In this document: positions 1-64,000 of the stretch, piece by piece
Numbering within the stretch: position 1 is the first letter of the stretch
How the letters are laid out: each line of letters begins with the position of its first letter
Assembly (NCBI GenBank): GCA_030604825.1
Contig: JAUVVB010000005.1
Span: 1-64,000 of the forward strand
DNA from: Chloroflexota bacterium
GTDB lineage: Bacteria; Chloroflexota; Dehalococcoidia; E44-bin15
Direction: 5' to 3'
Length of the DNA stretch: 64,000 bases
Made by a program: the position numbers and the translations under genes
The notes under the pieces: generated by a model
What the model was told of the DNA's origin: nothing
Databases searched by the model: none
The model's input: the letters and a program-made list of their open reading frames with translations, nothing else

Positions 1-2
1 GT

Positions 3-107
3 ACTTTTTGGCTGCATGCACTTGAAGATTTGTTTTCAATAGATTACATTAGCAAACTATGGGGAACTTCAAAGCAAGAACCTTGGCCAGAGAAGGTTGT
101 TTTGTAA
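3..107 (+). CDS. C-terminal end of a gene entering from the left edge (unknown)
   Basis: One frame is open from the window edge to a TAA at 105-107, giving 34 residues (begins TFWLHALEDL, ends PWPEKVVL) rich in Trp, Leu and acidic residues, which looks protein-like. The other two forward frames stop within 45 bases. It lies in the AT-rich left patch. I do not recognise the family, and a chance open frame of this length is possible. Confidence 0.35.
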   Translation, partial: TFWLHALEDLFSIDYISKLWGTSKQEPWPEKVVL

Positions 108-279
108 GTTTTACAATAACTTTATTAGCAATATTTAGACTTCCAAACTACCTATAGAATAGCTGAAATTATTTATTATAAGAATTTCTAAGTGAGTTCC
201 GGATGGCTTCGTTTAACAACAGGCTTTGCACCTGAAGCTATACTGCCAGCACCTGTGCAAGTGAGACTAACTTAGAGGT
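108..279. other. AT-rich intergenic stretch
   Basis: No frame with a plausible start and ribosome site is visible here. Base composition is clearly more AT-rich than the rest of the window. The only recognisable element is the promoter-like sequence at its right end. Confidence 0.5.
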
Positions 280-288
280 TGGTATAAT
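280..288 (+). promoter_or_regulatory. extended -10 promoter candidate
   Basis: TGGTATAAT matches the TGnTATAAT extended -10 form. No good -35 lies 16-18 bases upstream. It would start transcription about 13-15 bases before the GTG of the next small ORF. The same nonamer occurs upstream of the archease gene. Confidence 0.4.
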
Positions 289-307
289 TTATGGGGGCGG
301 GTCAGTC

Positions 308-547
308 GTGTGTGTCGATATGTCAAAAGAGGAGTCCGAAGGCAAGCCTGAAGTTTGGGTTTTTCCAGCGGAAGATTTTAAGGAATACGCGATAGAGATT
401 AGGTCAAAGGAGGGTTATAGGGGCTACAGGCTTGACCTGGAGATGAATCAGGGGGGTGGCTGTGGCAAGGGGGCGCAGTCCCCCCTCCCCGTCTCCAACG
501 GCAGCCCCCACATCAGGATTAGAAAGTGCCTGGTGGGAGGGAGATAG
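308..547 (+). CDS. small hypothetical protein, 79 aa
   Basis: GTG start behind a G-rich stretch (GGGGGCGGG, 293-301) and the extended -10 at 280-288; an ATG at 320 is an alternative start. The first half is charged (EDFKEYAIEIRSKEG), while the second half is Gly/Pro/Ser-rich and less protein-like. Its TAG shares one base with the GTG of the acetyltransferase gene (TAGTG), the layout expected for translational coupling. Family not recognised. It may be a truncated gene whose tail is accidental. Confidence 0.4.
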   Translation: MCVDMSKEESEGKPEVWVFPAEDFKEYAIEIRSKEGYRGYRLDLEMNQGGGCGKGAQSPLPVSNGSPHIRIRKCLVGGR

Positions 548-1257
548 TGGAAAGGGAGCAAAGCGCTTACTGGGAAAAGCGAGATCGTGGTAGCATATTG
601 TATTTATATACTCTCGACAGTCTTGACAGTCCGGAATTGAACGAGGCTTTGGCTATCTATACCGCCTCATTTTCTAGGGTTGAGCTGAAACCGGTCGTGA
701 AAATAACCAGCTTGCTGCAAAGAGATAAAAACTATCATATAATTGTTGCGAAGAGCAACGGTTTCGTAGTAGGGATGGCGCTACTATACGTCTTCAAATC
801 CCTGGGTGTTGGGCTCTTAGATTATATGGCTATCAAGCCTCAATACCAGAGGCAGGGAATAGGAACAAAACTTTTTCAATACACCTTTGACGTGTTTGAA
901 CAAGAAACTGATAACCCCACTGGCTTACTGCTAGAAATTCAGAAAGAAGGCGCTGACAATATCTTTGAGAGTCAAATTCGGAGAGATAGAATTCGGTTTT
1001 ATGCCAAGTTAGGGGCTAAGAATCTTGCTGGGGTAACATACTTATTGCCTCCACAGTATGGCACTGAGCCTGAAGAAATGTACTTGATGATAGTGCCTTT
1101 TGGAAATATAGAGGCATTACCAAAAACTTTAGTGCTAAGGTATATCAAGGCGATCTACACCAAATTATACGAATATAAGAATAAGGACCTTCTCAACACG
1201 ATATCCAAAACTATGCCTAAGACGATCCAGCTTATACCAATATCGATGCAAAAGTGA
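547..1257 (+). CDS. GNAT-family N-acetyltransferase
   Basis: Predicted acyl-CoA-dependent N-acetyltransferase of 236 aa. The acetyl-CoA pyrophosphate loop is visible as PQYQRQGIGTKLF (about residue 99), with the preceding strand LGVGLLDYMAIKPQ. The C-terminal roughly 80 residues are basic and Tyr-rich and extend past the GNAT core. I chose GTG 547 because GGGAGG sits five to ten bases upstream and the previous stop overlaps it; GTG 526 is an in-frame alternative with no better site. Substrate unknown. Its AT-rich codon use differs from the genes after 1764, suggesting recent acquisition together with its neighbours. Confidence 0.85.
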   Translation: MEREQSAYWEKRDRGSILYLYTLDSLDSPELNEALAIYTASFSRVELKPVVKITSLLQRDKNYHIIVAKSNGFVVGMALLYVFKSLGVGLLDYMAIKPQYQRQGIGTKLFQYTFDVFEQETDNPTGLLLEIQKEGADNIFESQIRRDRIRFYAKLGAKNLAGVTYLLPPQYGTEPEEMYLMIVPFGNIEALPKTLVLRYIKAIYTKLYEYKNKDLLNTISKTMPKTIQLIPISMQK

Positions 1258-1297
1258 GGATCTGTAATAAATTATCTATGCTCAAAGGAGACTGGGT

Positions 1298-1762
1298 GTG
1301 ACTTCGTATGAGCTTATCGCCATTGTTGTATCAGCATTTGCAATAGTATTTGCAGTTTCCATATCAATCTACACTTTTAGAAAGAGCACTGGATTGAGAA
1401 CATATGCTGATTTAGATTCCTTATATCTGGAAGCTTTGAAGCTTGCTGTAGAGCACCCAGAGTTTACTGATCCTGAGAGAACGAAAGACTATAAGAATAG
1501 CTTCAGCGATAGGAATCAATTATTAGCGTATGAAAGCTATGCTTATATTGTCTGGAATATTTGCGAAACTATATATGATAGGTGGAAGAAAGAGAACAAA
1601 GATGGGAAGACGTGGTACCCTGTGATAGAAGCGGAAAAAAGGTTACATTATGCTTGGTTCTCTAATCCAGAGAATCATCACAAATTTAAAAAGGAATTCA
1701 GGGAGTTTATGGAAAGGGATTTTGAGAAGGCTTGTTTCGCTTTAAGAGGTGAGGGGAAATAG
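1298..1762 (+). CDS. membrane-anchored hypothetical protein, 154 aa
   Basis: GTG start with AAAGGAG upstream. Residues about 5-27 form one hydrophobic helix (IAIVVSAFAIVFAVSISIY) followed by Arg-Lys, so the protein is probably anchored with its soluble part in the cytoplasm. The remainder is helical, aromatic and charged (motif YESYAYIVWNICETIYDRW). It resembles uncharacterised single-helix proteins found in accessory regions, but I can name no function. AT-rich composition groups it with the acetyltransferase upstream. It ends two bases before the likely TTG of the PmbA-type gene. Confidence 0.75.
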   Translation: MTSYELIAIVVSAFAIVFAVSISIYTFRKSTGLRTYADLDSLYLEALKLAVEHPEFTDPERTKDYKNSFSDRNQLLAYESYAYIVWNICETIYDRWKKENKDGKTWYPVIEAEKRLHYAWFSNPENHHKFKKEFREFMERDFEKACFALRGEGK

Positions 1763-1763
1763 T

Positions 1764-3068
1764 TTGGAAAGAATCTTGAAACTGGCGAAAAAGGCGGCTG
1801 AGGAGGCCGAGGTCTTCCTGGTCTCATCCCGGGAGACCCCCGTTGGCTTTGAGGCCAACCGGCTGAAGCGGATGGAGACCAGGGAGGGCACCTCCCTATC
1901 GCTGCGCATCGTTAAGGGGGGGAGAATAGGATTTGCCGCCACCACCAGGCTCGATGAGCCTGAGGCGCTGGTCGAGATGGCGGTGGAAACGGCCAGTTTT
2001 GGGGTTGAGGCCAGATTTGTCCTCCCCTCTGGGGAGGCATACCCCCAGGTGGAGGTCTACGATCCCGAGGTGGAGGCCATACCCATAGAGGAGATGGTAG
2101 AGCTGGGAAACTCCCTTATCTCAAAGGTGCGAGCTCACACCGCGGACATCCTCTGCGAGGCCGGGGTGACCAAGAGCGTGGGCAGCATAAGGATCCTCAA
2201 CTCCCGGGGCGGGGAGGCAAGCTACCACAAGAGCTTTTTCACCATTGGCATGGAGGGGAACCTGATTCGAGGCACCGATATGCTTTTCGTGGGCGAGATG
2301 GAGAGTTCCTGTCACCCCCTAAGGGATGTCAATCCCCTGGCGCAAACGGTGATCCAGCAACTGGAGCTGGCAAGGAACACCGCAACGGTGAAAACGGGTG
2401 AGCTTCCCGTGATCTTCACCCCTCACGGGGTTAGAAGCGCTTTCTTCACCCCTCTAGCCCTGGCCTTCAATGGCAGGGTGGTGGTTCAGGGAGCCTCACC
2501 CCTGGCGGGGAGGGGAGGAGAGAAGCTCTTCGATGAAAGGCTCACCATATGGGATGATGGCATCATCCCATATCGCCCCTCAAGCCGGCCCTGCGACGAT
2601 GAGGGGGTGCCCAGCCAAAGGACAGCGCTCATCCAAAACGGGGTGGTAGCAAACTTCATCTATGACCTGCAGACGGCGGCGCTGGCTGGGGCGCGAAGCA
2701 CGGGAAATGGCAATAGAGCTCGTGGGGGCATGCCCAGTCCCGCGGTGAGCGCCCTCATCATCGAAGCGGGGGAAATCCCCATGGAGGAGATGATCGGCGA
2801 TATGGAAGAGGGACTGGTGGTAGAGCAGCTCATCGGGGCGGAGCAGGGGAATGTGCTGGGGGGTGAGTTCAGCGGCAACGTCCTTTTGGGCTACAAGGTG
2901 GAGAAGGGCCAGATCGTGGGTCGAGTCAAGGATACCATGATCTCAGGAAATATCTACCATGCCTTAAGGGAGCTGGCTGGGATCGGGCGGGAGGCGAAGT
3001 GGGTGGGCGGCATGCTGAGGACTCCTGCCCTTTACCTCCCCCGTTTAGCAGTGGCAAGCAAAGGATGA
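1764..3068 (+). CDS. pmbA: PmbA/TldD-family metalloprotease-like protein
   Basis: 434 aa, about the length of PmbA (TldE). The N-terminus (LERILKLAKKAAEEAEVFLV) and C-terminus (VGGMLRTPALYLPRLAVASK) match the PmbA side of the family. In the characterised TldD/TldE heterodimer the zinc site is on TldD, and no TldD gene is in this window. The start is probably TTG 1764: GAGGGG lies seven bases upstream and the coding match begins there. GTG 1749 would overlap the previous gene. It shares bases with or abuts the HEAT-repeat gene, so the two are likely cotranscribed. Composition switches to high GC here. Confidence 0.88.
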   Translation: MERILKLAKKAAEEAEVFLVSSRETPVGFEANRLKRMETREGTSLSLRIVKGGRIGFAATTRLDEPEALVEMAVETASFGVEARFVLPSGEAYPQVEVYDPEVEAIPIEEMVELGNSLISKVRAHTADILCEAGVTKSVGSIRILNSRGGEASYHKSFFTIGMEGNLIRGTDMLFVGEMESSCHPLRDVNPLAQTVIQQLELARNTATVKTGELPVIFTPHGVRSAFFTPLALAFNGRVVVQGASPLAGRGGEKLFDERLTIWDDGIIPYRPSSRPCDDEGVPSQRTALIQNGVVANFIYDLQTAALAGARSTGNGNRARGGMPSPAVSALIIEAGEIPMEEMIGDMEEGLVVEQLIGAEQGNVLGGEFSGNVLLGYKVEKGQIVGRVKDTMISGNIYHALRELAGIGREAKWVGGMLRTPALYLPRLAVASKG

Positions 3069-3085
3069 AGGATCGGAGGTATCCC

Positions 3086-4021
3086 ATGTCCCTGGAGAGA
3101 TATCTGGCTGAGATGAGGGATGAGGGTAAACCCTTAACCTATTCCAGGTTGGCCAACCTTTCAAACCTCTCTGCAGAGGAGCTAACGCTTTTTCTGGGGG
3201 TATGGGCAGGGGTGAGCGTTACCAGGCAGAGGAAGATGATGAGCCGGCTGGTGGAGCTGGCTGAAGAGAACCCCAATCTGAACTTCGATGATATCTTCGC
3301 TGCCTGCCTCAACGATCCCGATGCCGAGGTGCGATTAAGCTGCATCGAAGGGTTATGGGAGTGCGAGAGCCGATCCATCATCCAGCCCCTGATCACCCTG
3401 CTCCGGGAGGCTAGCGAAGAAACGGTGCGCGCCGCCGCCGCCACCGCACTGGGCAGGTTTGCCCTGCTTTCTGAGCTGGGGAAGCTGCGCCCCGAGGATG
3501 GGGTGATGGTGGAACAGGCGTTGCTTTCTGCCATCGAGGATGGGGGTGAAGAGCTGGAGGTGCACCGCCGCGCCATCGAAGCCATAGCCCCCCTCAACCT
3601 GGAAAAGGTAAATGATATCATCCATCAGGCCTATATCAGCGATAATGCCAAAATGAGAGACAGCGCTATCTATGCTATGGGGAGGAACGGCGACCCCTGC
3701 TGGCTTCCCATCCTGGTGAAGGAACTGGCAAGCCCCGATGCCGAGATACGCTTTGAAGCAGCGGCGGCCTGTGGCCAGCTGGCAGAGGAGGAGGCGGTCC
3801 CCCATCTGGCGAGGCTTATCGATGACATTGATGGTCAGGTTCAACTCTGCGCCTTTGCCGCGCTGGCACAAATCGGAGGCAGCGAGGCGGAGGAGGTGCT
3901 CCACAGATGCCTGGAGCACGCCGAAGAGAAGATTCGCCAGGCAGCAAGGGAAGCCCTGGAGGAGATGGAGTTTGAAAAGGACCCCTTCTCCTTCAGACTT
4001 GATTCTCCAGGCAGGGGCTGA
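3086..4021 (+). CDS. HEAT-repeat protein
   Basis: 311 aa. From about residue 75 to the end it is built of roughly 30-residue helical pairs with recurring DPDAEVRLSCIEGL / SPDAEIRFEAAAAC / AEEKIRQAAREALEEM patterns, typical of HEAT or PBS-lyase-type HEAT repeats; such solenoids bind protein partners. The first 70 residues contain a helical segment (YSRLANLSNLSAEELTLF). Start ATG 3086 has GGAGG at 3075-3079; ATG 3065 overlaps the pmbA stop and is an alternative. No catalytic motif seen; the partner is unknown. Confidence 0.85.
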   Translation: MSLERYLAEMRDEGKPLTYSRLANLSNLSAEELTLFLGVWAGVSVTRQRKMMSRLVELAEENPNLNFDDIFAACLNDPDAEVRLSCIEGLWECESRSIIQPLITLLREASEETVRAAAATALGRFALLSELGKLRPEDGVMVEQALLSAIEDGGEELEVHRRAIEAIAPLNLEKVNDIIHQAYISDNAKMRDSAIYAMGRNGDPCWLPILVKELASPDAEIRFEAAAACGQLAEEEAVPHLARLIDDIDGQVQLCAFAALAQIGGSEAEEVLHRCLEHAEEKIRQAAREALEEMEFEKDPFSFRLDSPGRG

Positions 4022-4022
4022 A

Positions 4023-4571
4023 GTGATAAAAGGGCAAAAGGTGGTGCTGCGGGAAAAGAGGCTGGAGGATGCGGCCAACGATTATGCCTGGCGCTGCGAT
4101 GAGGAGCTTGCCCGGCTGGACGCCTCCATTCCACTGAGGGTCCCTTTATCCCTCTTTTTGGCCGATTACGAAGATGAGCTACGCCACCCCAGCCAGCGAA
4201 GACGCCGCTTCGCCATCGAGACCCTGGAGGGAAAGCACATCGGCAACCTGATGTACTACGATATCGACGAGGACAAAGGGAAGGCAGAATTGGGGGTCAT
4301 GATCGGCGACCGCCAGTACTGGAACCAGGGTTATGGCGCCGATGCCATCACCACCCTGCTGGACCACATCTTTGAAACCACCAGCCTGGAGAGGATTTAC
4401 CTCAACACCCTTGACTGGAACACCAGGGCACAGCAATGCTTTGAGAAATGCGGCTTTGTTACCTGCGGCCAAGCAATGAGATATGGCAATAGCTTCATCC
4501 TAATGGAGATATATCGAAGCTCCTGGCAACAGGCAAAACGCCGCATATCGCCTCAGGAGCGAAATCCATAA
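4023..4571 (+). CDS. GNAT acetyltransferase, RimJ/RimL type
   Basis: 182 aa. Begins with the KVVLREKRLEDA strand typical of the RimJ/RimL group. The acetyl-CoA loop is YWNQGYGADAITTLLDHIF and the following LERIYLNTLDWNTRAQQCFEKCGF is the standard C-terminal half. The GTG start at 4023 lies one base after the HEAT gene stop, with AGGGG upstream, so it is the last gene of a pmbA-HEAT-GNAT run. It may acetylate a protein N-terminus or a small amine; the sequence does not decide. It converges on the SDR cluster with eight bases between stops. Confidence 0.88.
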   Translation: MIKGQKVVLREKRLEDAANDYAWRCDEELARLDASIPLRVPLSLFLADYEDELRHPSQRRRRFAIETLEGKHIGNLMYYDIDEDKGKAELGVMIGDRQYWNQGYGADAITTLLDHIFETTSLERIYLNTLDWNTRAQQCFEKCGFVTCGQAMRYGNSFILMEIYRSSWQQAKRRISPQERNP

Positions 4572-4579
4572 GCTTAAAG

Positions 4580-5509
4580 CTATTGTGTCTTAGGTGGCGC
4601 CGGATTTTCTAGCCCCGCTGCCAAGGTCTTGGGCATGAACTCACAGAGCTCGTCCACCGTCCATATCCCTTCCTTGTAGATGGTGCGGAAGTTTCCTGGC
4701 TCGGAGTAAAGGGAGACATCGCCGCCGGAAACGAGGAAGGTGCAGCCATTGATGTTGGCCGCCTCATCGGTGCACAGGAAGACCACCATCGGCGATATGG
4801 CCTCCGGTGCCATCGTCGAAAGGTCGGGCACGCCAAACTCGGCAGCAAGGCCACCCATTCCCGCCTTGGCCCGCTTCTCCCAGGCAGCCTGAAGCTCCGG
4901 GGTCACCGTCATCCTAGTGGCAGCGCGGGGGCGAATGGCATTGCAGGTGACGCCATATCTCCCTATGTCCCGCGCTACCGTCCTGGTGAGGCCAACGATC
5001 CCCTCCTTGGCCGCGCTGTAGTTGGCCTGACCCATGTTCCCCAACCCCGCCTCGGAGGAAGTGTTTATGATGCGACCACTCCGCTGCTGGCGAAATATAG
5101 TGCAGGCAAGCTTGGTGCAGGCGAAATGACCCTTGAGGTGGACGGTGATCACCGTGTCCCATTCCTCCTCAGTCATGTTGAACACCATGCGGTCGCGAAG
5201 CACGCCGGCATTGTTCAACAGGATGTCCAGCCTGCCGAAGTTGTCCACCGCGGTCTTGATGACCCGCTCCCCACCTTCCATGGTGGCCACGCTGTCATAG
5301 TTGGCCACCGCCTCCCCACCCATCTTCCTGATCTCCTCCACCACCTCATCGGCAGGCGCCTTATCAGCACCTGTCCCATCCACGGCACCGCCGAGGTCGT
5401 TGACCACCACCTTGGCCCCCTCAGCAGCCAAAGCCAAAGCATGGGCTCTGCCCAGCCCTCTGCCAGCACCGGTAACTACGGCAACCTTCCCTTTCAGTCT
5501 CTCACCCAT
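4580..5509 (-). CDS. short-chain dehydrogenase, MFE-2-like (copy 3)
   Basis: 309 aa. NAD(P) loop TGAGRGLGRA near residue 15, VVVNDLGG after strand 2, NNAGVLRD, catalytic Ser in NTSSEAG and YSAAK as YxxxK. The DLGG insert and the GGEAVANYDSVATMEGG segment are the pattern of the (3R)-hydroxyacyl-CoA dehydrogenase unit of peroxisomal multifunctional enzyme 2, which oxidises (3R)-hydroxyacyl-CoA to the 3-ketoacyl-CoA. The C-terminal extension IWTVDELCEFMPKTLA is shared by all three copies. Last gene of the minus-strand operon. Substrate assignment is inference from family and neighbours. Confidence 0.88.
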   Translation of the reverse strand: MGERLKGKVAVVTGAGRGLGRAHALALAAEGAKVVVNDLGGAVDGTGADKAPADEVVEEIRKMGGEAVANYDSVATMEGGERVIKTAVDNFGRLDILLNNAGVLRDRMVFNMTEEEWDTVITVHLKGHFACTKLACTIFRQQRSGRIINTSSEAGLGNMGQANYSAAKEGIVGLTRTVARDIGRYGVTCNAIRPRAATRMTVTPELQAAWEKRAKAGMGGLAAEFGVPDLSTMAPEAISPMVVFLCTDEAANINGCTFLVSGGDVSLYSEPGNFRTIYKEGIWTVDELCEFMPKTLAAGLENPAPPKTQ

Positions 5510-5538
5510 CTTTTCCTCCTTAGCCTTGTTCGTGGAAT

Positions 5539-6474
5539 CTACTCCTTTGGCGGTTGGGGCGGTACCGGATTCACCAACTCGTCAGCCAGATACTTAGGCA
5601 CCTGATCGCAAAGCTCATCCACCGTCCATATGCCTGGTTTGTGGATGCTCTTTATCACCACCGGGTCGGTCATCAAGGTTATCCTGCCAGCGCCAACGTT
5701 GAAGGTGCAGCCATTGATGTTGGCCGCCTCATCGGTGCACAGAAATACCACCAGGGGGGAGACCGCCTCAGGTGCCATGACCTCAAAGTCAGGAAGGCCT
5801 GCCTCGGGGCCAGCAGCAGCCATTCCTGCTGCTGCCCTCTTCTCCCAGGCAGCCTTAAGCTCGGGGGTAACCGTTAGCCTGGTGGCGGCGAGGGGGCGAA
5901 TGACATTGCAGGTGACGCCATACCTCCCCATGTCCCGCGCTACCGTCCTGGTGAGGCCAACGATCCCCTCCTTGGCCGCGCTGTAGTTCGCCTGTCCCAT
6001 GTTCCCCATCCCCGCCGCCGAGGAGGTGTTTATGATCCTGCCGCTCCGCTGCTGGCGGAATAGGGTGCAGGCGAACTTGGTGCAGACGAAATGACCCTTG
6101 AGGTGAACGCTGATCACCGTGTCCCATTCCTCCTCGCTCATGTTGAACACCATGCGATCGCGCAGCACGCCGGCATTGTTTATCAGGATGTCCAGCCTGC
6201 CGAAGTTGTCCACCGCGGTCTTGATGATCCGCTCCCCACCCTCCATGGTGGCCACGCTGTCATAGTTGGTCACCGCCTCACCACCCATCTTCTTGATCTC
6301 CGCCACCACCTCATCGGCAGGCGCCTTATCAGCACCGGTGCCGTCCGGCGCGCCGCCGAGGTCATTGACCACCACCTTGGCCCCCTCGGCAGCCAGCGCC
6401 AACGCATGGGCCCTGCCCAGCCCTCTGCCAGCACCGGTGACTACAGCAACCTTCCCCTTTAGCCTCTCACCCAT
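5539..6474 (-). CDS. short-chain dehydrogenase, MFE-2-like (copy 2)
   Basis: 311 aa, very close to copy 3 at both protein and DNA level: the same TGAGRGLGRA loop, NNAGVLRD, NTSSAAG serine region and YSAAK. Start ATG 6474 follows a strong GGAGGAGGG; an in-frame start further upstream would add 13 unlike residues. The C-terminus (IWTVDELCDQVPKYLA) parallels copy 3. The sequence before the tail (GRITLMTDPVVIKSIHK) differs from copy 3, which could change substrate preference. Likely same reaction class, (3R)-hydroxyacyl-CoA oxidation. Confidence 0.88.
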   Translation of the reverse strand: MGERLKGKVAVVTGAGRGLGRAHALALAAEGAKVVVNDLGGAPDGTGADKAPADEVVAEIKKMGGEAVTNYDSVATMEGGERIIKTAVDNFGRLDILINNAGVLRDRMVFNMSEEEWDTVISVHLKGHFVCTKFACTLFRQQRSGRIINTSSAAGMGNMGQANYSAAKEGIVGLTRTVARDMGRYGVTCNVIRPLAATRLTVTPELKAAWEKRAAAGMAAAGPEAGLPDFEVMAPEAVSPLVVFLCTDEAANINGCTFNVGAGRITLMTDPVVIKSIHKPGIWTVDELCDQVPKYLADELVNPVPPQPPKE

Positions 6475-6532
6475 TTTCCCTCCTCCATGGATTTTTAAAG
6501 CTCGAGCCCTCAACCCGTAGCTATGGCAAAAG

Positions 6533-7477
6533 CTACTCCTTGGGCGGTTCGGGTGGCGCCGGGTTTACCAGGCCCTCAGCCAATGTCTTGGGCACGGTTT
6601 CGCGGAGCTCCTCGATGGACCATCTCCCTTCCTTGGTGATGGTCTTTGCCTCCGTCCACGGGGCATAGATGGAGATCTGGCCCCCCCGGGCATAGAAGAT
6701 TTGACCATTGATATTGGCCGCATCATCGCCTGCCAGATATACCATCATCGGCGGCACGTCGTCTGGGTCACCTGCCATCATCTTAAGCACGTCTTCATCG
6801 GAAACGTCATCGGGGATGGGATGGCCTCGCGCCGCCGCCAGTTCCCTGATCCTACTTGCAGGTATGGTGGCCGTCATCCTGGTAGCGGCGGCAGGGGCTA
6901 CCGCGTTCACCGTGACCCCATATCTGCCCAAAGCGAGAGCACAGGACTTGGTGAACCCGGTGACTCCCGCCTTGGCCGCGCCGTAGTTGGGCTGGCCAGC
7001 ATTGCCCTGAAGCCCGGAGGTGGAGGTGATGTTTATGACCCGCCCGCTCCTCTGCTGCCTCATCAGGATGGCGGCAGCCTTGGTGCAGGCGAAGTGACCC
7101 TTGAGGTGGGTGGCGATGACCCCATCCCATTCCTCCTCCGTCATGTTCCAGAGCATGCGATCGCGAAGGATGCCGGCGCAGTTCACCAGGATATCGATCT
7201 TGCCGAAGTTGTCCACCGCGGTCTTGATGATCCCCTCGCCACCTTCCATGGTGGCCACACTGTCATAGTTGGCCACTGCCTCGCCACCCCGCTGCTTAAT
7301 CTCCTCCACCACCTTGTCGGCTACTGACTTGCTACCCCCGGTTCCATCCACCTCCACGCCCAGGTCATTGACCACCACCTTGGCGCCTTCAGCCGCCATG
7401 GCCATGGCTATGCTGCGCCCCAGCCCACCGCCAGAGCCGGTGACTACAGCGACCTTCCCCTTGAGATATTCACCCAC
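6533..7477 (-). CDS. short-chain dehydrogenase, MFE-2-like (copy 1)
   Basis: 314 aa; the most divergent of the three. It has TGSGGGLGRS, NDLGVEVDGTGG, CAGILRD, NITSTSG and YGAAK with the catalytic Tyr and Lys kept. An extra segment near residue 205-230 (ASRIRELAAARGHPIPDDVS) is absent from the others. GTG start preceded by AAGGAGG. The MaoC gene just upstream on the same strand suggests that hydration and dehydrogenation are encoded as partner enzymes. Confidence 0.88.
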   Translation of the reverse strand: MGEYLKGKVAVVTGSGGGLGRSIAMAMAAEGAKVVVNDLGVEVDGTGGSKSVADKVVEEIKQRGGEAVANYDSVATMEGGEGIIKTAVDNFGKIDILVNCAGILRDRMLWNMTEEEWDGVIATHLKGHFACTKAAAILMRQQRSGRVINITSTSGLQGNAGQPNYGAAKAGVTGFTKSCALALGRYGVTVNAVAPAAATRMTATIPASRIRELAAARGHPIPDDVSDEDVLKMMAGDPDDVPPMMVYLAGDDAANINGQIFYARGGQISIYAPWTEAKTITKEGRWSIEELRETVPKTLAEGLVNPAPPEPPKE

Positions 7478-7567
7478 TGCATAACCTCCTTTTTGTACTG
7501 AACAACTTTATATGGGTGTTGTGAGATGCCTCAAATTCCCCCAGAACCGAACTGGAAGCCGAAGGCT

Positions 7568-7999
7568 CTAGCCCCGGGAGGGGAGGGCAACAACGGCGGT
7601 ACCAGGTGTGGTCCTCTCCCCACGAGGGTTTTCCGTCCACACCTCCAACTCCACGATGTGCTCGCCGTCTTTGACGTACTTGTTGGTTACCTTCCCCTTG
7701 CAGATGAGGTCTTCTCCGGGGAAATCGGTGCCCCTATAGCTACAGCCTAGCTTCTTGAGAACCCCATCCTCCCCTATCCAGTCGATGAGCATCTGGCCCA
7801 ACAGGCCGAACTTCAGCTTGCCGTGGACCAGAACGCTGGGGAAACCCTGAGCCTGAGCGAAGTCCTTATCGTAGTGGAGCTGGTAGAAATCCCCCGAGGC
7901 AGCAGCCCACTTCACCAATTGCTGGGTTGTGGGCTTCTTCACCAGAGGGGGGACCTCCATTCCCGCTTCCACATCCTCGTAGTAAAGCTGCTTCGCCAT
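7568..7999 (-). CDS. MaoC-like hydratase subunit (pair C)
   Basis: 143 aa hot-dog protein. The segment SGDFYQLHYD carries the Asp and His of the hydratase-2 active site, followed by VLVHGKLKFGLLGQML, the standard helix. Family members hydrate trans-2-enoyl thioesters to the (3R)-hydroxy form. It lies 11 bases after its FAS1-like partner gene, and single-domain MaoC proteins of this type normally need a second hot-dog subunit. Close paralogue of the protein at 9463-9903. Confidence 0.87.
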   Translation of the reverse strand: MAKQLYYEDVEAGMEVPPLVKKPTTQQLVKWAAASGDFYQLHYDKDFAQAQGFPSVLVHGKLKFGLLGQMLIDWIGEDGVLKKLGCSYRGTDFPGEDLICKGKVTNKYVKDGEHIVELEVWTENPRGERTTPGTAVVALPSRG

Positions 8000-8010
8000 T
8001 TTATCCCTTC

Positions 8011-8469
8011 CTAATAGGAGATGAAGGTAGAGCGACTGATGGCTACTACCTCGTCCCGCTGGTTCTTGTAGGTGGTCTCTATGGTGGTGAAAAGCATCGG
8101 CCCCCTTTTGCCCTCCCTCTCGTTATACTCGGCGATGTGGCTTACCGAGGTGATCACATCACCAGCCTTCAGCGGCTTAAGGTATTCCACCTCATCGCCC
8201 CCGGCAAGGGCACGCGGGAAGGGGCTCTTCATCTGAACCCCCCGCCCGGTGCCGGCCCTGGCGCAGCAAAGCAGGGCAGGGGGGGCAATGATACCCCCAT
8301 ATTTGCTTTTCTCGGCGTACTCCTCATCCTGCCACAGGGGATTGGGGTCATCTAGGGCCTCAGCCATCATCCTTATCAGCCCCTTCTCCACCTCCAAAAC
8401 GGTGGGCACTCCCTTCACCCCGATCTGCTTTTTCATCTCATCGGTTATTATGGAACCCTGTTGTGCCAA
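8011..8469 (-). CDS. FAS1-like dehydratase-domain subunit (pair C)
   Basis: 152 aa hot-dog protein of the kind that pairs with MaoC. It has DDPNPLWQDEEYAEK where a catalytic subunit would place His after the Asp; here Trp stands in that place, so this chain is probably structural or substrate-binding. The start is chosen as TTG 8469 because AGGAGG lies at 8476-8481, overlapping the upstream stop, and the paralogues begin at the same place. GGGVMIAS-type residues are absent; the fold assignment rests on the paralogue alignment. Confidence 0.85.
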   Translation of the reverse strand: MAQQGSIITDEMKKQIGVKGVPTVLEVEKGLIRMMAEALDDPNPLWQDEEYAEKSKYGGIIAPPALLCCARAGTGRGVQMKSPFPRALAGGDEVEYLKPLKAGDVITSVSHIAEYNEREGKRGPMLFTTIETTYKNQRDEVVAISRSTFISY

Positions 8470-8480
8470 GACCTGCCTCC

Positions 8481-8957
8481 TCAGGATTTTGCCTTCTTGA
8501 AGGGGAGAACAACGGTGGCGCTGCCAGGGGTGGTCTTCTCCCCCTTGGCATTCTCCACCCAGATATCGCACTCCACGATATGCTGGTCATCCTCGACGTA
8601 CTTCTTGGTAACCGTGCCCCTACACCACCAGGTTTCCCCCTCCTGGGGATCGGTGATGGTCTTCATCTTCCTGGGGTAGTCCATGCCGCGGTACTGGCAG
8701 GCGAGCTTCTTGAGGAAACCCCCATCGCCGATCCAGTCGGTCATTAGATGCCCCAGCCAGGCGCGTTTCAGGGCGCCATGAACGATGGGGCTGTCCACAC
8801 CCTGGGATGCGGCGAAGCTATCCTCAAAGTGAAGGGGATTAAAATCCCCCGACCCCCCGGCCCACTTAACCAGCATCTGGGTTGTAGCCACCTTGGCCAG
8901 GGGGGTTACCTCGGTGCCAACCTCTACATCTTCGTAATAAAGCTGCTTCTTTGCCAT
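8481..8957 (-). CDS. MaoC-like hydratase subunit (pair B)
   Basis: 158 aa. Active-site segment SGDFNPLHFEDSF with Asp and His kept, then PIVHGALKRAWLGHLM. It carries a small insertion relative to the other two MaoC copies (near MKTITDPQEGETWW), so its pocket may differ. The stop overlaps the ribosome site of the next gene. Expected to work with the FAS1-like protein encoded 13 bases upstream as a heteromeric enoyl-CoA hydratase. Confidence 0.87.
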   Translation of the reverse strand: MAKKQLYYEDVEVGTEVTPLAKVATTQMLVKWAGGSGDFNPLHFEDSFAASQGVDSPIVHGALKRAWLGHLMTDWIGDGGFLKKLACQYRGMDYPRKMKTITDPQEGETWWCRGTVTKKYVEDDQHIVECDIWVENAKGEKTTPGSATVVLPFKKAKS

Positions 8958-8970
8958 TTTTCCCCCTTAA

Positions 8971-9450
8971 TTAGAGAGCGATAAGCGTCGATCTGGCCTT
9001 GGCCACCAAATCGCCATTCTGGTTTAGATAGGTGGTCTCCATGGTGATGAAGAGCATCTTCCCCGTTCTCCCCTCCCGCTCCCTGAAGTCGGCGAACTTG
9101 CCATGGGAGGTCAATATGTCGCCGGCACGAATGGGAAGGAAGAATTCGTAGTCCACCCCCCCATCGAGGATGCGGGGTACGCCAGCCCTGAACAGGGCGC
9201 CACCTATGGTGCCCAGCAGCTCCATCATCCCACCCCGCTTTAGCGGCCAGCCGAAGAAACCGGGAGGGCATATGACCTCCCCGTATCTGCTGTTCCGGGC
9301 ATACTCCACATCGCTGAACAGGGGATTGGGGTCGCCTATGGCATCGGCATACCTCCTTATGGCTCCCCTTTCCACCTCCATGATCACGGGCTCTGTAGCC
9401 ATGCCGATCATCGACCTGAGCTCATCTGTGATCGCCGAGCCCTCCGTCAT
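8971..9450 (-). CDS. FAS1-like dehydratase-domain subunit (pair B)
   Basis: 159 aa. Segment GDPNPLFSDVEYARNSRYGEV matches the family, again without the catalytic His (Phe here). ATG start with AAGGAGG seven bases upstream. N-terminus ITDELRSMIGMATEPVIMEVE is shared with the other two FAS1-like copies and fixes the start sites of those. Partner of the MaoC chain that follows. Confidence 0.87.
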   Translation of the reverse strand: MTEGSAITDELRSMIGMATEPVIMEVERGAIRRYADAIGDPNPLFSDVEYARNSRYGEVICPPGFFGWPLKRGGMMELLGTIGGALFRAGVPRILDGGVDYEFFLPIRAGDILTSHGKFADFREREGRTGKMLFITMETTYLNQNGDLVAKARSTLIAL

Positions 9451-9462
9451 TGGGACACCTCC

Positions 9463-9903
9463 TTATGATTTTCCGCCTCTAGAGAGGAGGGAAACGATCG
9501 CCGAGCCGGGAGCGGTCTTTTCCCCTCTGGGGTTCTCCGTCCAGATCTCGCACTCTACCAGGTGCTCACCATTCTCAATATACTTCCGGGTTACCCTCCC
9601 CTTACAGGTCATTTGCTCCCCGGCGAGGTCCATTCCCCGATGCTGGACGGATATCTTCTTCAGGGTGCCCCCCTCCCCGATCCAATCGGTCATTAGCTGC
9701 GCCAGGAAGCTGGACTTCAGTCTGCCATGCGCAATGACCCCGGGGAGTCCGGTGCTCTGGGCGAAATCCTTATCGTAATGGATCTGGTAATAGTCCCCCG
9801 AGGCACCGGCCCACTTCACCAATTGCTGGGTTGTGGGGTTCTTCACCAGAGGGGGGATCTCCATCCCCTCTTCAACGTCTTCATAGTAAAGCTGCTTCGC
9901 CAT
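9463..9903 (-). CDS. MaoC-like hydratase subunit (pair A)
   Basis: 146 aa with SGDYYQIHYDKDF (catalytic Asp/His) and VIAHGRLKSSFLAQLM. Nearly the same N-terminus (MAKQLYYEDVEEGMEIPPLV) as pair C, so pairs A and C are the closer relatives. Five bases separate it from the FAS1-like gene upstream. Confidence 0.87.
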   Translation of the reverse strand: MAKQLYYEDVEEGMEIPPLVKNPTTQQLVKWAGASGDYYQIHYDKDFAQSTGLPGVIAHGRLKSSFLAQLMTDWIGEGGTLKKISVQHRGMDLAGEQMTCKGRVTRKYIENGEHLVECEIWTENPRGEKTAPGSAIVSLLSRGGKS

Positions 9904-9908
9904 CTCAC

Positions 9909-10364
9909 CTAATAATTGATCAGCGTACTTTTTCCTCTGGCCACCACCTCGTTACGCTGATTCCTCCATGTAGTTTCGGTGACCATAAATACCATCTTGC
10001 CCGTCCTGCCCTCGCGCTCAAAGATGTCGGCAAACCGGTTCACCACCGTCAAAACATCCCCCGGCCTGATGGGCTTAAGGAATTCCCACTCGCCGCCGCC
10101 ATCAAGCACCCGGGTGAAGGGGAGCTGGAAGGGGAATTCCACCCTCTCCCCCCGCATCATGACGGTCATGAAAAAGCCCGGCGGGGCAACGATCCCCCCA
10201 TACCGGGCGTTCCTGGCGTACTCCTCATCCTGCCACAGCGGATTGGGGTCCTCCACGGCCTCGGCGAACTTCTTGATCATTCCCTTCTCGATCTCGATGA
10301 CCGCAGGCTCCGATTGCATCCCTATGGCTGCCCTTATCTCATCGGTGATTATCTGCTCAGCCAA
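9909..10364 (-). CDS. FAS1-like dehydratase-domain subunit (pair A), first gene of operon
   Basis: 151 aa; ITDEIRAAIGMQSEP then EDPNPLWQDEEYARNARYGG, without catalytic His. Start set to TTG 10364 by alignment with pair B and a G-rich run just upstream; an in-frame TTG at 10448 would fall inside the palindrome at 10439-10455 and add unrelated residues. As the first gene of a nine-gene run, it sits behind the promoter and operator candidates at 10439-10507. Confidence 0.83.
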   Translation of the reverse strand: MAEQIITDEIRAAIGMQSEPAVIEIEKGMIKKFAEAVEDPNPLWQDEEYARNARYGGIVAPPGFFMTVMMRGERVEFPFQLPFTRVLDGGGEWEFLKPIRPGDVLTVVNRFADIFEREGRTGKMVFMVTETTWRNQRNEVVARGKSTLINY

Positions 10365-10438
10365 TTTGCCCCCCCAGGCTCCTTGGCAATGCCATATGAA
10401 ATCCCCCCTTTCAATGTGAATTCGCGCTGAAGCTAACC

Positions 10439-10455
10439 AAAATGACAATCATTTT
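10439..10455. promoter_or_regulatory. palindromic operator candidate, Fur-like
   Basis: AAAATGACAATCATTTT is a perfect 7-3-7 inverted repeat. Its core AATGACAATCATT differs by one base from the AATGATAATCATT centre of the classical Fur box. It lies downstream of the predicted promoter and 75 bases before the first gene, where a bound repressor could block the operon. The regulator is not encoded nearby. Confidence 0.45.
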
Positions 10456-10477
10456 CGTGGATACAGAGGCTGTGCAA

Positions 10478-10507
10478 AGTTTACCTCAATCGCAATCCCG
10501 CTGTCAA
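10478..10507 (-). promoter_or_regulatory. promoter candidate for the MaoC/SDR operon
   Basis: Reading the minus strand: TTGACA (10507-10502), 18-base spacer, TAAACT (10483-10478). It points at the FAS1-like gene that starts at 10364. The same TTGACA-N18-TAAACT arrangement precedes the mutase operon. Confidence 0.45.
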
Positions 10508-10532
10508 GCATTTTGCACCCGGTCATCCCTTT

Positions 10533-12701
10533 TCATTGCTCCATCTTCTCCAAGGGGGCCAGGCTCAACAGCAGCCTCTTCAGTCCCGCTTCCCCCTTAA
10601 ACGCCACGGTAACCTCCTGATCATCCTGGATGGGGAGACAGTTTATCACGATCCCCTCGCCGAAGATGGCGTGGCGCACCCTATCCCCAGCCCCAAAAGG
10701 CACCGGTGGCGGCTCGGGCCTAAACAGCCTTTCCGCCATATGCTGGGGCTGGGTAACTGTGAGGGGGGAGGGGATATCGAGCAGAAAGCGCGAGGGAATG
10801 GTTGGGGCGCCGCTTCCCATGAAGCTGCGGCGAAAGGCGCGCAGCAGGTAAACCCTCTCCTTGGCCCGGGTTATCCCCACATAACAGAGGCGGCGCTCCT
10901 CCTCCAGTTGGTCGGCATCATCCAAGGACCTCCTGTGGGGGAGCAGGCCATCCTCCATGCCCACGATGAAAACCACGGGAAACTCCAGGCCCTTGGCGGC
11001 ATGAAGGGTGATCAGGGTCACCGCATCCACCTTCCCATCGTAGCTATCCACATCGGAAACAAGGGTTACCCCCTCGAGGAAGGAGGAAAGCCCCTCCCCC
11101 GGCGCCAGATGGCGATGATCACTGGCCACCGTGCGCAGCTCCAGGATATTTTCCCACCGCTCCTCCCCATCCGGCGCCTCCAAGACATATTCCCTGTATC
11201 CCGAGCTCTTGATGACCAGGTCAAAAAGCTCAACCGTGTCTAGCTCCTCGCTTTTGGCCATCAGCCGGTTGAGCATGGTCAGAAAATTGGTTAACGCCCG
11301 AGCAGTGCCGGGGTGGAAACGGGGTTTCTCATCCTTTGCCCCCTCATCGGCCACCATCTGGAGCGCCGTATAGAGGGGCAGTGAGCGCGCTTTGGCCCAC
11401 CGCGAAAGCTCCTCCAGGGTGCGAGGACCAATCCCCCGCCGGGGAACATTGATGATCCGAGACAGGCTGACGCTGTCGTAGGGGTTGTGGATCAGCTTGA
11501 GGTAGGCGATGATGTCCTTGACCTCGCGCCGCTCATAGAAGCGGACGCCACCCACCAGCTTGTAGGGCATCCCATAGCGGAGGAAGGCCTCCTCAATGGC
11601 CCGGGACTGGGCATTGGTGCGATACATCACCGCGCAGTCCATGGGCCGATAAGGCCCCTGGCTGGTCAGCTTTTCCACCTCGCTGACCACAAAATGGGCC
11701 TCTTCCTGCTCGGTATAGGTCTCGGCAACGGCGATGGGCAGCCCCACGTCGTTCTCCGTCCACAGCCGCTTCTCCAGCCGCTGGCGATTGGGGGCGATGA
11801 TGTGGTCTGCCACCTGGAGGATGGTCTTGGTGGAGCGATAGTTCTGCTCCAAGAAAACGACCTTGGCATCGGGATAGTCCTGCTGAAAGCTAAGGATGTT
11901 CCTCAGGTCGGCAAAGCGCCAGGAATATATCGATTGGTCAGGGTCGCCCACCACACAGATGTTGCGGTATCTCCCCGCCAATTGCTTTGCCAGCATATAT
12001 TGGGCGATGTTGGTGTCCTGAAATTCGTCGATGAGGACGTGATGGTAGCGCGACTGGTATTTGGAAAGCACCTCGGGGCAGTGGCGGAAGAGATAGACCG
12101 CCTTCACCAGCAGGTCGTCGAAGTCCAGGGCCCTGCTCTCGGCCAGGAGCTCCTGGTAGCGCAGGTAGACCCGCCCCACCAGTTCGCCGAAATAGGTAGG
12201 GGTTAACTTGACATAATCTTCTGGCTCCCAGAGGCGGCTCTTGGCCGCCGATATGGCGGAGAGGAAGATGCGGGGGGAGTAGCGCTTTGGATCCAGGTCC
12301 AGCTCCTCAAGGCTGCGCCGGGTCAGGCTTAGCTGGTCATCCTCGTCGTAGATGACAAACCGGGGATCGATGTTTATATGAGACCCCTCCCGCCTCAGGA
12401 TGCGGGCGCAGATGGAATGGAAGGTGCCCAGGGTAAGCTCCTCCACCGAGCCGCCGAGGAGGTGGTAGATGCGCTCCTTCATCTCCCGGGCCGCCTTGTT
12501 GGTGAAGGTGACGGCAAGGATATGGTAGGGACGGATGCCAAACGCCTTTATCAGGTAGGCGACGCGATGGGCGATAACCCTGGTCTTGCCGCTTCCCGGA
12601 CCTGCCAGGATGAGCACCGGCCCCTCGATGGCCTCCACTGCCTCCCGCTGTGCCGGATTGAGCCCCTCAAGCACGCCCATCTTCTCATCCACAACGCCCA
12701 T
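10533..12701 (-). CDS. pcrA: UvrD/PcrA-type ATP-dependent DNA helicase
   Basis: 722 aa superfamily 1A 3'-5' helicase for repair and replication-fork maintenance. Motifs in order: Walker A AGPGSGKTR (about residue 33), TFTNKAAREM (Ia), LIDEFQDTN (II), VGDPDQSIYSWR (III), FLEQNYRST (IV), TLHAAKGLEFPVVF (V), YVGITRAKE (VI). The C-terminal GAGDRVRHAIFGEG is the RNA-polymerase-binding Tudor-like tail of PcrA/UvrD. ATG 12701 is taken as start; ATG 12680 is possible. Transcribed away from the operon to its left. Confidence 0.93.
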   Translation of the reverse strand: MGVVDEKMGVLEGLNPAQREAVEAIEGPVLILAGPGSGKTRVIAHRVAYLIKAFGIRPYHILAVTFTNKAAREMKERIYHLLGGSVEELTLGTFHSICARILRREGSHINIDPRFVIYDEDDQLSLTRRSLEELDLDPKRYSPRIFLSAISAAKSRLWEPEDYVKLTPTYFGELVGRVYLRYQELLAESRALDFDDLLVKAVYLFRHCPEVLSKYQSRYHHVLIDEFQDTNIAQYMLAKQLAGRYRNICVVGDPDQSIYSWRFADLRNILSFQQDYPDAKVVFLEQNYRSTKTILQVADHIIAPNRQRLEKRLWTENDVGLPIAVAETYTEQEEAHFVVSEVEKLTSQGPYRPMDCAVMYRTNAQSRAIEEAFLRYGMPYKLVGGVRFYERREVKDIIAYLKLIHNPYDSVSLSRIINVPRRGIGPRTLEELSRWAKARSLPLYTALQMVADEGAKDEKPRFHPGTARALTNFLTMLNRLMAKSEELDTVELFDLVIKSSGYREYVLEAPDGEERWENILELRTVASDHRHLAPGEGLSSFLEGVTLVSDVDSYDGKVDAVTLITLHAAKGLEFPVVFIVGMEDGLLPHRRSLDDADQLEEERRLCYVGITRAKERVYLLRAFRRSFMGSGAPTIPSRFLLDIPSPLTVTQPQHMAERLFRPEPPPVPFGAGDRVRHAIFGEGIVINCLPIQDDQEVTVAFKGEAGLKRLLLSLAPLEKMEQ

Positions 12702-12760
12702 TATAGCACCACCACTGGGCTTGAAAAAGCGCTGAGGGCGAAAGAAAGGGGATGTCAAAT

Positions 12761-13681
12761 TTAAGCGGTGGGCTGGTAGATGAAGAGGGGCTGCTTCTCG
12801 GTGATGATCCTTTTCTCTTTATCTATCGTCTCCCTGAACTGCTTGGGAAGGGAGAACATCCCCTGGTGGGCAAGTCCATCGTAGAAGCGGAGGTTCCTTT
12901 TGATCGTGGAGGAGATTCTCTCATCTATCTCCTCTGGGGTTAGCTCAAAGGGGTTTAGCCTCTGGGAAGCGGTGGCAAACCCCCACATCCCGCCATAGCT
13001 GGGGATGTAGGTTTGATAGGGGAAGACCAGGGCGAAAACCGCCTTAAGGGTGTGGATGATGGCGGTGAAGAAGGAGTGATCCCCCCAGGCAGCGGAGCCG
13101 GCCTGAAGGGAAAGGATGCCCCCAGGCGTGAGTCGCTTTTTTAGGAGCTGATAGAACTCCCTGGTATGGAGCAGATAGGCCGGCCCTCCCTCCACCGGCT
13201 CCGGCAGATCGGCGATGATGACATCGAACCTATCCTGGCTGTGCATGAGGTGCTCTCTGGCATCGGCGTGAATTAGCTCCAGGCGAGGGTCCTCGAAGCA
13301 ACCCTGGTGAAGGGAGGGGAGATAGCGGCGGCAGATTTCGATCACCTCTTTATCGATATCCACCATCACTGCCCTTTTAACCGAGGGATAGGCCAGCACC
13401 TCCCTCGCGGTAGCCCCCTCACCGCCCCCAGCAATGAAGACCTCCCGGGGATGGGGATGGGCGATCATCGCCGGGTGAACCAGGGCTTCGTGGTAGATGA
13501 ATTCATCAGCCTCGCTGGATTGAATCCTGTTATCGAGCACCAGGCATTTGCCATAGCTTCCGGTCTCGATGATCTCGATGGACTGAAACTGCGTCTTCCC
13601 GCGGTAGATCATCTTGCGGATGCTGTGCATCTGAACCAGGTCAGGGGTCACATGATCATAAAACCAATTACTTTCCTTCAT
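12761..13681 (-). CDS. speE: spermidine synthase (polyamine aminopropyltransferase)
   Basis: 306 aa. Transfers aminopropyl from decarboxylated S-adenosylmethionine to putrescine or a similar amine in the cytoplasm. The Rossmann motif is GGGEGATAREVL, followed by VMVDIDKEVIEICRRYLP; DAREHL and ADLPEPVEGG hold the nucleotide- and amine-side acidic residues. Its start overlaps the end of speD by 14 bases, giving the classical speD-speE pair that makes and uses the donor. Confidence 0.93.
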   Translation of the reverse strand: MKESNWFYDHVTPDLVQMHSIRKMIYRGKTQFQSIEIIETGSYGKCLVLDNRIQSSEADEFIYHEALVHPAMIAHPHPREVFIAGGGEGATAREVLAYPSVKRAVMVDIDKEVIEICRRYLPSLHQGCFEDPRLELIHADAREHLMHSQDRFDVIIADLPEPVEGGPAYLLHTREFYQLLKKRLTPGGILSLQAGSAAWGDHSFFTAIIHTLKAVFALVFPYQTYIPSYGGMWGFATASQRLNPFELTPEEIDERISSTIKRNLRFYDGLAHQGMFSLPKQFRETIDKEKRIITEKQPLFIYQPTA

Positions 13682-14045
13682 CAGGCTCCGTGGAGTCCAG
13701 AATTCCCCGCTTTAGCTCCAGGATGGAGGGGTTTCTTGCCTCCAGCTCCTTTATCAGCAGGGCCACCGCCCTTTCCGGGTGAAGGCGATTGCCGCAGGTG
13801 AAGATATCCACTGCAGCATAGCAATACTCGGGCCAGGTATGAATGGAGAGATGGGATTCGGCGATGATCACTACACCACTAACACCGCCGTAGGGCTCGA
13901 AAGGATGGAAGGATTCCCCTATAATGGTAGCACCTGCTTCTTTGGCTGCGGAGAGGAGAATGTTCTTTAGGAAGTCAATGTCGCACAGAAGCTTCCGGTT
14001 GCAATCCTTGAGTTCTAAAAGCAAGTGGATCCCTATGGCATACAA
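13668..14045 (-). CDS. speD: S-adenosylmethionine decarboxylase proenzyme
   Basis: 125 aa, the length of the short prokaryotic form. The self-cleavage site is in ESHLSIHTWPEY: cleavage before the Ser would give the pyruvoyl cofactor. CYAAVDIFTCG and HPERA are the other conserved blocks. Start TTG 14045 has GGAGG about ten bases upstream. A good promoter lies at 14081-14109. Confidence 0.93.
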   Translation of the reverse strand: MYAIGIHLLLELKDCNRKLLCDIDFLKNILLSAAKEAGATIIGESFHPFEPYGGVSGVVIIAESHLSIHTWPEYCYAAVDIFTCGNRLHPERAVALLIKELEARNPSILELKRGILDSTEPDEGK

Positions 14046-14080
14046 TCACCCGCCTCCTTTGAAAAGCTTACCAGAGGGAG

Positions 14081-14109
14081 ATTTTATCCGATATCGCCGA
14101 TTTTATCAA
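14081..14109 (-). promoter_or_regulatory. promoter of speD-speE
   Basis: On the minus strand TTGATA (14109-14104), 17-base spacer, TAAAAT (14086-14081); five of six matches in each hexamer. The interval also holds two copies of GATTTTATC (around 14080 and 14098), which may be coincidental with the -10 and -35 pattern. Confidence 0.6.
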
Positions 14110-14124
14110 TAGCGGGTCATCAAA

Positions 14125-14835
14125 ATGGAAATCGCTCATCTAGAGCAAACCTTCCTTGAGGGTGGCAGGATAGGCCTGGATCGGGAGGCTCTCATCGCCT
14201 CAGGGGCAGATAGCCAGTCGGTCCTCGCCGAGTACCTTGCCAAGCTCGACCAACTCTGCCAAAGGATTGCCGCGGCGCTTCCCCCCAAAGCTGGCGAGGT
14301 GGAGAGGGCAAGGGCGATCCTCCACTGGCTATGGCGGGAAAAGCCCCATCGCTACCAGTATGGGGGGAATTTCAGGCTGACCGATGTCCTCGATGCCCAA
14401 ATGGGGGAGGGGGATAGGGTGGGCAATTGCCTTGGGCTTACCCTTCTCTACAATGTGCTGGGGCAAAGATTTGGCCTCAAGCTGAGGACGGTTCAGCTGG
14501 AGGATGCCTTTGGCCTGGGACCGCATGTCTTCTCCGTCCTCCATGCCAAACGGCGCTCCATAGATATAGAGAATGTCTTCCCCTATGGCTTTGACTATCG
14601 GGGGCATAGAGAAAATCCGCAGAGGCAGGATTGGGGAGACAGGGAGCTCGTCGCCGATATCTACCATAGCAGGGCAAATGGCCTTTTCGAGCAGGGGGAA
14701 CTGGAAGGCGCCGTCGAGAATTACGATAAGGCGTTGAGGCTGAATCCCAGATACATCAAGGCGCGCCTCAATAAGGGAATTGCCCTGGTTGAGCTGGGCA
14801 GGGTTGAACAGGCGAGGGATTTGTTCAGGGGCTAA
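14125..14835 (+). CDS. transglutaminase-like (SirB1-type) protein with TPR tail
   Basis: 236 aa. Residues about 25-160 resemble the SirB1/transglutaminase-like N-terminal domain (GDRVGNCLGLTLLYNVLGQRFGL contains the Cys expected at the nucleophile position; HVFSVLH the His). Residues 170-236 form tetratricopeptide repeats (ANGLFEQGELEGAVENYDKA, YIKARLNKGIALVELG). Substrate unknown. Weak ribosome site. Its stop overlaps that of the convergent gene. Confidence 0.8.
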   Translation: MEIAHLEQTFLEGGRIGLDREALIASGADSQSVLAEYLAKLDQLCQRIAAALPPKAGEVERARAILHWLWREKPHRYQYGGNFRLTDVLDAQMGEGDRVGNCLGLTLLYNVLGQRFGLKLRTVQLEDAFGLGPHVFSVLHAKRRSIDIENVFPYGFDYRGHRENPQRQDWGDRELVADIYHSRANGLFEQGELEGAVENYDKALRLNPRYIKARLNKGIALVELGRVEQARDLFRG

Positions 14836-15347
14836 TCGCCAAGCTCAGCCCCTTTTCGGGAGAGCCAGGATCCGAGGGCGAGGAAATCCTCGCGGTGAAA
14901 TAGTATCTGGAAGGCAAGGGCGAGGAGGACAAAATCCAGCGCCAGGGAATATGGCACCAGCAGGGGCACCGCTGGCCCAAAGCAGCTACAGACTTCAATG
15001 TCCAACCCTCTAATGAGGGCAAGACATTTGGCGATGCTGAAGCTGATGATCACCAGGATGCTGACCGAGGCGCTGAGCCTCAACAGAAGCCCCAGAAGCA
15101 AAAGGGTTCCCAAGGCTATCTCCAGCCCGGGAAGCACATAACCGTAGGCCGTTGCCAGGGAGGAGGGCAAGATGTGATATTGTTCAACCTCCCATACAAA
15201 GGTGGAGAGGTTGGGTAATTTCAGCACCCCGGCGAAGATAAATACCCCACCCAGGGCTACTCGGGTGGCCAGGGTTAGATATGGATGTCTCAGGCCATGC
15301 CCGCTGAGTCGTGCATAGCCGCGTATTTTTCGCTTAGCGGCAAACAT
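14832..15347 (-). CDS. MauE/DoxX-like membrane protein
   Basis: 171 aa with four hydrophobic helices (VALGGVFIFAGVLKL, GYVLPGLEIALGTLLLLGLL, ASVSILVIISFSIAKCLAL, YSLALDFVLLALAFQILF). EVCSCFG between helices 3 and 4 is the Cys pair seen in MauE-type members, which are linked to disulfide or redox handling at the membrane. ATG 15347 is taken as start: an extended -10 lies immediately upstream, so a longer N-terminus would overlap it. Confidence 0.78.
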   Translation of the reverse strand: MFAAKRKIRGYARLSGHGLRHPYLTLATRVALGGVFIFAGVLKLPNLSTFVWEVEQYHILPSSLATAYGYVLPGLEIALGTLLLLGLLLRLSASVSILVIISFSIAKCLALIRGLDIEVCSCFGPAVPLLVPYSLALDFVLLALAFQILFHREDFLALGSWLSRKGAELGD

Positions 15348-15353
15348 TGCAGT

Positions 15354-15362
15354 ATTATAACA
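15354..15362 (-). promoter_or_regulatory. extended -10 for the MauE/DoxX-like gene
   Basis: TGTTATAAT on the minus strand; transcription would begin about seven bases after it, at or next to the ATG of 15347, implying a leaderless or nearly leaderless message. Confidence 0.45.
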
Positions 15363-15368
15363 TGCCTC

Positions 15369-15388
15369 GTCAAGGAGATGTCCTTGAC
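15369..15388. repeat. inverted repeat between divergent promoters
   Basis: GTCAAGGA and TCCTTGAC are exact 8-base arms around GATG. The right arm overlaps the -35 of the tRNA promoter, so it could be an operator for either direction or an incidental hairpin. Confidence 0.5.
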
Positions 15389-15412
15389 ATCCCAATAGGG
15401 GAGAATTAAAAT
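15384..15412 (+). promoter_or_regulatory. promoter of tRNA-Phe
   Basis: TTGACA at 15384-15389, 17-base spacer, TAAAAT at 15407-15412. The expected transcription start is at or just before the tRNA 5' end. Confidence 0.65.
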
Positions 15413-15420
15413 TGTGCTGC

Positions 15421-15493
<73 letters not shown>

Positions 15494-15610
15494 TAATCGC
15501 CGACATGTCCCATTTGCGCCAGCCTTAGATCGAGGAGCTCGCCAAGGTTCTGGAGGAGATTCGCCTCTCTCCTTGTGCGGACCCTCTTGAAAGGCACAGG
15601 GCACCACATA

Positions 15611-15638
15611 TTGACATTCCCATTCTAGGTATTATGAT
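15611..15638 (+). promoter_or_regulatory. promoter candidate for the CoA-transferase gene
   Basis: TTGACA at 15611-15616, 16-base spacer, TATGAT at 15633-15638, about 65 bases before the ATG. Confidence 0.5.
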
Positions 15639-15704
15639 TGTCTCATCGGGGCGAGGTGTGTTGCCACGCTCCATAGCAAGATGTAAGGTTAGAAGGAGGA
15701 ACTG

Positions 15705-17198
15705 ATGGACTGGAAGACGGAATACAAGGGCAAGCTGGTCTCGGCGGAGGAGGCGGTGAAGGTGGTGAAATCGGGGGATCGGGTAGTGATACCGCTGAGC
15801 CAAACCCTGCAGGTTCTGCACGAGGCCCTGGCGGCACGCAAGGACGAGCTGAGAGGCGTTGAGATCCTGCAGGGGGTAACCGGCGTCGCATACCCCTGGT
15901 ATCAGCCGGAATATGAGGAGGCCTTCACCGCCAACTTCGGCCAATTCATCGGGCCCATGCCCCGCCAAGTGTTGTGGGAGAGAAGGGCCGACTTCACCGC
16001 AACTCCCTACGCCATAGAGTTCAAAGACATCGATGAGAGGCGCCCCGGCTGCATCGATCCCGACGTCGTCTTTGTGGTCGTCTCACCGCCCAACGAGAAT
16101 GGCTTTTGCAGCTTCGGGGAGGCCATGTGGGAGAAGAAGGAGTATGTCAAGAGGGCGAAGAAGGTAATCGCCGAGGTCAGTGAACATCTCATCAGGACCT
16201 ATGGCGACAATTTCGTCCATGTCTCGGAGATAGACTGCTTCGTGGAGGCCACCCCTTATAACCCCACCCCCGAGGAGCTGGAGCAGGTTATCAATTCGAT
16301 CCCGGCTGAAAGCCGGGAGAGGATGGAGGCGCTTTTTGACGAGTTCAAAGTCCCGGCACACGTAATATGGGCCACAAGGGACATCCTGTCCATCCTCACC
16401 ACCACGCTGGCGGACTTGATGGAGAGAACGGTTTACGGCGCTGGCCCGGTCCCCGAACATTGCTATGGCATTGCCCATTACGTCAATCAACTGATCAATG
16501 ACGGCGACTGCATCCAGATTGGCACGGGAAACACCTCCAACCCCCTGGTGAGGGCCGGGGTTTTCGAGGGAAAGCAAGACCTGGGCTTTCATACTGAGGT
16601 ATCTCCACCCCTGATCCCCATGCTGGTGAAGGAGGGGATATTTACCGGCAAATACAAGAACATTCACCAGGGGAAGGCAGTGGCCACCTCCTTCTGGCCG
16701 TCCTCAAGCTTGCGCCAAGAGGAGCTTGACTTCATCAATGAGAACCCCCTCTTTGAGCTCTATGGCTCTCATTACACCAACAATGTCAGGGTTATTTCCG
16801 CCCACGACAACTTTGTCTCCATCCAGAATGCGCTGTTTGTCGATATGACAGGGCAGATCGGGGTTGAGACCATACCCGGATTTTTGCTGTACAACGGGCC
16901 GGGGGGGCAGATGGACTGGGTCATCGGGGCGCTTAATTCCAAAGGAGGGCGCTCGATCACGGTCATGCCCTCCACCGCAGTCGGGGGCGGTACCTCCCGC
17001 ATCGTGCCCCTGATGGAGGAGGGCGTCATGGTCACCGTGCCCCGAACCTACGCCGACTTCATCGTCACCGAGTACGGGATAGCCAGCCTGATGGGTAAGT
17101 CGCAGCGGAGGCGGGCGGAGGAGCTTATTGCCATTGCCCACCCCGATTTCCGGGCGGAACTGAGGAAGGAGGCGCAGCGGCTCTTCTGGCCCTCATAG
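15705..17198 (+). CDS. acetyl-CoA hydrolase/transferase family CoA-transferase
   Basis: 497 aa. Belongs to the family of 4-hydroxybutyrate, succinate and acetate CoA-transferases (class I fold), which move CoA between carboxylic acids. Visible blocks: CIQIGTGNTSNPLVRAG (CoA-binding turn), ELYGSHYTNN, TGQIGVETIPG, GGQMDWVIGA, GGGTSRIVPLMEEG and TEYGIASLMGKSQRRRAEEL. The usual C-terminal block that contains FxxAA-like Arg residues is present. AAGGAGG lies five bases before the ATG. Stand-alone transcription unit. The acid pair cannot be read from sequence. Confidence 0.9.
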   Translation: MDWKTEYKGKLVSAEEAVKVVKSGDRVVIPLSQTLQVLHEALAARKDELRGVEILQGVTGVAYPWYQPEYEEAFTANFGQFIGPMPRQVLWERRADFTATPYAIEFKDIDERRPGCIDPDVVFVVVSPPNENGFCSFGEAMWEKKEYVKRAKKVIAEVSEHLIRTYGDNFVHVSEIDCFVEATPYNPTPEELEQVINSIPAESRERMEALFDEFKVPAHVIWATRDILSILTTTLADLMERTVYGAGPVPEHCYGIAHYVNQLINDGDCIQIGTGNTSNPLVRAGVFEGKQDLGFHTEVSPPLIPMLVKEGIFTGKYKNIHQGKAVATSFWPSSSLRQEELDFINENPLFELYGSHYTNNVRVISAHDNFVSIQNALFVDMTGQIGVETIPGFLLYNGPGGQMDWVIGALNSKGGRSITVMPSTAVGGGTSRIVPLMEEGVMVTVPRTYADFIVTEYGIASLMGKSQRRRAEELIAIAHPDFRAELRKEAQRLFWPS

Positions 17199-17219
17199 AG
17201 GCGATTACTTGCAATATCC

Positions 17220-17879
17220 TCAGTCGATGAAACTGCAGATCTCGGACACCGGCTTGCGGGGTCGAGGGCGAGGGGTTTGCGCAGGCGCCCCAATGGGGAT
17301 CACCGCTGCCAGTTTCCAGGGAGGGCGAACTCCAAGTATCCTCTCCACTGCTACCGCAGCAACCAGGGGGCCAGTCATCCAGCAGGCCCCATAGCCTAAG
17401 CAATGGGCCATGAGCAGCAGATTCTGTATTGCAGCCCCGATACCCTGCACCTCCACATCCCGAAGATGGCGGATATTCTCACCCGGTATGCCGCGGGCGG
17501 GCAAAATCCAGCTCTGTAACGGATCGTTGTAGGGCTTGGCAAGGACGACAATAACTACCGGCGCGCCGACGAAGAAGGTGGAATGGCGAAGGATAGCTCT
17601 TGCCATGGCTTCCAAATCGCGATTTGCCCTGATCTGTTCCCAGGTGAGCATATCTTCGATGGTTTCCCTGATGGCCTGCTCCATTTCCCCCAGAACGGCC
17701 CGATTGCGGATCACCAGGAAATGCCAATGTTGCAGGTTGTCCGCGCTAGGGGCCTGGCCGGCTGCCTTGATCAGTTGGATTACGTCCTCCTCGGGGACAG
17801 GGGCGTCGCCGAATCGACGGATGCTGCGGCGCCCCTCAATTATCCTACCCAAGACCTCTGCGTAGTCGTCGCGCCTCAT
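17220..17879 (-). CDS. nitroreductase-family flavoprotein
   Basis: 219 aa FMN-dependent NAD(P)H oxidoreductase fold. RRSIRRFGDAPVPEEDV at the N-terminus and AGQAPSADNLQHWHFLVI are the FMN phosphate and ring-binding segments; GIGAAIQNLLLMAHCLGYGACWM is the standard later helix-turn. The last 30 residues are Pro/Arg-rich (APAQTPRPRPRKP). Acceptor unknown. It converges on the CoA-transferase gene. Confidence 0.9.
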   Translation of the reverse strand: MRRDDYAEVLGRIIEGRRSIRRFGDAPVPEEDVIQLIKAAGQAPSADNLQHWHFLVIRNRAVLGEMEQAIRETIEDMLTWEQIRANRDLEAMARAILRHSTFFVGAPVVIVVLAKPYNDPLQSWILPARGIPGENIRHLRDVEVQGIGAAIQNLLLMAHCLGYGACWMTGPLVAAVAVERILGVRPPWKLAAVIPIGAPAQTPRPRPRKPVSEICSFID

Positions 17880-18000
17880 GCAAGCTACCTCCTGTAGCGG
17901 GTGTCATCACGGAGAAAGGCCCTAGCTATGGCTCCAAAACCCTATCCCCTCCCGTGGCATGTCATCGCCTTTCACACCCTCAATAGGCATCGGGAACTCT

Positions 18001-18021
18001 CTGGCGCGCCATAAGCGCCAG
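18001..18021 (-). terminator. hairpin downstream of the ThDP-enzyme gene
   Basis: CTGGCGC and GCGCCAG form a 7-base stem with a 7-base loop, 29 bases past the stop of the gene ending at 18050. There is no T-run, so if it terminates it is not a canonical intrinsic terminator. Confidence 0.3.
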
Positions 18022-18049
18022 TGGCACACCCTGCTCCGCAGCCAGCAAC

Positions 18050-19855
18050 TTAATATGCCTTGGGAACCCTGGCCCGCACAACGGCCTCAACAGCAGGATA
18101 CTGCTCCTCCGCAATCCCGGGCAAGGCCATGCCTCGCGCCTCCTTGGGCAAGCGTTCAATGCCGTCACAGGCTATTATGATATTTCCCGAAGCAAGTACC
18201 CAGGGATTGCAGACATCGCTATGGCGGATGATGTTGACCACCGAGGTCTTACCCGAGTTAAGGGCCCTCTCCATTGCCGGGCGAATCTCACTGACATCGG
18301 TCACATATTCGCCGTGACAACCGAACTCCTCAAACATCTTATCATACCTGATGTCCGGCAACATGCCCCAGCACTCGTTCCACCAGTGACGGAAGAAATT
18401 GTCCCACAGGTAGCTCATCCACCTGCTATTGTTGTCGATAACGAAGCATATGGGGAGCTTGTATCTGGCGGCAGTCTCAATGTCCATCCCTGCCAGACCA
18501 GCACCGGCATCCCCCAACAGGGCTACCACCGGCTTTCCCGGCCTAGCCAGCTGAGCCCCAATGGCCATCCCCACCCCGTGGCCGACGCCAGTCTGGGTGC
18601 CCGCATCCTGTATCTGCCCAGCAAACCGGGCCAAAATCTCGTCTGAGGCATAGGAGGACAGGGTGAAGCCGTCGAAGATGATGGTGGCCGAATCATCGAG
18701 GGAGGCAACAACCTCTCCTGCCATCAAACGAGGATGAATGGGAACGTCATCACGAGCCTTTTCCGCCTCCTCAGCCAGGGTTTTTGTGGTCGCTTCCTTA
18801 GCCTCCCGGAGCTGCTCCAGCCACTGGTCCCTTTTCGGCGGCTGCTTCATTATGCCCTTAGCGCAGTCGATCATCTGCCTCAACACCAGCTTGGGGTCGC
18901 CCACGATGGCCAGCTCGGTGGGCAGGGCCAGGGAGAACTCATCCTCAGCCTGGCTTAGCTGGATGTACCTGGTTTCCCGATTCCAGGTGGGGGGTCGACC
19001 GTGATTTTCCAGGTGGTTTATCCAAAGCCCGATGACCAGGGTGACATCGGAGTTCCCCAGAAGCTTCCCTCTAGTGCCCGGGCCACGGAAGGCCAGGGGG
19101 TGGTCCTCGGGAACTACCCCCCGACCCAGCCTCCTGGTCTGCACCGGGATCTGGAGAAGCTCCACCAATTCCTTCAGCTCCTCAGAGGCATCAGACCAAT
19201 GAAGACCATCACCACCGATGATCACCGGCCTTTCCGCTTTGAGCAGCATGGTAACCGCCCTCTCCACCGCTGTGGGATCGGCCTGGGGCTGCGAGGGGGT
19301 TACCGTGAAGCTGCCCAGGGCATACTCTACCTGCTCAGCTTCCTCCCCCCGGTCGTGCACTACACTCCAGGGAATGTCGAGAACCACCGGCCCTGGCGGG
19401 TAGGCCAAGGCATCCCTGATCGCCTTTTTCACGTTGAAATAAAGGCTGTCGAAATGGGTTACCCGCCTGGTCCACTTGGCAATGCACTTACATAGCTCAG
19501 CACCATAGGCCTCCTGAAGGGGACCCCTGCCATCGAAGTGGGGGCTGTGCTGCCCCAAGAGGGCAACCACCGGGCTGCGGCAAAGGTAGGCCTGAGATAT
19601 GGCACTCACGATGTTGGTGGCCCCAGGCCCTGCGGTGCCGAAACAGATGCCCACCCGGCGCGAGGCCCGGGCCCAGCCATCAGCGGCGTAACCCGCCGAC
19701 TGCTCATGGCGAAAGGGATGAATCTGCTTTATCCCGTTCTTGCCCATCCCCGCCATCAAGGCCCACACGTGACCGCCATGAATGCCAAAGGCATATTCCA
19801 CCCCCTCTTCCTTCAAAACCCGCCCGACAAGATCTCCACCCCATGTCTCTGCCAT
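18050..19855 (-). CDS. thiamine-diphosphate-dependent enzyme, acetolactate-synthase-like
   Basis: 601 aa. N-terminal pyrimidine-binding domain with the activating Glu in FRHEQSAGYAADGWAR, middle domain, and C-terminal pyrophosphate domain starting GDAGAGLAGMDIETAA and closing with the VIDNN Asn pair (GDA-x-NN thiamine motif). GTAGPGATNIVSAI is typical of acetolactate synthase, glyoxylate carboligase and 2-hydroxyacyl-CoA lyase. No small regulatory subunit or ilv genes adjoin it, so a catabolic role such as lyase or decarboxylase is as likely as valine synthesis. Confidence 0.85.
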   Translation of the reverse strand: MAETWGGDLVGRVLKEEGVEYAFGIHGGHVWALMAGMGKNGIKQIHPFRHEQSAGYAADGWARASRRVGICFGTAGPGATNIVSAISQAYLCRSPVVALLGQHSPHFDGRGPLQEAYGAELCKCIAKWTRRVTHFDSLYFNVKKAIRDALAYPPGPVVLDIPWSVVHDRGEEAEQVEYALGSFTVTPSQPQADPTAVERAVTMLLKAERPVIIGGDGLHWSDASEELKELVELLQIPVQTRRLGRGVVPEDHPLAFRGPGTRGKLLGNSDVTLVIGLWINHLENHGRPPTWNRETRYIQLSQAEDEFSLALPTELAIVGDPKLVLRQMIDCAKGIMKQPPKRDQWLEQLREAKEATTKTLAEEAEKARDDVPIHPRLMAGEVVASLDDSATIIFDGFTLSSYASDEILARFAGQIQDAGTQTGVGHGVGMAIGAQLARPGKPVVALLGDAGAGLAGMDIETAARYKLPICFVIDNNSRWMSYLWDNFFRHWWNECWGMLPDIRYDKMFEEFGCHGEYVTDVSEIRPAMERALNSGKTSVVNIIRHSDVCNPWVLASGNIIIACDGIERLPKEARGMALPGIAEEQYPAVEAVVRARVPKAY

Positions 19856-19930
19856 GATTACCTCCTTTCCTTATTGCCTGAGCCCCCCTTGCTTTGAGGG
19901 AGCTCCCTGCTTACCTGCAATGCCAGTTAT

Positions 19931-20503
19931 CTACGGGATGCTTATCTCTTGGCCTACACCGAATTCAACGTAGTTCTGATGGAAATCTTTCTGAAATAGG
20001 CTTCGAGCCAGATCTCCGCTACAGTGACATGGCGCTACCCTTTCAATCCCCAGGCTCAGCAGATCATCTATTATGGATTCTATTCTTGCTACGGATACCC
20101 CACCCAGGTGGAAGCCGCCCAAAACGAGGTGGATCTTATCCTTGCCCACTTCCTTCCCTTTCTGAACGATATTGACCACGCCGGGGTGGGCACAGCCTGT
20201 TATCACCACCAGCGACTGTTCCTTTATCTTACCATCGAGTTCGCCAGTGGTAAATACACCCGGAAAAAGCTCCCTCGCTTGGTGCACCTCCTCAAGCCTG
20301 GCTCCACAGAGCTTGATCTCGTCTTTCAGCGACTGCGGGAAGGAGGAAGGCACGTAAACGGTGACATTGCTGTTCTGCTGTAGAAAGCTGGCGAGCCCGC
20401 CCACATGGTCGCCATGTATATGCGACAGCACCACCGCGTCGATCTCATCGGGATCGATGGCGAGCTGCGCCATGTTGTGGAGAAGGATCGAGCCATCTCC
20501 CCC
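19931..20503 (-). pseudogene. metallo-beta-lactamase-fold gene, 5' part missing
   Basis: The frame encodes about 190 residues beginning GGDGSILLHNMAQL and running through LSHIHGDHVGGL (HxHxDH metal motif), ITGCAHPGV and VAPCHCSG. These fit the family that includes dihydropterin-related 5'-phosphate synthases, normally 250-280 aa. The N-terminal first strands are absent; instead the frame joins the start of a NifU-like gene inside a short shared sequence at 20492-20503. An internal ATG at 20473 could make a 180-residue piece retaining the metal ligands, so residual function is possible. Confidence 0.8.
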
Positions 20504-20604
20504 AGGTTTCTCGGATTCAAGAAATGGTCGATGACCTTCTCCGAGTAGGTCCGCCTCATGTCCTCCATCACCAGTCTTTCCAGCTCCTCGAAGTCAGAAG
20601 CCAC
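20492..20604 (-). pseudogene. NifU/IscU-like scaffold gene, only the first 37 codons
   Basis: GTG start four bases after the mrp stop. The peptide contains YSEKVIDHFLNPRNLGEM, the recognisable N-terminus of NifU/IscU-type iron-sulfur scaffold proteins, then departs into the wrong frame of the metallo-beta-lactamase gene and stops at 20326. None of the three scaffold cysteines remains. The join sits at GGGGGAGATGG, a sequence both parent genes would be expected to contain. Confidence 0.78.
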
Positions 20605-20607
20605 TTC

Positions 20608-21621
20608 TCAACCCTCCGAGTCAGCTTTCCTGGGCATCGCCTGGGAGAAGGCCTGGGATAGGGCAGTGAAGGCGTCGGAGTGGTAGCGCTCGATCTCACC
20701 CTCATCGCAGAGCTTTGCCAGCTCTGGGTCCAAGGGCAGTTGCCCCAGCAGGGGTGCCCTGGCTGCCATGGCCATCTCCTCCCCCTTGCTTCTGCCAAAG
20801 ACCTCGATCCTCTTTCCGCTGTCGGGCAGGAGCAGGTAGCTCATGTTCTCCACCACCCCTAAGATGGGGATGTTCATCTTCTGTGCCATTTGCATTGCCT
20901 TCCTCACCACCATGGCCGCTAGGTCCTGGGGGGTGAAGGTGATGATCACCCCCAAGAGGGGTAGCAACTGCATCACGGTGAGGGGGGCATCGGCAGTTCC
21001 TGGAGGCAGGTCCACAAGGAGATAATCCAGTTCCCCCCAGACCACGTCCTGCCAGAACTGCTGGATGACCTTGCCAATAAGGGGGCCCCGCCAGATAATG
21101 GCATCGTCCTCATGAGGAAGCAGAAGATTGATGGACATGACCTCAATGCCAGACCGGGATAGCACGGGCAGGATGCCCGTATCGCTGCCCCCGGGGCGGG
21201 TGGTGATGCCAAACATCTTGGGGATGCTGGGGCCGGTGATATCGGCATCCAAGATCCCCACCTCATAGCCCTGGCGGTTGAGGCCAATGGCGAGCAGGCC
21301 GGCCACCAGGGACTTGCCCACCCCGCCCTTGCCGCTCATCACCGCGATGGCATGGTGAATATGGTTGAGCTCTTGGGGCGAGCTATCAGTGAAATCTACC
21401 GTTACTTCCTCTATATCGGGAAGCTTCTCCAGGGCACTATGTGCCTTTGCCTGAACCCAATCCTTAGCCGCAGCATCCAGGGCGGTTGAGGCTAGAGTGA
21501 CCCTCAGCCTACCGTTGGCGACCTCCACCGCCCGAACCATGTTCAATCGGGTTAGGCTTCGCCCTATCCCGGGGACAAGCACCTCGCTCAGCGCTTCCTT
21601 GACTGCTTCCTGTGAAGGCAT
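20608..21621 (-). CDS. mrp: Mrp/NBP35-family P-loop ATPase
   Basis: 337 aa. An N-terminal MIP18-like (DUF59) domain of about 95 residues precedes the ATPase. Deviant Walker A is SGKGGVGKSLVAG, then ILDADITGPSIPKMFG and LVDLPPGTADAPLT. Family members carry or transfer iron-sulfur clusters. The place where most Mrp proteins have CPxCG reads SYLLLPDSGKR, so the bridging cysteines are missing. Directly followed by the truncated NifU-like gene. ATG start with GGGGGAG upstream. Confidence 0.9.
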   Translation of the reverse strand: MPSQEAVKEALSEVLVPGIGRSLTRLNMVRAVEVANGRLRVTLASTALDAAAKDWVQAKAHSALEKLPDIEEVTVDFTDSSPQELNHIHHAIAVMSGKGGVGKSLVAGLLAIGLNRQGYEVGILDADITGPSIPKMFGITTRPGGSDTGILPVLSRSGIEVMSINLLLPHEDDAIIWRGPLIGKVIQQFWQDVVWGELDYLLVDLPPGTADAPLTVMQLLPLLGVIITFTPQDLAAMVVRKAMQMAQKMNIPILGVVENMSYLLLPDSGKRIEVFGRSKGEEMAMAARAPLLGQLPLDPELAKLCDEGEIERYHSDAFTALSQAFSQAMPRKADSEG

Positions 21622-21635
21622 TTATCATCTCCCCC

Positions 21636-21788
21636 TTATCCGGCTTGGCTTAATGCAGGCGCTCCTATGGCACCCAGAGAATACAGCACCTGCGTAATCC
21701 TCCTCTTCCCAGGCCAACGTAAGGCCAAGGGGAGAACTTCCTCCGAACCCAAATCTCCACCCACCCTAAATTGGAAACCATTAGGCAT
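21636..21788 (-). CDS. small ORF upstream of mrp, 50 aa
   Basis: ATG preceded by GGGGAGGTGATAAG, one of the best ribosome sites in the window, ending 14 bases before the mrp start. The product begins MPNGFQFRVGGDLG and ends SLGAIGAPALSQAG. The MPNG start recalls the small Gly/Met-rich DUF5320-type proteins found next to Mrp in anaerobes, but the rest does not match, so it could be a frameshifted relative. Function unknown. Confidence 0.42.
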   Translation of the reverse strand: MPNGFQFRVGGDLGSEEVLPLALRWPGKRRITQVLYSLGAIGAPALSQAG

Positions 21789-21823
21789 CTTATCACCTCC
21801 CCTGTGCAAGTTCAACTATTGGC

Positions 21824-22000
21824 TTACCACCACGGGTACCAACTAGCGCCATAGGGCATTCCCGCCATCAACGGGTATGGGCCTGCCGGATAAGCGGTTC
21901 CCGGGGGATAAAAGCCTGGACCATAGGCCCACCACCTTCGCGGCAGCCAGGGATAGAAGAGGCAGAAGGGATAAGGGTTACCTTCTTGGCCTCTGTTATG
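21824..22000 (-). other. open Tyr/Pro/Gly-rich frame without a start codon
   Basis: 58 codons open between a TAA at 22001-22003 and a TAA at 21824-21826. They encode an aromatic, Pro/Gly-rich peptide (YPAGPYPLMAGMPYGASWYP near the end) resembling the C-termini of DUF5320-like small proteins. No ATG, GTG or TTG precedes it in frame, so it is best read as a decayed remnant. Nothing else is seen between it and the plus-strand gene at 22081. Confidence 0.3.
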
Positions 22001-22080
22001 TTAGACTATATGGTGGACGGATAGCAGGGTTATAAGGGTTTGTGCTTCGGCAACATCTCTCCTTGTCGGAGGTGATATAG

Positions 22081-22410
22081 ATGAAGGTTGATTACCCCCA
22101 TATCGAGTTGGGAGAGGAAGTGCAGTTCATGCCTGGCTATTACATTCCGATGAAGGAAGTAAGGATGGAGCATGATGGCCGGGAGGTGTTATATATCGTG
22201 GGGGCAGCTATGGTTGAATCCTCCTGCTGCGCCAGCGGTGGCTGTGCCTACGCCATCGTGCCGGGATATGTGGTGGCCTGGAAAAGCAAGAGAAACGAAG
22301 CGGGAACGGCGATATCGGAAGTGGAACCCGTCGCCGATCAAGATGTAAGGCGTCAGATTGCAAAGATCATCGAGAGCACCGAGGGCATCTCCAACATCGA
22401 TTTCTGGTGA
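22081..22410 (+). CDS. conserved small protein with CC-GGC motif, 109 aa
   Basis: ATG preceded by GGAGGTGATAT. The core ESSCCASGGCAYAIVPGYVV holds three Cys within ten residues followed by a beta segment, suggesting a metal or Fe-S ligand set or a disulfide; the N-terminal half is beta-rich (ELGEEVQFMPGYYIPMKEV). Family not recognised. It stands alone on the plus strand between minus-strand genes, facing the GreA-fusion gene with four bases between stops. Confidence 0.75.
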   Translation: MKVDYPHIELGEEVQFMPGYYIPMKEVRMEHDGREVLYIVGAAMVESSCCASGGCAYAIVPGYVVAWKSKRNEAGTAISEVEPVADQDVRRQIAKIIESTEGISNIDFW

Positions 22411-22414
22411 TCTT

Positions 22415-23215
22415 TTATTTGCTGCCTTCGATCCTCTCTATTCTATAGCGCAGCATGCCCGCCGGTGCTGCCACCTGTACCACCTCGCCCCTGGTGCGGT
22501 TCAGCAGTGCCTTTCCTGTAGGCGAGGCGATGGATATCTTTCCCTTTGCTATATCCACCTCTTTGGGGTGGACCAGGGTATAGCGTAGCTCCTCGCCGGA
22601 GGATAGGTCGTGAAGGATCACCGTGCTCCCCTGGGTTACCTTTGCCGCATCCAGCTCCGCGGCAGCGACCACCGCCAACTTGAGGATCCCCTCCAGTTCC
22701 CTGATCCGCGCCTCGATGAACCCCTGGCGATCCTTGGCCGCTTCCAGGGGGAAGTTTTCATGGAAGTCCTTGTCGGCAGCCGCCCGGCTGAGCTCCTGGG
22801 CGATCTTGGGGCGCTCCAGCTTAAGGGTTGAAAGCTCCTCCTTTAGCCTTTGGTAGCCTTCCTTGGTGAGGGTTACCGTCTCTCTTTTTTGCCCCTTAGC
22901 GGAAACCGATTTTGGCGTCCCCTTCTTCAACCGAAGGTGAACAGCCAGGTTAGTCTGGGTGAGACCTTCCTTTCTGGCATAGGCAAGGAAGGCCCTGACC
23001 GGCTCCAGCCTCTCCATGGCGTTGGCCGATGAGCCCTCTATCCTCTGGGCATAGTTTGCCACCTCGTGGGCGGCAAGCTCCCCTATGGGGCGCTCCATGC
23101 CATACCAGCGAATAAACCTGTTTAGCTCCTGCTGGCTCCTCTCCCTCTCCTCAGGGGACAGAGCGGCAAGGAACTGGGTCGCCGCCCCGGCTAGGCTCAG
23201 ATTCTGCCCTTTCAT
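22415..23215 (-). CDS. GreA/GreB-domain protein with recombinase-like N-terminal domain
   Basis: 266 aa. Residues about 110-266 are a full Gre factor: coiled coil TLTKEGYQRLKEELSTLK, tip DFHENFPLEAAKDRQGF with the acidic Asp and Glu used to stimulate RNA cleavage, and FKBP-like C-terminus (ISIASPTGKALLNRTRGEVV). Residues 1-95 (RFIRWYGMERPIGELAAHEV, FLAYARKEGLTQTNLAVHL) resemble the SAM-like core-binding domain of tyrosine recombinases. Gre factors rescue stalled RNA polymerase; the extra domain may add DNA binding. Normal Gre proteins are about 158 aa. Confidence 0.83.
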   Translation of the reverse strand: MKGQNLSLAGAATQFLAALSPEERERSQQELNRFIRWYGMERPIGELAAHEVANYAQRIEGSSANAMERLEPVRAFLAYARKEGLTQTNLAVHLRLKKGTPKSVSAKGQKRETVTLTKEGYQRLKEELSTLKLERPKIAQELSRAAADKDFHENFPLEAAKDRQGFIEARIRELEGILKLAVVAAAELDAAKVTQGSTVILHDLSSGEELRYTLVHPKEVDIAKGKISIASPTGKALLNRTRGEVVQVAAPAGMLRYRIERIEGSK

Positions 23216-23265
23216 TCCTTAGACTATTTTAGAGATATGGATTTGCGCTGTCAATGGAGTTATGG

Positions 23266-23550
23266 CTAAGGCGAGCTATCATGCTCATAGGCGGCCTTGA
23301 GCATGGCGAGGATGCTGGGGCCTTTCATGTCGGTTGAGCCGCAGCTTTCAAAGCGGCAGCACACGGTGCAGGTGACGCTATATTTATCCACCTCGCTGAT
23401 GTTTTCGAATATGTCGCAGGTCTCGGCGCTGCGGTCGTACCAATCCTCGAGGAACTCCTCAAGCTGGGGCCTGTGAGCTCGGAAGCTCCTGGACCCCAAA
23501 AGCCCAAAGCCCCCGAGATCCCCCGGCGGAAGGTAAATGCGCATCGACAT
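23266..23550 (-). CDS. small Cys-containing hypothetical protein, 94 aa
   Basis: ATG 23550 with AGAGGG upstream, four bases after the PHP gene stop. Contains TCTVCCRFESCGSTDMKGPS, with four Cys in nine residues, plus one earlier Cys in SAETCDIF; a metal or cluster site is plausible. ATG 23544 is an alternative start. Family not recognised. Sits in the same run as ferredoxin-type genes. Confidence 0.65.
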   Translation of the reverse strand: MSMRIYLPPGDLGGFGLLGSRSFRAHRPQLEEFLEDWYDRSAETCDIFENISEVDKYSVTCTVCCRFESCGSTDMKGPSILAMLKAAYEHDSSP

Positions 23551-23554
23551 CCCT

Positions 23555-24187
23555 CTAGAACTCCCACTCCATGCTGCGGTGCCAGGCCTTGAACCTCCGA
23601 GCCTTGAGCTCCTCCAAGAGGTCATTCTCGCTGGCGATGTCCCTCTCGAAGATGGTGACGCAGCGACCGATGGTGTGCGCCGCATGGGCATCGCTCCCCC
23701 CCACGCCCTTCAAGTTTAGCCTTCGCAGCACTTGGCAGCCGAAATCGAGCTCCCTCCTCGCTGCTCCGCCGTTGAAAACCTCCACCGCGTCCACCATCTG
23801 GAATATCTCCCTTGCCAAGACTTCCTCCACCGATGGCGGCTCGTTTAGCAGCATGTAGCCCCGGAAGGGGTGGGAGGCGATCATCACCCCACCCCCTTCA
23901 TCGACCACCCCCCGGAGCTCCCTCATGCCGGAGACCTTCCACAGGGGCTGATGAACCCCATAGACCAGGACCTGGCCCATCTCAGTGCTCACCTCAACCC
24001 CACCCAGCACTAGGATACCATGCTCCCGGGAGAGGGCGTTAAGCGCCTCAGCTTCCCAGCAGAGCTCATGCTCGGTGATGCACACCCCATCAAGCCCTAT
24101 TTCCCTTGCCCTCCGCGCCAGCTCCCCTGGATCGAGGTAGCTACAGTTGGAGCCGAACCGGGTATGCATATGTAAATCGATGATCAT
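23555..24187 (-). CDS. PHP-domain phosphoesterase (copy 1)
   Basis: 210 aa. DLHMHTRFGSNCSYLDP (HxH metal motif), LDGVCITEHE, GGVEVSTEMGQVLVYG, VMIASHPFRGY and GVGGSDAHAAHTIG supply the usual metal-binding His/Asp/Glu set of PHP hydrolases. Substrate could be a phospho-nucleotide or other phosphoester. A paralogue is encoded at 46656-47303. Confidence 0.88.
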   Translation of the reverse strand: MIIDLHMHTRFGSNCSYLDPGELARRAREIGLDGVCITEHELCWEAEALNALSREHGILVLGGVEVSTEMGQVLVYGVHQPLWKVSGMRELRGVVDEGGGVMIASHPFRGYMLLNEPPSVEEVLAREIFQMVDAVEVFNGGAARRELDFGCQVLRRLNLKGVGGSDAHAAHTIGRCVTIFERDIASENDLLEELKARRFKAWHRSMEWEF

Positions 24188-24195
24188 CCGCTTTG

Positions 24196-24777
24196 CTAGA
24201 CCGAGATGTGGAACTCACACACGCCATCTTGGGGCAGCGCCTTTGGCATCTCAATCTTTATCCCATCCCCCGTCTTCTCAGCGGCGGTCTCAAAGCTAGC
24301 AAAGCAGAACCCTTTACAGGGAAGCCCCTCTACCCCCGCCTCCCCCAGCGCCTTTTGCATCGAACAGGCGGAGACCTGGAGCACCAGCTCCTTGGTGGTG
24401 GCCTTGGCGATGTTCCAGCGATCGGTGGGCCTCAAGCCCAGAAGGGAGAGCTCAACGTAACTCTCCAGGCGATGGGGGAAGGATATCCCCGTCTGCTTGG
24501 CCACCCTCTCCACCATCTCCCCGGTGCGATCCAAATACTTGGTGTCGGCCAGCTCCATGGTGAGCTTCATCACCTCTTTGCCCAGCTCTTCCAGCGCCTT
24601 TCTGGCCTCTTTTTCGTCCTTGCCCTTGAGGCTTTCCGCCAGCCCCTTGATGTCGAACTTAGCGCTTACCTCCTCCACCAGCCCCCTATCAGCATCGAAG
24701 GGAAGGAACTTTCCCGGCTCCTCCAGGATCAACAGTCTTTCCTTTATTGGCTTGCCATACTTCCAGCCCATAGTCAT
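24196..24777 (-). CDS. conserved hypothetical, possibly ATC-hydrolase-like
   Basis: 193 aa. Mostly helical middle (FDIKGLAESLKGKDEKEAR, RTGEMVERVAKQTGISFP) and a C-terminal half with SACSMQKALGEAGVEGLPCK and an ending GVCEFHISV. The CxF ending and overall length recall the L-2-amino-thiazoline-4-carboxylate hydrolase-like family found in anaerobes, though I am not sure. Eight bases from the PHP gene; cotranscribed with the two Fe-S protein genes. Confidence 0.6.
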   Translation of the reverse strand: MTMGWKYGKPIKERLLILEEPGKFLPFDADRGLVEEVSAKFDIKGLAESLKGKDEKEARKALEELGKEVMKLTMELADTKYLDRTGEMVERVAKQTGISFPHRLESYVELSLLGLRPTDRWNIAKATTKELVLQVSACSMQKALGEAGVEGLPCKGFCFASFETAAEKTGDGIKIEMPKALPQDGVCEFHISV

Positions 24778-24792
24778 TTTCCCATACCTCCG

Positions 24793-25029
24793 CTAGAAGC
24801 TCACCTGGATGGCATTTTGTGGGCAGATTTCAACGCATTCCATGCATCCACTGCACTTGTCGAAGCGGACCCCTCTCACTATGAAGTGGCTCAGGGCTAT
24901 CTCCCGGAACTTCTGAGGCCCCACATTGGTGCCAAGCCCGAATACATAGCTAGGGCAGATGAGGAGGCACTTACGGCAGGAGAGCGGTTCTTTGCACTTT
25001 TCGTCATCTATGGTGATCGTTGGCAGCAT
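24793..25029 (-). CDS. ferredoxin-like 4Fe-4S protein, 78 aa
   Basis: C-terminal CSGCMECVEICPQNAI is a complete CxxCxxCxxxCP 4Fe-4S motif. The N-terminal CKEPLSCRKCLLICP has an altered spacing (extra residues between first two Cys), so the second cluster site is non-standard. Low-potential electron carrier. Between the unknown 193-aa protein and the larger Fe-S protein, probably as their redox partner. Confidence 0.85.
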   Translation of the reverse strand: MLPTITIDDEKCKEPLSCRKCLLICPSYVFGLGTNVGPQKFREIALSHFIVRGVRFDKCSGCMECVEICPQNAIQVSF

Positions 25030-25049
25030 CTCTTATCCCCCTCTTTTTT

Positions 25050-25886
25050 CTACCAGGCCTCGACCAGGGCGGGAAGGCTTGACCGCTCCACCAGGGTGAT
25101 GGCCTCCTGGTCACACTCCAAGGCGCACAGCCCGCAGCCAAAGCACTGTATCGGGTCGATATAGGCCTTGTTCCTGGTGGGGGCGAAGCTCAGCGCCCTG
25201 AACTGGCAGCGGTGAATGCAGGCGGCACACCCGTTGCAAAGCTCGGGGTCAACCTGGGCCACTTGGTGTCCCTTCCACAGCACCCTGACCCCATGATCGA
25301 TCCTGGTCCTGATGCCGCCGCAGTCGGGATAATCGCAGTTGCACAGCCCGCCGATATAGGGAGTGCCAAAGGTATAGATGCAGTGGACCAGCCCCCTCTT
25401 GTTCAGCTTGGTGAGAACCTCCTTCGCCTCCTCGGGGGTGAGGAACTGGACGCCACCGCGGTAGGTATCGGGCCATCGCTCCCACTTGTACATGCCTGGG
25501 CCCATGCCCATGCAGGTGAAGTTTTCCTCGTCGGGGAGGCCCTGCATGGAGCGCCGACAGGCGCAGGTCATTACGGCGATGGGATACATGATGTCCGCGA
25601 TCTTGAGGGCGTCGTCTAGGGTTATCACCTGCCCGAAGTGGGTGCGCCATGAGATCTCCTCCGCCTCCCTCCTCATCCTCTCCATGGCTTCGATGTCGTT
25701 CCTCTCCTTCGCCTCCAAGAAATCCCTTCCCAGGAGGGACATCCCACCAGCGGCCTGGGGATTGGCCTCAGCCCCGGCTGCCTCGACCTCCTCCTTCCTG
25801 ATCTTGTAGAGCCTCCGGGCATAGTTGGCGGGATTGAAGTACCACCTCTCGTAACCATCAGCATATCGCTCGCACCAAACACACAT
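25050..25886 (-). CDS. multi-cluster iron-sulfur protein
   Basis: 278 aa with many Cys: MCVWCERY at the N-terminus, TCACRRSMQG near residue 107, CNCDYPDCGG near 182, then two ferredoxin motifs CNGCAACIHRCQ and CFGCGLCALECDQ (the second position before Pro is changed in both). It probably holds two 4Fe-4S clusters plus an extra metal site. First gene of the minus-strand row down to 22415, behind a promoter and palindrome. Family unnamed; it looks like a redox adaptor for an unknown enzyme. Confidence 0.82.
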   Translation of the reverse strand: MCVWCERYADGYERWYFNPANYARRLYKIRKEEVEAAGAEANPQAAGGMSLLGRDFLEAKERNDIEAMERMRREAEEISWRTHFGQVITLDDALKIADIMYPIAVMTCACRRSMQGLPDEENFTCMGMGPGMYKWERWPDTYRGGVQFLTPEEAKEVLTKLNKRGLVHCIYTFGTPYIGGLCNCDYPDCGGIRTRIDHGVRVLWKGHQVAQVDPELCNGCAACIHRCQFRALSFAPTRNKAYIDPIQCFGCGLCALECDQEAITLVERSSLPALVEAW

Positions 25887-25903
25887 ATTTTCACCTCCTT
25901 TTT

Positions 25904-25925
25904 TCGAACATTATGCTGTGTTCGA
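25904..25925. promoter_or_regulatory. inverted-repeat operator candidate
   Basis: TCGAACA and TGTTCGA are exact 7-base arms 8 bases apart. The repeat overlaps the predicted -10 of the Fe-S gene row and precedes its ribosome site. The spacing does not fit the GAAC-N4-GTTC LexA box. Confidence 0.45.
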
Positions 25926-25952
25926 TATATGTCCTCATGCTTTCGGGATCAA
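25924..25952 (-). promoter_or_regulatory. promoter candidate for the Fe-S gene row
   Basis: Minus strand TTGATC (25952-25947), 17-base spacer, TATATC (25929-25924); four matches in each hexamer. Start would lie inside the inverted repeat. Confidence 0.38.
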
Positions 25953-26027
25953 TTTTGCATTCAAACCTCCCCCAGCTTAATACTTTGTTGATGTATGCTG
26001 CTTCCCTTTAACCCCGCTAGCAATATT

Positions 26028-26789
26028 CTATTTACCTTTGAAGCGGGGCTCTCTTTTTTCTAGAAAAGCCCTAGCCCCTTCTTTTCTATCCTCACTTTCC
26101 AGTTGAGGCCGTATAAAGCTATCAAACTCCCTTGCAGCCTTGCTGGCCGTGGTGTCCGCCATTTTGTACTGCGCATACTTGAGTGCTCTTAGAGTCAAAG
26201 GGGCATTCTTCTTGAGTATCTCAGCCAACCTAATGGCTTCGGCCATTAGCTCCGCCTCAGGAACGACCTTATTGACAAGACCCACCTCATATGCTCTTTG
26301 GGCACTCATCATCTGACCGGTTAGCAAGAATTCCAGACTTATTTTGAATGGCATGTACGAAACATACTCAACTATACCTCCCACTATGCCCACCCTTGGC
26401 TCAGGGAAGCCAAATTGGGCGCCCTCGGCAGCAATCGTTAGGTCGCAACCTCGAATGGCCAGACTATAACCAGCACCGACGGCAAATCCATGGACAGCGC
26501 CAACAATCGGTTTGAATACTGTTATTCCATTGGCTGGGAATACGCGCCCGAGAGCTTCTAGGCTTGCCACCCCAGCCTCTACCTCGGCCAGGTCCTGCCC
26601 GGCGCAAAAAGCTTTGCCAGCTCCACTAAGAATGGCTACCCTAGCATCAGGGTCCTGTTCAAAACGTTCCCATGTCTTGCCCAACTCAATACATAGCTCG
26701 GAATTCAGGGCATTCCGTTTCTCAGGGCGATTCATTGTTATGTAAGCAATCTGGTCTTTTACTTCATAAAGAACTATAGGATTAGCCAT
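26028..26789 (-). CDS. enoyl-CoA hydratase/isomerase family protein
   Basis: 253 aa crotonase fold. GAGKAFCAGQDLAEVE is the first oxyanion-hole block, GFAVGAGYSLAIRGCDL the second, FGFPEPRVGIVGG retains the Glu of the second catalytic position while the first Glu position reads Tyr-Ser. Ends AFLEKREPRFKGK, as most crotonases do. The one-Glu pattern suits an isomerase or other crotonase reaction better than a standard hydratase. Base composition is somewhat more AT-rich than its neighbours. Single-gene unit. Confidence 0.88.
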   Translation of the reverse strand: MANPIVLYEVKDQIAYITMNRPEKRNALNSELCIELGKTWERFEQDPDARVAILSGAGKAFCAGQDLAEVEAGVASLEALGRVFPANGITVFKPIVGAVHGFAVGAGYSLAIRGCDLTIAAEGAQFGFPEPRVGIVGGIVEYVSYMPFKISLEFLLTGQMMSAQRAYEVGLVNKVVPEAELMAEAIRLAEILKKNAPLTLRALKYAQYKMADTTASKAAREFDSFIRPQLESEDRKEGARAFLEKREPRFKGK

Positions 26790-26949
26790 TACTGTTTTCC
26801 CTCTTCAGGGACTTTACGGATTCCATTTTGGGGCAGCATGTCAAAGAGCTGACATTTCCCCGGGATCATCTCCCCCCCCGAAGCATCCTCAGCTCATAGC
26901 GTATCTGCTTTTGCAAAGCTTGTCAACATGTCCGCCCTCAGAATTGGAG

Positions 26950-27555
26950 CTAAATTCTATAGCCCCTTAATGCCGCACTGAGGTAGGTGCCCAGGAGAGA
27001 GAGGTCCTCGGTGGGCAGGTAATGGGGGGCAGCGGCATCGAAGAGCATGTTTATGGAAGGGGGCACCTCCTCGTCTCCCAAGTAGAGGATGCAGCCCATG
27101 GGTATTTTGGGCAGCGCCAGAAACCTGAAGGCAACGTCTCCGCTGCGGCTCATCGGCGTTCCCCCCAGGGCGAGGGAGGCACGGTGAAATCCCTCGGCAT
27201 CATTGTCAATGGCCTTGACCAAGGGCTCAATGGCGGAAGTGGTGAACCTTCGCTCAAACAGGTGAGCACCGGGAAGGTGGCGATAGGTGATCCACATGCC
27301 CGAGATAGGGGTGCCGTCGGCGGTCAGCAGGTAGTGCATGAGGAGTATCTGGAGCCACATGGGGGGAGGGGCATCCCCCCCCACCTCCTCCACCTTCATC
27401 GCGGGGTGGTAGACCAGGAAGCGGCGATTGAAGACGGGGACGGTGAATTTGCCCCCATCGAAGCTGGCGCCGCTCTCGGCAGCCACCACATGGGGGCTGA
27501 TCCCCTCCATTTCCCTCATTGCCTTCTGATAGGCGATGTCGAAGCCCATCCCCAA
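26950..27555 (-). CDS. DUF3786 domain protein
   Basis: 201 aa. AYQKAMREMEGISPHVVAAE, LLMHYLLTADGTPISGMWIT and YRHLPGAHLFERRFTTSAI match the DUF3786 family of anaerobic bacteria, often near corrinoid or CO-metabolism genes. The FLALPKIPMGCILYLGDEEV and INMLFDAAAPHYLPTEDL blocks complete the domain. Function not established. Transcribed divergently from ftsH. Confidence 0.8.
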   Translation of the reverse strand: MGMGFDIAYQKAMREMEGISPHVVAAESGASFDGGKFTVPVFNRRFLVYHPAMKVEEVGGDAPPPMWLQILLMHYLLTADGTPISGMWITYRHLPGAHLFERRFTTSAIEPLVKAIDNDAEGFHRASLALGGTPMSRSGDVAFRFLALPKIPMGCILYLGDEEVPPSINMLFDAAAPHYLPTEDLSLLGTYLSAALRGYRI

Positions 27556-27628
27556 GGTCCCCCTTCACTATAACCTACGTCGCAGGACAAGGCAAGGAGG
27601 CATTGGTATTTAATTTCTTGCCACTTTC

Positions 27629-27637
27629 TGATATAAT
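27629..27637 (+). promoter_or_regulatory. extended -10 promoter candidate for ftsH
   Basis: TGATATAAT fits TGnTATAAT, about 80 bases before the ATG; the -35 position is weak (TTTAAT). Confidence 0.45.
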
Positions 27638-27715
27638 ATCATGATACCGAGATGGGAGGAAAGGCGAGGTGCTAGCTAGCGAAGCGTTTATCTCCTCGCC
27701 CGTTTGGAGGGAGGA

Positions 27716-29557
27716 ATGGGCCCTAATTTCCTTCGTAGAAGCCTTATCTACCTGGTAGTCCTCGTAGCCCTGGCGGCGATCTTCTTTGCCTTTTTCCCCT
27801 TTTCTCCAGCGGTTGAGACGGGCTCCCTTGATCGTCTGGTAGGGATGGCAAAAAACGGCGAGATCGATAGGATCGTCCAGCAGGGGGAGGCCCTTACCGG
27901 CATGTATGGGGATACCCCAGTGCTGAAGGCCACCTTCATCGGAAGCACCGCTGAGCTTCACCACTACCTGGTAGGAGAGGGAGTCGATATGGACAAGCTG
28001 GCGCTAGAACCCCAGGCACCGAGCGGCTTTAACTGGGGGATATTGATCAATTTTCTGCCCTTGGTATTATTTGGGCTTTTGCTGTTGTTCCTTTTCCGTC
28101 GAGCGCGAGGGGCCGGCGATCAGGCGCTTAGCTTTGGCCGGAGCAAGGCTCGTCTCTTCTCGATCGCCAAATCCACCGTGACCTTCGACGACGTGGCTGG
28201 GGTGGAGGAGGCAAAGCAGGAGCTTCAGGAGGTGGTGGAGTTTCTCAAGTTTCCGGAGAAGTTCACTTCCCTTGGGGCGCGCATCCCGCGTGGGGTGCTG
28301 CTGGTGGGACCTCCAGGCACGGGGAAGACCCTTCTCGGTCGTGCCGTGGCCGGGGAGGCTGGCGTACCCTTCTTCTCCATAAGCGGCAGCGAGTTTGTGG
28401 AGATGTTTGTCGGCGTGGGCGCCTCCAGGGTCAGGGACCTCTTCGAGCAGGCGAAGCGAAACGCCCCCTGCATTATCTTCGTCGACGAGATCGACGCCGT
28501 CGGCCGTCATCGGGGGGCGGGGGTTGGCGGTGGCCATGACGAAAGGGAGCAGACCCTTAACCAGATCCTGGTGGAGATGGATGGATTTGACTCCTCCACC
28601 AACGTAATCGTCCTCTCGGCGACCAACCGTCCCGATATTCTGGACCCGGCACTGCTTCGCCCCGGTCGCTTCGACCGCCAGGTGATCTTGGATCCGCCCG
28701 ATATCAAGGGTCGAAAGGCGATCCTGGAGGTGCATACCAAGGGGAAGCCGCTGGAGGATTCGGTAGACCTGGAGACCATTGCCAAGCAGACGGTGGGGTT
28801 TAGCGGTGCCGATCTTGCCAACCTGGTGAACGAGGCGGCCATCCTGGCGGCAAGGCGCAGTAAGCAGGCCACTGGCATGCAGGAGCTGGAGGAATCCATC
28901 GACCGGGTGATGGCTGGTCCCGAGAAGAAGAGCAAGATCATAAGCCCCAGGGAGAAGGAGATCACCGCCTACCACGAGGCCGGTCATGCCCTGGTGGCGA
29001 GGAAGCTCCCCCACGGTGACCCAGTGCATAAGGTAACCATCGTCGCCCGGGGAATGGCGCTGGGCTGGACCCGCTTCCTGCCCACCGAGGATCGCTATCT
29101 GTGGACCCGCTCCCAGCTCAAGGATAAGCTGGCCAGCATGCTCGCCGGTCATGCCGCTGAGGACCTCATCTTTGGCGAGATGACCACGGGGAGCCACAGC
29201 GATATCGAGCAGGCGACCAAGATCACCCGCAAGATGGTTACCGAATACGGGATGAGCGAGAAGCTGGGCCCCCGCACCTTTGGGCGCAGGGAGGAGCTGG
29301 TTTTCCTGGGTCGTGAGGTGGCAGAGCAGAAGGACTATAGCGAGAGTACGGCCCAGCAGATCGATGAGGAGGTTCACGCCCTTATCCAGCATTGCTACGG
29401 CGTAGCCAAGGAGATCCTCACCCAGAATAGGGCGAAGCTGGTGCAGATAGCGCAGGAGCTCACTGCCAAGGAGACCATAGAAGGGCAGGAGCTGGATACC
29501 CTGTTCAACCAGCCTGCTGAGGAGTCGCCACCGACCCCTAAAAGAAAGAAGAAGTAG
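27716..29557 (+). CDS. ftsH: ATP-dependent zinc metalloprotease FtsH
   Basis: 613 aa membrane AAA+ protease for quality control of membrane and regulatory proteins. Two transmembrane helices ([18 protein letters not shown] and [20 protein letters not shown]) flank the small extracytoplasmic domain. AAA motifs: Walker [10 protein letters not shown], Walker [10 protein letters not shown], and RPGRFDRQV. Zinc site [10 protein letters not shown] plus the later Asp. ATG 27716 follows GGAGGGAGG. The C-terminus ends in a Lys-rich tail (PTPKRKKK). Confidence 0.95.
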
Positions 29558-29573
29558 CCCACCAGCCATATAC

Positions 29574-29954
29574 ATGTTTGAGGTAAGGCAAAACCCCATC
29601 GAGGCCCATTCCCTCATCGATAGGCTGAAAAGGGAAACCAGTGGTGCCGTGGTCAGCTTCATCGGCTCGGTGAGGGGATATTCTGCCAATGGGAAGAGGG
29701 TTCTCTTTGTGGAGGCTGAGGACGATGGGGGAGTGGTGGAGGGGGAGCTGGAGAAGGTCGCCAGCGAGATTCAGGGGCGGTGGCAGCTTGAGGATGTTGC
29801 CCTTTGCCACCGCATAGGCAGGATCGGGGTGGGGGAAACCATCCTCGTTGTTGCCGTTGCCGCAGCCCACCGCCAGGAGGCCTTTGCCGCCTGCCAATAC
29901 GCCGTTGACCGCATCAAGGAGAGGGTCCCGATAAGGGAGGCACTCGAGGCTTAA
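29574..29954 (+). CDS. moaE: molybdopterin synthase catalytic subunit MoaE
   Basis: 126 aa. GAVVSFIGSVRGYSANGKRV, CHRIGRIGVGETILVVAVAA, HRQEAFAACQYAVDRIKERV and the catalytic Lys region match MoaE, which inserts dithiolene sulfur into precursor Z using MoaD thiocarboxylate. It ends at REALEA, shorter than most members, which carry a further Lys/Trp-rich end, so function needs this caution. No MoaD nearby. Stop codons overlap those of the convergent CaiB/BaiF gene. Confidence 0.88.
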   Translation: MFEVRQNPIEAHSLIDRLKRETSGAVVSFIGSVRGYSANGKRVLFVEAEDDGGVVEGELEKVASEIQGRWQLEDVALCHRIGRIGVGETILVVAVAAAHRQEAFAACQYAVDRIKERVPIREALEA

Positions 29955-31165
29955 TAGATCACCTTCTCCGCCATAAGGCTTTCGATCTCCTCCGGGGGCA
30001 GGCCCAGGAGTTCGCCGAAGACATATTGGTTGTGCTCCCCCACCAGGGGGGCGGGACGAAGGATAGCGCCCGGGGTGTGGGAGAGCTTCATGGAGACGCC
30101 AGGCATGGTCTGCCTGCCCACCTCGGCGTGGTCCACCTCTACCAGAAATCCCCGCTCCCTGAGGTGAGGGTCGTTGGTTATCTCCTCACCATTTAGGGCT
30201 GGCATTGCCGCCACCCCAGCTTGTTGCAGGATTTCCACCACCTCCCCGGGGGTGTGATTTGAGGTCCAGGCTTCGATCAGCCTATCCAGCTCTTCCTGAT
30301 TCCTCCACCTGCTTAGCTGATCGCCAAACCTCTCCTCCCTGCACCAGGGGGGATTTCCCATGGCCTCACAGAGCCCCCTCCACTCATCCTCGGTGGCTAC
30401 GGCTATGGAGACCCATTTGTCCTCCCCCTGGCAGCGGTAGAAATCATGGGGGGCCATGATGCGGTCCCGGTTCCCATCGCGCTCCCTGACCCTGCCGTTC
30501 ATGAAGTAGTCCATCATCTCCTCTCCCATGAGGGAGACGAACATCTCGTGTTGGGATAGGTCTATATGCTGTCCCTTTCCCGTCTTGGCGCGATAATGGA
30601 GGGCGGCAAGGAGGGCGATGGCCCCATGGAGGCCGGCGGTGGGATCCCCCAGGGCGGTACCCAAGGCTACCGGCCCTCCCTCTCGATAGCCGGTGAGGTT
30701 GCCCAGCCCGGAGAGGGCTGCCTGGTTGGGACCGTAGGCGACATAATCTCTGTAGGGACCGGTGGCGCCAAATCCGGAGAGGCTGAGATAGACGATGTCA
30801 CCCCTTAACTCCCGCACTGCCTCGTAGTCAAACCCGAACCTCTTCATCACCAGGGGGCTATAATTCTCGATGACCACGTCGCTTATCTTCACTAGCTCCC
30901 GGGCAAGCCGGGTGCCAGCTTCCTGGGTGAGATCGAGGGTTATCCCCAGTTTGTTCCTGTTCCTCTTATTGTAGCGACCGGAGCGATTTGGCCCGGGCTC
31001 CTCCCCCAGAAAGGGAGGAAGAGACCTGCCGATATCGAGCCTTTTCCGGCTTTCTATCTTGATTATCTCGGCCCCCATGTCCGCCAGCAGCTTGTTGCAA
31101 TAGGGGCCGGCCCAGGCCCAGGTGAAGTCGCAAACCCTCAACCCGGCAAGGGCGAACTCGGCCAT
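29951..31165 (-). CDS. CaiB/BaiF-type (class III) CoA-transferase, copy 1
   Basis: 404 aa. LRVCDFTWAWAGPYCNKLLADMG start, AEIIKIESRKRLDIGRSLPP, LSGFGATGPYRDYVAYGPN and KTGKGQHIDLSQHEMF, the last with the Asp conserved as the class III nucleophile. These enzymes transfer CoA between carboxylates, or racemise branched acyl-CoA. 13 bases separate it from a second, divergent paralogue upstream, so the two may form a heteromer or act on different acids. Confidence 0.92.
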   Translation of the reverse strand: MAEFALAGLRVCDFTWAWAGPYCNKLLADMGAEIIKIESRKRLDIGRSLPPFLGEEPGPNRSGRYNKRNRNKLGITLDLTQEAGTRLARELVKISDVVIENYSPLVMKRFGFDYEAVRELRGDIVYLSLSGFGATGPYRDYVAYGPNQAALSGLGNLTGYREGGPVALGTALGDPTAGLHGAIALLAALHYRAKTGKGQHIDLSQHEMFVSLMGEEMMDYFMNGRVRERDGNRDRIMAPHDFYRCQGEDKWVSIAVATEDEWRGLCEAMGNPPWCREERFGDQLSRWRNQEELDRLIEAWTSNHTPGEVVEILQQAGVAAMPALNGEEITNDPHLRERGFLVEVDHAEVGRQTMPGVSMKLSHTPGAILRPAPLVGEHNQYVFGELLGLPPEEIESLMAEKVIY

Positions 31166-31178
31166 TTCCGACCTCCCT

Positions 31179-32420
31179 TCATATGATCCCGCCCTGGGCC
31201 ATCCTTACCAGGTCTTCCCTGGCGTAGCCCAGGCGATGGCGGTAGACCTCCTCATTGTGTTCCCCGAGTAGGGGTGCCGGGCGCTCCATGCTCCATGGCG
31301 TCTCGGTGAGCTTAAAGGGTGCCCCGGGGTAGCGCAGCCTCCCTGCCTGGGGGTGGTCCATCTCCACGAAGAATTCCCTGGCCTCAAGCTGGGGGGAGCG
31401 GACCACCTCCGCCACATCGTTTATCGGGGCGATGGTAACTCGCATCCTTTGACCCTGGTGGAAGAGCTCCTCCTTGGTGTAGTTCTTTAGCGCCTCCTCT
31501 ACTAGGGGATCGAGGTCGATTTCCGAGGCCTGCTGGCGGACAAAGACGCGCTCCTCCAGTTTTGGGTCCCTGGCCCACTGGGGACTGCCGATGAGCGCCA
31601 CGAAGCCTCGCCATTGATGGGGCTCCAGGATGGTCAAGTTCACATATCCATCCTTGCAGCGGTAGATGCCCATCGGCCAGATGGAGCGATAGGCGATATC
31701 GCTGCTCAACCTACTTCTTTTTCGGATCACCTTTTGATAGGAATAAAAGGAGATCACATCCCCCAAGACGGAGGCGATGCATTCCTGCTCCGAGATATCG
31801 ACATGCTGTGCCCCTCCAGCGATGTCGCGATAGTAAAGTGCGATTAGGGTAGCTACGGCGGCATTTAGCGCTGCCTGATAGGCAGCCGCTGACCCGGGGA
31901 TGAGCAGGGGCTCCCGCTCGGGGTCACCGGTGACGTAGGAGATGCCCCCCGCTGCCTGCATATTGATATCGTAGGCCTTATAATCCCTGTAGGGACCTGT
32001 CTGACCGAAGGGGGTAATGGAGGTCATGATGAGCTGGGGGTTGACCTTCTTCAGCGTGGCATAATCCAGCCCCAGCTCCTTCATCTTTGCAGGTGGGTTA
32101 TTCTCCACCAGTATATCGCAGTTCTCCACCAGTTCCTTGAAGATATCCCTCCCGGTGTTGGTGTGGAGATTCAGGGTGATCCCCATCTTGTTGGCGTTGA
32201 GGTGGAGAAAGAGCCCGCTCCTCTCGGGGTGGGGGATATCCCCGGGGAAGGGACCCCGCCCCCGGGCACCGTCCCCTGAGCCCGGCTCTTCCACCTTGAT
32301 CACCTCAGCACCGAGATGGGCGAGCAACCTGGTGCAATAAGGACCGGATACCATCTGGGCGTATTCCAGGACCTTTACCCCTTCAAGGGCCATGCTCTGG
32401 GGGCTTTTCCTTTGGGGCAT
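31179..32420 (-). CDS. CaiB/BaiF-type (class III) CoA-transferase, copy 2
   Basis: 413 aa. VKVLEYAQMVSGPYCTRLLA, AEVIKVEEPGSGDGARGRGP, TPFGQTGPYRDYKAYDINMQ and GGAQHVDISEQECIA (catalytic Asp in HVD). The Gly of the usual GKGQ loop is replaced here (GGAQ). First gene of the pair; the acid substrates are unknown but fit the CoA-thioester theme of the window. Confidence 0.92.
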   Translation of the reverse strand: MPQRKSPQSMALEGVKVLEYAQMVSGPYCTRLLAHLGAEVIKVEEPGSGDGARGRGPFPGDIPHPERSGLFLHLNANKMGITLNLHTNTGRDIFKELVENCDILVENNPPAKMKELGLDYATLKKVNPQLIMTSITPFGQTGPYRDYKAYDINMQAAGGISYVTGDPEREPLLIPGSAAAYQAALNAAVATLIALYYRDIAGGAQHVDISEQECIASVLGDVISFYSYQKVIRKRSRLSSDIAYRSIWPMGIYRCKDGYVNLTILEPHQWRGFVALIGSPQWARDPKLEERVFVRQQASEIDLDPLVEEALKNYTKEELFHQGQRMRVTIAPINDVAEVVRSPQLEAREFFVEMDHPQAGRLRYPGAPFKLTETPWSMERPAPLLGEHNEEVYRHRLGYAREDLVRMAQGGII

Positions 32421-32471
32421 GCTTCCCTCCGCTTGGCAATCTTACCTTTGAGCAAACCCATCGTCAAGGGA

Positions 32472-33464
32472 TTAAAAGAGGAGACCTATGGACGCCAGCA
32501 GCCAACCGATCGCGCCACATATGGGGAAGGTGAGCAGCCAGGCGAGGACGATGTTTCCGGCAACACCCCAGCGCACCGCGGAGAGGCGCTTGGTGGCACC
32601 CACGCCCATGATGGATGAGCTTATGCAGTGGGTGGTGCTCACCGGGATGCCAAAGGCTGAGGCGACCTCGATGACTGCTGCTGCCGAGCCGTTGGCGGCA
32701 AAGCCATGCACCGGGCGCAGCGCGGTGATCCTTGTGCCAACGGTTCTGATGACACGCCAGCCGCCAAAGGCGGTGCCCAGGGCGATGGCCGTTCCCGAAA
32801 GGCCCCACATCCAGGGGTCGATATGGAACTCGACCCCGGGGCGGTAGATCAGCAATGCCATGGCCATAATCCCTATGGGCATCTGTCCGTCGTTCTTGCC
32901 ATGGCTATAGGCCAGAAAGGCGGCGGAGAGGATCTGGAGACGGCCGAAGAGGACCTCCACCCTGAGGGGAGCAGTCCGTCGCAGTATCCAGTACAGGCCT
33001 ACCATCACCGCCAGCCCCCCGGCAAAGCCCAGGACAGGGGCAATGGCCACTGCGGAAAGCACCGTGCCAAAGCCTCCCCAGAGGATGACCCCGCTCCCCG
33101 CTGTGGCAATCCCCGCCCCCACCAGCCCGGCGACAAAACTGTGGCTTATGCTTACGGGAAGGCCGAGGCGGGTGGCAGCAAAGCCCCAGATAATCACCGC
33201 AGCCAAGGAGGCCAGCATGATGCCATAGCCCTGGCTGAGCACGGCTGGGTCAATGATCTTGGTGCCAACGAATATGGCTACCGCTGTGCCCGTGGCTGCC
33301 CCGGCGAAGTTGAGGATTGCAGCCATAGTCACAGCACGAAGCGGGGAGAGAACCCGGGTTCCGATTACAGTGGCGATGGCATTGGCGGCGTCGTTGAAAC
33401 CATTAACAACAGCAAAGGCGACGGCAAAGAGGATGACCAGGATGAAAAGGGCAGCCTCAGGCAC
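32472..33464 (-). CDS. pit: Pit-family inorganic phosphate transporter
   Basis: 330 aa, about ten hydrophobic helices. The two inverted signature repeats are visible: AVVNGFNDAANAIATVIGTR near residue 20 and AYSHGKNDGQMPIGIMAMA in the second half; GFAATRLGLPVSISHSFVAG and FGIPVSTTHCISSSIMGVG flank them. Low-affinity proton- or sodium-coupled phosphate uptake. Overlaps the DUF47 gene by eight bases. Confidence 0.93.
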   Translation of the reverse strand: MPEAALFILVILFAVAFAVVNGFNDAANAIATVIGTRVLSPLRAVTMAAILNFAGAATGTAVAIFVGTKIIDPAVLSQGYGIMLASLAAVIIWGFAATRLGLPVSISHSFVAGLVGAGIATAGSGVILWGGFGTVLSAVAIAPVLGFAGGLAVMVGLYWILRRTAPLRVEVLFGRLQILSAAFLAYSHGKNDGQMPIGIMAMALLIYRPGVEFHIDPWMWGLSGTAIALGTAFGGWRVIRTVGTRITALRPVHGFAANGSAAAVIEVASAFGIPVSTTHCISSSIMGVGATKRLSAVRWGVAGNIVLAWLLTFPICGAIGWLLASIGLLF

Positions 33465-34086
33465 GCTTGATCATTACCCCTTCGAGGACATCGGCGATGT
33501 CCTCGCACCTGTCGGTGGCGTTCTCCATGTGCTCATATATCTCCCGCCACTTGATGACATCGGTAAGGTCCACATGATCGTGAAACAGCTCTGCCAGGGC
33601 GGAGCGGATCGCCGAGTCAGCCTCATTCTCCAGGCGATTTATCTCGATACAGTGCTCCCGCATATGGCTTAACTCCTTGCGCTTGCGCAATCGGGGCATT
33701 GCTTTGCTAACCTCGGAGGTCACCCTGACCAGGATATCGGCCAGCTCCTTTGCCCTCTCGGTAGGCTTATCCACCGCGTAAAGGACAAGGGCTACCGCGG
33801 CGCCCTCGATGAAGTCCATCACATCATCCATGCGATTGGCAAGCTGGGCAATGTCCTCCCTGTCGATAGGGGTGACGAAGGTGCTATGAAGCTGGGCAAT
33901 GATACGGTGGGTGATGTTGTCCCCGTGGTGTTCCAGCTCGGTGATTTGACTTGCCTTTTCCGCCACATCCTGCCAATCTTCCAGAAGGTTGGCAAGGAGC
34001 TGGGCTGCCTTTACCAGGTTTCGGGCACTCTCCTCGAAGAGGTCGAAGAACTTCTCCTCCCGAGGCAGGAAAGGGAATCGAACCAA
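33457..34086 (-). CDS. DUF47/PhoU-like Pit accessory protein
   Basis: 209 aa all-helical protein. EKFFDLFEESARNLVKAAQL, HHGDNITHRIIAQLHSTFV, DREDIAQLANRMDDVMDFIE and WREIYEHMENATDRCEDIAD are the DUF47 metal-binding helix patterns. Such proteins are encoded with Pit and are thought to control it. TTG start at 34086 with GGGAGGT upstream. Confidence 0.92.
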   Translation of the reverse strand: MVRFPFLPREEKFFDLFEESARNLVKAAQLLANLLEDWQDVAEKASQITELEHHGDNITHRIIAQLHSTFVTPIDREDIAQLANRMDDVMDFIEGAAVALVLYAVDKPTERAKELADILVRVTSEVSKAMPRLRKRKELSHMREHCIEINRLENEADSAIRSALAELFHDHVDLTDVIKWREIYEHMENATDRCEDIADVLEGVMIKRA

Positions 34087-34123
34087 GGTGCTACCTCCCT
34101 TCTAGGGAAGAACTTTCCCTCAA

Positions 34124-34152
34124 AAGGTATCAAAGAGGGGCTCGGTTGTCAA
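34124..34152 (-). promoter_or_regulatory. promoter candidate for DUF47-pit
   Basis: Minus strand TTGACA (34152-34147), 17-base spacer, TACCTT (34129-34124) preceded by TGA, giving a TGn extension that offsets the weak hexamer. Confidence 0.45.
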
Positions 34153-34176
34153 GGAATTCTCCTCGGGGAGGTAATC

Positions 34177-34185
34177 TGGTATAAT
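34177..34185 (+). promoter_or_regulatory. extended -10 promoter for archease-rtcB
   Basis: TGGTATAAT, identical to the element at 280-288. Start would be near 34192, which rules out the TTG at 34185 as start of the archease gene. Confidence 0.5.
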
Positions 34186-34205
34186 TGACAGAAGAGGGGC
34201 TCTTC

Positions 34206-34622
34206 TTGGCCAAAAGATTTGAGGTCATCGACCATACCGCTGATATTGGCATTGCCGCCTATGGCTCAGACCTGAAGCAGGCTTTTGGCAATGCTGCCTA
34301 CGGGCTGTTCAGCCTGATGGTGGACCTAAAGGGCGTGGGCGATGACCTCTGCCGCCAGGTTGAGGTGGAGGCGGAGAATAAAGAGGATCTGCTGGTAGCC
34401 TGGCTTAACGAGCTGATATACCTTTTTGAGGTGGAAGGCATCCTTTTTAAGCGGTTTGTGGTGGATGAGCTCACCGAGACCAGGCTCAGGTCGAGGTGCT
34501 ATGGTGAGGGGGTTGACCCCCGTCGACATGAGATAAAGATGGGGGTAAAGGCAACTACCTATCACATGCTCAAGGTGGAAGAGGATAACGGCTTTAGGGT
34601 CCAGGTTCTGTTCGACATTTAG
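34206..34622 (+). CDS. archease (RtcB cofactor)
   Basis: 138 aa. FEVIDHTADIGIAAYG, AFGNAAYGLFSLMVDL, LLVAWLNELIYLFEVEG and IKMGVKATTYHMLKVEED are the archease blocks, including the Asp residues near the metal site. Archease promotes guanylylation of RtcB. TTG 34206 has GAGGGG eight bases upstream and follows the extended -10. Ten bases separate it from rtcB. Confidence 0.92.
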   Translation: MAKRFEVIDHTADIGIAAYGSDLKQAFGNAAYGLFSLMVDLKGVGDDLCRQVEVEAENKEDLLVAWLNELIYLFEVEGILFKRFVVDELTETRLRSRCYGEGVDPRRHEIKMGVKATTYHMLKVEEDNGFRVQVLFDI

Positions 34623-34631
34623 GGGGGAGCT

Positions 34632-36092
34632 ATGAGTGAGCGTTGGGAAGGAAAATTCAACAAGGTAGACGATTATCGCTGGGAGATCCCCAAGAGCTAC
34701 AAGGCGGGGATGAGAGTTCCTGGGCTTATCTATGCCGATGAGGCCATGCTGGAGCATATCAAGAAGGACAGGACCCCGGAGCAGGTAGCCAACGTTGCCT
34801 TCCTTCCCGGGATCGTTTTCCGCTCCCTGGCCATGCCCGATATCCATTGGGGCTATGGCTTCCCCATTGGTGGAGTGGCCGCCATGGGGATCGAGGATGG
34901 CGTCATCTCCCCGGGAGGTGTTGGCTATGACATCAATTGTGGGGTGAGGTTGCTGCGCACCAATCTCATGGAGGAGGATGTACTGCCCAGGATCGGGGAG
35001 CTGGTCTCCGCCCTTTTCCGCAACATCCCCTCAGGGGTGGGCTCCCAGGGTAAGTTAAGGCTGGATCAGAGGGAGATAGATCAGGTCCTGCTCAAGGGCG
35101 CTCGCTGGCCCGTGGAGAAGGGATATGGGGAGGCCAGGGATCTTGAGGTAACCGAGGAGAATGGGAGCATGCCGGGCGGCGATCCCGGGTGTGTGAGCGT
35201 CAAGGCGAAGCAGCGAGGTGGCCCGCAGCTGGGAACCCTGGGTGCGGGGAACCATTTCCTGGAGGTTGAGGTGGTGGAGGAGATCTATGAGCCCGCCATT
35301 GCCTCGGTTATGGGAATTGAAAGGGTGGGTCAGGTTCTGCTCCTCATCCACACCGGCTCCAGGGGACTGGGTCACCAGGTTTGCGACGACCATCTGGTGG
35401 TAATGGGGAGGGCGGCGCAAAAATATGGCATCCAACTTCCCGACCGCCAGCTGGCCTGTGCCCCGGTGAAGTCCCCCGAGGGGAAGGCCTACTTTGCCGC
35501 CATGGTCTGCGCCGCAAACTATGCCTGGGCCAACCGCCAGTGCATCGCCCATTGGGTCAGGGAGTCCTTCATCCAGGTCTTTGGAAAGAGCCGGCGCGAC
35601 CTGGGCCTGGAGATGATCTATGATGTGGCCCACAATATCGCCAAGATGGAGGAGCATCAGGTGGAGGGGAGGAGGCTCTCCCTCTGTGTACATCGCAAAG
35701 GGGCAACCAGGGCCTTCCCCGCAGGGCATCCCGCCGTGCCTCCCCTCTATGCCGATATCGGGCAGCCGGTGTTCATCCCCGGCGATATGGGTCGCTATTC
35801 CTACATCCTGGTGGGCACGCAGCGGGCGATGGAGGAGACCTTTGGTTCCACCTGTCATGGCGCGGGGAGAGTTCAGAGCCGCTCCGCAGCCAAGCGAAGC
35901 CTGCGCGGCGCCGATGTTGCCCGAGGGCTGGCTGAAAGGGGGATCACGGTAAAGACGGGCAGCATGTCCTCCCTCGCCGAGGAGGCGTCGCAGGCCTACA
36001 AGGATGTGCAAAAGGTGGTGGAGGTAACCCACGGGGCGGGGATATCGCTAAAGGTAGCCAGGGCAAGACCCCTAGGGGTGGTCAAAGGCTAG
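34632..36092 (+). CDS. rtcB: RNA-splicing ligase RtcB
   Basis: 486 aa. Joins RNA 3'-phosphate or 2',3'-cyclic phosphate ends to 5'-OH with Mn2+ and GTP. Metal ligands lie in GVGYDINCGVRLL (Asp, Cys), LGAGNHFLEV and LLIHTGSRGLGHQV (His); DVAHNIAKMEEH adds another His; HRKGATRAFPAGHP and TCHGAGRVQSRS carry the guanylate-accepting His. GGGGGAG precedes the ATG. With archease it forms the two-gene repair/splicing unit. No tRNA intron is visible here, so RNA repair is the more likely use. Confidence 0.95.
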   Translation: MSERWEGKFNKVDDYRWEIPKSYKAGMRVPGLIYADEAMLEHIKKDRTPEQVANVAFLPGIVFRSLAMPDIHWGYGFPIGGVAAMGIEDGVISPGGVGYDINCGVRLLRTNLMEEDVLPRIGELVSALFRNIPSGVGSQGKLRLDQREIDQVLLKGARWPVEKGYGEARDLEVTEENGSMPGGDPGCVSVKAKQRGGPQLGTLGAGNHFLEVEVVEEIYEPAIASVMGIERVGQVLLLIHTGSRGLGHQVCDDHLVVMGRAAQKYGIQLPDRQLACAPVKSPEGKAYFAAMVCAANYAWANRQCIAHWVRESFIQVFGKSRRDLGLEMIYDVAHNIAKMEEHQVEGRRLSLCVHRKGATRAFPAGHPAVPPLYADIGQPVFIPGDMGRYSYILVGTQRAMEETFGSTCHGAGRVQSRSAAKRSLRGADVARGLAERGITVKTGSMSSLAEEASQAYKDVQKVVEVTHGAGISLKVARARPLGVVKG

Positions 36093-36163
36093 CCCGCTTC
36101 AATCTGCCCCCCCCATACATCCCCCGGCGATCAGGATGATGCTTACCTATCGCCCCAAGCTCG

Positions 36164-36193
36164 TTGACAACGGGGAAGCAGGGGTGATAAACT
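36164..36193 (+). promoter_or_regulatory. promoter candidate for the mutase/decarboxylase operon
   Basis: TTGACA at 36164-36169, 18-base spacer, TAAACT at 36188-36193; identical hexamers and spacing to the promoter at 10478-10507. Confidence 0.48.
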
Positions 36194-36252
36194 TGGGCCG
36201 AATGGCTTTGGGGAGGGATAGATTTTGGCTATCCCGGCTTCGGAGGTGTTAG

Positions 36253-37989
36253 GTGTTCGAGAAGGATAGGCTTGAGGAAATCGAGAGGAAACGAAAGGAG
36301 TGGGAGGAGGGGACGCTGAGGCAGTCCCTGGAACGATTTGGAGTGACGGAGAGTCCCCAGAAGTTCTATACCCCCCTGGACATAGAGAACCACGATTTCC
36401 TGGAAGCTGTGGGATTTCCCGGTGAATACCCCTTCACCGCCGATGTCTATCCCACTGCCGTGCCGACGCTGGCCCTGATGGGCGCTGCCCCTACCGAGCT
36501 GGTGAGGGCGGGGATGTATTCCGGTTATGGGACCGCGGAGGATACCAGGGATTACTATAACTACATGAGGTCGATAGGCCGTCCCGGTGGGCCCAACATC
36601 GCCTTCGACCTTCCTACCCAGTGCGGCTATGATTCAGACCACCCCACGGCTCGGGGGGAGGGGGGCAAGGTGGGGGTGGCGGTGGACACCCTGAGGGACA
36701 TGGAGGTGATCTATGAGGCCTTTGTGGGCGATAATGACCTGGACAAGATCGCCTCCAACTTCACCATAAACGCCCCCTGTAACGTCATCCTCACCATGTA
36801 TTTCGCCCTGGCGGAGAAGAGGGGCATCCCTCCAGACAGGCTGAGGGGGACTCCCCAAAACGATATCTTGAAGGAGTTCGTTGCCCACGGCACCTATATC
36901 TTCCCACCAAAGCCATCGATGAGGATGGTGAGGGATACCATCACCTACTGCACCGAGCACGCCCCCCTGATGAACACCATCAGCATCTGTGGCTATCACA
37001 TGAGGGAGGCCGGCGCCACCGGACCCCAGGCGGTCGCCTTCACCTTCGCCAATGCCATAGCCTATGCCCAGCTGGCGATGGATGCCGGCCTGGATGCGGA
37101 TACCTTTCTCCCCCGCTTCACCTTCCTCAGTTTTGGCGGCAGCATGGAGTTCTTCGAGGAGATCGCCCTTCAGCGGGCGGCAAGGAGGATGTGGGCCAAG
37201 ATAGCCAAAGAGCGCCTTGGCGCCAAGAACCCCAGGTGCTGGATATTGCGCCAGGCGGCTGCCGGCCATATCGGGGAGGTGAGCAAGACGGTGCAGCGCC
37301 CTCTCAATAACTTCATTCGCGCTGTCATCGGAGGGGTGGCCTCCTCCTTGAGCGGGGGAGGTCCCTTCACTGGATTCCCCTACGATGAGCCCCTGGGGCT
37401 GGGGCATAGCCTTGAGGGGTGGCAGTTAAACATCGATGCCATGAGGGTCCTGATGCATGAGGCCAAGCTCTGCGAGGTTGCAGACCCCTTGGCCGGCTCC
37501 TACTACGTGGAATCCCTTACCGACCAGATGGAGCAGGAGGCGTGGAAGGAGCTGGAGAAGATCGATGCCCTAGGGGGTGCTGTGGCTGCCATTGAGCGGG
37601 GTTATATGCAGCAGGAGATCACCAAGAGCGCCTATCGTTTCCAGCAGGAGGTGGAGAGAAGGGAGAAGGTCGTTGTGGGGGTGAACCGGTTTACCGGGGA
37701 GCATGAGCTGGAGGTCACCACCACCAGGCTGGTGGAGCACCCCTATGACCCGGTGAAGCGGGCCCAGGCCGAGGAGAAGCAGATAGCAAACCTGGATCGG
37801 GTGAAGAGGGAGCGGGATAATGAGAAGGTAAATGCCTGCCTCATGCATCTGGAGGAGGCGGCCAGGGATGAGAAGGTAAATCTCATTCCCATAATCCTGG
37901 AGGCAGTGAAGGAGTATACCTCCCTGGGGGAGATATGTGGCGTGCTGAGGGATGTATTCGGGGAATACCAGGCCTATGAGGCGCTTTGA
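36253..37989 (+). CDS. methylmalonyl-CoA-mutase-like large subunit, altered pocket
   Basis: 578 aa, the TIM-barrel catalytic part without a B12-binding domain. AFDLPTQCGYDSDHP, GTPQNDILKEFVAHGTYIFPP, SISICGYHMREAG and RMWAKIAKERLGAKNP identify the adenosylcobalamin acyl-CoA mutase family. Two changes stand out: the residue matching the carboxylate-binding Arg207 of Propionibacterium mutase is His (FVAHG instead of MVRNT), and the segment between DVYPT and YSGYG differs from the usual RPWTIRQYAGF. The B12-binding small subunit is not nearby. So the substrate may not be methylmalonyl-CoA. GTG start with GGAGGT; first gene of the operon. Confidence 0.87.
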   Translation: MFEKDRLEEIERKRKEWEEGTLRQSLERFGVTESPQKFYTPLDIENHDFLEAVGFPGEYPFTADVYPTAVPTLALMGAAPTELVRAGMYSGYGTAEDTRDYYNYMRSIGRPGGPNIAFDLPTQCGYDSDHPTARGEGGKVGVAVDTLRDMEVIYEAFVGDNDLDKIASNFTINAPCNVILTMYFALAEKRGIPPDRLRGTPQNDILKEFVAHGTYIFPPKPSMRMVRDTITYCTEHAPLMNTISICGYHMREAGATGPQAVAFTFANAIAYAQLAMDAGLDADTFLPRFTFLSFGGSMEFFEEIALQRAARRMWAKIAKERLGAKNPRCWILRQAAAGHIGEVSKTVQRPLNNFIRAVIGGVASSLSGGGPFTGFPYDEPLGLGHSLEGWQLNIDAMRVLMHEAKLCEVADPLAGSYYVESLTDQMEQEAWKELEKIDALGGAVAAIERGYMQQEITKSAYRFQQEVERREKVVVGVNRFTGEHELEVTTTRLVEHPYDPVKRAQAEEKQIANLDRVKRERDNEKVNACLMHLEEAARDEKVNLIPIILEAVKEYTSLGEICGVLRDVFGEYQAYEAL

Positions 37990-38004
37990 GCAGGAGGTTT
38001 CACC

Positions 38005-39567
38005 ATGGGCAAGGAGATGGAGGAGAGGATACAGCAACTCAGGGAGACCAAAGAGCGTGCCCACATGGGTGGAGGGCCGGAGAAGATAGAGAAGCAGCAC
38101 CAGAAGGGAAAGCTTACCGCTCGGGAGAGGATCGATTACCTGTTGGATGCGGGGAGCTTCGTCGAGTTCAACCCGCTGGTGGGACATCGCAACGGGGCCC
38201 CTGGCGATGGCATCGTGTCGGGGCATGGCACCATAGATGGCAGGGTTGTTTGCATCTACTCCCAGGATGCCACCGTTCTCGGGGGCTCCATAGGCATGTT
38301 GCACGGCTATAAGATGTATCGCACCGTGGAGATGGCACTGGACATGGGGGTTCCCGTTATTGGGCTCCACGATTCCCCTGGGGCCAGGGCAGCCAGGGTG
38401 GGGGAAAGGGGGGCGGAGCTTGCCCCCAGGGAGGAGAAGAGCGGCGGCTCCGTTTTCTTCCCCAACACCCAGGCCTCCGGGGTGGTGCCCCAGATCGCGG
38501 CCATCCTCGGCTCCTGCGCCGGCATCTCCGTCTATTCTCCAGCGCTCATGGATTTCGTGTTCATGGTGGATGGCACCAGCCATATGTTCATCACCGGGCC
38601 CCGCATCGTCAGGACGGTGACCGGGGAGGATATAACCATGGAGGAGCTGGGGGGGGCTATGGTTCATACCCAGATTTCGGGGGTGGCTGACCTGAGGACC
38701 CCCACAGAAGAGGAGTGCCTGGAAAAGATAAAGAAGCTGCTCGGCTTTCTCCCCGACAACTGCAACCAGAAGTCCCCTTTCCTCGACGTCGGCGACGACC
38801 CAAACCGCCTCATCGATGAGCTGGAGGTGATCGTCCCCGACGACCCGGATAAGCCCTATGATATGCATGAGGTGGTCACCAGGGTGGTGGACAACGGGGA
38901 TTTCCTCGAGATAAAGGGGGAGTTTGCCCCTGAGATGATCGTTGGCTTCGGCCGGCTTGCCGGTCAGACCGTGGGCATCGTGGCCAACCAGCCCATGCAT
39001 TATGGGGGGGCATTAACCATTGATAGCTCGGATAAGCAGGCCAGGTTCATGAGAACCTGTGATGCCTTTAACATCCCCATAATCCTGCTGGTGGATACCC
39101 CGGCCTATGCCCCGGGCTCGGAGCAGGAGCAGGGCGGGATCATCCGCCACGGGGCTAAGGTCCTCTATGCCCTCTGCGAGGCGGCGGTTCCCCGCATCGC
39201 GGTGGTACTTCGCAAGTGCTATGGAGGGGGCAACCTGGGGATGGGCGTTGTGCCCGGCCTGGGCACCGATTTCGTCTTCGCCTGGCCCATTGCCGAGATG
39301 GGGGTGATGGGGGCTAAGGAGACGGTGCAGCTGTTCTATGCCGATCAGATCGCCAAGGCGGATAACCCGCAGCAGTTTCTGGAGGAGAAGGTAAAGGAGT
39401 ATCACGATCGATATGCCAATCCCCTCTATGTGGCCTCCGTTAGCTCCCACATACAGGATGTTATCGAACCCAGGGAGACCAGGAGGTGCCTCTGCGCCGC
39501 CCTTAAGCTGCTGGAGGGGAAAAGGCAGACCAGGTATCCCAAGAGGCATGGCAACATCCCCTTATGA
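38005..39567 (+). CDS. mmdA: biotin-dependent carboxyltransferase, MmdA-like
   Basis: 520 aa. Twin crotonase-fold carboxyltransferase of the propionyl/methylmalonyl-CoA type: LTARERIDYLLDAGSFVEF, SGHGTIDGRVVCIYSQDATVL, GARAARVGERGAELA, ITGPRIVRTVTGEDITMEELGGA, then LVDTPAYAPGSEQEQGGIIRHGAK and CYGGGNLGMG in the second half. No biotin carboxylase gene is nearby, while a membrane beta subunit is, so it probably removes CO2 from a malonyl-type thioester onto biotin. 15 bases after the mutase gene. Confidence 0.92.
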   Translation: MGKEMEERIQQLRETKERAHMGGGPEKIEKQHQKGKLTARERIDYLLDAGSFVEFNPLVGHRNGAPGDGIVSGHGTIDGRVVCIYSQDATVLGGSIGMLHGYKMYRTVEMALDMGVPVIGLHDSPGARAARVGERGAELAPREEKSGGSVFFPNTQASGVVPQIAAILGSCAGISVYSPALMDFVFMVDGTSHMFITGPRIVRTVTGEDITMEELGGAMVHTQISGVADLRTPTEEECLEKIKKLLGFLPDNCNQKSPFLDVGDDPNRLIDELEVIVPDDPDKPYDMHEVVTRVVDNGDFLEIKGEFAPEMIVGFGRLAGQTVGIVANQPMHYGGALTIDSSDKQARFMRTCDAFNIPIILLVDTPAYAPGSEQEQGGIIRHGAKVLYALCEAAVPRIAVVLRKCYGGGNLGMGVVPGLGTDFVFAWPIAEMGVMGAKETVQLFYADQIAKADNPQQFLEEKVKEYHDRYANPLYVASVSSHIQDVIEPRETRRCLCAALKLLEGKRQTRYPKRHGNIPL

Positions 39568-39615
39568 TACCTCTGTGAACCGGAAGGGCTTTGATAGGCT
39601 TGATGTGGAGCGAAG

Positions 39616-39900
39616 ATGGCTGACCTAGGCTCTGCCCTGGAGATAACGCTGATGGCCTTAGCCACCCTTCTCGTCATCTCCCTCTTTTTCGTGGCGCTGA
39701 CCCGCGGCCTTCAGTGGCTGACGAGGGTGACCAGCGGGGAAAGGGTGGAGGAGCGGAGGGCTGTCATCCCCAAGGAGAAAGAGGAGAGGGCGGTCATTGC
39801 CATGGCGGCAGTAGCGGCCTATTTAGAGGCGGAGCGGCAGGCAGAGGCCAGGGCTTCTTCATCCGAATCCCCGAAGCAGAAAGGGAGAGATGAAGCGTAG
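39616..39900 (+). CDS. OadG/MmdD-like small membrane subunit
   Basis: 94 aa. One N-terminal helix (EITLMALATLLVISLFFVAL) followed by a charged, Ala/Glu-rich cytoplasmic tail, the build of OadG and MmdD, which tether the carboxyltransferase to the membrane pump. The usual C-terminal His/Pro zinc motif is not visible. It overlaps the biotin carrier gene by 11 bases. Confidence 0.75.
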   Translation: MADLGSALEITLMALATLLVISLFFVALTRGLQWLTRVTSGERVEERRAVIPKEKEERAVIAMAAVAAYLEAERQAEARASSSESPKQKGRDEA

Positions 39901-40306
39901 ATTCAGGATCACCATAAAGGGTGAGAGCTACGAGGTTGAGGTCGAAGAGATAGGACCAGCCCAGAAGGAGCCTTCAACGGCCACCCCTTCTGCTGCCCCA
40001 GAAGCTCCCCCCGCGACAAAGGCAGGGCCATCTTCCGTTGCCCCAGAAGCGCCCCCAGCCGCAGAGGCGGGATCCCCTTCCATTGCCGTGGAGGAGGTGA
40101 TCAGCGCCCCCATGCCGGGGACGGTGATATCCGTCAACGTCACGGTTGGCGATGCGGTGAAGGATGGCGATGTTTTGCTCATAATGGAGTCGATGAAGAT
40201 CCAGAACGAGATAACCGCTCCCAGAGATGGGATGGTAAAGGAGATACATGTGTCCCAGGGCAGGTATGTGAGAAGGGGGGAGCGTCTAATCACCGTTATG
40301 GGGTGA
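39890..40306 (+). CDS. mmdC: biotin carrier protein 1 (MmdC/OadA-tail type)
   Basis: 138 aa. An N-terminal beta segment (RFRITIKGESYEVEVEEI), a Pro/Ala linker made of two near-repeats of APEAPPA, then a biotinyl domain: ISAPMPGTVISVNVTVGD and ESMKIQNEITAPRDG with the biotin-accepting Lys in ESMKI. Carries CO2 between MmdA and the membrane pump subunit. The Met-Lys-Ile context differs from the commoner Met-Lys-Met. Confidence 0.9.
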   Translation: MKRRFRITIKGESYEVEVEEIGPAQKEPSTATPSAAPEAPPATKAGPSSVAPEAPPAAEAGSPSIAVEEVISAPMPGTVISVNVTVGDAVKDGDVLLIMESMKIQNEITAPRDGMVKEIHVSQGRYVRRGERLITVMG

Positions 40307-40394
40307 AAAGGGACATCCGGTTTCAGGAGCGTCTTTTGGGAATTGGGTAGTTTTTTCCTTTTCGTGATTTTTTCAAATGGTTTACTTCAGTTGA

Positions 40395-40435
40395 CCTACG
40401 GCAACACCATATCGATCGCCGTAGGATTGCTTTTT
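40395..40435 (+). terminator. hairpin with T-run between the two biotin carrier genes
   Basis: CCTACGGC and GCCGTAGG make an exact 8-base stem with a 15-base loop, followed four bases later by TTTTT (40431-40435). It could reduce expression of the downstream genes rather than end the operon, as no clear new promoter follows. Confidence 0.5.
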
Positions 40436-40468
40436 ATCTACCGGTAATTAAAAGGAGGATGGAGTCCT

Positions 40469-40711
40469 ATGTTCATCCAGCAACAGGGGGGAAATGAAGA
40501 TGTGGTTATCTCCCCGATGCCGGGAACGATTATCTCCATCAAGGTGAAGGTTGGCGATGCGGTGAAGGCTGGGGATGTCCTGCTGGTGTTGGAGTCGATG
40601 AAGATCCAGAATGAAATAACCGCTCCCAGAGATGGCACCATCAAGGAGATCCTTGTGACTGAGGGGAAATATGTGAAGAGGAGGGAGTCCCTGATCTCTA
40701 TCAGGGCATAA
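40469..40711 (+). CDS. biotin carrier protein 2, 80 aa
   Basis: A bare biotinyl domain: ISPMPGTIISIKVKVGDAV and ESMKIQNEITAPRDG with the same biotin Lys context as carrier 1. The DNA around this motif is nearly identical to that at 40187-40232, indicating a recent tandem duplication that lost the N-terminal part. Strong AAAAGGAGG site. Why two carriers are kept is unknown. Confidence 0.88.
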   Translation: MFIQQQGGNEDVVISPMPGTIISIKVKVGDAVKAGDVLLVLESMKIQNEITAPRDGTIKEILVTEGKYVKRRESLISIRA

Positions 40712-40717
40712 TAGAGG

Positions 40718-41848
40718 GTGCCAGACAGGGTTATCGACTTTTTCAGCTTCACCGGTTTTGCCCATTTTTACTGGGGCAATCTGGTGATGATCCTCGTCGG
40801 GTGCGTTCTCATCTATCTTGCCATCAGGAGGCGCTATGAGCCCCTGCTGCTGATTCCAATCGGTTTCGGCATCATACTGGCCAACCTGCCCTTAACTGGC
40901 TTGATGGCGACGGGCGGCGAGGGAGAGCCAGCGGGGCTTCTCTCATATCTTTATCTGGGGGTGAAGTTTGCCATATTTCCCCCCTTGATCTTCCTCGGCA
41001 TTGGGGCGCTGACCGATTTCAGCCCCCTGCTGGCCAACCCCAAGACCTTCTTTTTGGGTGCTGCCGCCCAGATTGGCATTTTCGCCACCCTGTTCGGTGC
41101 CCTGGCTCTGGGTTTTACCTTGAAAGAGTCGGGGAGCATCGGGATCATCGGGGGTGCCGATGGCCCCACCGCGATATACACCTCAGCCCTGCTTGCTCCC
41201 CATCTCATCGGGCCGGTGGCCATTGCCGCCTATTCCTACATGGCTCTGGTACCCGTCATTCAGCCGCCAATAATGAGGCTGCTCACCACCAAGAAGGAGA
41301 GGGCCATTATGATGAAGGAGCTGCGCCCCGTTTCCCAGCTGGAGCTCATCCTGTTCCCCATAATCATTACGGTGCTGGTCATTCTCTTTCTGCCCAAGGC
41401 AGCACCTCTCATTGGAATGATGATGTTTGGCAATCTGCTGCGCGAGAGCGGCGTGGTGGAGAGGCTGGCCAGAACGGCGGGGAATGAGCTGATAAACATC
41501 GTTACCCTCTTTCTCTGCCTCTCGGTGGGGGCAACGATGAACGCCCAGTTTGTGCTGAGCCTGATGGTCATAGAGATCTTCATCCTCGGCATTTTCGCCT
41601 TTGCCTTGGGCACAGCGGGCGGCGTTTTGATAGGGAAGCTGATGTGCAAGCTCACCAAGGGGCAGATCAATCCCCTCATTGGCGCTGCCGGGGTTTCGGC
41701 GGTTCCCATGGCAGCCAGGGTGGTCCAGGCTGAGGGGCAGCGGGAGGATCGGCGCAACTTCCTCCTCCATCACGCCATGGGGCCAAACGTTGCCGGTGTG
41801 GTCGCCTCAGCCACGGTGGCCGGATTATTGATAGCTTATTTGACATAA
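40718..41848 (+). CDS. mmdB: Na+-translocating decarboxylase beta subunit (OadB/MmdB type)
   Basis: 376 aa with about nine to eleven hydrophobic helices. IGIIGGADGPTAIYTSALLA holds the conserved Asp used for Na+ binding in the Klebsiella OadB, followed by YSYMALVPVIQPPIM; GNLLRESGVVERLARTA and AAGVSAVPMAARVVQAEGQ are also characteristic. Decarboxylation of carboxybiotin drives Na+ out across the membrane. GTG start 6 bases after biotin carrier 2. Confidence 0.93.
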   Translation: MPDRVIDFFSFTGFAHFYWGNLVMILVGCVLIYLAIRRRYEPLLLIPIGFGIILANLPLTGLMATGGEGEPAGLLSYLYLGVKFAIFPPLIFLGIGALTDFSPLLANPKTFFLGAAAQIGIFATLFGALALGFTLKESGSIGIIGGADGPTAIYTSALLAPHLIGPVAIAAYSYMALVPVIQPPIMRLLTTKKERAIMMKELRPVSQLELILFPIIITVLVILFLPKAAPLIGMMMFGNLLRESGVVERLARTAGNELINIVTLFLCLSVGATMNAQFVLSLMVIEIFILGIFAFALGTAGGVLIGKLMCKLTKGQINPLIGAAGVSAVPMAARVVQAEGQREDRRNFLLHHAMGPNVAGVVASATVAGLLIAYLT

Positions 41849-41854
41849 GGAGGT

Positions 41855-42637
41855 ATGATGGCGGAACAAGTTCTTCTGGTGGAGCAGGAAGGAAATATTT
41901 GCACCCTCACCATCAACCGACCGGAGAGGCGAAATGCCCTTACCGCTGAGGTGCTTTACCGGCTGGGCGATGCCCTCCAGGCGCTAAAGGATGTCAGGGT
42001 GGTGGTGCTCAGGGGCGCTGGGGAGAAGGCTTTCTCCTCGGGGATGGATCTGGGGAGCAGGGCTGAAGTTTCGCAGGAAGAGGTGATAAAAAAGGGCCAT
42101 CCCCTGGACTATGCCATCCACAGCATCATCGATTTTCCCTTCCCCGTCATTGCCATGATCTATGGCGCTGCCATGGGGTCTGGCTGCGACCTGGCAGCTA
42201 CCTGTGACCTGCGCATTGCTGCCGACAATGCCAGGATGGGGATAAACCCGGTTAAGATAGGAGGGGTGTATTACCCCGGGGGCATCCGGCGCCTGATCAA
42301 TGCGGTGGGCCTTTCCCAGGCAAAGGAGCTCTTCTTTACCGGCAGATTCATCGATGCCCAGCGGGCAAGGGAGATTGGCCTGGTGGATCACGTGGTTCCC
42401 GCTGAGGAGCTGCCCTCCTTCACCTATGAGCTGGCCGGGGAGATTGCCGAGAACGCCCCCCTGGCGGTGAGCGCCACAAAAGTGATATTCAACAGGCTGC
42501 TCAAGCATCAGAGGCTGAGCGCTGAGGATGAGGCTGAGATCTTAGCCCTCATCGATACGGTGGAGAAGAGCGAGGATAGAAGGGAGGGCCTCAGGGCTTT
42601 TATCGAAAAGAGGAAGCCCAACTTTACCGGCAGATAG
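41855..42637 (+). CDS. crotonase-fold protein resembling methylmalonyl-CoA decarboxylase YgfG
   Basis: 260 aa. The catalytic Glu positions of enoyl-CoA hydratase are changed: GSGCDLAATCDL (Asp for Glu) and GINPVKIGGVYYPGG (Val for Glu). The latter resembles the TPVNLGVPYN loop of E. coli YgfG, whose Tyr140 is conserved here, and the C-terminus AFIEKRKPNFTG is also YgfG-like. The His66 region differs (SSGMDLG). A malonyl-type thioester decarboxylase fits its place after the pump genes better than a hydratase. AAGGAGG precedes the ATG. Confidence 0.75.
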   Translation: MMAEQVLLVEQEGNICTLTINRPERRNALTAEVLYRLGDALQALKDVRVVVLRGAGEKAFSSGMDLGSRAEVSQEEVIKKGHPLDYAIHSIIDFPFPVIAMIYGAAMGSGCDLAATCDLRIAADNARMGINPVKIGGVYYPGGIRRLINAVGLSQAKELFFTGRFIDAQRAREIGLVDHVVPAEELPSFTYELAGEIAENAPLAVSATKVIFNRLLKHQRLSAEDEAEILALIDTVEKSEDRREGLRAFIEKRKPNFTGR

Positions 42638-42653
42638 ATTGGGGGGATTGGGG

Positions 42654-42893
42654 ATGGCAGACTATGTTTTCCGCTACCGGCTGGAGGTTGAGGACAAGGG
42701 GGAGCCAATATACCACGACCCCTTGGTGGAGATGATCAGGGAGCAAATGGAGAACCTGCTCAACATCGTCATCCCGGTTGAGGGGCAGCGGGAGGTGAAG
42801 ATCGACGGTTTTAAGCTGCTTCGGGACAGGGAGCGGATATATAACATCTTCGCCAAGGAAGAGGAAAATCCGGGCGATCTCTTCCCCATTTGA
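42654..42893 (+). CDS. small protein related to the radical SAM N-terminal domain, 79 aa
   Basis: ATG 42654 with GGGGATTGGGG upstream. The segment DPLVEMIREQMENLLNIVIP and VKIDGFKLLRDRERIYNIF aligns with the first 60 residues of the next gene (PRIEFIKKQLESLL, VQVDGFRLKELKHWL). It is therefore a stand-alone paralogue of that domain. It may be a substrate, a partner or a regulator of the radical SAM protein. No name is known to me. Confidence 0.75.
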   Translation: MADYVFRYRLEVEDKGEPIYHDPLVEMIREQMENLLNIVIPVEGQREVKIDGFKLLRDRERIYNIFAKEEENPGDLFPI

Positions 42894-42920
42894 TGCCTCT
42901 GAGGGATAGGGGGTGATGTT

Positions 42921-44519
42921 ATGAACTCCTTTCAGGACATCAGGAATGCCGCTTTATACGAGCCAAGGATTGAGTTCATCAAGAAGCAGCTGGAGAGCCT
43001 GCTTCGGGTGGTGGACCTGGAGAAGGGTGGGGAGGTTGTCCAGGTTGATGGCTTTCGGCTGAAGGAGCTGAAGCACTGGCTGGTTTCCTCCCGCTGCGAC
43101 CCGGCGGAGGTGTTTGAATATGCCTCAACCAGGTGCGACTGCGATTGCCTCTTTTGCTACAACAAGGGGAATCCCCCCTCGGTGGCATTGGGGAATCTGA
43201 GAAGACCCCCAAAAGAGGAACTTGAGGAGATGAAAACCAGGCTCGATTATTTCTTCCCCAAGGCAAAGCAAGGCCTCTTCTCCAGCTTGGGGGAGATCTA
43301 TGAGGCAGCGATGCACCCCCACTTCCTGGAGGTGCTTAGGCTGCTGCGGGAGAAAACCGAAAAGCCGTTTCGCATCACCACCAACGGGAAGACCCTCACC
43401 GAAGAAACCATCTCCCATTTGGCGGAGCTCAAGCCGATATACCTTTACCTTTCCCTCAACAGCGCCTCCGCGGAACGGCGAAGAAGGCTGATGAGGGACA
43501 GAAACCCCGGGATTGCCATCGATTCCCTGCCCCTGCTCAAGGAGGCGGGGATTCCCTATGCCGTGGTGATCGTCCCCTGGCCGGTTGACTCCCTTTCCCA
43601 GATGCTGGATGACCTAACCGATACCATCGCCTATGCCGATAAGCATGATTGCCACCTGGTGGAGATAAATCTCCCCGGTTACTCCCAATACTTCTCCTCC
43701 AAAAAGCTCTTTGACCTCGATGAGGTGTGGGGTGAGACCGTCTCCCACATCAGAAAGTTGAGGGCGAAGACCACCTCGCCCATCGTTGCCATGCCCACCA
43801 TGTATGAGGAGAACCTCTATGAGGAGCGCAAGAACCTGCCCCAAATCATAGGCCTGGTCAAGAACTCCCCCGCCCAAAGGGCAGGGCTGAACAAGGGGGA
43901 CCTCATCCTGGAGATAAACGGGATTTCGGTGCCGACAAGGCCTCAGGCCAGGGACCTCCTTTTCATGCTCCAGCAGAGCGATAATCGCCAGGCCACCATC
44001 GCCGTTGACAGGGAAGGAAAAGCCCTGGAGCTGAAGTTGGACCTGAACGATTTCTGCTATCCCTACTCCAGGGAGACGGATAATCACCTGGGGATCATCT
44101 TCATGGGGACGGGGCTGAGGTTGAGCTACCTGGAAGGGCTGAAGGAGATCGTGGATGCCCATAAGGCAAGGCATGTCCTCTTCCTCTCCTCGACCCTGAT
44201 GAAGCCCACCTTCAAGCAGTGCCTCACCCAGTCCCACCTCTTCGACGACCCGAGGCTGAGGATAGACATTCAGGTCCCCAGAAACAACTTCTTTGGGGGC
44301 AATGTTTTCATGGGGGATTTGCTGCTGGTTCAGGACTTCATCGACTTCATCAAGGAGTATCTAGAGAAGAACGCCAAGCCCGATCTCATCGTCATACCCT
44401 CCTCCCCCTTCAACCTGGGAGAGTGGGGCCGGGACCTTACGGGAAGGGTCTACCTGGAAATCGAGAGGGGGGTGGGAATTCCGGTGGAGCTTCTACAGTG
44501 TGCCACCATCTATGATTAG
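42921..44519 (+). CDS. radical SAM protein with internal PDZ domain
   Basis: 532 aa. Residues 1-60 repeat the domain of the small upstream protein. The radical SAM core begins with CDCDCLFCYNKG (CxxxCxxC at about residue 72) and continues with FRITTNGKTL and LYLSLNSASAERRRRLM. A PDZ domain follows near residues 295-375 (LVKNSPAQRAGLNKGDLILE). The C-terminal 150 residues (RHVLFLSSTLMKPTFKQCL, PDLIVIPSSPFNLGEWGRDL) recall DUF512. Known DUF512 proteins have the PDZ at the N-terminus, so the order here is unusual. Reaction unknown. Confidence 0.82.
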   Translation: MNSFQDIRNAALYEPRIEFIKKQLESLLRVVDLEKGGEVVQVDGFRLKELKHWLVSSRCDPAEVFEYASTRCDCDCLFCYNKGNPPSVALGNLRRPPKEELEEMKTRLDYFFPKAKQGLFSSLGEIYEAAMHPHFLEVLRLLREKTEKPFRITTNGKTLTEETISHLAELKPIYLYLSLNSASAERRRRLMRDRNPGIAIDSLPLLKEAGIPYAVVIVPWPVDSLSQMLDDLTDTIAYADKHDCHLVEINLPGYSQYFSSKKLFDLDEVWGETVSHIRKLRAKTTSPIVAMPTMYEENLYEERKNLPQIIGLVKNSPAQRAGLNKGDLILEINGISVPTRPQARDLLFMLQQSDNRQATIAVDREGKALELKLDLNDFCYPYSRETDNHLGIIFMGTGLRLSYLEGLKEIVDAHKARHVLFLSSTLMKPTFKQCLTQSHLFDDPRLRIDIQVPRNNFFGGNVFMGDLLLVQDFIDFIKEYLEKNAKPDLIVIPSSPFNLGEWGRDLTGRVYLEIERGVGIPVELLQCATIYD

Positions 44520-45610
44520 ATATTGAACAGGAAGGTGATGACATCGCCATCACGAACGAGATAGTTCTTCCCCTCGGTGTGAAGCAGGCCCCTCCTTCTG
44601 CCCTCGGCAATGCTGCCGCATTTCACCAGGTCATCAAATCCAATGACCTCCGCCCGGATGAAGCCCCGCTCCATATCGGTGTGAACCTTTCCTGCTGCCT
44701 TCGCCGCAGGGGTATGGCGATGAATGGTCCATGCCTTCACCTCGTCGGAGACCACGGTGAAGAAGGAAATAAGCCCCAGCAGCTCATAGGAGAGGGCGAT
44801 CATTCGATCCAGCGCCGATTTCTCCAGCCCCATGGCGGAGCGGAACTCCTGGGCCTCATCGTCCTCAAGCTGGGATAGCTCCATCTCCAGCTTGCCGCAG
44901 AGGACGGCTGCCTGGCGGTTGGGGCTCTGGTACTTGGCGCGCCACCCCTGCTCCAGAGAGGGGGCCTGGGGCAGGCTCTCCTCTCCGACGTTAAACACTA
45001 AGAGCATTGGCTTTTGGGTGAGGAATTGATAGCTTGCGATGAGCTTTTTTTCGTCCTCAGCCAGTTCCTGCTCCCTGATGGGGATCTCACCTTCCAGGGA
45101 GGTTCTTATCCTTGCCAGGAGGGCTTTTTCCTTGGAGAAGGCCTCTCGCTCCTGGGGTTTTGCCGCCTTGAGGGAGGCCTCTATCCTCTCCAGCCTCCTC
45201 TCCATGATGCCAAGGTCGGAGAAGGCGAGCTCCATATCCAGCAGGGCGACATCCCTTTCCGGGTCAACGCTGCCCTCGATATGGGGAACCCTCTCATCCT
45301 CGAAGGCGCGCAACACGTGAAGCAGGGCATCCGCCTTGCTCAGCTGGGCGAGGAACGGACCGCCAACCCCCTCGCTTTTGCCCAAGCCCTTGGGGGGTGC
45401 CGGGACATCCACATACCTCACCTCGGCGGGTATTTTCCGCTGGGGGTGAAATATCTCCTCCAGGATATCGAGCCTGGGGTCGGGCACCTTGGCCACCCCC
45501 ACGTTGGGTCCGGCAGCGGCGTAAGCGCCGATCTCCGCCTTGCCCCTGGTCACGGCGTTAAAAACGGTGGTCTTGCCACTCTTGGGCAGCCCGATGATGC
45601 CGATCTCCAT
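44516..45610 (-). CDS. ychF: Obg-like ATPase YchF
   Basis: 364 aa. Walker A GLPKSGKTTVFNAV at residue 7, YVDVPAPPKGLGKSEGVGGP (G3 and switch region), coiled coil from about 130 to 200, and LLVFNVGEE in place of NKxD, as in YchF/OLA1. C-terminal TGS-like domain with FFTVVSDEVKAWTIHRHTPA, DMERGFIRAEVIGFDDL and YLVRDGDVITFLFNI. Universal ribosome-associated ATPase. Its stop overlaps that of the radical SAM gene. Confidence 0.93.
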   Translation of the reverse strand: MEIGIIGLPKSGKTTVFNAVTRGKAEIGAYAAAGPNVGVAKVPDPRLDILEEIFHPQRKIPAEVRYVDVPAPPKGLGKSEGVGGPFLAQLSKADALLHVLRAFEDERVPHIEGSVDPERDVALLDMELAFSDLGIMERRLERIEASLKAAKPQEREAFSKEKALLARIRTSLEGEIPIREQELAEDEKKLIASYQFLTQKPMLLVFNVGEESLPQAPSLEQGWRAKYQSPNRQAAVLCGKLEMELSQLEDDEAQEFRSAMGLEKSALDRMIALSYELLGLISFFTVVSDEVKAWTIHRHTPAAKAAGKVHTDMERGFIRAEVIGFDDLVKCGSIAEGRRRGLLHTEGKNYLVRDGDVITFLFNI

Positions 45611-45719
45611 TTTTCAGCCTCAAGCGCATGATACCACATTCCAAATGACGGCTCTAGGTCTAGCCTGGCGCCCCATTATGCGCTAGAATAGGTAGAGCTT
45701 TGGGGTAAAGGCGAAAAAA

Positions 45720-46673
45720 TTGCTTTACATCCTCTTCGGTGCCGACGATTTCTCCCTTCATGAGGAGCTGGAAAGGATAAAGGCCAGCTTGGGGGAAGGG
45801 GAGCTACTGGAATCCAATGTGACCCTTTTTGAGGGGCGGCAGCTCAAGCTAAATCAACTGATGGATGCCTGTAGTGCCATGCCCTTCCTCTCTTCCCATC
45901 GCCTCATCATCGTGGAGGGGCTGCTGCATCGCCTTGAGGAGGGGGGCGATGGGCAGGCGCTTAAGGATATGGTAGCCAGAATGCCACCAACTACCGCCCT
46001 GGTGTTCATCGAGGGGGAGATGAAACGGGATAGCCCTCTGCTCCAGAAGCTTTCCCCCTCGGCCCAGGTGAAGGAGTTCCCCCGGCTCAGGGGGGCGGCG
46101 CTGAGGGGCTGGATCGAGAGGCGGGTAGCCAAAGAAGGTGGTGCCATCTCCCCCCAGGCGGTGTCCCTGCTGGCGGCGCTGGTGGGGGATAACCTGTGGG
46201 TACTTGCCAGCGAGATCGAGAAGCTTCTGCTCTATGCCACGGGGCGGAGGATTGAGGAGGAGGATGTGAAAAGGGTGGTGAGCTATGCCCGGGAAGCCAA
46301 CGTCTTCACCATGGTGGATGCCCTTATCGAGGGCAGGGCTTCAACGGCAGCCCCCCTTTTACATCAGCTGCTTCAGGAAGGGGCAACCGCCCCCTATCTC
46401 CTGGTGATGATCACCAGGCAGCTTAGGCTGCTAGTTCAAGCCAAGGAACTCAGCTTAAAGGGGGTGCCCGCTTCCATGATTGGGGAGCGCTTAGGCCTGG
46501 CCTCGGATTACCTTCTGAGTAAGGCTCTGGGGCAGAGCCGGCGCTATTCCCTGAGGAGGCTGAAACAGGTCTATGAGAAGCTGCTGGAGACCGACCTCGC
46601 CATCAAGAGGGGGATATGGAAGGGGGAGCTGGCCCTGGACCTCCTGGTTGCCGAGCTATGCGGTGCCTCCTAG
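45720..46673 (+). CDS. holA: DNA polymerase III delta subunit HolA
   Basis: 317 aa clamp-loader subunit. LYILFGADDFSLHEELERIK start, SSHRLIIVEGLLHRL, LVFIEGEMKRDSPLLQKLS, LVGDNLWVLASEIEKLLLYA and YLLVMITRQLRLLVQAKEL. It opens the beta clamp at primer ends. TTG start preceded by AAAGGCG. The last 18 bases overlap the convergent PHP gene. Confidence 0.9.
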   Translation: MLYILFGADDFSLHEELERIKASLGEGELLESNVTLFEGRQLKLNQLMDACSAMPFLSSHRLIIVEGLLHRLEEGGDGQALKDMVARMPPTTALVFIEGEMKRDSPLLQKLSPSAQVKEFPRLRGAALRGWIERRVAKEGGAISPQAVSLLAALVGDNLWVLASEIEKLLLYATGRRIEEEDVKRVVSYAREANVFTMVDALIEGRASTAAPLLHQLLQEGATAPYLLVMITRQLRLLVQAKELSLKGVPASMIGERLGLASDYLLSKALGQSRRYSLRRLKQVYEKLLETDLAIKRGIWKGELALDLLVAELCGAS

Positions 46674-47303
46674 GTTTTGAGCCCTGAACCTCCCCGCCTT
46701 CAGCTCGGCGATGAGATCATCAAGGCCTGTTATTTTCCGTTCGAAAAGGGTGGCGCAGCAGCCGATGTCCTCGATGCGGTGGGCATCGCTACAGGCAACC
46801 CCCCTGAGATTCAATTTCTGGCATATCCCCCTGGAGAAGGCGTTCTCCTTCTCGGTGCCCCTGCCATTTAGCACCTCTATGGCATCTGCTATATCGAAGA
46901 TCGGGCTCTCGCAGGCACGGGTTAGCGCCGGGTAGTATCTCTCATCCTCGGGCTGGGCACCGATGGGGAAGTGGCGCCGATAGGGGTGAGCCACCACGAT
47001 GGCACCCCCCACCTCATCCACCAGCCTCTTCACCAAGGAGGCGCGGTGCATGCCAAAGACATACTTCTTCAGCCCGAAGACCAAAAGGTGTGCCTCCTCG
47101 GTGGTTAGCTCCACACCGGGGATGACCAGGAAGTTATGTTTTCGGCGTAGCTTGGCTATTTCCTTCTCATCCCAGAACCAATCGTGCTCGGTGAGGCAGA
47201 TGGCATCAAGGCCAGCCCTCTTGGCGTGGATGACGAGCTCATCGGGCGTCAGGTAGCTATCTTCGGACTTGGGCGCAGTATGGGTATGAAGGTCGATGAG
47301 CAT
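46656..47303 (-). CDS. PHP-domain phosphoesterase (copy 2)
   Basis: 215 aa. DLHTHTAPKSEDSYLTPDEL, LDAICLTEHDWFWDEKEI, PGVELTTEEAHLLVFG, IVVAHPYRRHFP and GVACSDAHRIEDIG carry the PHP metal ligands. Paralogue of the protein at 23555-24187, with an HxH and DAH in the same places but a longer middle. The substrates may differ. Confidence 0.88.
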   Translation of the reverse strand: MLIDLHTHTAPKSEDSYLTPDELVIHAKRAGLDAICLTEHDWFWDEKEIAKLRRKHNFLVIPGVELTTEEAHLLVFGLKKYVFGMHRASLVKRLVDEVGGAIVVAHPYRRHFPIGAQPEDERYYPALTRACESPIFDIADAIEVLNGRGTEKENAFSRGICQKLNLRGVACSDAHRIEDIGCCATLFERKITGLDDLIAELKAGRFRAQNLGGTA

Positions 47304-47367
47304 TTTTTCAAATTGAGGGTATTAACCGCACTCTCGCTTCTCTGCTATGAGTAGGCCATGCTTAAAT

Positions 47368-49281
47368 TTAGATCTCCCTGGCGATGCGGAATCCCTCCTC
47401 GATGGCCTGGGCTATCCTTCGCGCCTCCGCACAGTCTCCTACGGGGTAAAGGGAAGCCACCTTCCCCTCGAGCTGCTGAGCCAGCTCTTTATTGGCCTCA
47501 AGCCCCACAGCAAGCACTACGGTATCCCCCTCAAAGAACTCCTCCCCTCCCTCCCTTTTCACCTTAACCCCTTTATCCGTTATCTCCACCACGTTGGCCC
47601 TAGTCTCTATCCTTATCCCGGCATTCGTCAGCCTTTGCAGGATGACCCACCTAGTGGTGCGCCCGATATCAGCACCCACCCGCTCCAGCATCTCCAGGAT
47701 GGTTACCTCCTTGCCCTTTTCGGCAAGGAACTCGGCGGTTTCACTGCCGATCATCCCCCCACCAACGATGATGACCCTCCTTCCCACATTCTTCTCCCCG
47801 CTGAGAACCTCATGGGCAGTGACCACGTTCTTCCCCCTCGCTCCGGGGATATCGGGGATGATGGACCTGGCCCCGGTGGCCAGGATGACCACATCAGGCT
47901 TTTCCTGGACGATGGGTTTGCCAACTATCTCCGCGCCCAGCCTGAGCCTGACCCCGCTTTTTCCCACCTGGGTCTTCAGATAATTGGTGAAATTACTTAT
48001 CTCCCATTTATAGGAGGGGACGGAGGCGGGGATGAGATTTCCCCCCAATTGGCCCATCTTCTCAAACAGGGTGACATCGTGCCCCCTCCTTGCCGCCACC
48101 ACCGCCGCCTCCATTCCTGCGGGACCACCCCCGATGACGAAGACCCTCTTTGGCCGTTCCGCCCTCTCCACAGTCCACTCGCCCTCCCTGCCCACCTGGG
48201 CGTTCACGGTGCATGCCATGGGGGTTCTCTCCATCACCGTGTCCAGGCAGTGACCGCAGGCGATGCAGGGCCTGATGTCTTCGATTCTCCCCTCCCTTGC
48301 CTTATTGGGAAGCTCCGGGTCGGCGATGAGGGGTCGAGCCATGCCAATAAGGTCGGCCCTCCCCTGGGCCAGGATGTCCTCTGCCAGAATGGGATCGTTG
48401 ATCCGGTAGGCGGCCACCACCGGGATATTGACCACCTTCTTGATCCCCTCGGCGATATAGACGAAGGCCCCCCGGGGAACCGACATGTGGACCAGGGGTC
48501 TGGGGCATTCATGCCATCCCGCCTGGGTATTCAGGCAACAAACCCCCGCCCGCTCCAGGATGGGGGTGATCTTTTGGTAATCCTCCAGGCCATAGCCCCC
48601 TTCCATGAACTCCTCCCCAGAGATGCGGCAGATGATGGGGAAGTCATCCCCCGCCTTTCTGCTGGTAGCGTGGAGGATGTCGAGGAGGAATCTGAGCCTG
48701 TTTTCAAAGCTGCCCCCGTACTGGTCGCTGCGCTTGTTGGTGCATGGGGAGAGGAAGCGGTTGATCATATATCCGATCCCGCAGTGGAACTCCACGGCGT
48801 CGAAGCCAGCGTCCCGGGCGCGGCGGGCCCCCTGGCTGAAGTCCTCCACCATATCCTGGATCTCCTCCAGGGTTAGCTCCCGGGGGGAGGAGCCGCGGCG
48901 GGTGGAGACCGCAGAAGGTGCCACCTCCTCCGTTGGCGCGCCCTCCTCCCTGGCCCGATAGTACTGGAGGCCGATCTGGGCCGCTATCTTCCCTCCCTGG
49001 GCATGAACCGCCTCAGTTAACTGGCGAAGCCCGGGGATGAACCGGTCATGGTATATCCCCAGCATCCCCGGTATCGGCATTCCCAGGCTGGAGGGGGCAA
49101 TGATTCCGGTGGTGAGCAGACCTGCCCCTCCCCTTGCCCGCTCCACATAGAAGTCTATCATGCGCTGGGTAACCATGTCCTCGGAACCATAGCCGTTGGC
49201 TGCGGCGAGGAAGATTATCCTGTTGTTGAGATCCAGGCTCCCGATCTTGATGGGCTGAAACAGATTCTTCAGTTCAGTCAT
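47368..49281 (-). CDS. old-yellow-enzyme/2,4-dienoyl-CoA-reductase-type oxidoreductase
   Basis: 637 aa. N-terminal FMN barrel (residues 1-330; LKNLFQPIKIGSLDLNNRII, DAVEFHCGIGYMINRF), 4Fe-4S site CIACGHCLDTVMERTPMACT, then FAD domain VFVIGGGPAGMEAAVVAARR and NAD domain VIIVGGGMIGSETAEFLAEK. This is the trifunctional build of FadH, trimethylamine dehydrogenase and bile-acid reductases. It probably reduces an enone or dienoyl thioester. Single-gene unit. Confidence 0.92.
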   Translation of the reverse strand: MTELKNLFQPIKIGSLDLNNRIIFLAAANGYGSEDMVTQRMIDFYVERARGGAGLLTTGIIAPSSLGMPIPGMLGIYHDRFIPGLRQLTEAVHAQGGKIAAQIGLQYYRAREEGAPTEEVAPSAVSTRRGSSPRELTLEEIQDMVEDFSQGARRARDAGFDAVEFHCGIGYMINRFLSPCTNKRSDQYGGSFENRLRFLLDILHATSRKAGDDFPIICRISGEEFMEGGYGLEDYQKITPILERAGVCCLNTQAGWHECPRPLVHMSVPRGAFVYIAEGIKKVVNIPVVAAYRINDPILAEDILAQGRADLIGMARPLIADPELPNKAREGRIEDIRPCIACGHCLDTVMERTPMACTVNAQVGREGEWTVERAERPKRVFVIGGGPAGMEAAVVAARRGHDVTLFEKMGQLGGNLIPASVPSYKWEISNFTNYLKTQVGKSGVRLRLGAEIVGKPIVQEKPDVVILATGARSIIPDIPGARGKNVVTAHEVLSGEKNVGRRVIIVGGGMIGSETAEFLAEKGKEVTILEMLERVGADIGRTTRWVILQRLTNAGIRIETRANVVEITDKGVKVKREGGEEFFEGDTVVLAVGLEANKELAQQLEGKVASLYPVGDCAEARRIAQAIEEGFRIAREI

Positions 49282-49353
49282 CTTCCTCCTCTTTTCGAGC
49301 TATATCATCTTCAATATACTATCTGACTGCCAAGGCGAGGTCAATAGAGCAGG

Positions 49354-51063
49354 TCATGGCCTCTTTACCAGAGACCAGAGCGTTCTTAGCGGCCTCAGCG
49401 GGATGGGGGCGATGGGGAGCTCCAGCTCCCTCCACGAGGTGGACATGTTCACCCGATCCACCGTGGCCTTGATCTGAGAAAGTCGCTGCTCCCGCCCTGG
49501 TTCCCCGGCGGCAACTATTTCATCGATGAGGCGGAGCATCTCCAGGGAGCTGTTTACGCGCCTTTCAGCGGCCTGGGCCACCTCCCTTGAGATGGAGCCA
49601 TGGCCTGCCTTGAGCCGATTGAGGCGGAGCATCGCCTCATAGGTGGTGTGGACGATCTGCTCGCGGCTCATCCACTCCGTCTCATAGTTCAGGGTGTACT
49701 TCCAGCTTGGCTCAAGGAGCGCCCGGCGATGCTCCTCCAGGCTGCGGTAAAATAGGCGGTAGCCGTAGCGCTGCGGATCTTCGAAGGCGAGGCTACCCGG
49801 GTCAAGGAAGGGGGCAAGGGGGGAGATAAAGGGGGAGACCCTCTTATCTCGGCCGAATCTATCCAGTAGAAAGCCGCAGTAATCGATGGTATCCATCACC
49901 GAACTGGGGGTCTGGTGGGGCAGGCCGATCATGAAGAAGACGTCCAGCCTGCCGCAGCCCGCCTCCAGCGCCCCCTCTATGGTCTCCTCCAGCGCCTCAT
50001 TGGAGTAGCCCTTGCCTATAGCCTTTCTCACCTCTGGGTGATGGGATTCGGGGGATATTTCAAGGCAGAAGCCGGGGCAGGCCTGGCCCATCCTTTGGAG
50101 AAAGCTTTTGGGTGCCGGGCCAAACAGCTCCAGGATGATCTGGTTCTTCTTTCTCTCATTGGCCAACAGTTCGAGGAGCCGATATGCGTATTCCTCCCCC
50201 GGCTGGCGGATGTCTCCCAGGATGAAGATGGGGCCTTTGGTGATGCGGCTGATCCTTTTCACATCATGGGCCACTGCCTCCGCGGGGCGGAAGGCAGGAC
50301 GCTCTCGGTTAAACATCCCCCTCAAGGCGGCGGAGGAGGCACCGCAATAGATGCAGTTCTGGGTACAGCCACGACAGGTGAGCACCGCAGTGATGGGGTA
50401 GCGCAGCCAGCGCTGGAAGGGGAGATAATTCAGGAGGTCGCGGTATCTAACTGCGGACTGCACCATATGGTCATAGTAGTGAATCATAAACCCGTCCAGG
50501 TCATCGGGCACGTAGCAAAGGGGGTTCTGCTGCACCTTACCCCTCTCATCTCGCCAGGTGAGGTTGGGCACTCCTTGGGGCTCTCTGTCCGCCAGGATGC
50601 ACTCCAGGAGCTGGCGAAGGGGCTCCTCCGTGGTGTCGCCGCGGAGCACATAGTCAACCTCGGGATAATCCATAAGCTCCTTCTGGTAGTAGGAGGCGGA
50701 TAGCCCGCCGATAACCAGCCTGGAGCTGGGGTGATACCTCTTAACCATGCGGGCGATCTCGATGGCACCCTGGGCATGGGGCAGCCAGTGCAGGTCGATG
50801 CCAAACAGGGGGGATTTGAGGCTCTGTATAAGCCTTTCGGCATCGAATTTCCGGTCGCGGAGCATGCGCACCGCCAAATTTACGATGCGCACTTTGAAGC
50901 CGGCGCCCCCCAGATGCTCGGCGATGCTGGCAAACCCTATGGGGTACATCTCGAAGATGGGGGAGGAGGGGATGAGGTCGCTGATGGGGCCATAGAGGAT
51001 CGTCCTCTGGCGAAAGTCATAGATGCTGGGAGGGTGAAGCAGAATCAGGTCCGGCTGGGGCAA
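49354..51063 (-). CDS. B12-binding radical SAM protein
   Basis: 569 aa. N-terminal cobalamin-binding-type Rossmann domain (PIGFASIAEHLGGAGFKVRI, ARMVKRYHPSSRLVIGGLSA) without a clear DxHxxG, so base-off ligation is not evident. Radical SAM motif CRGCTQNCIYCGAS near residue 230. EISPESHHPEVRKAIGKGY and DVFFMIGLPHQTPSSV follow. It matches the group of archaeal and anaerobe proteins once named for Thermoplasma Ta0216. Substrate unknown. Confidence 0.88.
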   Translation of the reverse strand: MPQPDLILLHPPSIYDFRQRTILYGPISDLIPSSPIFEMYPIGFASIAEHLGGAGFKVRIVNLAVRMLRDRKFDAERLIQSLKSPLFGIDLHWLPHAQGAIEIARMVKRYHPSSRLVIGGLSASYYQKELMDYPEVDYVLRGDTTEEPLRQLLECILADREPQGVPNLTWRDERGKVQQNPLCYVPDDLDGFMIHYYDHMVQSAVRYRDLLNYLPFQRWLRYPITAVLTCRGCTQNCIYCGASSAALRGMFNRERPAFRPAEAVAHDVKRISRITKGPIFILGDIRQPGEEYAYRLLELLANERKKNQIILELFGPAPKSFLQRMGQACPGFCLEISPESHHPEVRKAIGKGYSNEALEETIEGALEAGCGRLDVFFMIGLPHQTPSSVMDTIDYCGFLLDRFGRDKRVSPFISPLAPFLDPGSLAFEDPQRYGYRLFYRSLEEHRRALLEPSWKYTLNYETEWMSREQIVHTTYEAMLRLNRLKAGHGSISREVAQAAERRVNSSLEMLRLIDEIVAAGEPGREQRLSQIKATVDRVNMSTSWRELELPIAPIPLRPLRTLWSLVKRP

Positions 51064-51163
51064 GGGAAATACTTCCTCAATGGCCTTTCTCCAACCATGA
51101 TAGCCGAGATGGGAGGGGGGGTCAATAGCGTAACGGTGATTTATCCGCTTTTCTCCTGGGACT

Positions 51164-51193
51164 GCATATGTTATTATTGCGTATGTTATTATA
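51164..51193 (+). promoter_or_regulatory. two tandem 15-base repeats with extended -10 elements before nuoA
   Basis: GCATATGTTATTATT and GCGTATGTTATTATA lie head to tail. Each contains TGTTATTAT, a TGnTATTAT extended -10. They are 13 and 28 bases before the nuoA start, so the second would give a very short leader. Confidence 0.45.
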
Positions 51194-51205
51194 AGGGGGG
51201 AACAT

Positions 51206-51577
51206 TTGCTGGAGAACTTCGGCTACCTCGGGGTTTTTCTCATCGCCGCCCTTCTTTTTGCCCTCACCATGATAATGCTTCCCCCCCTCCTCAGGCGTTT
51301 TGGCATCGTCCCCAAGAAGCCCAACCCGGTGAAAAGCTCCACCTATGAATGCGGCATGGATACCGTGGGCAAGTCCTGGGTTCAATTCAACTTCCGCTAC
51401 TATTTCTATGCCCTCATCTTCGTGATCTTCGATATCCAGGTGGTCTTCCTTTACCCCTGGGCCGTTTCCCTGGGCCAGCTCGGGCTCTTCGGCCTGGTGG
51501 AGATGGCGGTCTTCTTTTTGATCCTCATCGTTGGTTTCGTCTACGCCTGGAAGAAGGGGGTGCTGGAATGGAAATAG
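51206..51577 (+). CDS. nuoA: NADH-quinone oxidoreductase subunit A
   Basis: 123 aa, three hydrophobic helices. [19 protein letters not shown] carries the conserved ECG region in the quinone-side loop, and [19 protein letters not shown] follows. TTG start with AAGGGGGG five bases upstream. First gene of the eleven-subunit complex; overlaps nuoB by ten bases. Confidence 0.92.
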
Positions 51578-52155
51578 AGATGCCCTACGTGAGCAGCGAG
51601 CTGGATGCTGCCGAGGGCGCTGAGATCGAGGCGCTCATCGCCGCCTCCCAGGAGCCTCACCCCGACCCCGTCGCCTGGATGGAGGAGGAGATCAAGCGGA
51701 ATGTGCTGGTTACCACCATCGACTCCGTGCTCAACTGGGGGAGGCACTTCTCCGTCTGGCCGGCGAACTTTGGGCTGGCCTGCTGTGCCTTCGAGATGAT
51801 CGCCACCGCGGCATCTCGCTTTGACATCGCCCGCTTCGGCATGGAGCTGCTGCGCGCCTCCCCCCGCCAGGCTGACCTGATGATCGTTGCCGGGACGCTT
51901 ACCTGGAAGATGGCCCCGGCGCTGAAGCGAATCTATGAGCAGATGGCCGAGCCCAAGTGGGTCATCGCCATGGGCGCCTGCGCCATCAGCGGGGGCCCCT
52001 TCTATGAGTCCTACAGCGTGGTGCCCGGGGTGAACCGCATCGTCCCCGTGGATGTCTACATCCCGGGATGCCCGCCTCGTCCTGAGGCACTGCTCCACGG
52101 GATAATCATGTTACATCGCAAGATCGATAAAGACACCTTCTTGAGGAAGAGGTAG
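51568..52155 (+). CDS. nuoB: NADH-quinone oxidoreductase subunit B
   Basis: 195 aa. [38 protein letters not shown] and [17 protein letters not shown] hold the four Cys of cluster N2, the last cluster before quinone. N-terminal 45 residues are acidic and longer than usual. ATG 51568 is used; ATG 51580 is an alternative. Confidence 0.93.
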
Positions 52156-52596
52156 ATGACCACGCCGCTTTCCCCTGCACAGATTGCCCGGCAAATAGGG
52201 GAGGTCCTCCCCGAGGCGGTCACCGATTTCAACGAAAGCGCCATCTTCGTCAGCAGCGAGGCCCTGTTCGAGGTGGCGCGCTTCCTCAAGGAGAACCTTG
52301 ACCTCGACTACCTCGCCAGCATCACCGCGGTGGACTTTTTCGAACATTTTGAGCTTATATATCATCTAACCTCCATCAAATATAACCATAGCGTTGTATT
52401 AAAAACGAGGTGCTATGAACGAGAAAACCCGACCCTGCCTTCGCTGGTCTCCCTATGGCGGGGGGCCGATCTCCAGGAGCGGGAGGTCTATGACCTCATG
52501 GGGGTCTCCTTTTCGGGACATCCAAACCTCAAGCGCATCTTCCTGTGGTCGGGATTTAAGGGACATCCCCTGAGAAAGGACTACCCGAATGCTTAA
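52156..52596 (+). CDS. nuoC: NADH-quinone oxidoreductase subunit C
   Basis: 146 aa. [54 protein letters not shown] and GHPLRKDYP are the NuoC blocks. Slightly short and ending directly after RKDYPN. Separate from NuoD here, whose ATG lies eight bases before its stop. Confidence 0.92.
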
Positions 52597-53689
52597 GACC
52601 GAGCCCATAATGATCAACTTCGGTCCGCAGCACCCCTCAACCCACGGGGTGTTTCGGATGAGGGTAACCTTCGATGGCGAGGTGATCGTCGATCTGGAGC
52701 CCATCTTTGGCTACCTCCATCGCGGCATCGAGAAGCTTTGCGAATCCAAGACCTATACCCAGATCATCCCCTATACCGACAGGCTGGACTACCTTGCCTC
52801 CATGTCCAACAACTTCGCCTATGTGATGGCGGTGGAGAAGCTTGCCGGGATCGAGATACCGGAGCGCGCCCAATATCTGAGGGTGATCGTGGCCGAATTG
52901 CAGCGCATCGCCAGCCACCTCATCGCCGTTGGCGGCTTCCTCAATGACCTGGGTGCCTTCTTCACCCCCTTCATGTACATGTTCCGCGAGCGGGAGAAGA
53001 TCCTGGACCTCTTCGAGATGGTATGCGGGCAGCGGCTGACCTATAACTACATGCGCATTGGCGGGGTGAGCCACGACATCCCCCCGGAGTTCCTTCCCGC
53101 GCTGAAGCGGTTTGTTGATGAGATGCCCGGTTACATCGATGAATATGATCAGCTCCTTGCTGAGAATGAGATCGTGCTGGCGCGCAGCAAGGGGGTGGGG
53201 GTTCTCCCTGCCGATCTGGCCATCAATGCCTCGGCCAGCGGCCCGGTGCTGCGGGGAAGCGGGGTGAGATGGGATATCCGCAGGGCGGACCCCTATTCCA
53301 TATACGATAGGTTCGAATTTGAAATCCCGGTGGGCAAGATGGGAGATACCTATGACCGTTACTGGGTGAGGATCCAGGAGATGAGGCAGAGCGTGCGCAT
53401 CGTGAGGCAGGCAATGGCCGAGCTTCCCCAGGGGGAGGTGAGGGCCAAGGTTCCCGCCACGCTCCGGCCGCCACAGGGCGAGGTCTATGCCCGTATCGAG
53501 TCGCCGCGGGGGGAGCTGGGCTTTTACCTGGTTGGCGATGACTCCCCCCATCCCTATCGCTTCAAGGTTCGCGCCCCATCGCTGATAAACCTCACCCTGC
53601 TGCGGGACCTGTGTATCGGCTGGAAGCTGGCCGATGCCATAGCCATCCTGGGGAGCATCGACATCGTCCTCGCCGAGGTGGATCGCTAG
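52589..53689 (+). CDS. nuoD: NADH-quinone oxidoreductase subunit D
   Basis: 366 aa. [67 protein letters not shown] and [16 protein letters not shown]. The last Asp-Asp-Ser-Pro segment stands where hydrogenases keep Ni-binding Cys, confirming a NuoD rather than hydrogenase large subunit. Confidence 0.93.
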
Positions 53690-55269
53690 TGGGTGTGCTG
53701 GAGCAATTTCAGCATTGGCTCTTGGGTTACTGGCCCTCCTGGGCTGCCTATCTGGTGCCAGCGATCGTTGCCTTCCTCGTCCTCTCCAGCTTCATCCTGC
53801 TGGTGGTGATGGCCTTTATCTACATCGAGCGCCGGGGGGTGGGCAGGTTTCAGGTTCGCCTTGGCCCCAACCGGGCGGGACCGCTGGGGATTCTGCAACC
53901 AGTAGCCGATGCGATAAAGGTGCTGGTGAAGGAGGACATCATACCCTCCCGGGGGGATCGCCGAATTCACTGGCTGGCCCCGATCATCGCCTTCATGCCG
54001 GCGCTGGCCATCTTTGCCGTCATCCCCTTTGGCCCTAGGGCCATCTTCACCGACATTAACATCGGTATTCTTTACATAATCGCAATCTCCTCCTTGGGCG
54101 TGATCGGCGTTTTCATGGCAGGCTGGGCCTCAGGTAACAAGTATTCCCTGGTAAGCGCCCTGAGAACCGTAGCCCAGCTGATAAGCTATGAGATTCCCCT
54201 GATGCTTTCCATCGCCGGCGTGCTCATCATCAGCGGCTCCCTTTCCATGGTGAGCATCGTCGAGGCGCAGAGCATCCCGTTCATCCTGCTCCAGCCCCTG
54301 GGATTTTTGATCTTCTTCGTCGCCGCAACCGCTGAGCTAAACCGCACCCCCTTTGACCTTCTGGAGGCGGAATCCGAGATCGTCGCTGGCTACCATACCG
54401 AGTACTCAGGGATGAAGTTCTCCCTCTTCTACCTTGCGGAATACACCCATGCCTTTGCCATCTCCGCCATCGTGGCCACCCTATTCCTCAGCGGGTGGAA
54501 GGGGCCTTTTCTTCCCCCTGCCCTGTGGCTCATGATCAAGGTGTTTCTGGTCTTCATCGTCCTCTTCTGGGCGAGGAGCACCCTGCCCCGGCTCAGGGTG
54601 GATCAGCTTATGGGGTTTGCCTGGAAGGGCCTATTCCCGCTGGCGCTTTTAAACCTCTTCATCACCGCTGCGGAGGCGATCATCTGGCCTGGTTTCCCCT
54701 GGCAGCTCCTCATTCTCAACCTGCTCATTGCCGCCCTGCTCATAGTTCTGTGGTCGGGGTTGTTCCGGGTAGCCGGGGAAAGGGTGAGCTTCCACCGGTA
54801 TGGAAGGGGGATTGCCAAGGGAATGGCGTTAACCTTCAGGCATCTGTTTCGCCGGCCAATAACGGTACAGTATCCAGAGCAGAGGCTCACCCCGGCGCCG
54901 CGATTCCGCGGCAACCTGCTGGTGTGGGATGAAGAGCGGTGCAACGGCTGCCGTGCCTGCGCCAGAGCATGCCCCGTTTCCATCATCGACATCGAAACCA
55001 AAAAGGGCGATAAGGGCCTAATTGTGGAAACGCTGGAAATCGATTTTGGGCGCTGCCTTTTCTGTGGGCTTTGCGTGGAGGCATGCCCGGTGGCCGCCCT
55101 CTTCATGAGCAGGGATTACGAGCAGGCAAGCTACTTTAGGGAAAGCCTGGTGGTGAAAAAGGAGCAGTTTATCGCCGCTGAGAAGAGGCCCAGCGCTTAT
55201 GCCTACCCTGACCTAGAAGCGGAGATGCCCCCGCAGACGCTGCTCGCTCCGCCCAAGGAGAAGGGCTGA
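53689..55269 (+). CDS. nuoHI: NuoH-NuoI fusion protein
   Basis: 526 aa. Residues 1-340 are NuoH: eight or more helices with IERRGVGRFQVRLGPNRAGP, FDLLEAESEIVAGYHTEYSG and WARSTLPRLRVDQLMGFAWK. Without a stop it runs through another helix and then into NuoI: LFRRPITVQYPEQRLTPAPR, CNGCRACARACPVSIID and CLFCGLCVEACPVAALF with all eight Cys of clusters N6a/N6b. Starts at GTG 53689, sharing a base with the nuoD stop. An internal ATG near 54823 could also make a NuoI-like product. The subunits are usually separate. Confidence 0.9.
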   Translation: MGVLEQFQHWLLGYWPSWAAYLVPAIVAFLVLSSFILLVVMAFIYIERRGVGRFQVRLGPNRAGPLGILQPVADAIKVLVKEDIIPSRGDRRIHWLAPIIAFMPALAIFAVIPFGPRAIFTDINIGILYIIAISSLGVIGVFMAGWASGNKYSLVSALRTVAQLISYEIPLMLSIAGVLIISGSLSMVSIVEAQSIPFILLQPLGFLIFFVAATAELNRTPFDLLEAESEIVAGYHTEYSGMKFSLFYLAEYTHAFAISAIVATLFLSGWKGPFLPPALWLMIKVFLVFIVLFWARSTLPRLRVDQLMGFAWKGLFPLALLNLFITAAEAIIWPGFPWQLLILNLLIAALLIVLWSGLFRVAGERVSFHRYGRGIAKGMALTFRHLFRRPITVQYPEQRLTPAPRFRGNLLVWDEERCNGCRACARACPVSIIDIETKKGDKGLIVETLEIDFGRCLFCGLCVEACPVAALFMSRDYEQASYFRESLVVKKEQFIAAEKRPSAYAYPDLEAEMPPQTLLAPPKEKG

Positions 55270-55766
55270 TGGAGACGGGGATCGCCATTTCCTTCTGGAT
55301 ACTGGCGGCGGTGATGGTGGCATCGGCGCTGGCGGTGGTTTGGCTGCGGGACATCTTCCGCGCTGCCCTTTTCCTGGTTTTGTGTTTCTTCTCGGTGGCG
55401 GGGGTGTTTGTCATCCTCGGCGCCGATTTCCTTGCCGCAGCGCAGGTGCTCATCTATGTGGGTGCCATAGCGGTGCTCATCATCTTCGCCATCATGCTCA
55501 CCAGGGAGACCCAGCGGGGCAGCCCCTCGGGAAGGTTCAGGTTTATCGCCTTCCTGGTGGGGCTGCTGTTTCTGGTCACAGTGACCCTGGTGGTGGTGAG
55601 CACCGACTGGCATGCCATCACCGAAATTCCCGCTGAGCCCACCACCTCATCCCTGGCCCAGGCCCTCTTCAGCGGGGAGAGCGGATTTGTCCTCCCCTTT
55701 GAGATAGCGGCAGTGCTGCTGCTGGCGGCGATAATAGGAGCCATCGTGCTGGTCAGGGAGAGATAG
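55269..55766 (+). CDS. nuoJ: NADH-quinone oxidoreductase subunit J
   Basis: 165 aa, five helices. RAALFLVLCFFSVAGVFVIL and AAQVLIYVGAIAVLIIFAIM with the conserved Tyr-Val-Gly of NuoJ. ATG overlaps the stop of the fusion gene by one base (TGATG). Confidence 0.92.
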   Translation: METGIAISFWILAAVMVASALAVVWLRDIFRAALFLVLCFFSVAGVFVILGADFLAAAQVLIYVGAIAVLIIFAIMLTRETQRGSPSGRFRFIAFLVGLLFLVTVTLVVVSTDWHAITEIPAEPTTSSLAQALFSGESGFVLPFEIAAVLLLAAIIGAIVLVRER

Positions 55767-56072
55767 ATGGCTGTAGGGCTGGAGCACTTTCTCATCCTCT
55801 CGGCGGTCCTCTTCTCCATAGGGCTTTATGGCGCCCTGGCGAAGCGAAACGCGGTGGTCATCCTGATGTGCATCGAGATCATGCTCAATGCCGTCAATAT
55901 CGCCATGGTGGCCTTCTCCCGCTATGGCCATCTGCTCACCGGGCAGGTGTTTGCCATCTTCATCATGGTGGTTGCTGCCGCCGAGGTGGTCGTTGGCCTG
56001 GCGCTGGTGATCGCCATCTATCGCAGCAGGGAAACGGTGGATGTGGAGAGAATCGACCTGATGAAATGGTAG
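55767..56072 (+). CDS. nuoK: NADH-quinone oxidoreductase subunit K
   Basis: 101 aa, three helices. NAVVILMCIEIMLNAVNIAM holds the conserved Glu of the second helix, and VVAAAEVVVGLALVIAIYR the Glu of the third; both are proton-path residues. Start follows the nuoJ stop directly. Confidence 0.94.
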   Translation: MAVGLEHFLILSAVLFSIGLYGALAKRNAVVILMCIEIMLNAVNIAMVAFSRYGHLLTGQVFAIFIMVVAAAEVVVGLALVIAIYRSRETVDVERIDLMKW

Positions 56073-56078
56073 GTATAG

Positions 56079-57983
56079 ATGCCTGAAGTAGCTTTGGCCA
56101 TTTTCCTCCTCCCCATCTTCTCCTTTGTGGTCATCTCTCTCATCATCAGGCCCTTCCTTAACAAGAGGCCCCAGCTCAGCTGGTATGTCACCATTGCCTC
56201 CATTGGAGCCTCGCTTATCCTTTCCCTATGGATGCTGGTGGAGGTGATCAAGGCCCCGGGGCATGTCCTTCCCATGCCCGACTACCAGTGGCTGGTCATC
56301 GGCGATACCTCAATCCATCTCGGGGTAATGGCGGATTCGCTGGCGGCGGTGATGCTCATCGTGGTCACCGTGGTCAGCCTGGTGGTGCAGATCTACTCCC
56401 GGGGCTATATGCACGGCGACCCCGGCTACTGCCGCTACTTCGCCTTCATGTCCCTGTTCACCGGCTCCATGCTGGGGCTTGTGCTTGCCGATAACCTTCT
56501 CTTCCTCTTTGTATTCTGGGAGCTGGTGGGGCTCTGCTCCTATCTCCTCATTGGCTTCTGGTTCCACCGCCCTGAGGCGGCGAGGGCGGCGACGAAGGCA
56601 TTTATCGTCACCAGGATCGGCGACTTCGGCTTTCTGGCAGCCATCCTCTTCCTCTATGCCAAAACGGGCACCTTTGACATCGGGGAGCTTCAGCACCTTG
56701 CCCTGGTGGGCGCCATTGGGGGAACGGCGCTTACCTGGGCTGCTATCGGCATCTTCTCGGGGGCAGTGGGAAAGTCGGCGCAATTCCCCCTCCACACCTG
56801 GCTTCCCGATGCCATGGAGGGTCCTACCCCGGTGAGCGCCCTGATCCATGCCGCCACCATGGTGGCTGCCGGGGTATTTCTGGTGGCTCGCCTGTTCCCT
56901 ATGATAGCCTCCTCCTATGAGGCGATCATGACGGTGGCCATCATCGGTGGCTTCACCGCCATCTTCGCCGCCACCATGGGCATGGTGATGAACGATTTCA
57001 AGCGAATCCTGGCCTATTCCACCATCAGCCAGCTTGGTTACATGATGCTGGGGTTGGGGGTGGTGGGTGTGGGTGTAGCTCGGGGTGCGGTTGCCTTGGA
57101 GGTTGGTTTGGCGCTGGGCGTGGCGGTGGGCATCTTCCATCTGTTCAATCATGCCTTCTTTAAGGCGCTCCTCTTCTTCGGCGCCGGAAGCGCTAGCCAT
57201 GCCACCGGCACCTTCGATATCCGGGAGATGGGTGGGCTGAGAAAGGCGATGCCCTGGACCTTTGCTACCTTCCTCATCGGCTCCCTGAGCATTGTCGGCA
57301 TCTGGCCCCTGGCCGGGTTCTGGGGCAAGGAGCAGATACTGAGCCAGGCATGGCACTATGCCCCCATCTTATTCTATCTGGCCATGATCACCGTCTTCAT
57401 GACCGCCTTCTACATGTTCCGGCTACTTTTCCTTGCCTTTGGCGGGGAGTATCGCGGGGGTGCCCATGTCTCCCTTCGCGAATCGCCGGCGGTGATGATC
57501 GTGCCCATGGTTCTGCTGGCCATCCTCTCCGTTGTCTCGGGATGGCTGCCCATAAGTGAATTTCTAGGAGGGGAGTCCCATAGTTTCTTTGGCGCCCTTG
57601 CCAGTCCCATGGCGTGGGCGTCGCTGCTACTTGCCGCCCTGGGGATCCTGCTGGCCTATGCCATTTACAGCAAGAAATGGATTTCCGCAGAATCGATGCG
57701 TCGGCGCTTTGCTCCCCTTTACACCATTGTCTCTCGCAAGTACTGGTTCGACGAGCTTTATGAGAATGTGTTCGTGGTGAGGATCTTGGTGGACGGAATC
57801 TTTGCCCTGTTTCACTGGTTTGATGACCATATCGTCGATGGAATGGTGAACGGCATTGCCGGTGGCACCATCGCCGCCGGTAGAGAGATAAGGAGGTTAC
57901 AGACGGGACAATTGCAGGCCTACGGGCTTGCCATCTTTATTGGCATTCTGGCGATCATCGCCTTTTTCATGATCTTTGGCTAG
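56079..57983 (+). CDS. nuoL: NADH-quinone oxidoreductase subunit L
   Basis: 634 aa antiporter-like subunit. FVFWELVGLCSYLLIGFWF with the essential Glu, GKSAQFPLHTWLPDAMEGPT, HAATMVAAGVFLVARLFP and NHAFFKALLFFGAGSASHAT with the Lys. Final roughly 90 residues correspond to the lateral helix and the last transmembrane helix (LAIFIGILAIIAFFMIFG). Confidence 0.94.
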   Translation: MPEVALAIFLLPIFSFVVISLIIRPFLNKRPQLSWYVTIASIGASLILSLWMLVEVIKAPGHVLPMPDYQWLVIGDTSIHLGVMADSLAAVMLIVVTVVSLVVQIYSRGYMHGDPGYCRYFAFMSLFTGSMLGLVLADNLLFLFVFWELVGLCSYLLIGFWFHRPEAARAATKAFIVTRIGDFGFLAAILFLYAKTGTFDIGELQHLALVGAIGGTALTWAAIGIFSGAVGKSAQFPLHTWLPDAMEGPTPVSALIHAATMVAAGVFLVARLFPMIASSYEAIMTVAIIGGFTAIFAATMGMVMNDFKRILAYSTISQLGYMMLGLGVVGVGVARGAVALEVGLALGVAVGIFHLFNHAFFKALLFFGAGSASHATGTFDIREMGGLRKAMPWTFATFLIGSLSIVGIWPLAGFWGKEQILSQAWHYAPILFYLAMITVFMTAFYMFRLLFLAFGGEYRGGAHVSLRESPAVMIVPMVLLAILSVVSGWLPISEFLGGESHSFFGALASPMAWASLLLAALGILLAYAIYSKKWISAESMRRRFAPLYTIVSRKYWFDELYENVFVVRILVDGIFALFHWFDDHIVDGMVNGIAGGTIAAGREIRRLQTGQLQAYGLAIFIGILAIIAFFMIFG

Positions 57984-58006
57984 AAAAATGAATAGGAGCT
58001 AGGCTT

Positions 58007-59488
58007 TTGAGCATTCCCTATCTCTCCATAATAATATTCCTCCCCCTGGCGGGGGCCATCGCCATCGCCCTTCTGCCTCGGGCTGATCCGAAGCGGATAA
58101 AGCTCACCGCCGCCTTCTTCACCCTGTTGTCCCTGGTATTGGCCATTGCCCTGTTCTTCATGTTCGATCGGTCGCTTGCTGGCGCCCAGTTTGTGGAGAG
58201 GGTGGGGTGGATACCCCCCCTAAATGCCCATTATTTCCTTGGTATCGATGGGCTGAGCCTGCCCCTTGTCGCCCTCACCGCCCTGCTGGGCTTTATCGCC
58301 GTTCTCGTCTCGTGGAAGATCGAGCTAAGGGTGCGGGAATACTTCGTCTGGCTCCTCGTCCTGGAGACGGGCATCTTGGGCGTTTTTTGCTCCCTGGACC
58401 TCCTCCTTTTCTTCCTGTTCTGGGAGGTGGAGATACTGCCCATGTATCTCTTGATCTCCATCTGGGGAACGGGGAGGAAGGAATATTCGGCGATGAAGTT
58501 CGTGGTCTATACCCTTTTGGGCAGCGCCCTGATGCTGGCGGGCATCCTGCTCCTGTATTTCCATGCTGGCACCTTCGATATGGTGGAGCTGGCTCAGCTT
58601 GGCCTGGGGCCAGCTCTGGGTTCCCTGCTTGCCACCGCGATCTTCTTTTTGCTCTTCTTTGGCTATGCGGTGAAGCTGCCCCTGTTCCCCCTCCATACCT
58701 GGCTCCCCGACGCCCATACCGACGCCCCCACCGCGGTGAGCGTCATCCTTGCCGGGATAATGCTCAAGATGGGCGGTTACGGCATGATTCGCATTTGTAT
58801 TGCCATCTTCCCCCAAATTGCCAGAACCTATGCTCCCCTCATCATAGTTCTGGCTTTGGTAAGCATACTCTACGGGGCAGCGGTTACCTTTAGACAAAGG
58901 GATTTGAAGAGGCTCATCGCATATAGCAGCATCAGCCACATGGGCTATGTGGTTTTGGGGCTCTTTGCCCTGAGCCAGGTGAGCATCAGCGGTGCCACCC
59001 TCCAGATGGTAAGCCATGGTCTCATCATCGGGCTGCTCTTCGCCCTGGCGGGGCTGCTCTACGACAAGGTTCATGAAAGGGACATCACCAGGCTGGGGGG
59101 ACTTGCCCGCCAGATGCCCATCATGGTGGTGGTTTTCAGCGTTGCTGGCCTTGCCGCCCTGGGACTTCCCGGCACCAGCGGCTTTGCCGCCGAGTTTCTG
59201 GTGTTTTTGGGCAGCTTCAGGAGCACCATGGTTGCCGGCATCCAAATCTATACCGTCATCGGCGTGTTGGGGCTTGTGCTCACCGCAGGGTATATCCTGT
59301 GGATGCTGCAGCGCGTTTTCTATGGCCCACCAAAGGCGGATTATGAAGGGGCAGCCGATGCCGGCAAGCTGGAGACGTTTTATGCCCTGGTCATGGTGGC
59401 GCTGATCATGCTCATTGGCATCTATCCCAGGATATTGACTGACGTAATCAACATGGGGGTTTTGCCAATACTAGCCCCCTTTGGTTGA
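58007..59488 (+). CDS. nuoM: NADH-quinone oxidoreductase subunit M
   Basis: 493 aa antiporter-like subunit. FFLFWEVEILPMYLLISIWG with the essential Glu, YAVKLPLFPLHTWLPDAHTD with the Lys, LAGIMLKMGGYGMIRICIA, and the HGLIIGLLFALAGLLYDKVH block. TTG start with AGGAG upstream. Its stop region overlaps the ribosome site of the nudix gene. Confidence 0.93.
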   Translation: MSIPYLSIIIFLPLAGAIAIALLPRADPKRIKLTAAFFTLLSLVLAIALFFMFDRSLAGAQFVERVGWIPPLNAHYFLGIDGLSLPLVALTALLGFIAVLVSWKIELRVREYFVWLLVLETGILGVFCSLDLLLFFLFWEVEILPMYLLISIWGTGRKEYSAMKFVVYTLLGSALMLAGILLLYFHAGTFDMVELAQLGLGPALGSLLATAIFFLLFFGYAVKLPLFPLHTWLPDAHTDAPTAVSVILAGIMLKMGGYGMIRICIAIFPQIARTYAPLIIVLALVSILYGAAVTFRQRDLKRLIAYSSISHMGYVVLGLFALSQVSISGATLQMVSHGLIIGLLFALAGLLYDKVHERDITRLGGLARQMPIMVVVFSVAGLAALGLPGTSGFAAEFLVFLGSFRSTMVAGIQIYTVIGVLGLVLTAGYILWMLQRVFYGPPKADYEGAADAGKLETFYALVMVALIMLIGIYPRILTDVINMGVLPILAPFG

Positions 59489-59499
59489 GGAGGGCTTTG

Positions 59500-59928
59500 A
59501 TGCCGGCTAGGGGAATATTCGTTGCTGTGGGGGCGGTGATCGAGGACGATGAAAGTCGAATCCTGCTGGTAAAGCATGTCCCGGAGAGGGGTGAATTCTG
59601 GCAGGGGAAGTGGATCTGCCCTGGAGGAAGATTGAAGCTGGGGGAGGGCATCGAGCAGGGGATCAAAAGGGAGGTGAGGGAGGAGACCGGGCTGGAGATA
59701 AGCCTCACCACCCCGCTCATCCCCTTTGAAAGGATCGTGAAGGCGGAGGGCAAGACCACCCTCCACGTTATCTACATCGATTATCTGGCCAAATTGGTCG
59801 GGGGGGAGTTCCAACCCGGCAGCGATGTGGGGGAAGGCATCTGGGTTCATCGGGAAGAAATCCTCAGTATCTGGGAGGAGCTCCACGATGATACCAAGAG
59901 GCTGCTCCAGATAGCGAAGGTGGTTTGA
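59500..59928 (+). CDS. Nudix hydrolase inside the nuo operon
   Basis: 142 aa. Complete Nudix box GRLKLGEGIEQGIKREVREE followed by TGL (Gx5Ex7REUxEExGU). ATG 59500 has GAGGAGG eight bases upstream. Nudix enzymes cut nucleoside diphosphates linked to another moiety; NADH or sugar-nucleotide cleavage are possible but cannot be told apart here. Placed between nuoM and nuoN with ten bases before nuoN, so it is made with complex I. Confidence 0.92.
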   Translation: MPARGIFVAVGAVIEDDESRILLVKHVPERGEFWQGKWICPGGRLKLGEGIEQGIKREVREETGLEISLTTPLIPFERIVKAEGKTTLHVIYIDYLAKLVGGEFQPGSDVGEGIWVHREEILSIWEELHDDTKRLLQIAKVV

Positions 59929-59938
59929 GGAGGGAGCA

Positions 59939-61360
59939 TTGAACCTTTATCTCTTAGCTCCTGAGATAAGCCTCTGTGGCCTGGCCATAGTGGTGATCCT
60001 GCTGGACCTCGTCCTGAAGAGGAAGGGGATATTGGCGGTGGTGAGCGTTGCTGGGCTCATCGTACCGGGGGCGTTTACCCTTGCCCTCTGGGGAAGAGAG
60101 GAGACCACCTTTGCCGGGATGCTGGCCATCGACCAGTTCTCCCTTTTCTTCAACCTGTTCTTCCTGGTTATGGCCGCGCTGGTGATCCTGTCCTCGGTGG
60201 ATTATGTATCGAAATTCAGGGCGTTTCAGGGGGAATACTATGCCCTGGTCCTCCTTTCCGCCGCCGGGATGATGCTCATGGCCTCCACCCGGGAGCTCAT
60301 CTCCATCTATGTTGCCCTGGAGCTCGTGGCCATCTCGCTTTATGCCCTGACTGGCTTCTTGAAGGATCCCAAGTCCAGCGAGGCGGGGATGAAGTATCTC
60401 CTCCTCGGTGCGGTGGCCAGTGCCGTCTTGCTCTATGGGATGGCAATGGTTTTCGGCCTGACCGGCACCACCCATCTTGAGGAAATCGCCCAGGCTATTC
60501 CTGGAGGGGGGCTTTTGGCCAATCCAGCGCTACTTTTGGGGATAGTGTTGCTGGTGGCTGGCTTTGGCTTCAAGATTGCCACCGTCCCCTTCCAGATGTG
60601 GGTGCCCGATGTTTATGAGGGGGCGCCCACCCCCATCACCGCCTATCTCTCCGTTGCCAGCAAGGCGGCTGGGTTTGCCGTGATCCTCAGGGTTTTCTAT
60701 GAGGCCCTGGGGGCGGTGAGCCTTGACTGGGGCATCATCTTCGCCATCCTGGCCGCCATCACCATGACCCTGGGCAATGTGGTGGCCATCGCTCAGACCA
60801 ACATCAAGCGGATGCTCGCCTACTCCACCATCGCGCAGGCGGGCTATTTGATGATGGGGCTGGCTGCGGTCAGTGCCCTGGGGAGTAGCGCCCTCCTCTT
60901 CTTCCTCGGGGCCTATGCCCTGACCAACCTGGGGGCCTTCATCGCCATCATCGCCATCTCCAACAAGATCGATAGCGACCTCATCGGCGACTATTCAGGG
61001 ATGGCAAGGAGAGCCCCCCTCCTCGCCCTGGCGCTGGCCTTCTGTCTCATCTCCCTCATTGGCATCCCGCCCACCGCCGGTTTCATGGCCAAGATCTACA
61101 TCTTCAATGCTGCAGTGCAGTATGACCTCACCTGGCTGGTGATCATCGCCGTGGTCAACACCGCGATCTCCGCCTACTACTACCTGAGGGTGGTCAAGGT
61201 TATGTATCTTGAAGCCCCGCCATCGGAGGAGGCGGTGCCTTCCTCGGCTTCGCTGCGGGCTGCCCTCTCCTTCTGCTGCCTGGGTGTGCTCCTGCTGGGC
61301 GTCTACCCCTGGGCGCTGCTGAGAATTACCCAGGCTGCCGTGGACATCTTTTTTCCTTGA
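59939..61360 (+). CDS. nuoN: NADH-quinone oxidoreductase subunit N
   Basis: 473 aa antiporter-like subunit. ISIYVALELVAISLYALTGF with the Glu, GFKIATVPFQMWVPDVYEGA with the Lys, SVASKAAGFAVILRVFYEAL and NIKRMLAYSTIAQAGYLMMG. TTG start preceded by GAGGAGG. Last gene of the operon; its stop lies in the next promoter. Confidence 0.93.
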   Translation: MNLYLLAPEISLCGLAIVVILLDLVLKRKGILAVVSVAGLIVPGAFTLALWGREETTFAGMLAIDQFSLFFNLFFLVMAALVILSSVDYVSKFRAFQGEYYALVLLSAAGMMLMASTRELISIYVALELVAISLYALTGFLKDPKSSEAGMKYLLLGAVASAVLLYGMAMVFGLTGTTHLEEIAQAIPGGGLLANPALLLGIVLLVAGFGFKIATVPFQMWVPDVYEGAPTPITAYLSVASKAAGFAVILRVFYEALGAVSLDWGIIFAILAAITMTLGNVVAIAQTNIKRMLAYSTIAQAGYLMMGLAAVSALGSSALLFFLGAYALTNLGAFIAIIAISNKIDSDLIGDYSGMARRAPLLALALAFCLISLIGIPPTAGFMAKIYIFNAAVQYDLTWLVIIAVVNTAISAYYYLRVVKVMYLEAPPSEEAVPSSASLRAALSFCCLGVLLLGVYPWALLRITQAAVDIFFP

Positions 61361-61385
61361 CAGCCTCAAGCGGCGATGATAGACT
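61357..61385 (+). promoter_or_regulatory. promoter candidate for the acyl-CoA synthetase/NAD kinase genes
   Basis: TTGACA at 61357-61362 (overlapping the nuoN stop), 17-base spacer, TAGACT at 61380-61385. Confidence 0.45.
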
Positions 61386-61429
61386 TGCCTATGCACGCTC
61401 TGGCGATTAGTTTAGCCTGGGGGTAAGCG

Positions 61430-62866
61430 TTGTCCTCCGGTCATCCTTTACACCAGATCCTTCATCCAAGGTCGATAGCAGTAGTTGGGGTTTCCGCCAA
61501 CGAACTAAGGGAGGGCATTACAGGGTGGTTACCTCGGTTACTGAATTTTGGCTACCAGGGCCATCTTTACCCGGTTAATCCCCGGGCCTCGGAGATCCTG
61601 GGGCTAAGGGCCTACCCCAGCCTCAAGGATATTCCGGAAACTGTAGACTATGTCATTTTTAACATCCCGGCGCGCCTTGCCCCCCAGATCATGGAGGACT
61701 GCGTGGCTAAGGGGGTAAAGGCAGTTCACGTTTTCACTGCAGGCTTCAGCGAAACGGGCAAAGAGGAGGGGAGAAGGCTTGAGGAGGAGCTGAGCCACAT
61801 CATTCGTGGTAGCGGGGTGCGTATCATCGGTCCCAATTGTATGGGGATTTATCACCCCAAAGCGGGCTTGACCTTCTATCCCGCCTTCTCCAAGGAATCG
61901 GGTAGCGTTGCCCTCGTATCCCAGACTGGTGCTGGTGCCATTCGCTTCGTTCTTCTGGCCAATGAAAGGGGCATCCGCTTTAGCAAGGTAATTAGCTATG
62001 GCAATGCTATCGACCTTGATGCCAGCGATTTCCTGGAATATCTGGCAGGCGATGAGGAGACAAAGGTTATTGCCTGCTATATCGAGGGGGTTAAAGGGGG
62101 GAGGGCTTTCCTTAAGGCGGTCAAGGAGTGCATGAGGAGGAAGCCAGTGATCATACTAAAGGCGGGGGTAACGGAAGGGGGTGCAGCAGCAGCGGCATCC
62201 CATACCGCAGCTCTCGCCGGCAGCGAGTGGGTGTGGGGTGCCTTCTTCAAGCAAACAGGTGTTATCCCGGTGGAGAGCCTGGAAGAGATGGTAGACGTGG
62301 TGCTGGCCCTGCTTCATTTCCCCTGCCCTCGTGGGCCAAGGGTAGGCATTGTGGGGCGTGGTGGTGGCATTGGGGTTATCGCCACCGACCTTTGCGAGCG
62401 GGCTGGATTATCCGTGCCTTCCTTCGCCCCGGAGACGAGGAGCCAGTTAGAGAAGGTCAACCCTGAGGCTGGGGCCAGCGTCAGAAATCCAGTGGAGACC
62501 GCCCTGGGTTTGGCTGGTGCTTCCCAGTTTTACCAGGAAGGTCTACAGGTGGTGGATGCCGATCCCCATATCGACTTCATCCTCACCCACATTGGGGTGG
62601 ACGTTTACGGAAGGGTTGGTTCCCTTGAGGAGACGGTGGACATCCTTATCGAAACCGCCAAAACGCTTACCAAGCCGATGGTGGTGGCTCTCTATGCTGG
62701 AGCCAGCTTAGAAACTATCGCCGCAGTGGCTCAAGCCCAGCAAAGATGCCTGGAAGCGGGGCTGGCCGTCTATCCCACTGTAGAGGCGGCAGTAAAGGCA
62801 GTGAGCAAGGTTATTCGTTATCATCAGTTCATCAAAGAAACCAGGTTGGAGCAGCTAGTCTGTTGA
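61430..62866 (+). CDS. ADP-forming acyl-CoA synthetase alpha-like subunit
   Basis: 478 aa. CoA-binding Rossmann start HPRSIAVVGVSANELREG, then VFTAGFSETGKEEGRRLEEE, VRIIGPNCMGIYHPKAGLTF, ALVSQTGAGAIRFVL and SHTAALAGSEWVWGAFFKQT; the His in SHTAALAG corresponds to the phosphorylated His of ADP-forming acetyl-CoA synthetases. The ATP-grasp beta subunit is not in the window. Makes or uses acyl-CoA with ADP and phosphate. TTG start; overlaps the NAD kinase start. Confidence 0.88.
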   Translation: MSSGHPLHQILHPRSIAVVGVSANELREGITGWLPRLLNFGYQGHLYPVNPRASEILGLRAYPSLKDIPETVDYVIFNIPARLAPQIMEDCVAKGVKAVHVFTAGFSETGKEEGRRLEEELSHIIRGSGVRIIGPNCMGIYHPKAGLTFYPAFSKESGSVALVSQTGAGAIRFVLLANERGIRFSKVISYGNAIDLDASDFLEYLAGDEETKVIACYIEGVKGGRAFLKAVKECMRRKPVIILKAGVTEGGAAAAASHTAALAGSEWVWGAFFKQTGVIPVESLEEMVDVVLALLHFPCPRGPRVGIVGRGGGIGVIATDLCERAGLSVPSFAPETRSQLEKVNPEAGASVRNPVETALGLAGASQFYQEGLQVVDADPHIDFILTHIGVDVYGRVGSLEETVDILIETAKTLTKPMVVALYAGASLETIAAVAQAQQRCLEAGLAVYPTVEAAVKAVSKVIRYHQFIKETRLEQLVC

Positions 62867-63693
62867 AGAGAGTGGGAATTATCTATCATCCGAAGATGGC
62901 TGACGCTGGCCCTCTGGCCGAGGAGCTGGCAAGCTTTTTGCCCTCCCTTGATGCCTCAGCCTGGCTTTGCTCTGCCTGGGAGGAGGAGAAGGTAAAGGCC
63001 CAGGTGGCGGGCACCGATTTGATCCTCAGCGTTGGGGGCGATGGCACCATATTGAGGGCTGCCCGCGCCGTCGCTCCCTGGTCTGTTCCCATTGTGGGCA
63101 TAAATCTGGGGAGGCTGGGGTTTATGACCGAGCTCGGTGCCGAGGAGGTTCGTGACCAGCTGCCTTCCTTGTTGGCAGGGGAGGGCTGGATGGACGAAAG
63201 GGCGATGCTCCAGGCAGAGCTTGGGGGTGCAGAGCTTGGGGGTAAGGCTGCCTATCACGCCCTGAATGACGTAGTGGTGGGGCGGGGAGCCATATCCCGG
63301 GTAGTGAGGGTGGAGATCGTCATCGATGGTGCCCCCTTGACCACCTATAAGGCTGACGGGGTTATTCTGGCAACCGCTACCGGGAGCACCGGCTACTCCC
63401 TGGCTGCCGGTGGCCCCATCCTCTATCCCCAGGCCAGGGAGATGGTGCTCAATCCCATCTCCCCCCACCCGGTGTATGCCCGCCCCCTGGTGCTTCCCCC
63501 CACTGCCACCGTGGAGCTGAAGGTGCACACCGACCATCAGGCGATGCTCAGCATCGATGGCCAGATCAACCTGGAGCTGAAGAGCGGGGAAAGCATCCTG
63601 GTCAGGCTTAGCCCTCATGTTACCCGTTTTCTCAGGGTCAAGCCGCCGACCTTCTTCTACACTAGCTTGATGGAGAGGTTGCTCCAGAGATGA
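62863..63693 (+). CDS. nadK: NAD kinase
   Basis: 276 aa. LILSVGGDGTILRAARAVAP holds the GGDGT motif; GINLGRLGFMTELG, ALNDVVVGRGAISRVVRVEI, YKADGVILATATGSTGYSLA and SPHPVYARPLVLP complete the fold. Makes NADP+ from NAD+. TTG 62863 overlaps the preceding stop (TTGA) and is where the homology begins. Confidence 0.93.
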   Translation: MKRVGIIYHPKMADAGPLAEELASFLPSLDASAWLCSAWEEEKVKAQVAGTDLILSVGGDGTILRAARAVAPWSVPIVGINLGRLGFMTELGAEEVRDQLPSLLAGEGWMDERAMLQAELGGAELGGKAAYHALNDVVVGRGAISRVVRVEIVIDGAPLTTYKADGVILATATGSTGYSLAAGGPILYPQAREMVLNPISPHPVYARPLVLPPTATVELKVHTDHQAMLSIDGQINLELKSGESILVRLSPHVTRFLRVKPPTFFYTSLMERLLQR

Positions 63694-64000
63694 AGGTGGA
63701 AAAGGCTCGCATCGGCGATATGCCTCAGATACATCGGCTGGTCAATTACTTTGCCGATAAGGGCGAGATGTTGCCCCGCTCCCTGAGCGAGCTCTATGAG
63801 AACATCAGGGACTTCTTCGTGGTAAGGGACGACGACCAGGTGGTTGCCTGTGCTGCCCTTCACGTATTCTGGTCCGACCTGGCCGAGATCAGGGCTGTTG
63901 CCGTGGCGGAGGAGATACAGGATCAGGGAGCGGGTGCCGTGCTTATCCAGGCCTGCCTTGAGGAGGCGAAAGGCCTGGGCATCGAGACCGTTTTCTGCCT
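63690..64000 (+). CDS. GNAT acetyltransferase, cut by the right edge
   Basis: 103 residues visible, open at the window end. Starts KVEKARIGDMPQIHRLVNYF, then LPRSLSELYENIRDFFVVRD, VACAALHVFWSDLAEIRAVA and GAGAVLIQACLEEAKGLGIE. This matches the GNAT group of N-acetylglutamate synthase (ArgA-like) proteins. ATG overlaps the nadK stop (ATGA). An arginine-synthesis role is likely but cannot be settled from the partial gene. Confidence 0.82.
   Translation, partial: MKVEKARIGDMPQIHRLVNYFADKGEMLPRSLSELYENIRDFFVVRDDDQVVACAALHVFWSDLAEIRAVAVAEEIQDQGAGAVLIQACLEEAKGLGIETVFC

Follow-up and report, generated by a model that had tools for sequence, protein, structure and literature searches.

The window analysed here, a stretch of 64,000 nucleotides from a sediment-type Chloroflexota bacterium of the class Dehalococcoidia, carries a gene for a divergent adenosylcobalamin (AdoCbl)-dependent acyl-CoA mutase in front of the genes of a predicted Na+-pumping decarboxylase, and the question is which acyl-CoA such a mutase would rearrange and whether its product would be passed to the pump. 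In methylmalonyl-CoA mutase (MCM), Arg207 and Tyr89 bind the substrate carboxylate. The preliminary description of the locus had read a His at the position of Arg207 and taken it as the sign of a different acyl-CoA, which would be delivered to the pump as a malonyl-type thioester.

Gene content of the locus and its counterparts in relatives

The gene order proposed earlier, with MmdA, an OadG-like protein, two biotin carriers and an OadB-like pump subunit after the mutase, was borne out by the profile matches (Table 1), the OadG-like protein being a putative assignment for which profile searches returned no family match. No B12-binding subunit is present in the window operon or in its orthologue loci. 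The 84-aa protein downstream matched no family in the profile search; by eye, it resembles a duplicated N-terminal domain of the adjoining radical-SAM/PDZ/DUF512-like protein, and this gene pair is kept in the loci L127 and L229.

Table 1. Features of the mutase and pump locus, with positions counted from the first nucleotide of the window
Feature	Position	Strand	Basis or remark
RtcB	34632..36092	+	Upstream flank of the pump locus, conserved among relatives from the family
Divergent AdoCbl acyl-CoA mutase, large (substrate-binding) subunit, 578 aa	36253..37989	+	PF01642, TIGR00641
Stretch replacing RPWTIRQ, about residues 65-88	36445..36516	+	Alignment; model confidence low here
Codon CAC, His212 (MCM Arg207)	36886..36888	+	Arg in all other clade members
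Segment replacing MCM His328-Gln330-Trp334 (HSQTSGW)	37252..37281	+	Alignment
Segment replacing MCM TQSLHTN (Gln361-Asn366), just before the kept Asp378-Glu379 (MCM Glu370)	37357..37380	+	Alignment
MmdA-like carboxyltransferase, distinct sub-type	38005..39567	+	PF01039 525 bits; TIGR01117 651 bits
OadG/MmdD-like small membrane protein (putative)	39616..39900	+	Position; hydrophobic N-terminus; 49-bit match to sister-locus gene
Biotin carboxyl carrier 1, ESMKI	39890..40306	+	PF00364 70.6 bits; NF047903 MmdC 115.6 bits
Biotin carboxyl carrier 2, ESMKI	40469..40711	+	PF00364 74.2 bits
OadB/MmdB-like Na+-pump subunit	40718..41848	+	TIGR01109 487 bits; PF03977 517 bits
Crotonase/enoyl-CoA hydratase family protein	41855..42637	+	PF00378 193 bits; recurrent clade partner
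84-aa protein	42639..42893	+	Conserved beside the rSAM-PDZ gene; homologues in L127, L229
Radical SAM - PDZ - DUF512-like protein	42921..44519	+	Recurrent partner of the mutase clade

Among members of the bacterial family to which this genome belongs, the pump locus is modular, and the window has its full set. The locus of G001 reads RtcB-OadG-BCC-OadB (BCC, biotin carboxyl carrier), that of G002 is the same without a called OadG, and that of G005 reads RtcB-MmdA-BCC-BCC-OadB-crotonases-84aa-rSAM. The orthologues of the window mutase (G003:C19 and G010:C4), 83% identical to it, stand after RtcB and directly before OadG-BCC-OadB, the complete order in G010 being RtcB-mutase-OadG-BCC-OadB-crotonase-84aa-rSAM, without MmdA, with G003 alike as far as its contig reaches.

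The mutase and its divergent clade

The window mutase was recognized by the profiles PF01642 (483 bits) and TIGR00641 (512 bits, with a cut-off of 304), and its AlphaFold model (pLDDT 81.9, pTM 0.86, with values below 50 only around residues 67-81) found its best PDB matches in 2-hydroxyisobutyryl-CoA mutase 4r3u (Foldseek, E 2.9e-37) and MCM, so that both profile and TIM-barrel fold place it in the AdoCbl-dependent acyl-CoA mutase family. With the MCM equivalog model NF006944 it reaches 424 bits against a cut-off of 876, a model that includes the B12 domain absent from the window protein. In the AdoCbl acyl-CoA mutases His244, Gln197 and Glu370 are the catalytic and adenosyl-contact residues, and all three are kept in the window protein, in invariant alignment columns, as His249, Gln202 and Glu379. 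In MCM, Glu370 touches the adenosyl group (PMC4413051). An inactive partner subunit of the MutA type is unlikely, given that these residues are kept and that MutA-like chains match far more weakly, both in sequence and in fold. At the two carboxylate-binding positions the protein has neither the Arg207 and Tyr89 of MCM nor the Gln207 and Phe/Ile89 of the isobutyryl- and 2-hydroxyisobutyryl-CoA mutases, but His207 together with a kept Tyr89.

In the tree the window mutase does not nest inside the verified MCMs, as it would have had to for the preliminary description to be refuted on this point; it belongs to a separate, long-branched clade, which was compared in an alignment of 35 rows with a reference panel of 33 mutases. 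A sample of 393 Dehalococcoidia genomes contained the clade in 21 cases, and in a partial sample of the phylum (400 genomes) matches at E <= 1e-165 were found solely in the same class. Among the matches listed in a scan of named genomes there was one near relative. A literature search found no description of this mutase clade. One of its carriers, G040 (about 5 Mb, with an estimated contamination of 7%), holds several clade mutases (loci L241, L247 and others) and 24 matches to PFL-like glycyl-radical enzymes.

The radical machinery is retained throughout the clade, with Glu370 in 35/35, His244 in 33/35, Gln197 in 34/35 and Tyr89 in 34/34 readable rows, while the RPWTIR stretch, His328, Gln330, Gln361, Asn366 and Phe287 have been lost. 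The replacement of RPWTIRQYAGF before YSGYG, noticed earlier in the window copy (which reads ...TELVRAGM where MCM has RPWTIRQ), is real and, as well as the further losses in the pocket, common to the whole clade; at the position of MCM Thr85, four residues ahead of Tyr89, most members have Arg. In the reference panel the positions 328, 330, 361 and 366 are held by H (25/33), Q (25/33), Q (33/33) and N (21/33), respectively; in the clade the reference residue is never the commonest at any of them, and many residues occur at each, varying between paralogues, in a scaffold that is conserved around them (TxQRPLNNLTR..., PYDEPLGL). Radical machinery that is conserved and a pocket that is paralogue-specific would be, as far as the alignment can tell, the expected outcome of substrate diversification. 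Binding of CoA in the rebuilt channel is putative, with RPWTIR and His328 lost and the loop weakly modelled. Arg207, present in 34 of the 35 rows, argues for clade substrates in which a carboxylate remains free, in keeping with a decarboxylase as partner.

The His212 substitution in the window copy

In the HMMER and MAFFT alignments the segment FVAHG of the window mutase falls on FMVRNT of MCM and no Arg is placed at position 207, which confirms the His reported there. The window copy is the sole non-Arg row of the clade alignment; Arg is kept in both syntenic orthologues (YVARG) and in the three same-genome clade paralogues (FVARG or LVARG). A family signature in His207 is ruled out by these Arg residues, and the view of the His as a determinant of substrate specificity is not supported, the residue being private to the window copy; Arg is found in all paralogues and in the orthologues that occupy the equivalent place in the operon. 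His212 is probably a functional change in the window copy and not a family-defining trait, one that probably weakens or shifts the binding of the carboxylate. Loss of the carboxylate anchor would, moreover, argue against the mutase making a malonyl-type, that is, carboxylated, thioester for the decarboxylase, a tension inside the earlier interpretation itself. His212 serves as a warning that a conspicuous substitution in an active site, when known from a single genome, may be confined to it.

At sites invariant among the other core members the window mutase has two private changes, V137G and R212H, fewer than several other members have at clade-invariant sites. The dN/dS against the sister orthologues is about 0.11; therefore, the gene is under purifying selection and not an obvious pseudogene, a reading that the open full-length frame does not support either.

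Paralogues and B12-binding subunits in the same genome

The genome (G000; 1.37 Mb, 30 contigs) holds eight PF01642 large subunits. Three others (on contigs C21, C6 and C28) fall in this divergent clade as well, with about 70% identity to the window mutase, and a tandem pair of canonical Arg207 large subunits (G000:C5:13773-17042, locus L009), 48-49% identical to it, shares its contig with a small B12-binding subunit. A search of the rest of the genome for candidate B12-binding subunits found small ORFs of this kind beside the clade paralogues on C21 and C28 and, further, on C5 and C27. On the last contig, outside the divergent clade, a PF01642 large subunit with His244 replaced by Asn and Gln197 by Tyr is followed by the small B12-binding subunit (L011:10387-11982, G000:C27). 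Single in-frame stops were also observed in otherwise well-conserved clade mutase frames, TAG in L012 (G000:C21:3151-4869) and in G158:C1 and TGA in G005:C11.

Carboxyltransferase sub-type, predicted sodium pump and recurrent partners

The carboxyltransferase of the window belongs to a distinct sub-type: its pocket motif is YGGGNLGMG, not YGGAYVVMS, and with TIGR01117 both it and the canonical copy on contig C17 (837 bits) remain below the cut-off of 999. It is 49% identical to that canonical MmdA and 58-71% to others of its sub-type, which occurs also in G005, G040 and G097. In three genomes (G000, G040:C88 and G097:C47) the sub-type adjoins a clade mutase or shares a gene run with it, and the link between mutase and decarboxylase recurs in this way in two genomes outside the family of the window genome (G040, G097). 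The sister genomes G003 and G010 lack the sub-type both at this locus and elsewhere; in these genomes the mutase can therefore do without it. OadB, a single copy in the genome, exceeds its TIGR01109 cut-off of 191 and keeps the Na+-site motifs GGADGP (Asp203), GVSA (Ser382) and GPN (Asn412), residues for which the reference is PMC7274780.

Genes within 6 kb of the mutase were counted at 30 clade loci and 79 control mutase loci; since other phyla supplied most of the control loci and truncation affects some loci, the following counts are a guide and not a matched test. The B12-binding subunit was found at 17/30 clade loci vs 23/79 control loci, CaiB at 15/30 vs 5/79, MmgE/PrpD at 14/30 vs 0/79, crotonase at 11/30 vs 4/79 and rSAM-PDZ at 6/30 vs 0/79; MeaB accompanies the mutase at 4/30 clade loci. 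At L180 and L181 (G285 and G061) the clade mutase shares a gene run with a B12-binding subunit, two genes that by eye are succinyl-CoA-synthetase-like, and an acetyl-CoA hydrolase/transferase; a glyoxalase-fold epimerase-like gene adjoins the run at L180 (G285).

Among the known systems, HcmA (4r3u) is the best solved-structure match (369 bits by sequence, TM 0.79/0.82 by fold) and is likewise a stand-alone large subunit with a separate small B12 subunit; however, it has Ile89/Gln207 and intact WTMRQ, HCQT and AQSLHTN, whereas the clade has Tyr89/Arg207 (His in the window) and none of those segments. The clade shares with MCM (MutB 1req, human MMUT 2xij) Tyr89, Gln197, His244 and Glu370, and outside the window copy also Arg207, but lacks, besides the pocket residues listed above, the fused B12 domain. 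The Na+-translocating decarboxylases MmdABCD and GcdABCD resemble the rest of the operon in uniting a carboxyltransferase, a biotin carrier, an OadB with Na+-site residues and a small OadG-like protein; they differ from the window, where the carboxyltransferase has the GGGNLG motif and falls below the TIGR01117 cut-off, the biotin carriers are two, and the mutase and a crotonase lie in the run.

Possible reactions and competing explanations

On balance, it is probable that the locus encodes an AdoCbl mutase that acts on a carboxylated acyl-CoA of a non-standard kind and feeds the Na+-pumping decarboxylase, with the radical machinery kept and the substrate pocket rebuilt. The earlier idea of a non-standard mutase that feeds a sodium pump is plausible in this form, from the rebuilt pocket, the neighbouring pump and the recurrent link, and not because of the His. 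From sequence, predicted fold, clade and gene partners we infer the following order of reactions. A CaiB-type CoA-transferase would activate a di- or tricarboxylic acid that bears a substituent; the mutase, relying on a B12-binding subunit encoded elsewhere (C21 and C28 offer candidates), would rearrange a substituted succinyl-CoA into a substituted malonyl-CoA or act in the opposite direction; the carboxyltransferase of the special MmdA sub-type would pass CO2 to biotin; OadB would decarboxylate carboxybiotin and export Na+; and the resulting acyl-CoA would proceed through crotonase-type steps.

The HcmA and IcmA-type mutases act on non-carboxylated substrates. That they carry Gln at position 207 in the alignment, and that His212 is real in a gene under purifying selection, would agree with a mutase type defined by the His itself, feeding the pump from a different, possibly non-carboxylated acyl-CoA; this is quite improbable, since the His occurs in no other clade member, the same-operon orthologues have Arg and the downstream decarboxylase requires a carboxylated substrate. 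The residue bears otherwise on an unlikely reading in which the window mutase is no longer catalytic, or CAC is a mistake of the assembly, and a different mutase serves the operon. Human MCM Arg228, which is the same residue by the primer context FMV-R-NT, has been changed to Gln (R228Q), with activity undetectable and chaperone-gated cofactor transfer below 10% (PMC10356863); by analogy the window copy may be inactive, and V137G adds another private change where the clade is otherwise invariant. Against such a loss stand the low dN/dS, the full-length open frame and the restriction of private changes at clade-invariant sites to two. An assembly error at CAC is conceivable; the codon differs at two bases from CGA, found in both sister orthologues, though a single base change from CAC (to CGC) would also encode Arg.

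It is rather improbable, too, that the mutase is a drifted MCM in the ordinary route from succinyl-CoA through methylmalonyl-CoA to propionyl-CoA with Na+ export. The order MmdA-OadG-BCC-OadB is the known architecture of methylmalonyl-CoA decarboxylase, a Na+ pump decarboxylating methylmalonyl-CoA has been predicted in another Chloroflexi genome (PMC3971608), and clade mutases of G061 and G285 accompany genes similar by eye to succinyl-CoA synthetases, with the epimerase-like gene in G285; however, the genome already has canonical Arg207 mutases (C5) and a canonical MmdA (C17), and at this locus neither the pocket of the mutase nor the motif of the carboxyltransferase is canonical. MmgE/PrpD and rSAM-PDZ are, as far as we know, not part of the anaerobic alkane route by fumarate addition (Ass, Mcm, decarboxylase). 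This route shares with the proposed one the CoA activation, mutase, decarboxylation and beta-oxidation, passing from alkylsuccinyl-CoA through skeleton rearrangement to decarboxylation (PMC7701123), and several clade genomes have PFL-like enzymes, as many as 24 matches in G040. That the clade handles alkyl- or benzylsuccinates formed by a glycyl-radical enzyme is nevertheless highly improbable, such an enzyme being absent from this genome, its two sisters, G034, G047, G117, G061 and G160; a PF02901 profile search of G000, G003 and G010 gave no match, which disfavours fumarate addition as a self-contained route in this genome.

Implications for the Dehalococcoidia

More tentatively, the Dehalococcoidia may possess a radiation of AdoCbl mutases whose paralogue-specific pockets would serve different carboxylated acyl-CoAs, together with the special carboxyltransferase and, in the family of this genome, the Na+ pump, as parts of a so far undescribed way to conserve energy from branched or cyclic di- or tricarboxylic acids, with MmgE/PrpD and radical-SAM/PDZ proteins as new partners and the window copy shifted further by His212. 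To our knowledge, the known reactions of AdoCbl acyl-CoA mutases are just a handful, and a clade lacking the usual CoA-pocket motifs yet keeping the radical residues suggests that carbon-skeleton rearrangements not yet known take place in uncultured sediment bacteria, for which the recurrent partners and the sodium pump outline a route, open to testing, that would lead from some acid to the conservation of energy.

Follow-up and report, generated by a model that had tools for sequence, protein, structure and literature searches.

A putative two-chain class 2 cobalamin-dependent radical SAM enzyme linked to B12-dependent acyl-CoA mutase genes in Dehalococcoidia

Two adjacent genes in a Dehalococcoidia genome, one for a 79-aa protein and one for a 532-aa radical SAM protein, probably encode a two-chain class 2 cobalamin-dependent radical SAM enzyme that carries out a radical methylation, with a protein of the B12-dependent acyl-CoA mutase pathway as its likeliest substrate. 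The genes lie in a stretch of 64,000 nucleotides (hereafter the window) that is part of contig C14 of the source genome (G000, 1.37 Mb). The features on which the argument draws are as follows:

36253..37989, + strand: MCM-like acyl-CoA mutase large subunit, which opens the same-strand gene run (family and subfamily searches)
38005..41848, + strand: Na+-pumping acyl-CoA decarboxylase genes (carboxyltransferase, two biotin carriers, beta subunit), a local neighbor (family matches)
41855..42637, + strand: crotonase/enoyl-CoA hydratase family gene, the most conserved upstream neighbor (family matches, loci compared)
42654..42893, + strand: 79-aa small protein, read as the detached first copy (D1) of an N-terminal tandem domain (ORF, BLASTP, homolog comparison)
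42711..42818, + strand: shared-domain core, residues 20-55 of the small protein, YHDPLVEMIREQMENLLNIV...VKIDGFKL (BLASTP, profile-profile)
42921..44519, + strand: 532-aa radical SAM-PDZ-DUF512 protein, putative class 2 cobalamin-dependent radical SAM enzyme (Pfam, alignments)
42957..43061, + strand: D2, the second domain copy, within the large protein, residues 13-47 (BLASTP, profile-profile)
43134..43157, + strand: CX3CX2C cluster motif, C72, C76 and C79, then Tyr80 (9-member alignment)
43842..44045, + strand: PDZ domain, residues 308-375, between radical SAM and DUF512 (Pfam)
44112..44411, + strand: DUF512 (cobalamin-binding) region, residues 398-497 (Pfam, structure alignments, PMC11659888)
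44319..44321, + strand: Leu467, corresponding to Leu366 of csDUF512 on the lower axial side of cobalamin (alignment, PMC11659888)

The shared N-terminal domain and its pairing with the radical SAM chain

Residues 21-55 of the small protein align with residues 13-47 of the large one at 40% identity over 35 residues (BLASTP, E 7e-7), and profiles built from 13 homologs of each copy match with a probability of 96.4% and E 1.1e-9 (hhalign), at a score of about 50 against a top score of 15 among 100 column-shuffled controls. From these comparisons we conclude that the 79-aa protein and the N terminus of the large chain have a real domain in common, as the initial annotation had claimed; it had named a lack of significant profile similarity as the result that would overturn the claim, and the similarity is significant. 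The residue pattern described there is also real, except that the Tyr-to-Ile spacing is unequal, with seven residues in the small protein and six in the large one. The two copies have diverged in sequence: D1 begins with a Phe-x-Tyr strand, and D2 carries an invariant Glu-Pro-Arg plus a downstream Trp and Glu. A MAFFT alignment of small and large chains together placed the small proteins on the second copy and was discarded. No Pfam family matched the 79-aa protein or the first ~65 residues of the large one, no NCBIfam family matched the small protein, and PDB profile searches with D1 or D2 returned nothing significant. AlphaFold gave a pLDDT of 51 for the small protein (4 sequences) and 41 for a natural fused homolog (600 aa, 5 sequences), values too low to build on.

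Among 393 genomes of the class, the search with a radical SAM profile yielded 14 members, 13 of them full-length and one (G360) a fragment, with no member beyond the class in a phylum sample, and the D1 profile matched the identical 14 genomes. In a second order both profiles matched the same 6 of 151 genomes; G360 belongs to both sets, which leaves 19 distinct genomes. D1 and the radical SAM protein are both present in all 19, and neither occurs alone in any genome searched. D1 is fused in frame as the first tandem copy at the N terminus of the radical SAM chain in 12 of the 19 (G037, G047, G061, G117, G285, G329 and G097 in the first set; G769, G781, G796, G818 and G839 in the second order), giving chains of ~600-650 aa where complete. 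Six genomes (the window's family and G034) have D1 as a gene of its own immediately upstream, and in G360 a free-standing D1 gene follows the radical SAM fragment, with two other genes between them. A tree of 13 members needs two changes between fused and separate forms; its rooting is not settled, and a fused ancestor with later splits fits.

When two chains occur naturally fused, they are classically taken to interact as parts of one enzyme. Because D1 is fused to the radical SAM chain or encoded near it in the 19 genomes, the small protein is, on this comparative evidence, a domain or subunit split off from the enzyme and not its substrate or competitor. The initial annotation had offered the roles of substrate, adaptor and competitor: that of an adaptor, taken as an enzyme subunit, fits a domain that is obligately paired and often fused, whereas the substrate and competitor roles are contradicted by the 12 genomes in which D1 is the N terminus of the radical SAM protein itself. 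It had also held that its idea would be refuted if homologs commonly lacked the small gene, and most relatives do lack a separate gene, but they carry the small domain in fused form and never lack it.

We accordingly rate it very improbable that the 79-aa chain serves as a ribosomal precursor or another protein substrate recognized through the shared domain. Such a role would suit its size, its position, the domain in common with the enzyme and the surroundings of the separate D1 in G360, whose neighbors are an HxsC-like radical SAM gene and an 86-aa ORF; against this, D1 is so often part of the enzyme chain, the conserved core of the small chain is the shared domain while the C-terminal tail varies among homologs, and known leader-binding or precursor families gave no match. 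The GDLFPI tail of the small protein, which had been suggested as a ligand of the PDZ domain, is not conserved. The separate small proteins end in PI, YL, YL, PL, PL, ER and NP, and PDZ binding of the tail finds no support as a general mechanism because the fused forms have no free C terminus there and the separate tails vary. Since the last residue is hydrophobic in 5 of the 7, such binding is still conceivable within the window's family.

Domain composition of the large chain and proposed reaction

Pfam positions match the order that had been claimed for the large protein (unknown domain, radical SAM, PDZ, DUF512-like), with D2 followed by Radical_SAM at residues 69-230 (1.4e-16), PDZ_6 at residues 312-364 (1e-11) and DUF512 at residues 398-497, the last at 20.4 bits in one scan of the window protein and 24.1 in another, just below the Pfam cut-off of 25. 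All 13 C-terminal regions scanned match PF04459, weakly (E up to 1, best 5e-7). Compared with DUF512 structures, the C-terminal profile matched 9cg1 with E 0.0017 and 9cg2 with E 0.57 (insignificant alone) at the same motif, NNFFGGNxxxGDLL, where the corrin-facing Leu366 of csDUF512 falls on Leu467, a residue invariant in the aligned members. An invariant Ser424 lies near the place expected for the Thr/Ser at the dimethylbenzimidazole tail, where the alignment is inexact. The cluster cysteines C72, C76 and C79 are invariant in nine aligned members, and the residue after the third, where an aromatic side chain is expected between cluster and cobalamin, is Tyr in most members and Cys in G005, G008, G769, G781 and G796. 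One copy, at L047 (G329:C34, 1036-2916), has the third cluster Cys displaced by one (IFRCNKG versus IFCCNKG in relatives) and one residue missing at the corrin-facing motif, and is either decayed or an assembly error.

DUF512 is a cobalamin-binding domain, and four DUF512 proteins have been shown to bind cobalamin, to transfer a methyl group from SAM to it and to make 5'-deoxyadenosine; DUF512 proteins were isolated with adenosylcobalamin, one with 5'-deoxyadenosine above the cobalt (PMC11659888). A review places DUF512 proteins together with Mmp10 in class 2 of the cobalamin-dependent radical SAM enzymes (PMC13331322). Because DUF512 is known to bind cobalamin, and the DUF512 matches, although weak, come with a kept corrin-side Leu, we regard the pair as a putative class 2 cobalamin-dependent radical SAM enzyme that is split over two chains and has its domains in a new order; the assignment rests on sequence features.

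In the mechanism that we propose, the large chain would provide a [4Fe-4S]/SAM radical domain, the PDZ domain and a C-terminal DUF512 predicted to bind cobalamin, and the 79-aa chain, as the first tandem N-domain copy, would be expected beside D2 on the large chain in a complex. The reaction would then proceed in three steps: (i) SAM methylates cob(I)alamin on DUF512; (ii) a second SAM yields a 5'-deoxyadenosyl radical, which takes a hydrogen from the substrate; and (iii) methylcobalamin gives its methyl group to the substrate. The tandem N-domains and PDZ could hold a protein substrate, namely the mutase, its B12-binding subunit or the crotonase.

Gene neighborhood, the mutase pathway and candidate substrates

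In the window, the 79-aa gene is followed after a 27 bp gap by the 532-aa gene, both ORFs having plausible start sites, and the pair belongs to a same-strand run from the MCM-like mutase (36253) through the Na+-pumping decarboxylase and the crotonase, with intergenic gaps of -11 to 162 bp. Two biotin-carrier genes stand back to back in the decarboxylase cluster (39890-40711). About 5 kb downstream of the pair, another radical SAM-like gene (49354-51063) is encoded on the opposite strand and carries a B12-binding domain at its N terminus. Of the 18 loci compared, 10 have a crotonase immediately upstream of the domain pair and 2 have it one gene farther away; 4 have a B12-binding mutase subunit 14-117 bp downstream, and 3 have MeaB (mutase chaperone) 82-84 bp downstream. 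CaiB and MmgE/PrpD genes are also recurrent neighbors, and electron-transfer flavoprotein and hydantoinase genes flank the enzyme in G061 and G285. The enzyme genes thus travel with a crotonase, an MCM-like mutase, a B12-binding subunit or MeaB. The initial annotation had linked the pair to the decarboxylase and proposed checking whether the two genes always co-occur beside it; D1 was present in 19 of 19 genomes, but across the 18 loci the decarboxylase is absent near most relatives and adjoins the pair only in the window's family and, roughly, in G061. It was rejected as the partner, and its linkage is local, the recurrent partners being crotonase and B12-mutase genes.

Mutases of the window gene's subfamily occur in all 13 class genomes with the enzyme, although two have fragments only. 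Under a strict cut-off, the subfamily was found in 21 of 393 genomes, including 11 of the 13 enzyme carriers, and the co-occurrence has P 3e-14 by genome and ~1.3e-8 by genus, a count that leaves some shared ancestry. Ten genomes have the subfamily without the enzyme, most of them incomplete, but G040, G058, G160 and G217 are 94-96% complete. Nearly all subfamily relatives keep Tyr89 and Arg207 of methylmalonyl-CoA mutase, a pair that we take to be tied to its dicarboxylic acyl-CoA substrate, and this conservation suggests that the subfamily also acts on a dicarboxylic acyl-CoA. The window mutase (36253-37989) has His at the Arg207 position, which we read as a local change, its closest relatives (83% identical) having Arg. 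Mutase paralogs are numerous in G000 and G005, and further copies carry one in-frame stop each (G000:C21:3151-4869, TAG; G005:C11:3311-5011, TGA). Our literature search found no paper linking DUF512-type enzymes of this kind to the mutase.

Given the tandem N-domains, the PDZ domain and the precedent of Mmp10, a protein substrate appears likeliest. The more specific idea that the pair is a dedicated protein-modifying radical methylase, maturing the mutase, B12 subunit or crotonase of the B12-dependent acyl-CoA mutase system, is one we put forward tentatively. Close behind a protein of the mutase pathway comes a CoA ester: the same two-chain enzyme may, though we consider it somewhat doubtful, act on a small-molecule acyl-CoA of the mutase/crotonase/decarboxylase pathway, with the N-domains and PDZ completing or capping the active site. 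The PDZ domain of csDUF512 fills part of an incomplete barrel (PMC11659888), and the neighbors here are enzymes of CoA esters (crotonase, mutase, CaiB, MmgE/PrpD, acyl-CoA dehydrogenase and decarboxylase). A relative in Sinorhizobium, described below, also has the surroundings of small-molecule biosynthesis. However, two N-domains plus a PDZ domain exceed the needs of a small substrate, the enzyme is constant while its pathway neighbors change, and we know of no cobalamin radical SAM enzyme acting on CoA esters.

In 7 loci the gene directly downstream is that of a B12-binding subunit or of MeaB. This position, together with the adenosylcobalamin found in isolated DUF512 proteins and the 5'-deoxyadenosine above the cobalt in one (PMC11659888), would also suit a repair enzyme that makes or reloads adenosylcobalamin from SAM for the mutase. 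We consider this role hardly probable, as two relatives sit in clusters without a mutase and ordinary ATP-dependent adenosyltransferases are present in 12 of the 13 genomes (PF01923 and PF02572 searches), so no replacement is needed; that the enzyme replaces an adenosyltransferase was rejected on the same ground.

Two more distant relatives lie in other contexts. The one in Sinorhizobium sojae, far from Chloroflexota (31% identity over 98%), lies on plasmid pSJ05684b (L128, 7353-16042) beside two B12-binding radical SAM genes, a methyltransferase and an aldo/keto reductase, in an undescribed, biosynthetic-looking cluster. In G360, locus L112 (G360:C24, 1-2394), which is cut by the contig end, comprises in order the 3' end of the relative, the HxsC-like radical SAM gene (373 aa), the 86-aa ORF, which matched no known family, and the separate D1, and resembles a peptide-modification locus. 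Both are multi-radical-SAM clusters with no mutase nearby at those loci, and the substrate may therefore differ by lineage within the family.

Relation to known systems

A 2025 review poses the question of which reactions DUF512 enzymes catalyze (PMC13331322), and the linkage to the B12-dependent acyl-CoA mutase pathway suggests where to seek the reaction of this class. The known DUF512 proteins are without an assigned substrate; because the present pair has conserved neighbors and a clear partner pathway, and occurs naturally as two chains, its substrate and the roles of its extra domains are open to co-expression and mass spectrometry. If our reading is correct, a DUF512 enzyme would for the first time have an assigned function, the mutase system would be one in need of radical post-translational modification, and the tandem N-domain would represent a new module for recognizing substrates or partners, one able to detach as a subunit.

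The initial annotation had compared recognition through the shared domain with that of leader-binding domains. PqqD-like RRE domains are likewise small and either fused to or apart from a radical SAM enzyme, but the analogy found no sequence counterpart, as the 13 members gave no match to RRE/PqqD-type families in Pfam or NCBIfam; moreover, D1 itself matches no family there, two tandem copies are present here, and no precursor is evident. Mmp10, the Arg methylase of methyl-coenzyme M reductase (TIGR03278), shares the class and cofactors and is a precedent for methylating a metabolic enzyme, but it has neither a PDZ domain nor N-domains of the D1/D2 type, and the TIGR03278 match is 13.4 bits against a cut-off of 350. 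In csDUF512 (9cg1) and pfDUF512 (9cg2), too, a radical SAM domain precedes a C-terminal DUF512, and the Leu on the lower side of cobalamin is kept here (PMC11659888). A PDZ domain is present in both csDUF512 and the large chain; in csDUF512, however, it is N-terminal and precedes the cluster loop, whereas here it follows the radical SAM domain, and the pair differs from both proteins in its weak sequence similarity and in its extra tandem N-domain, carried partly on a separate chain.
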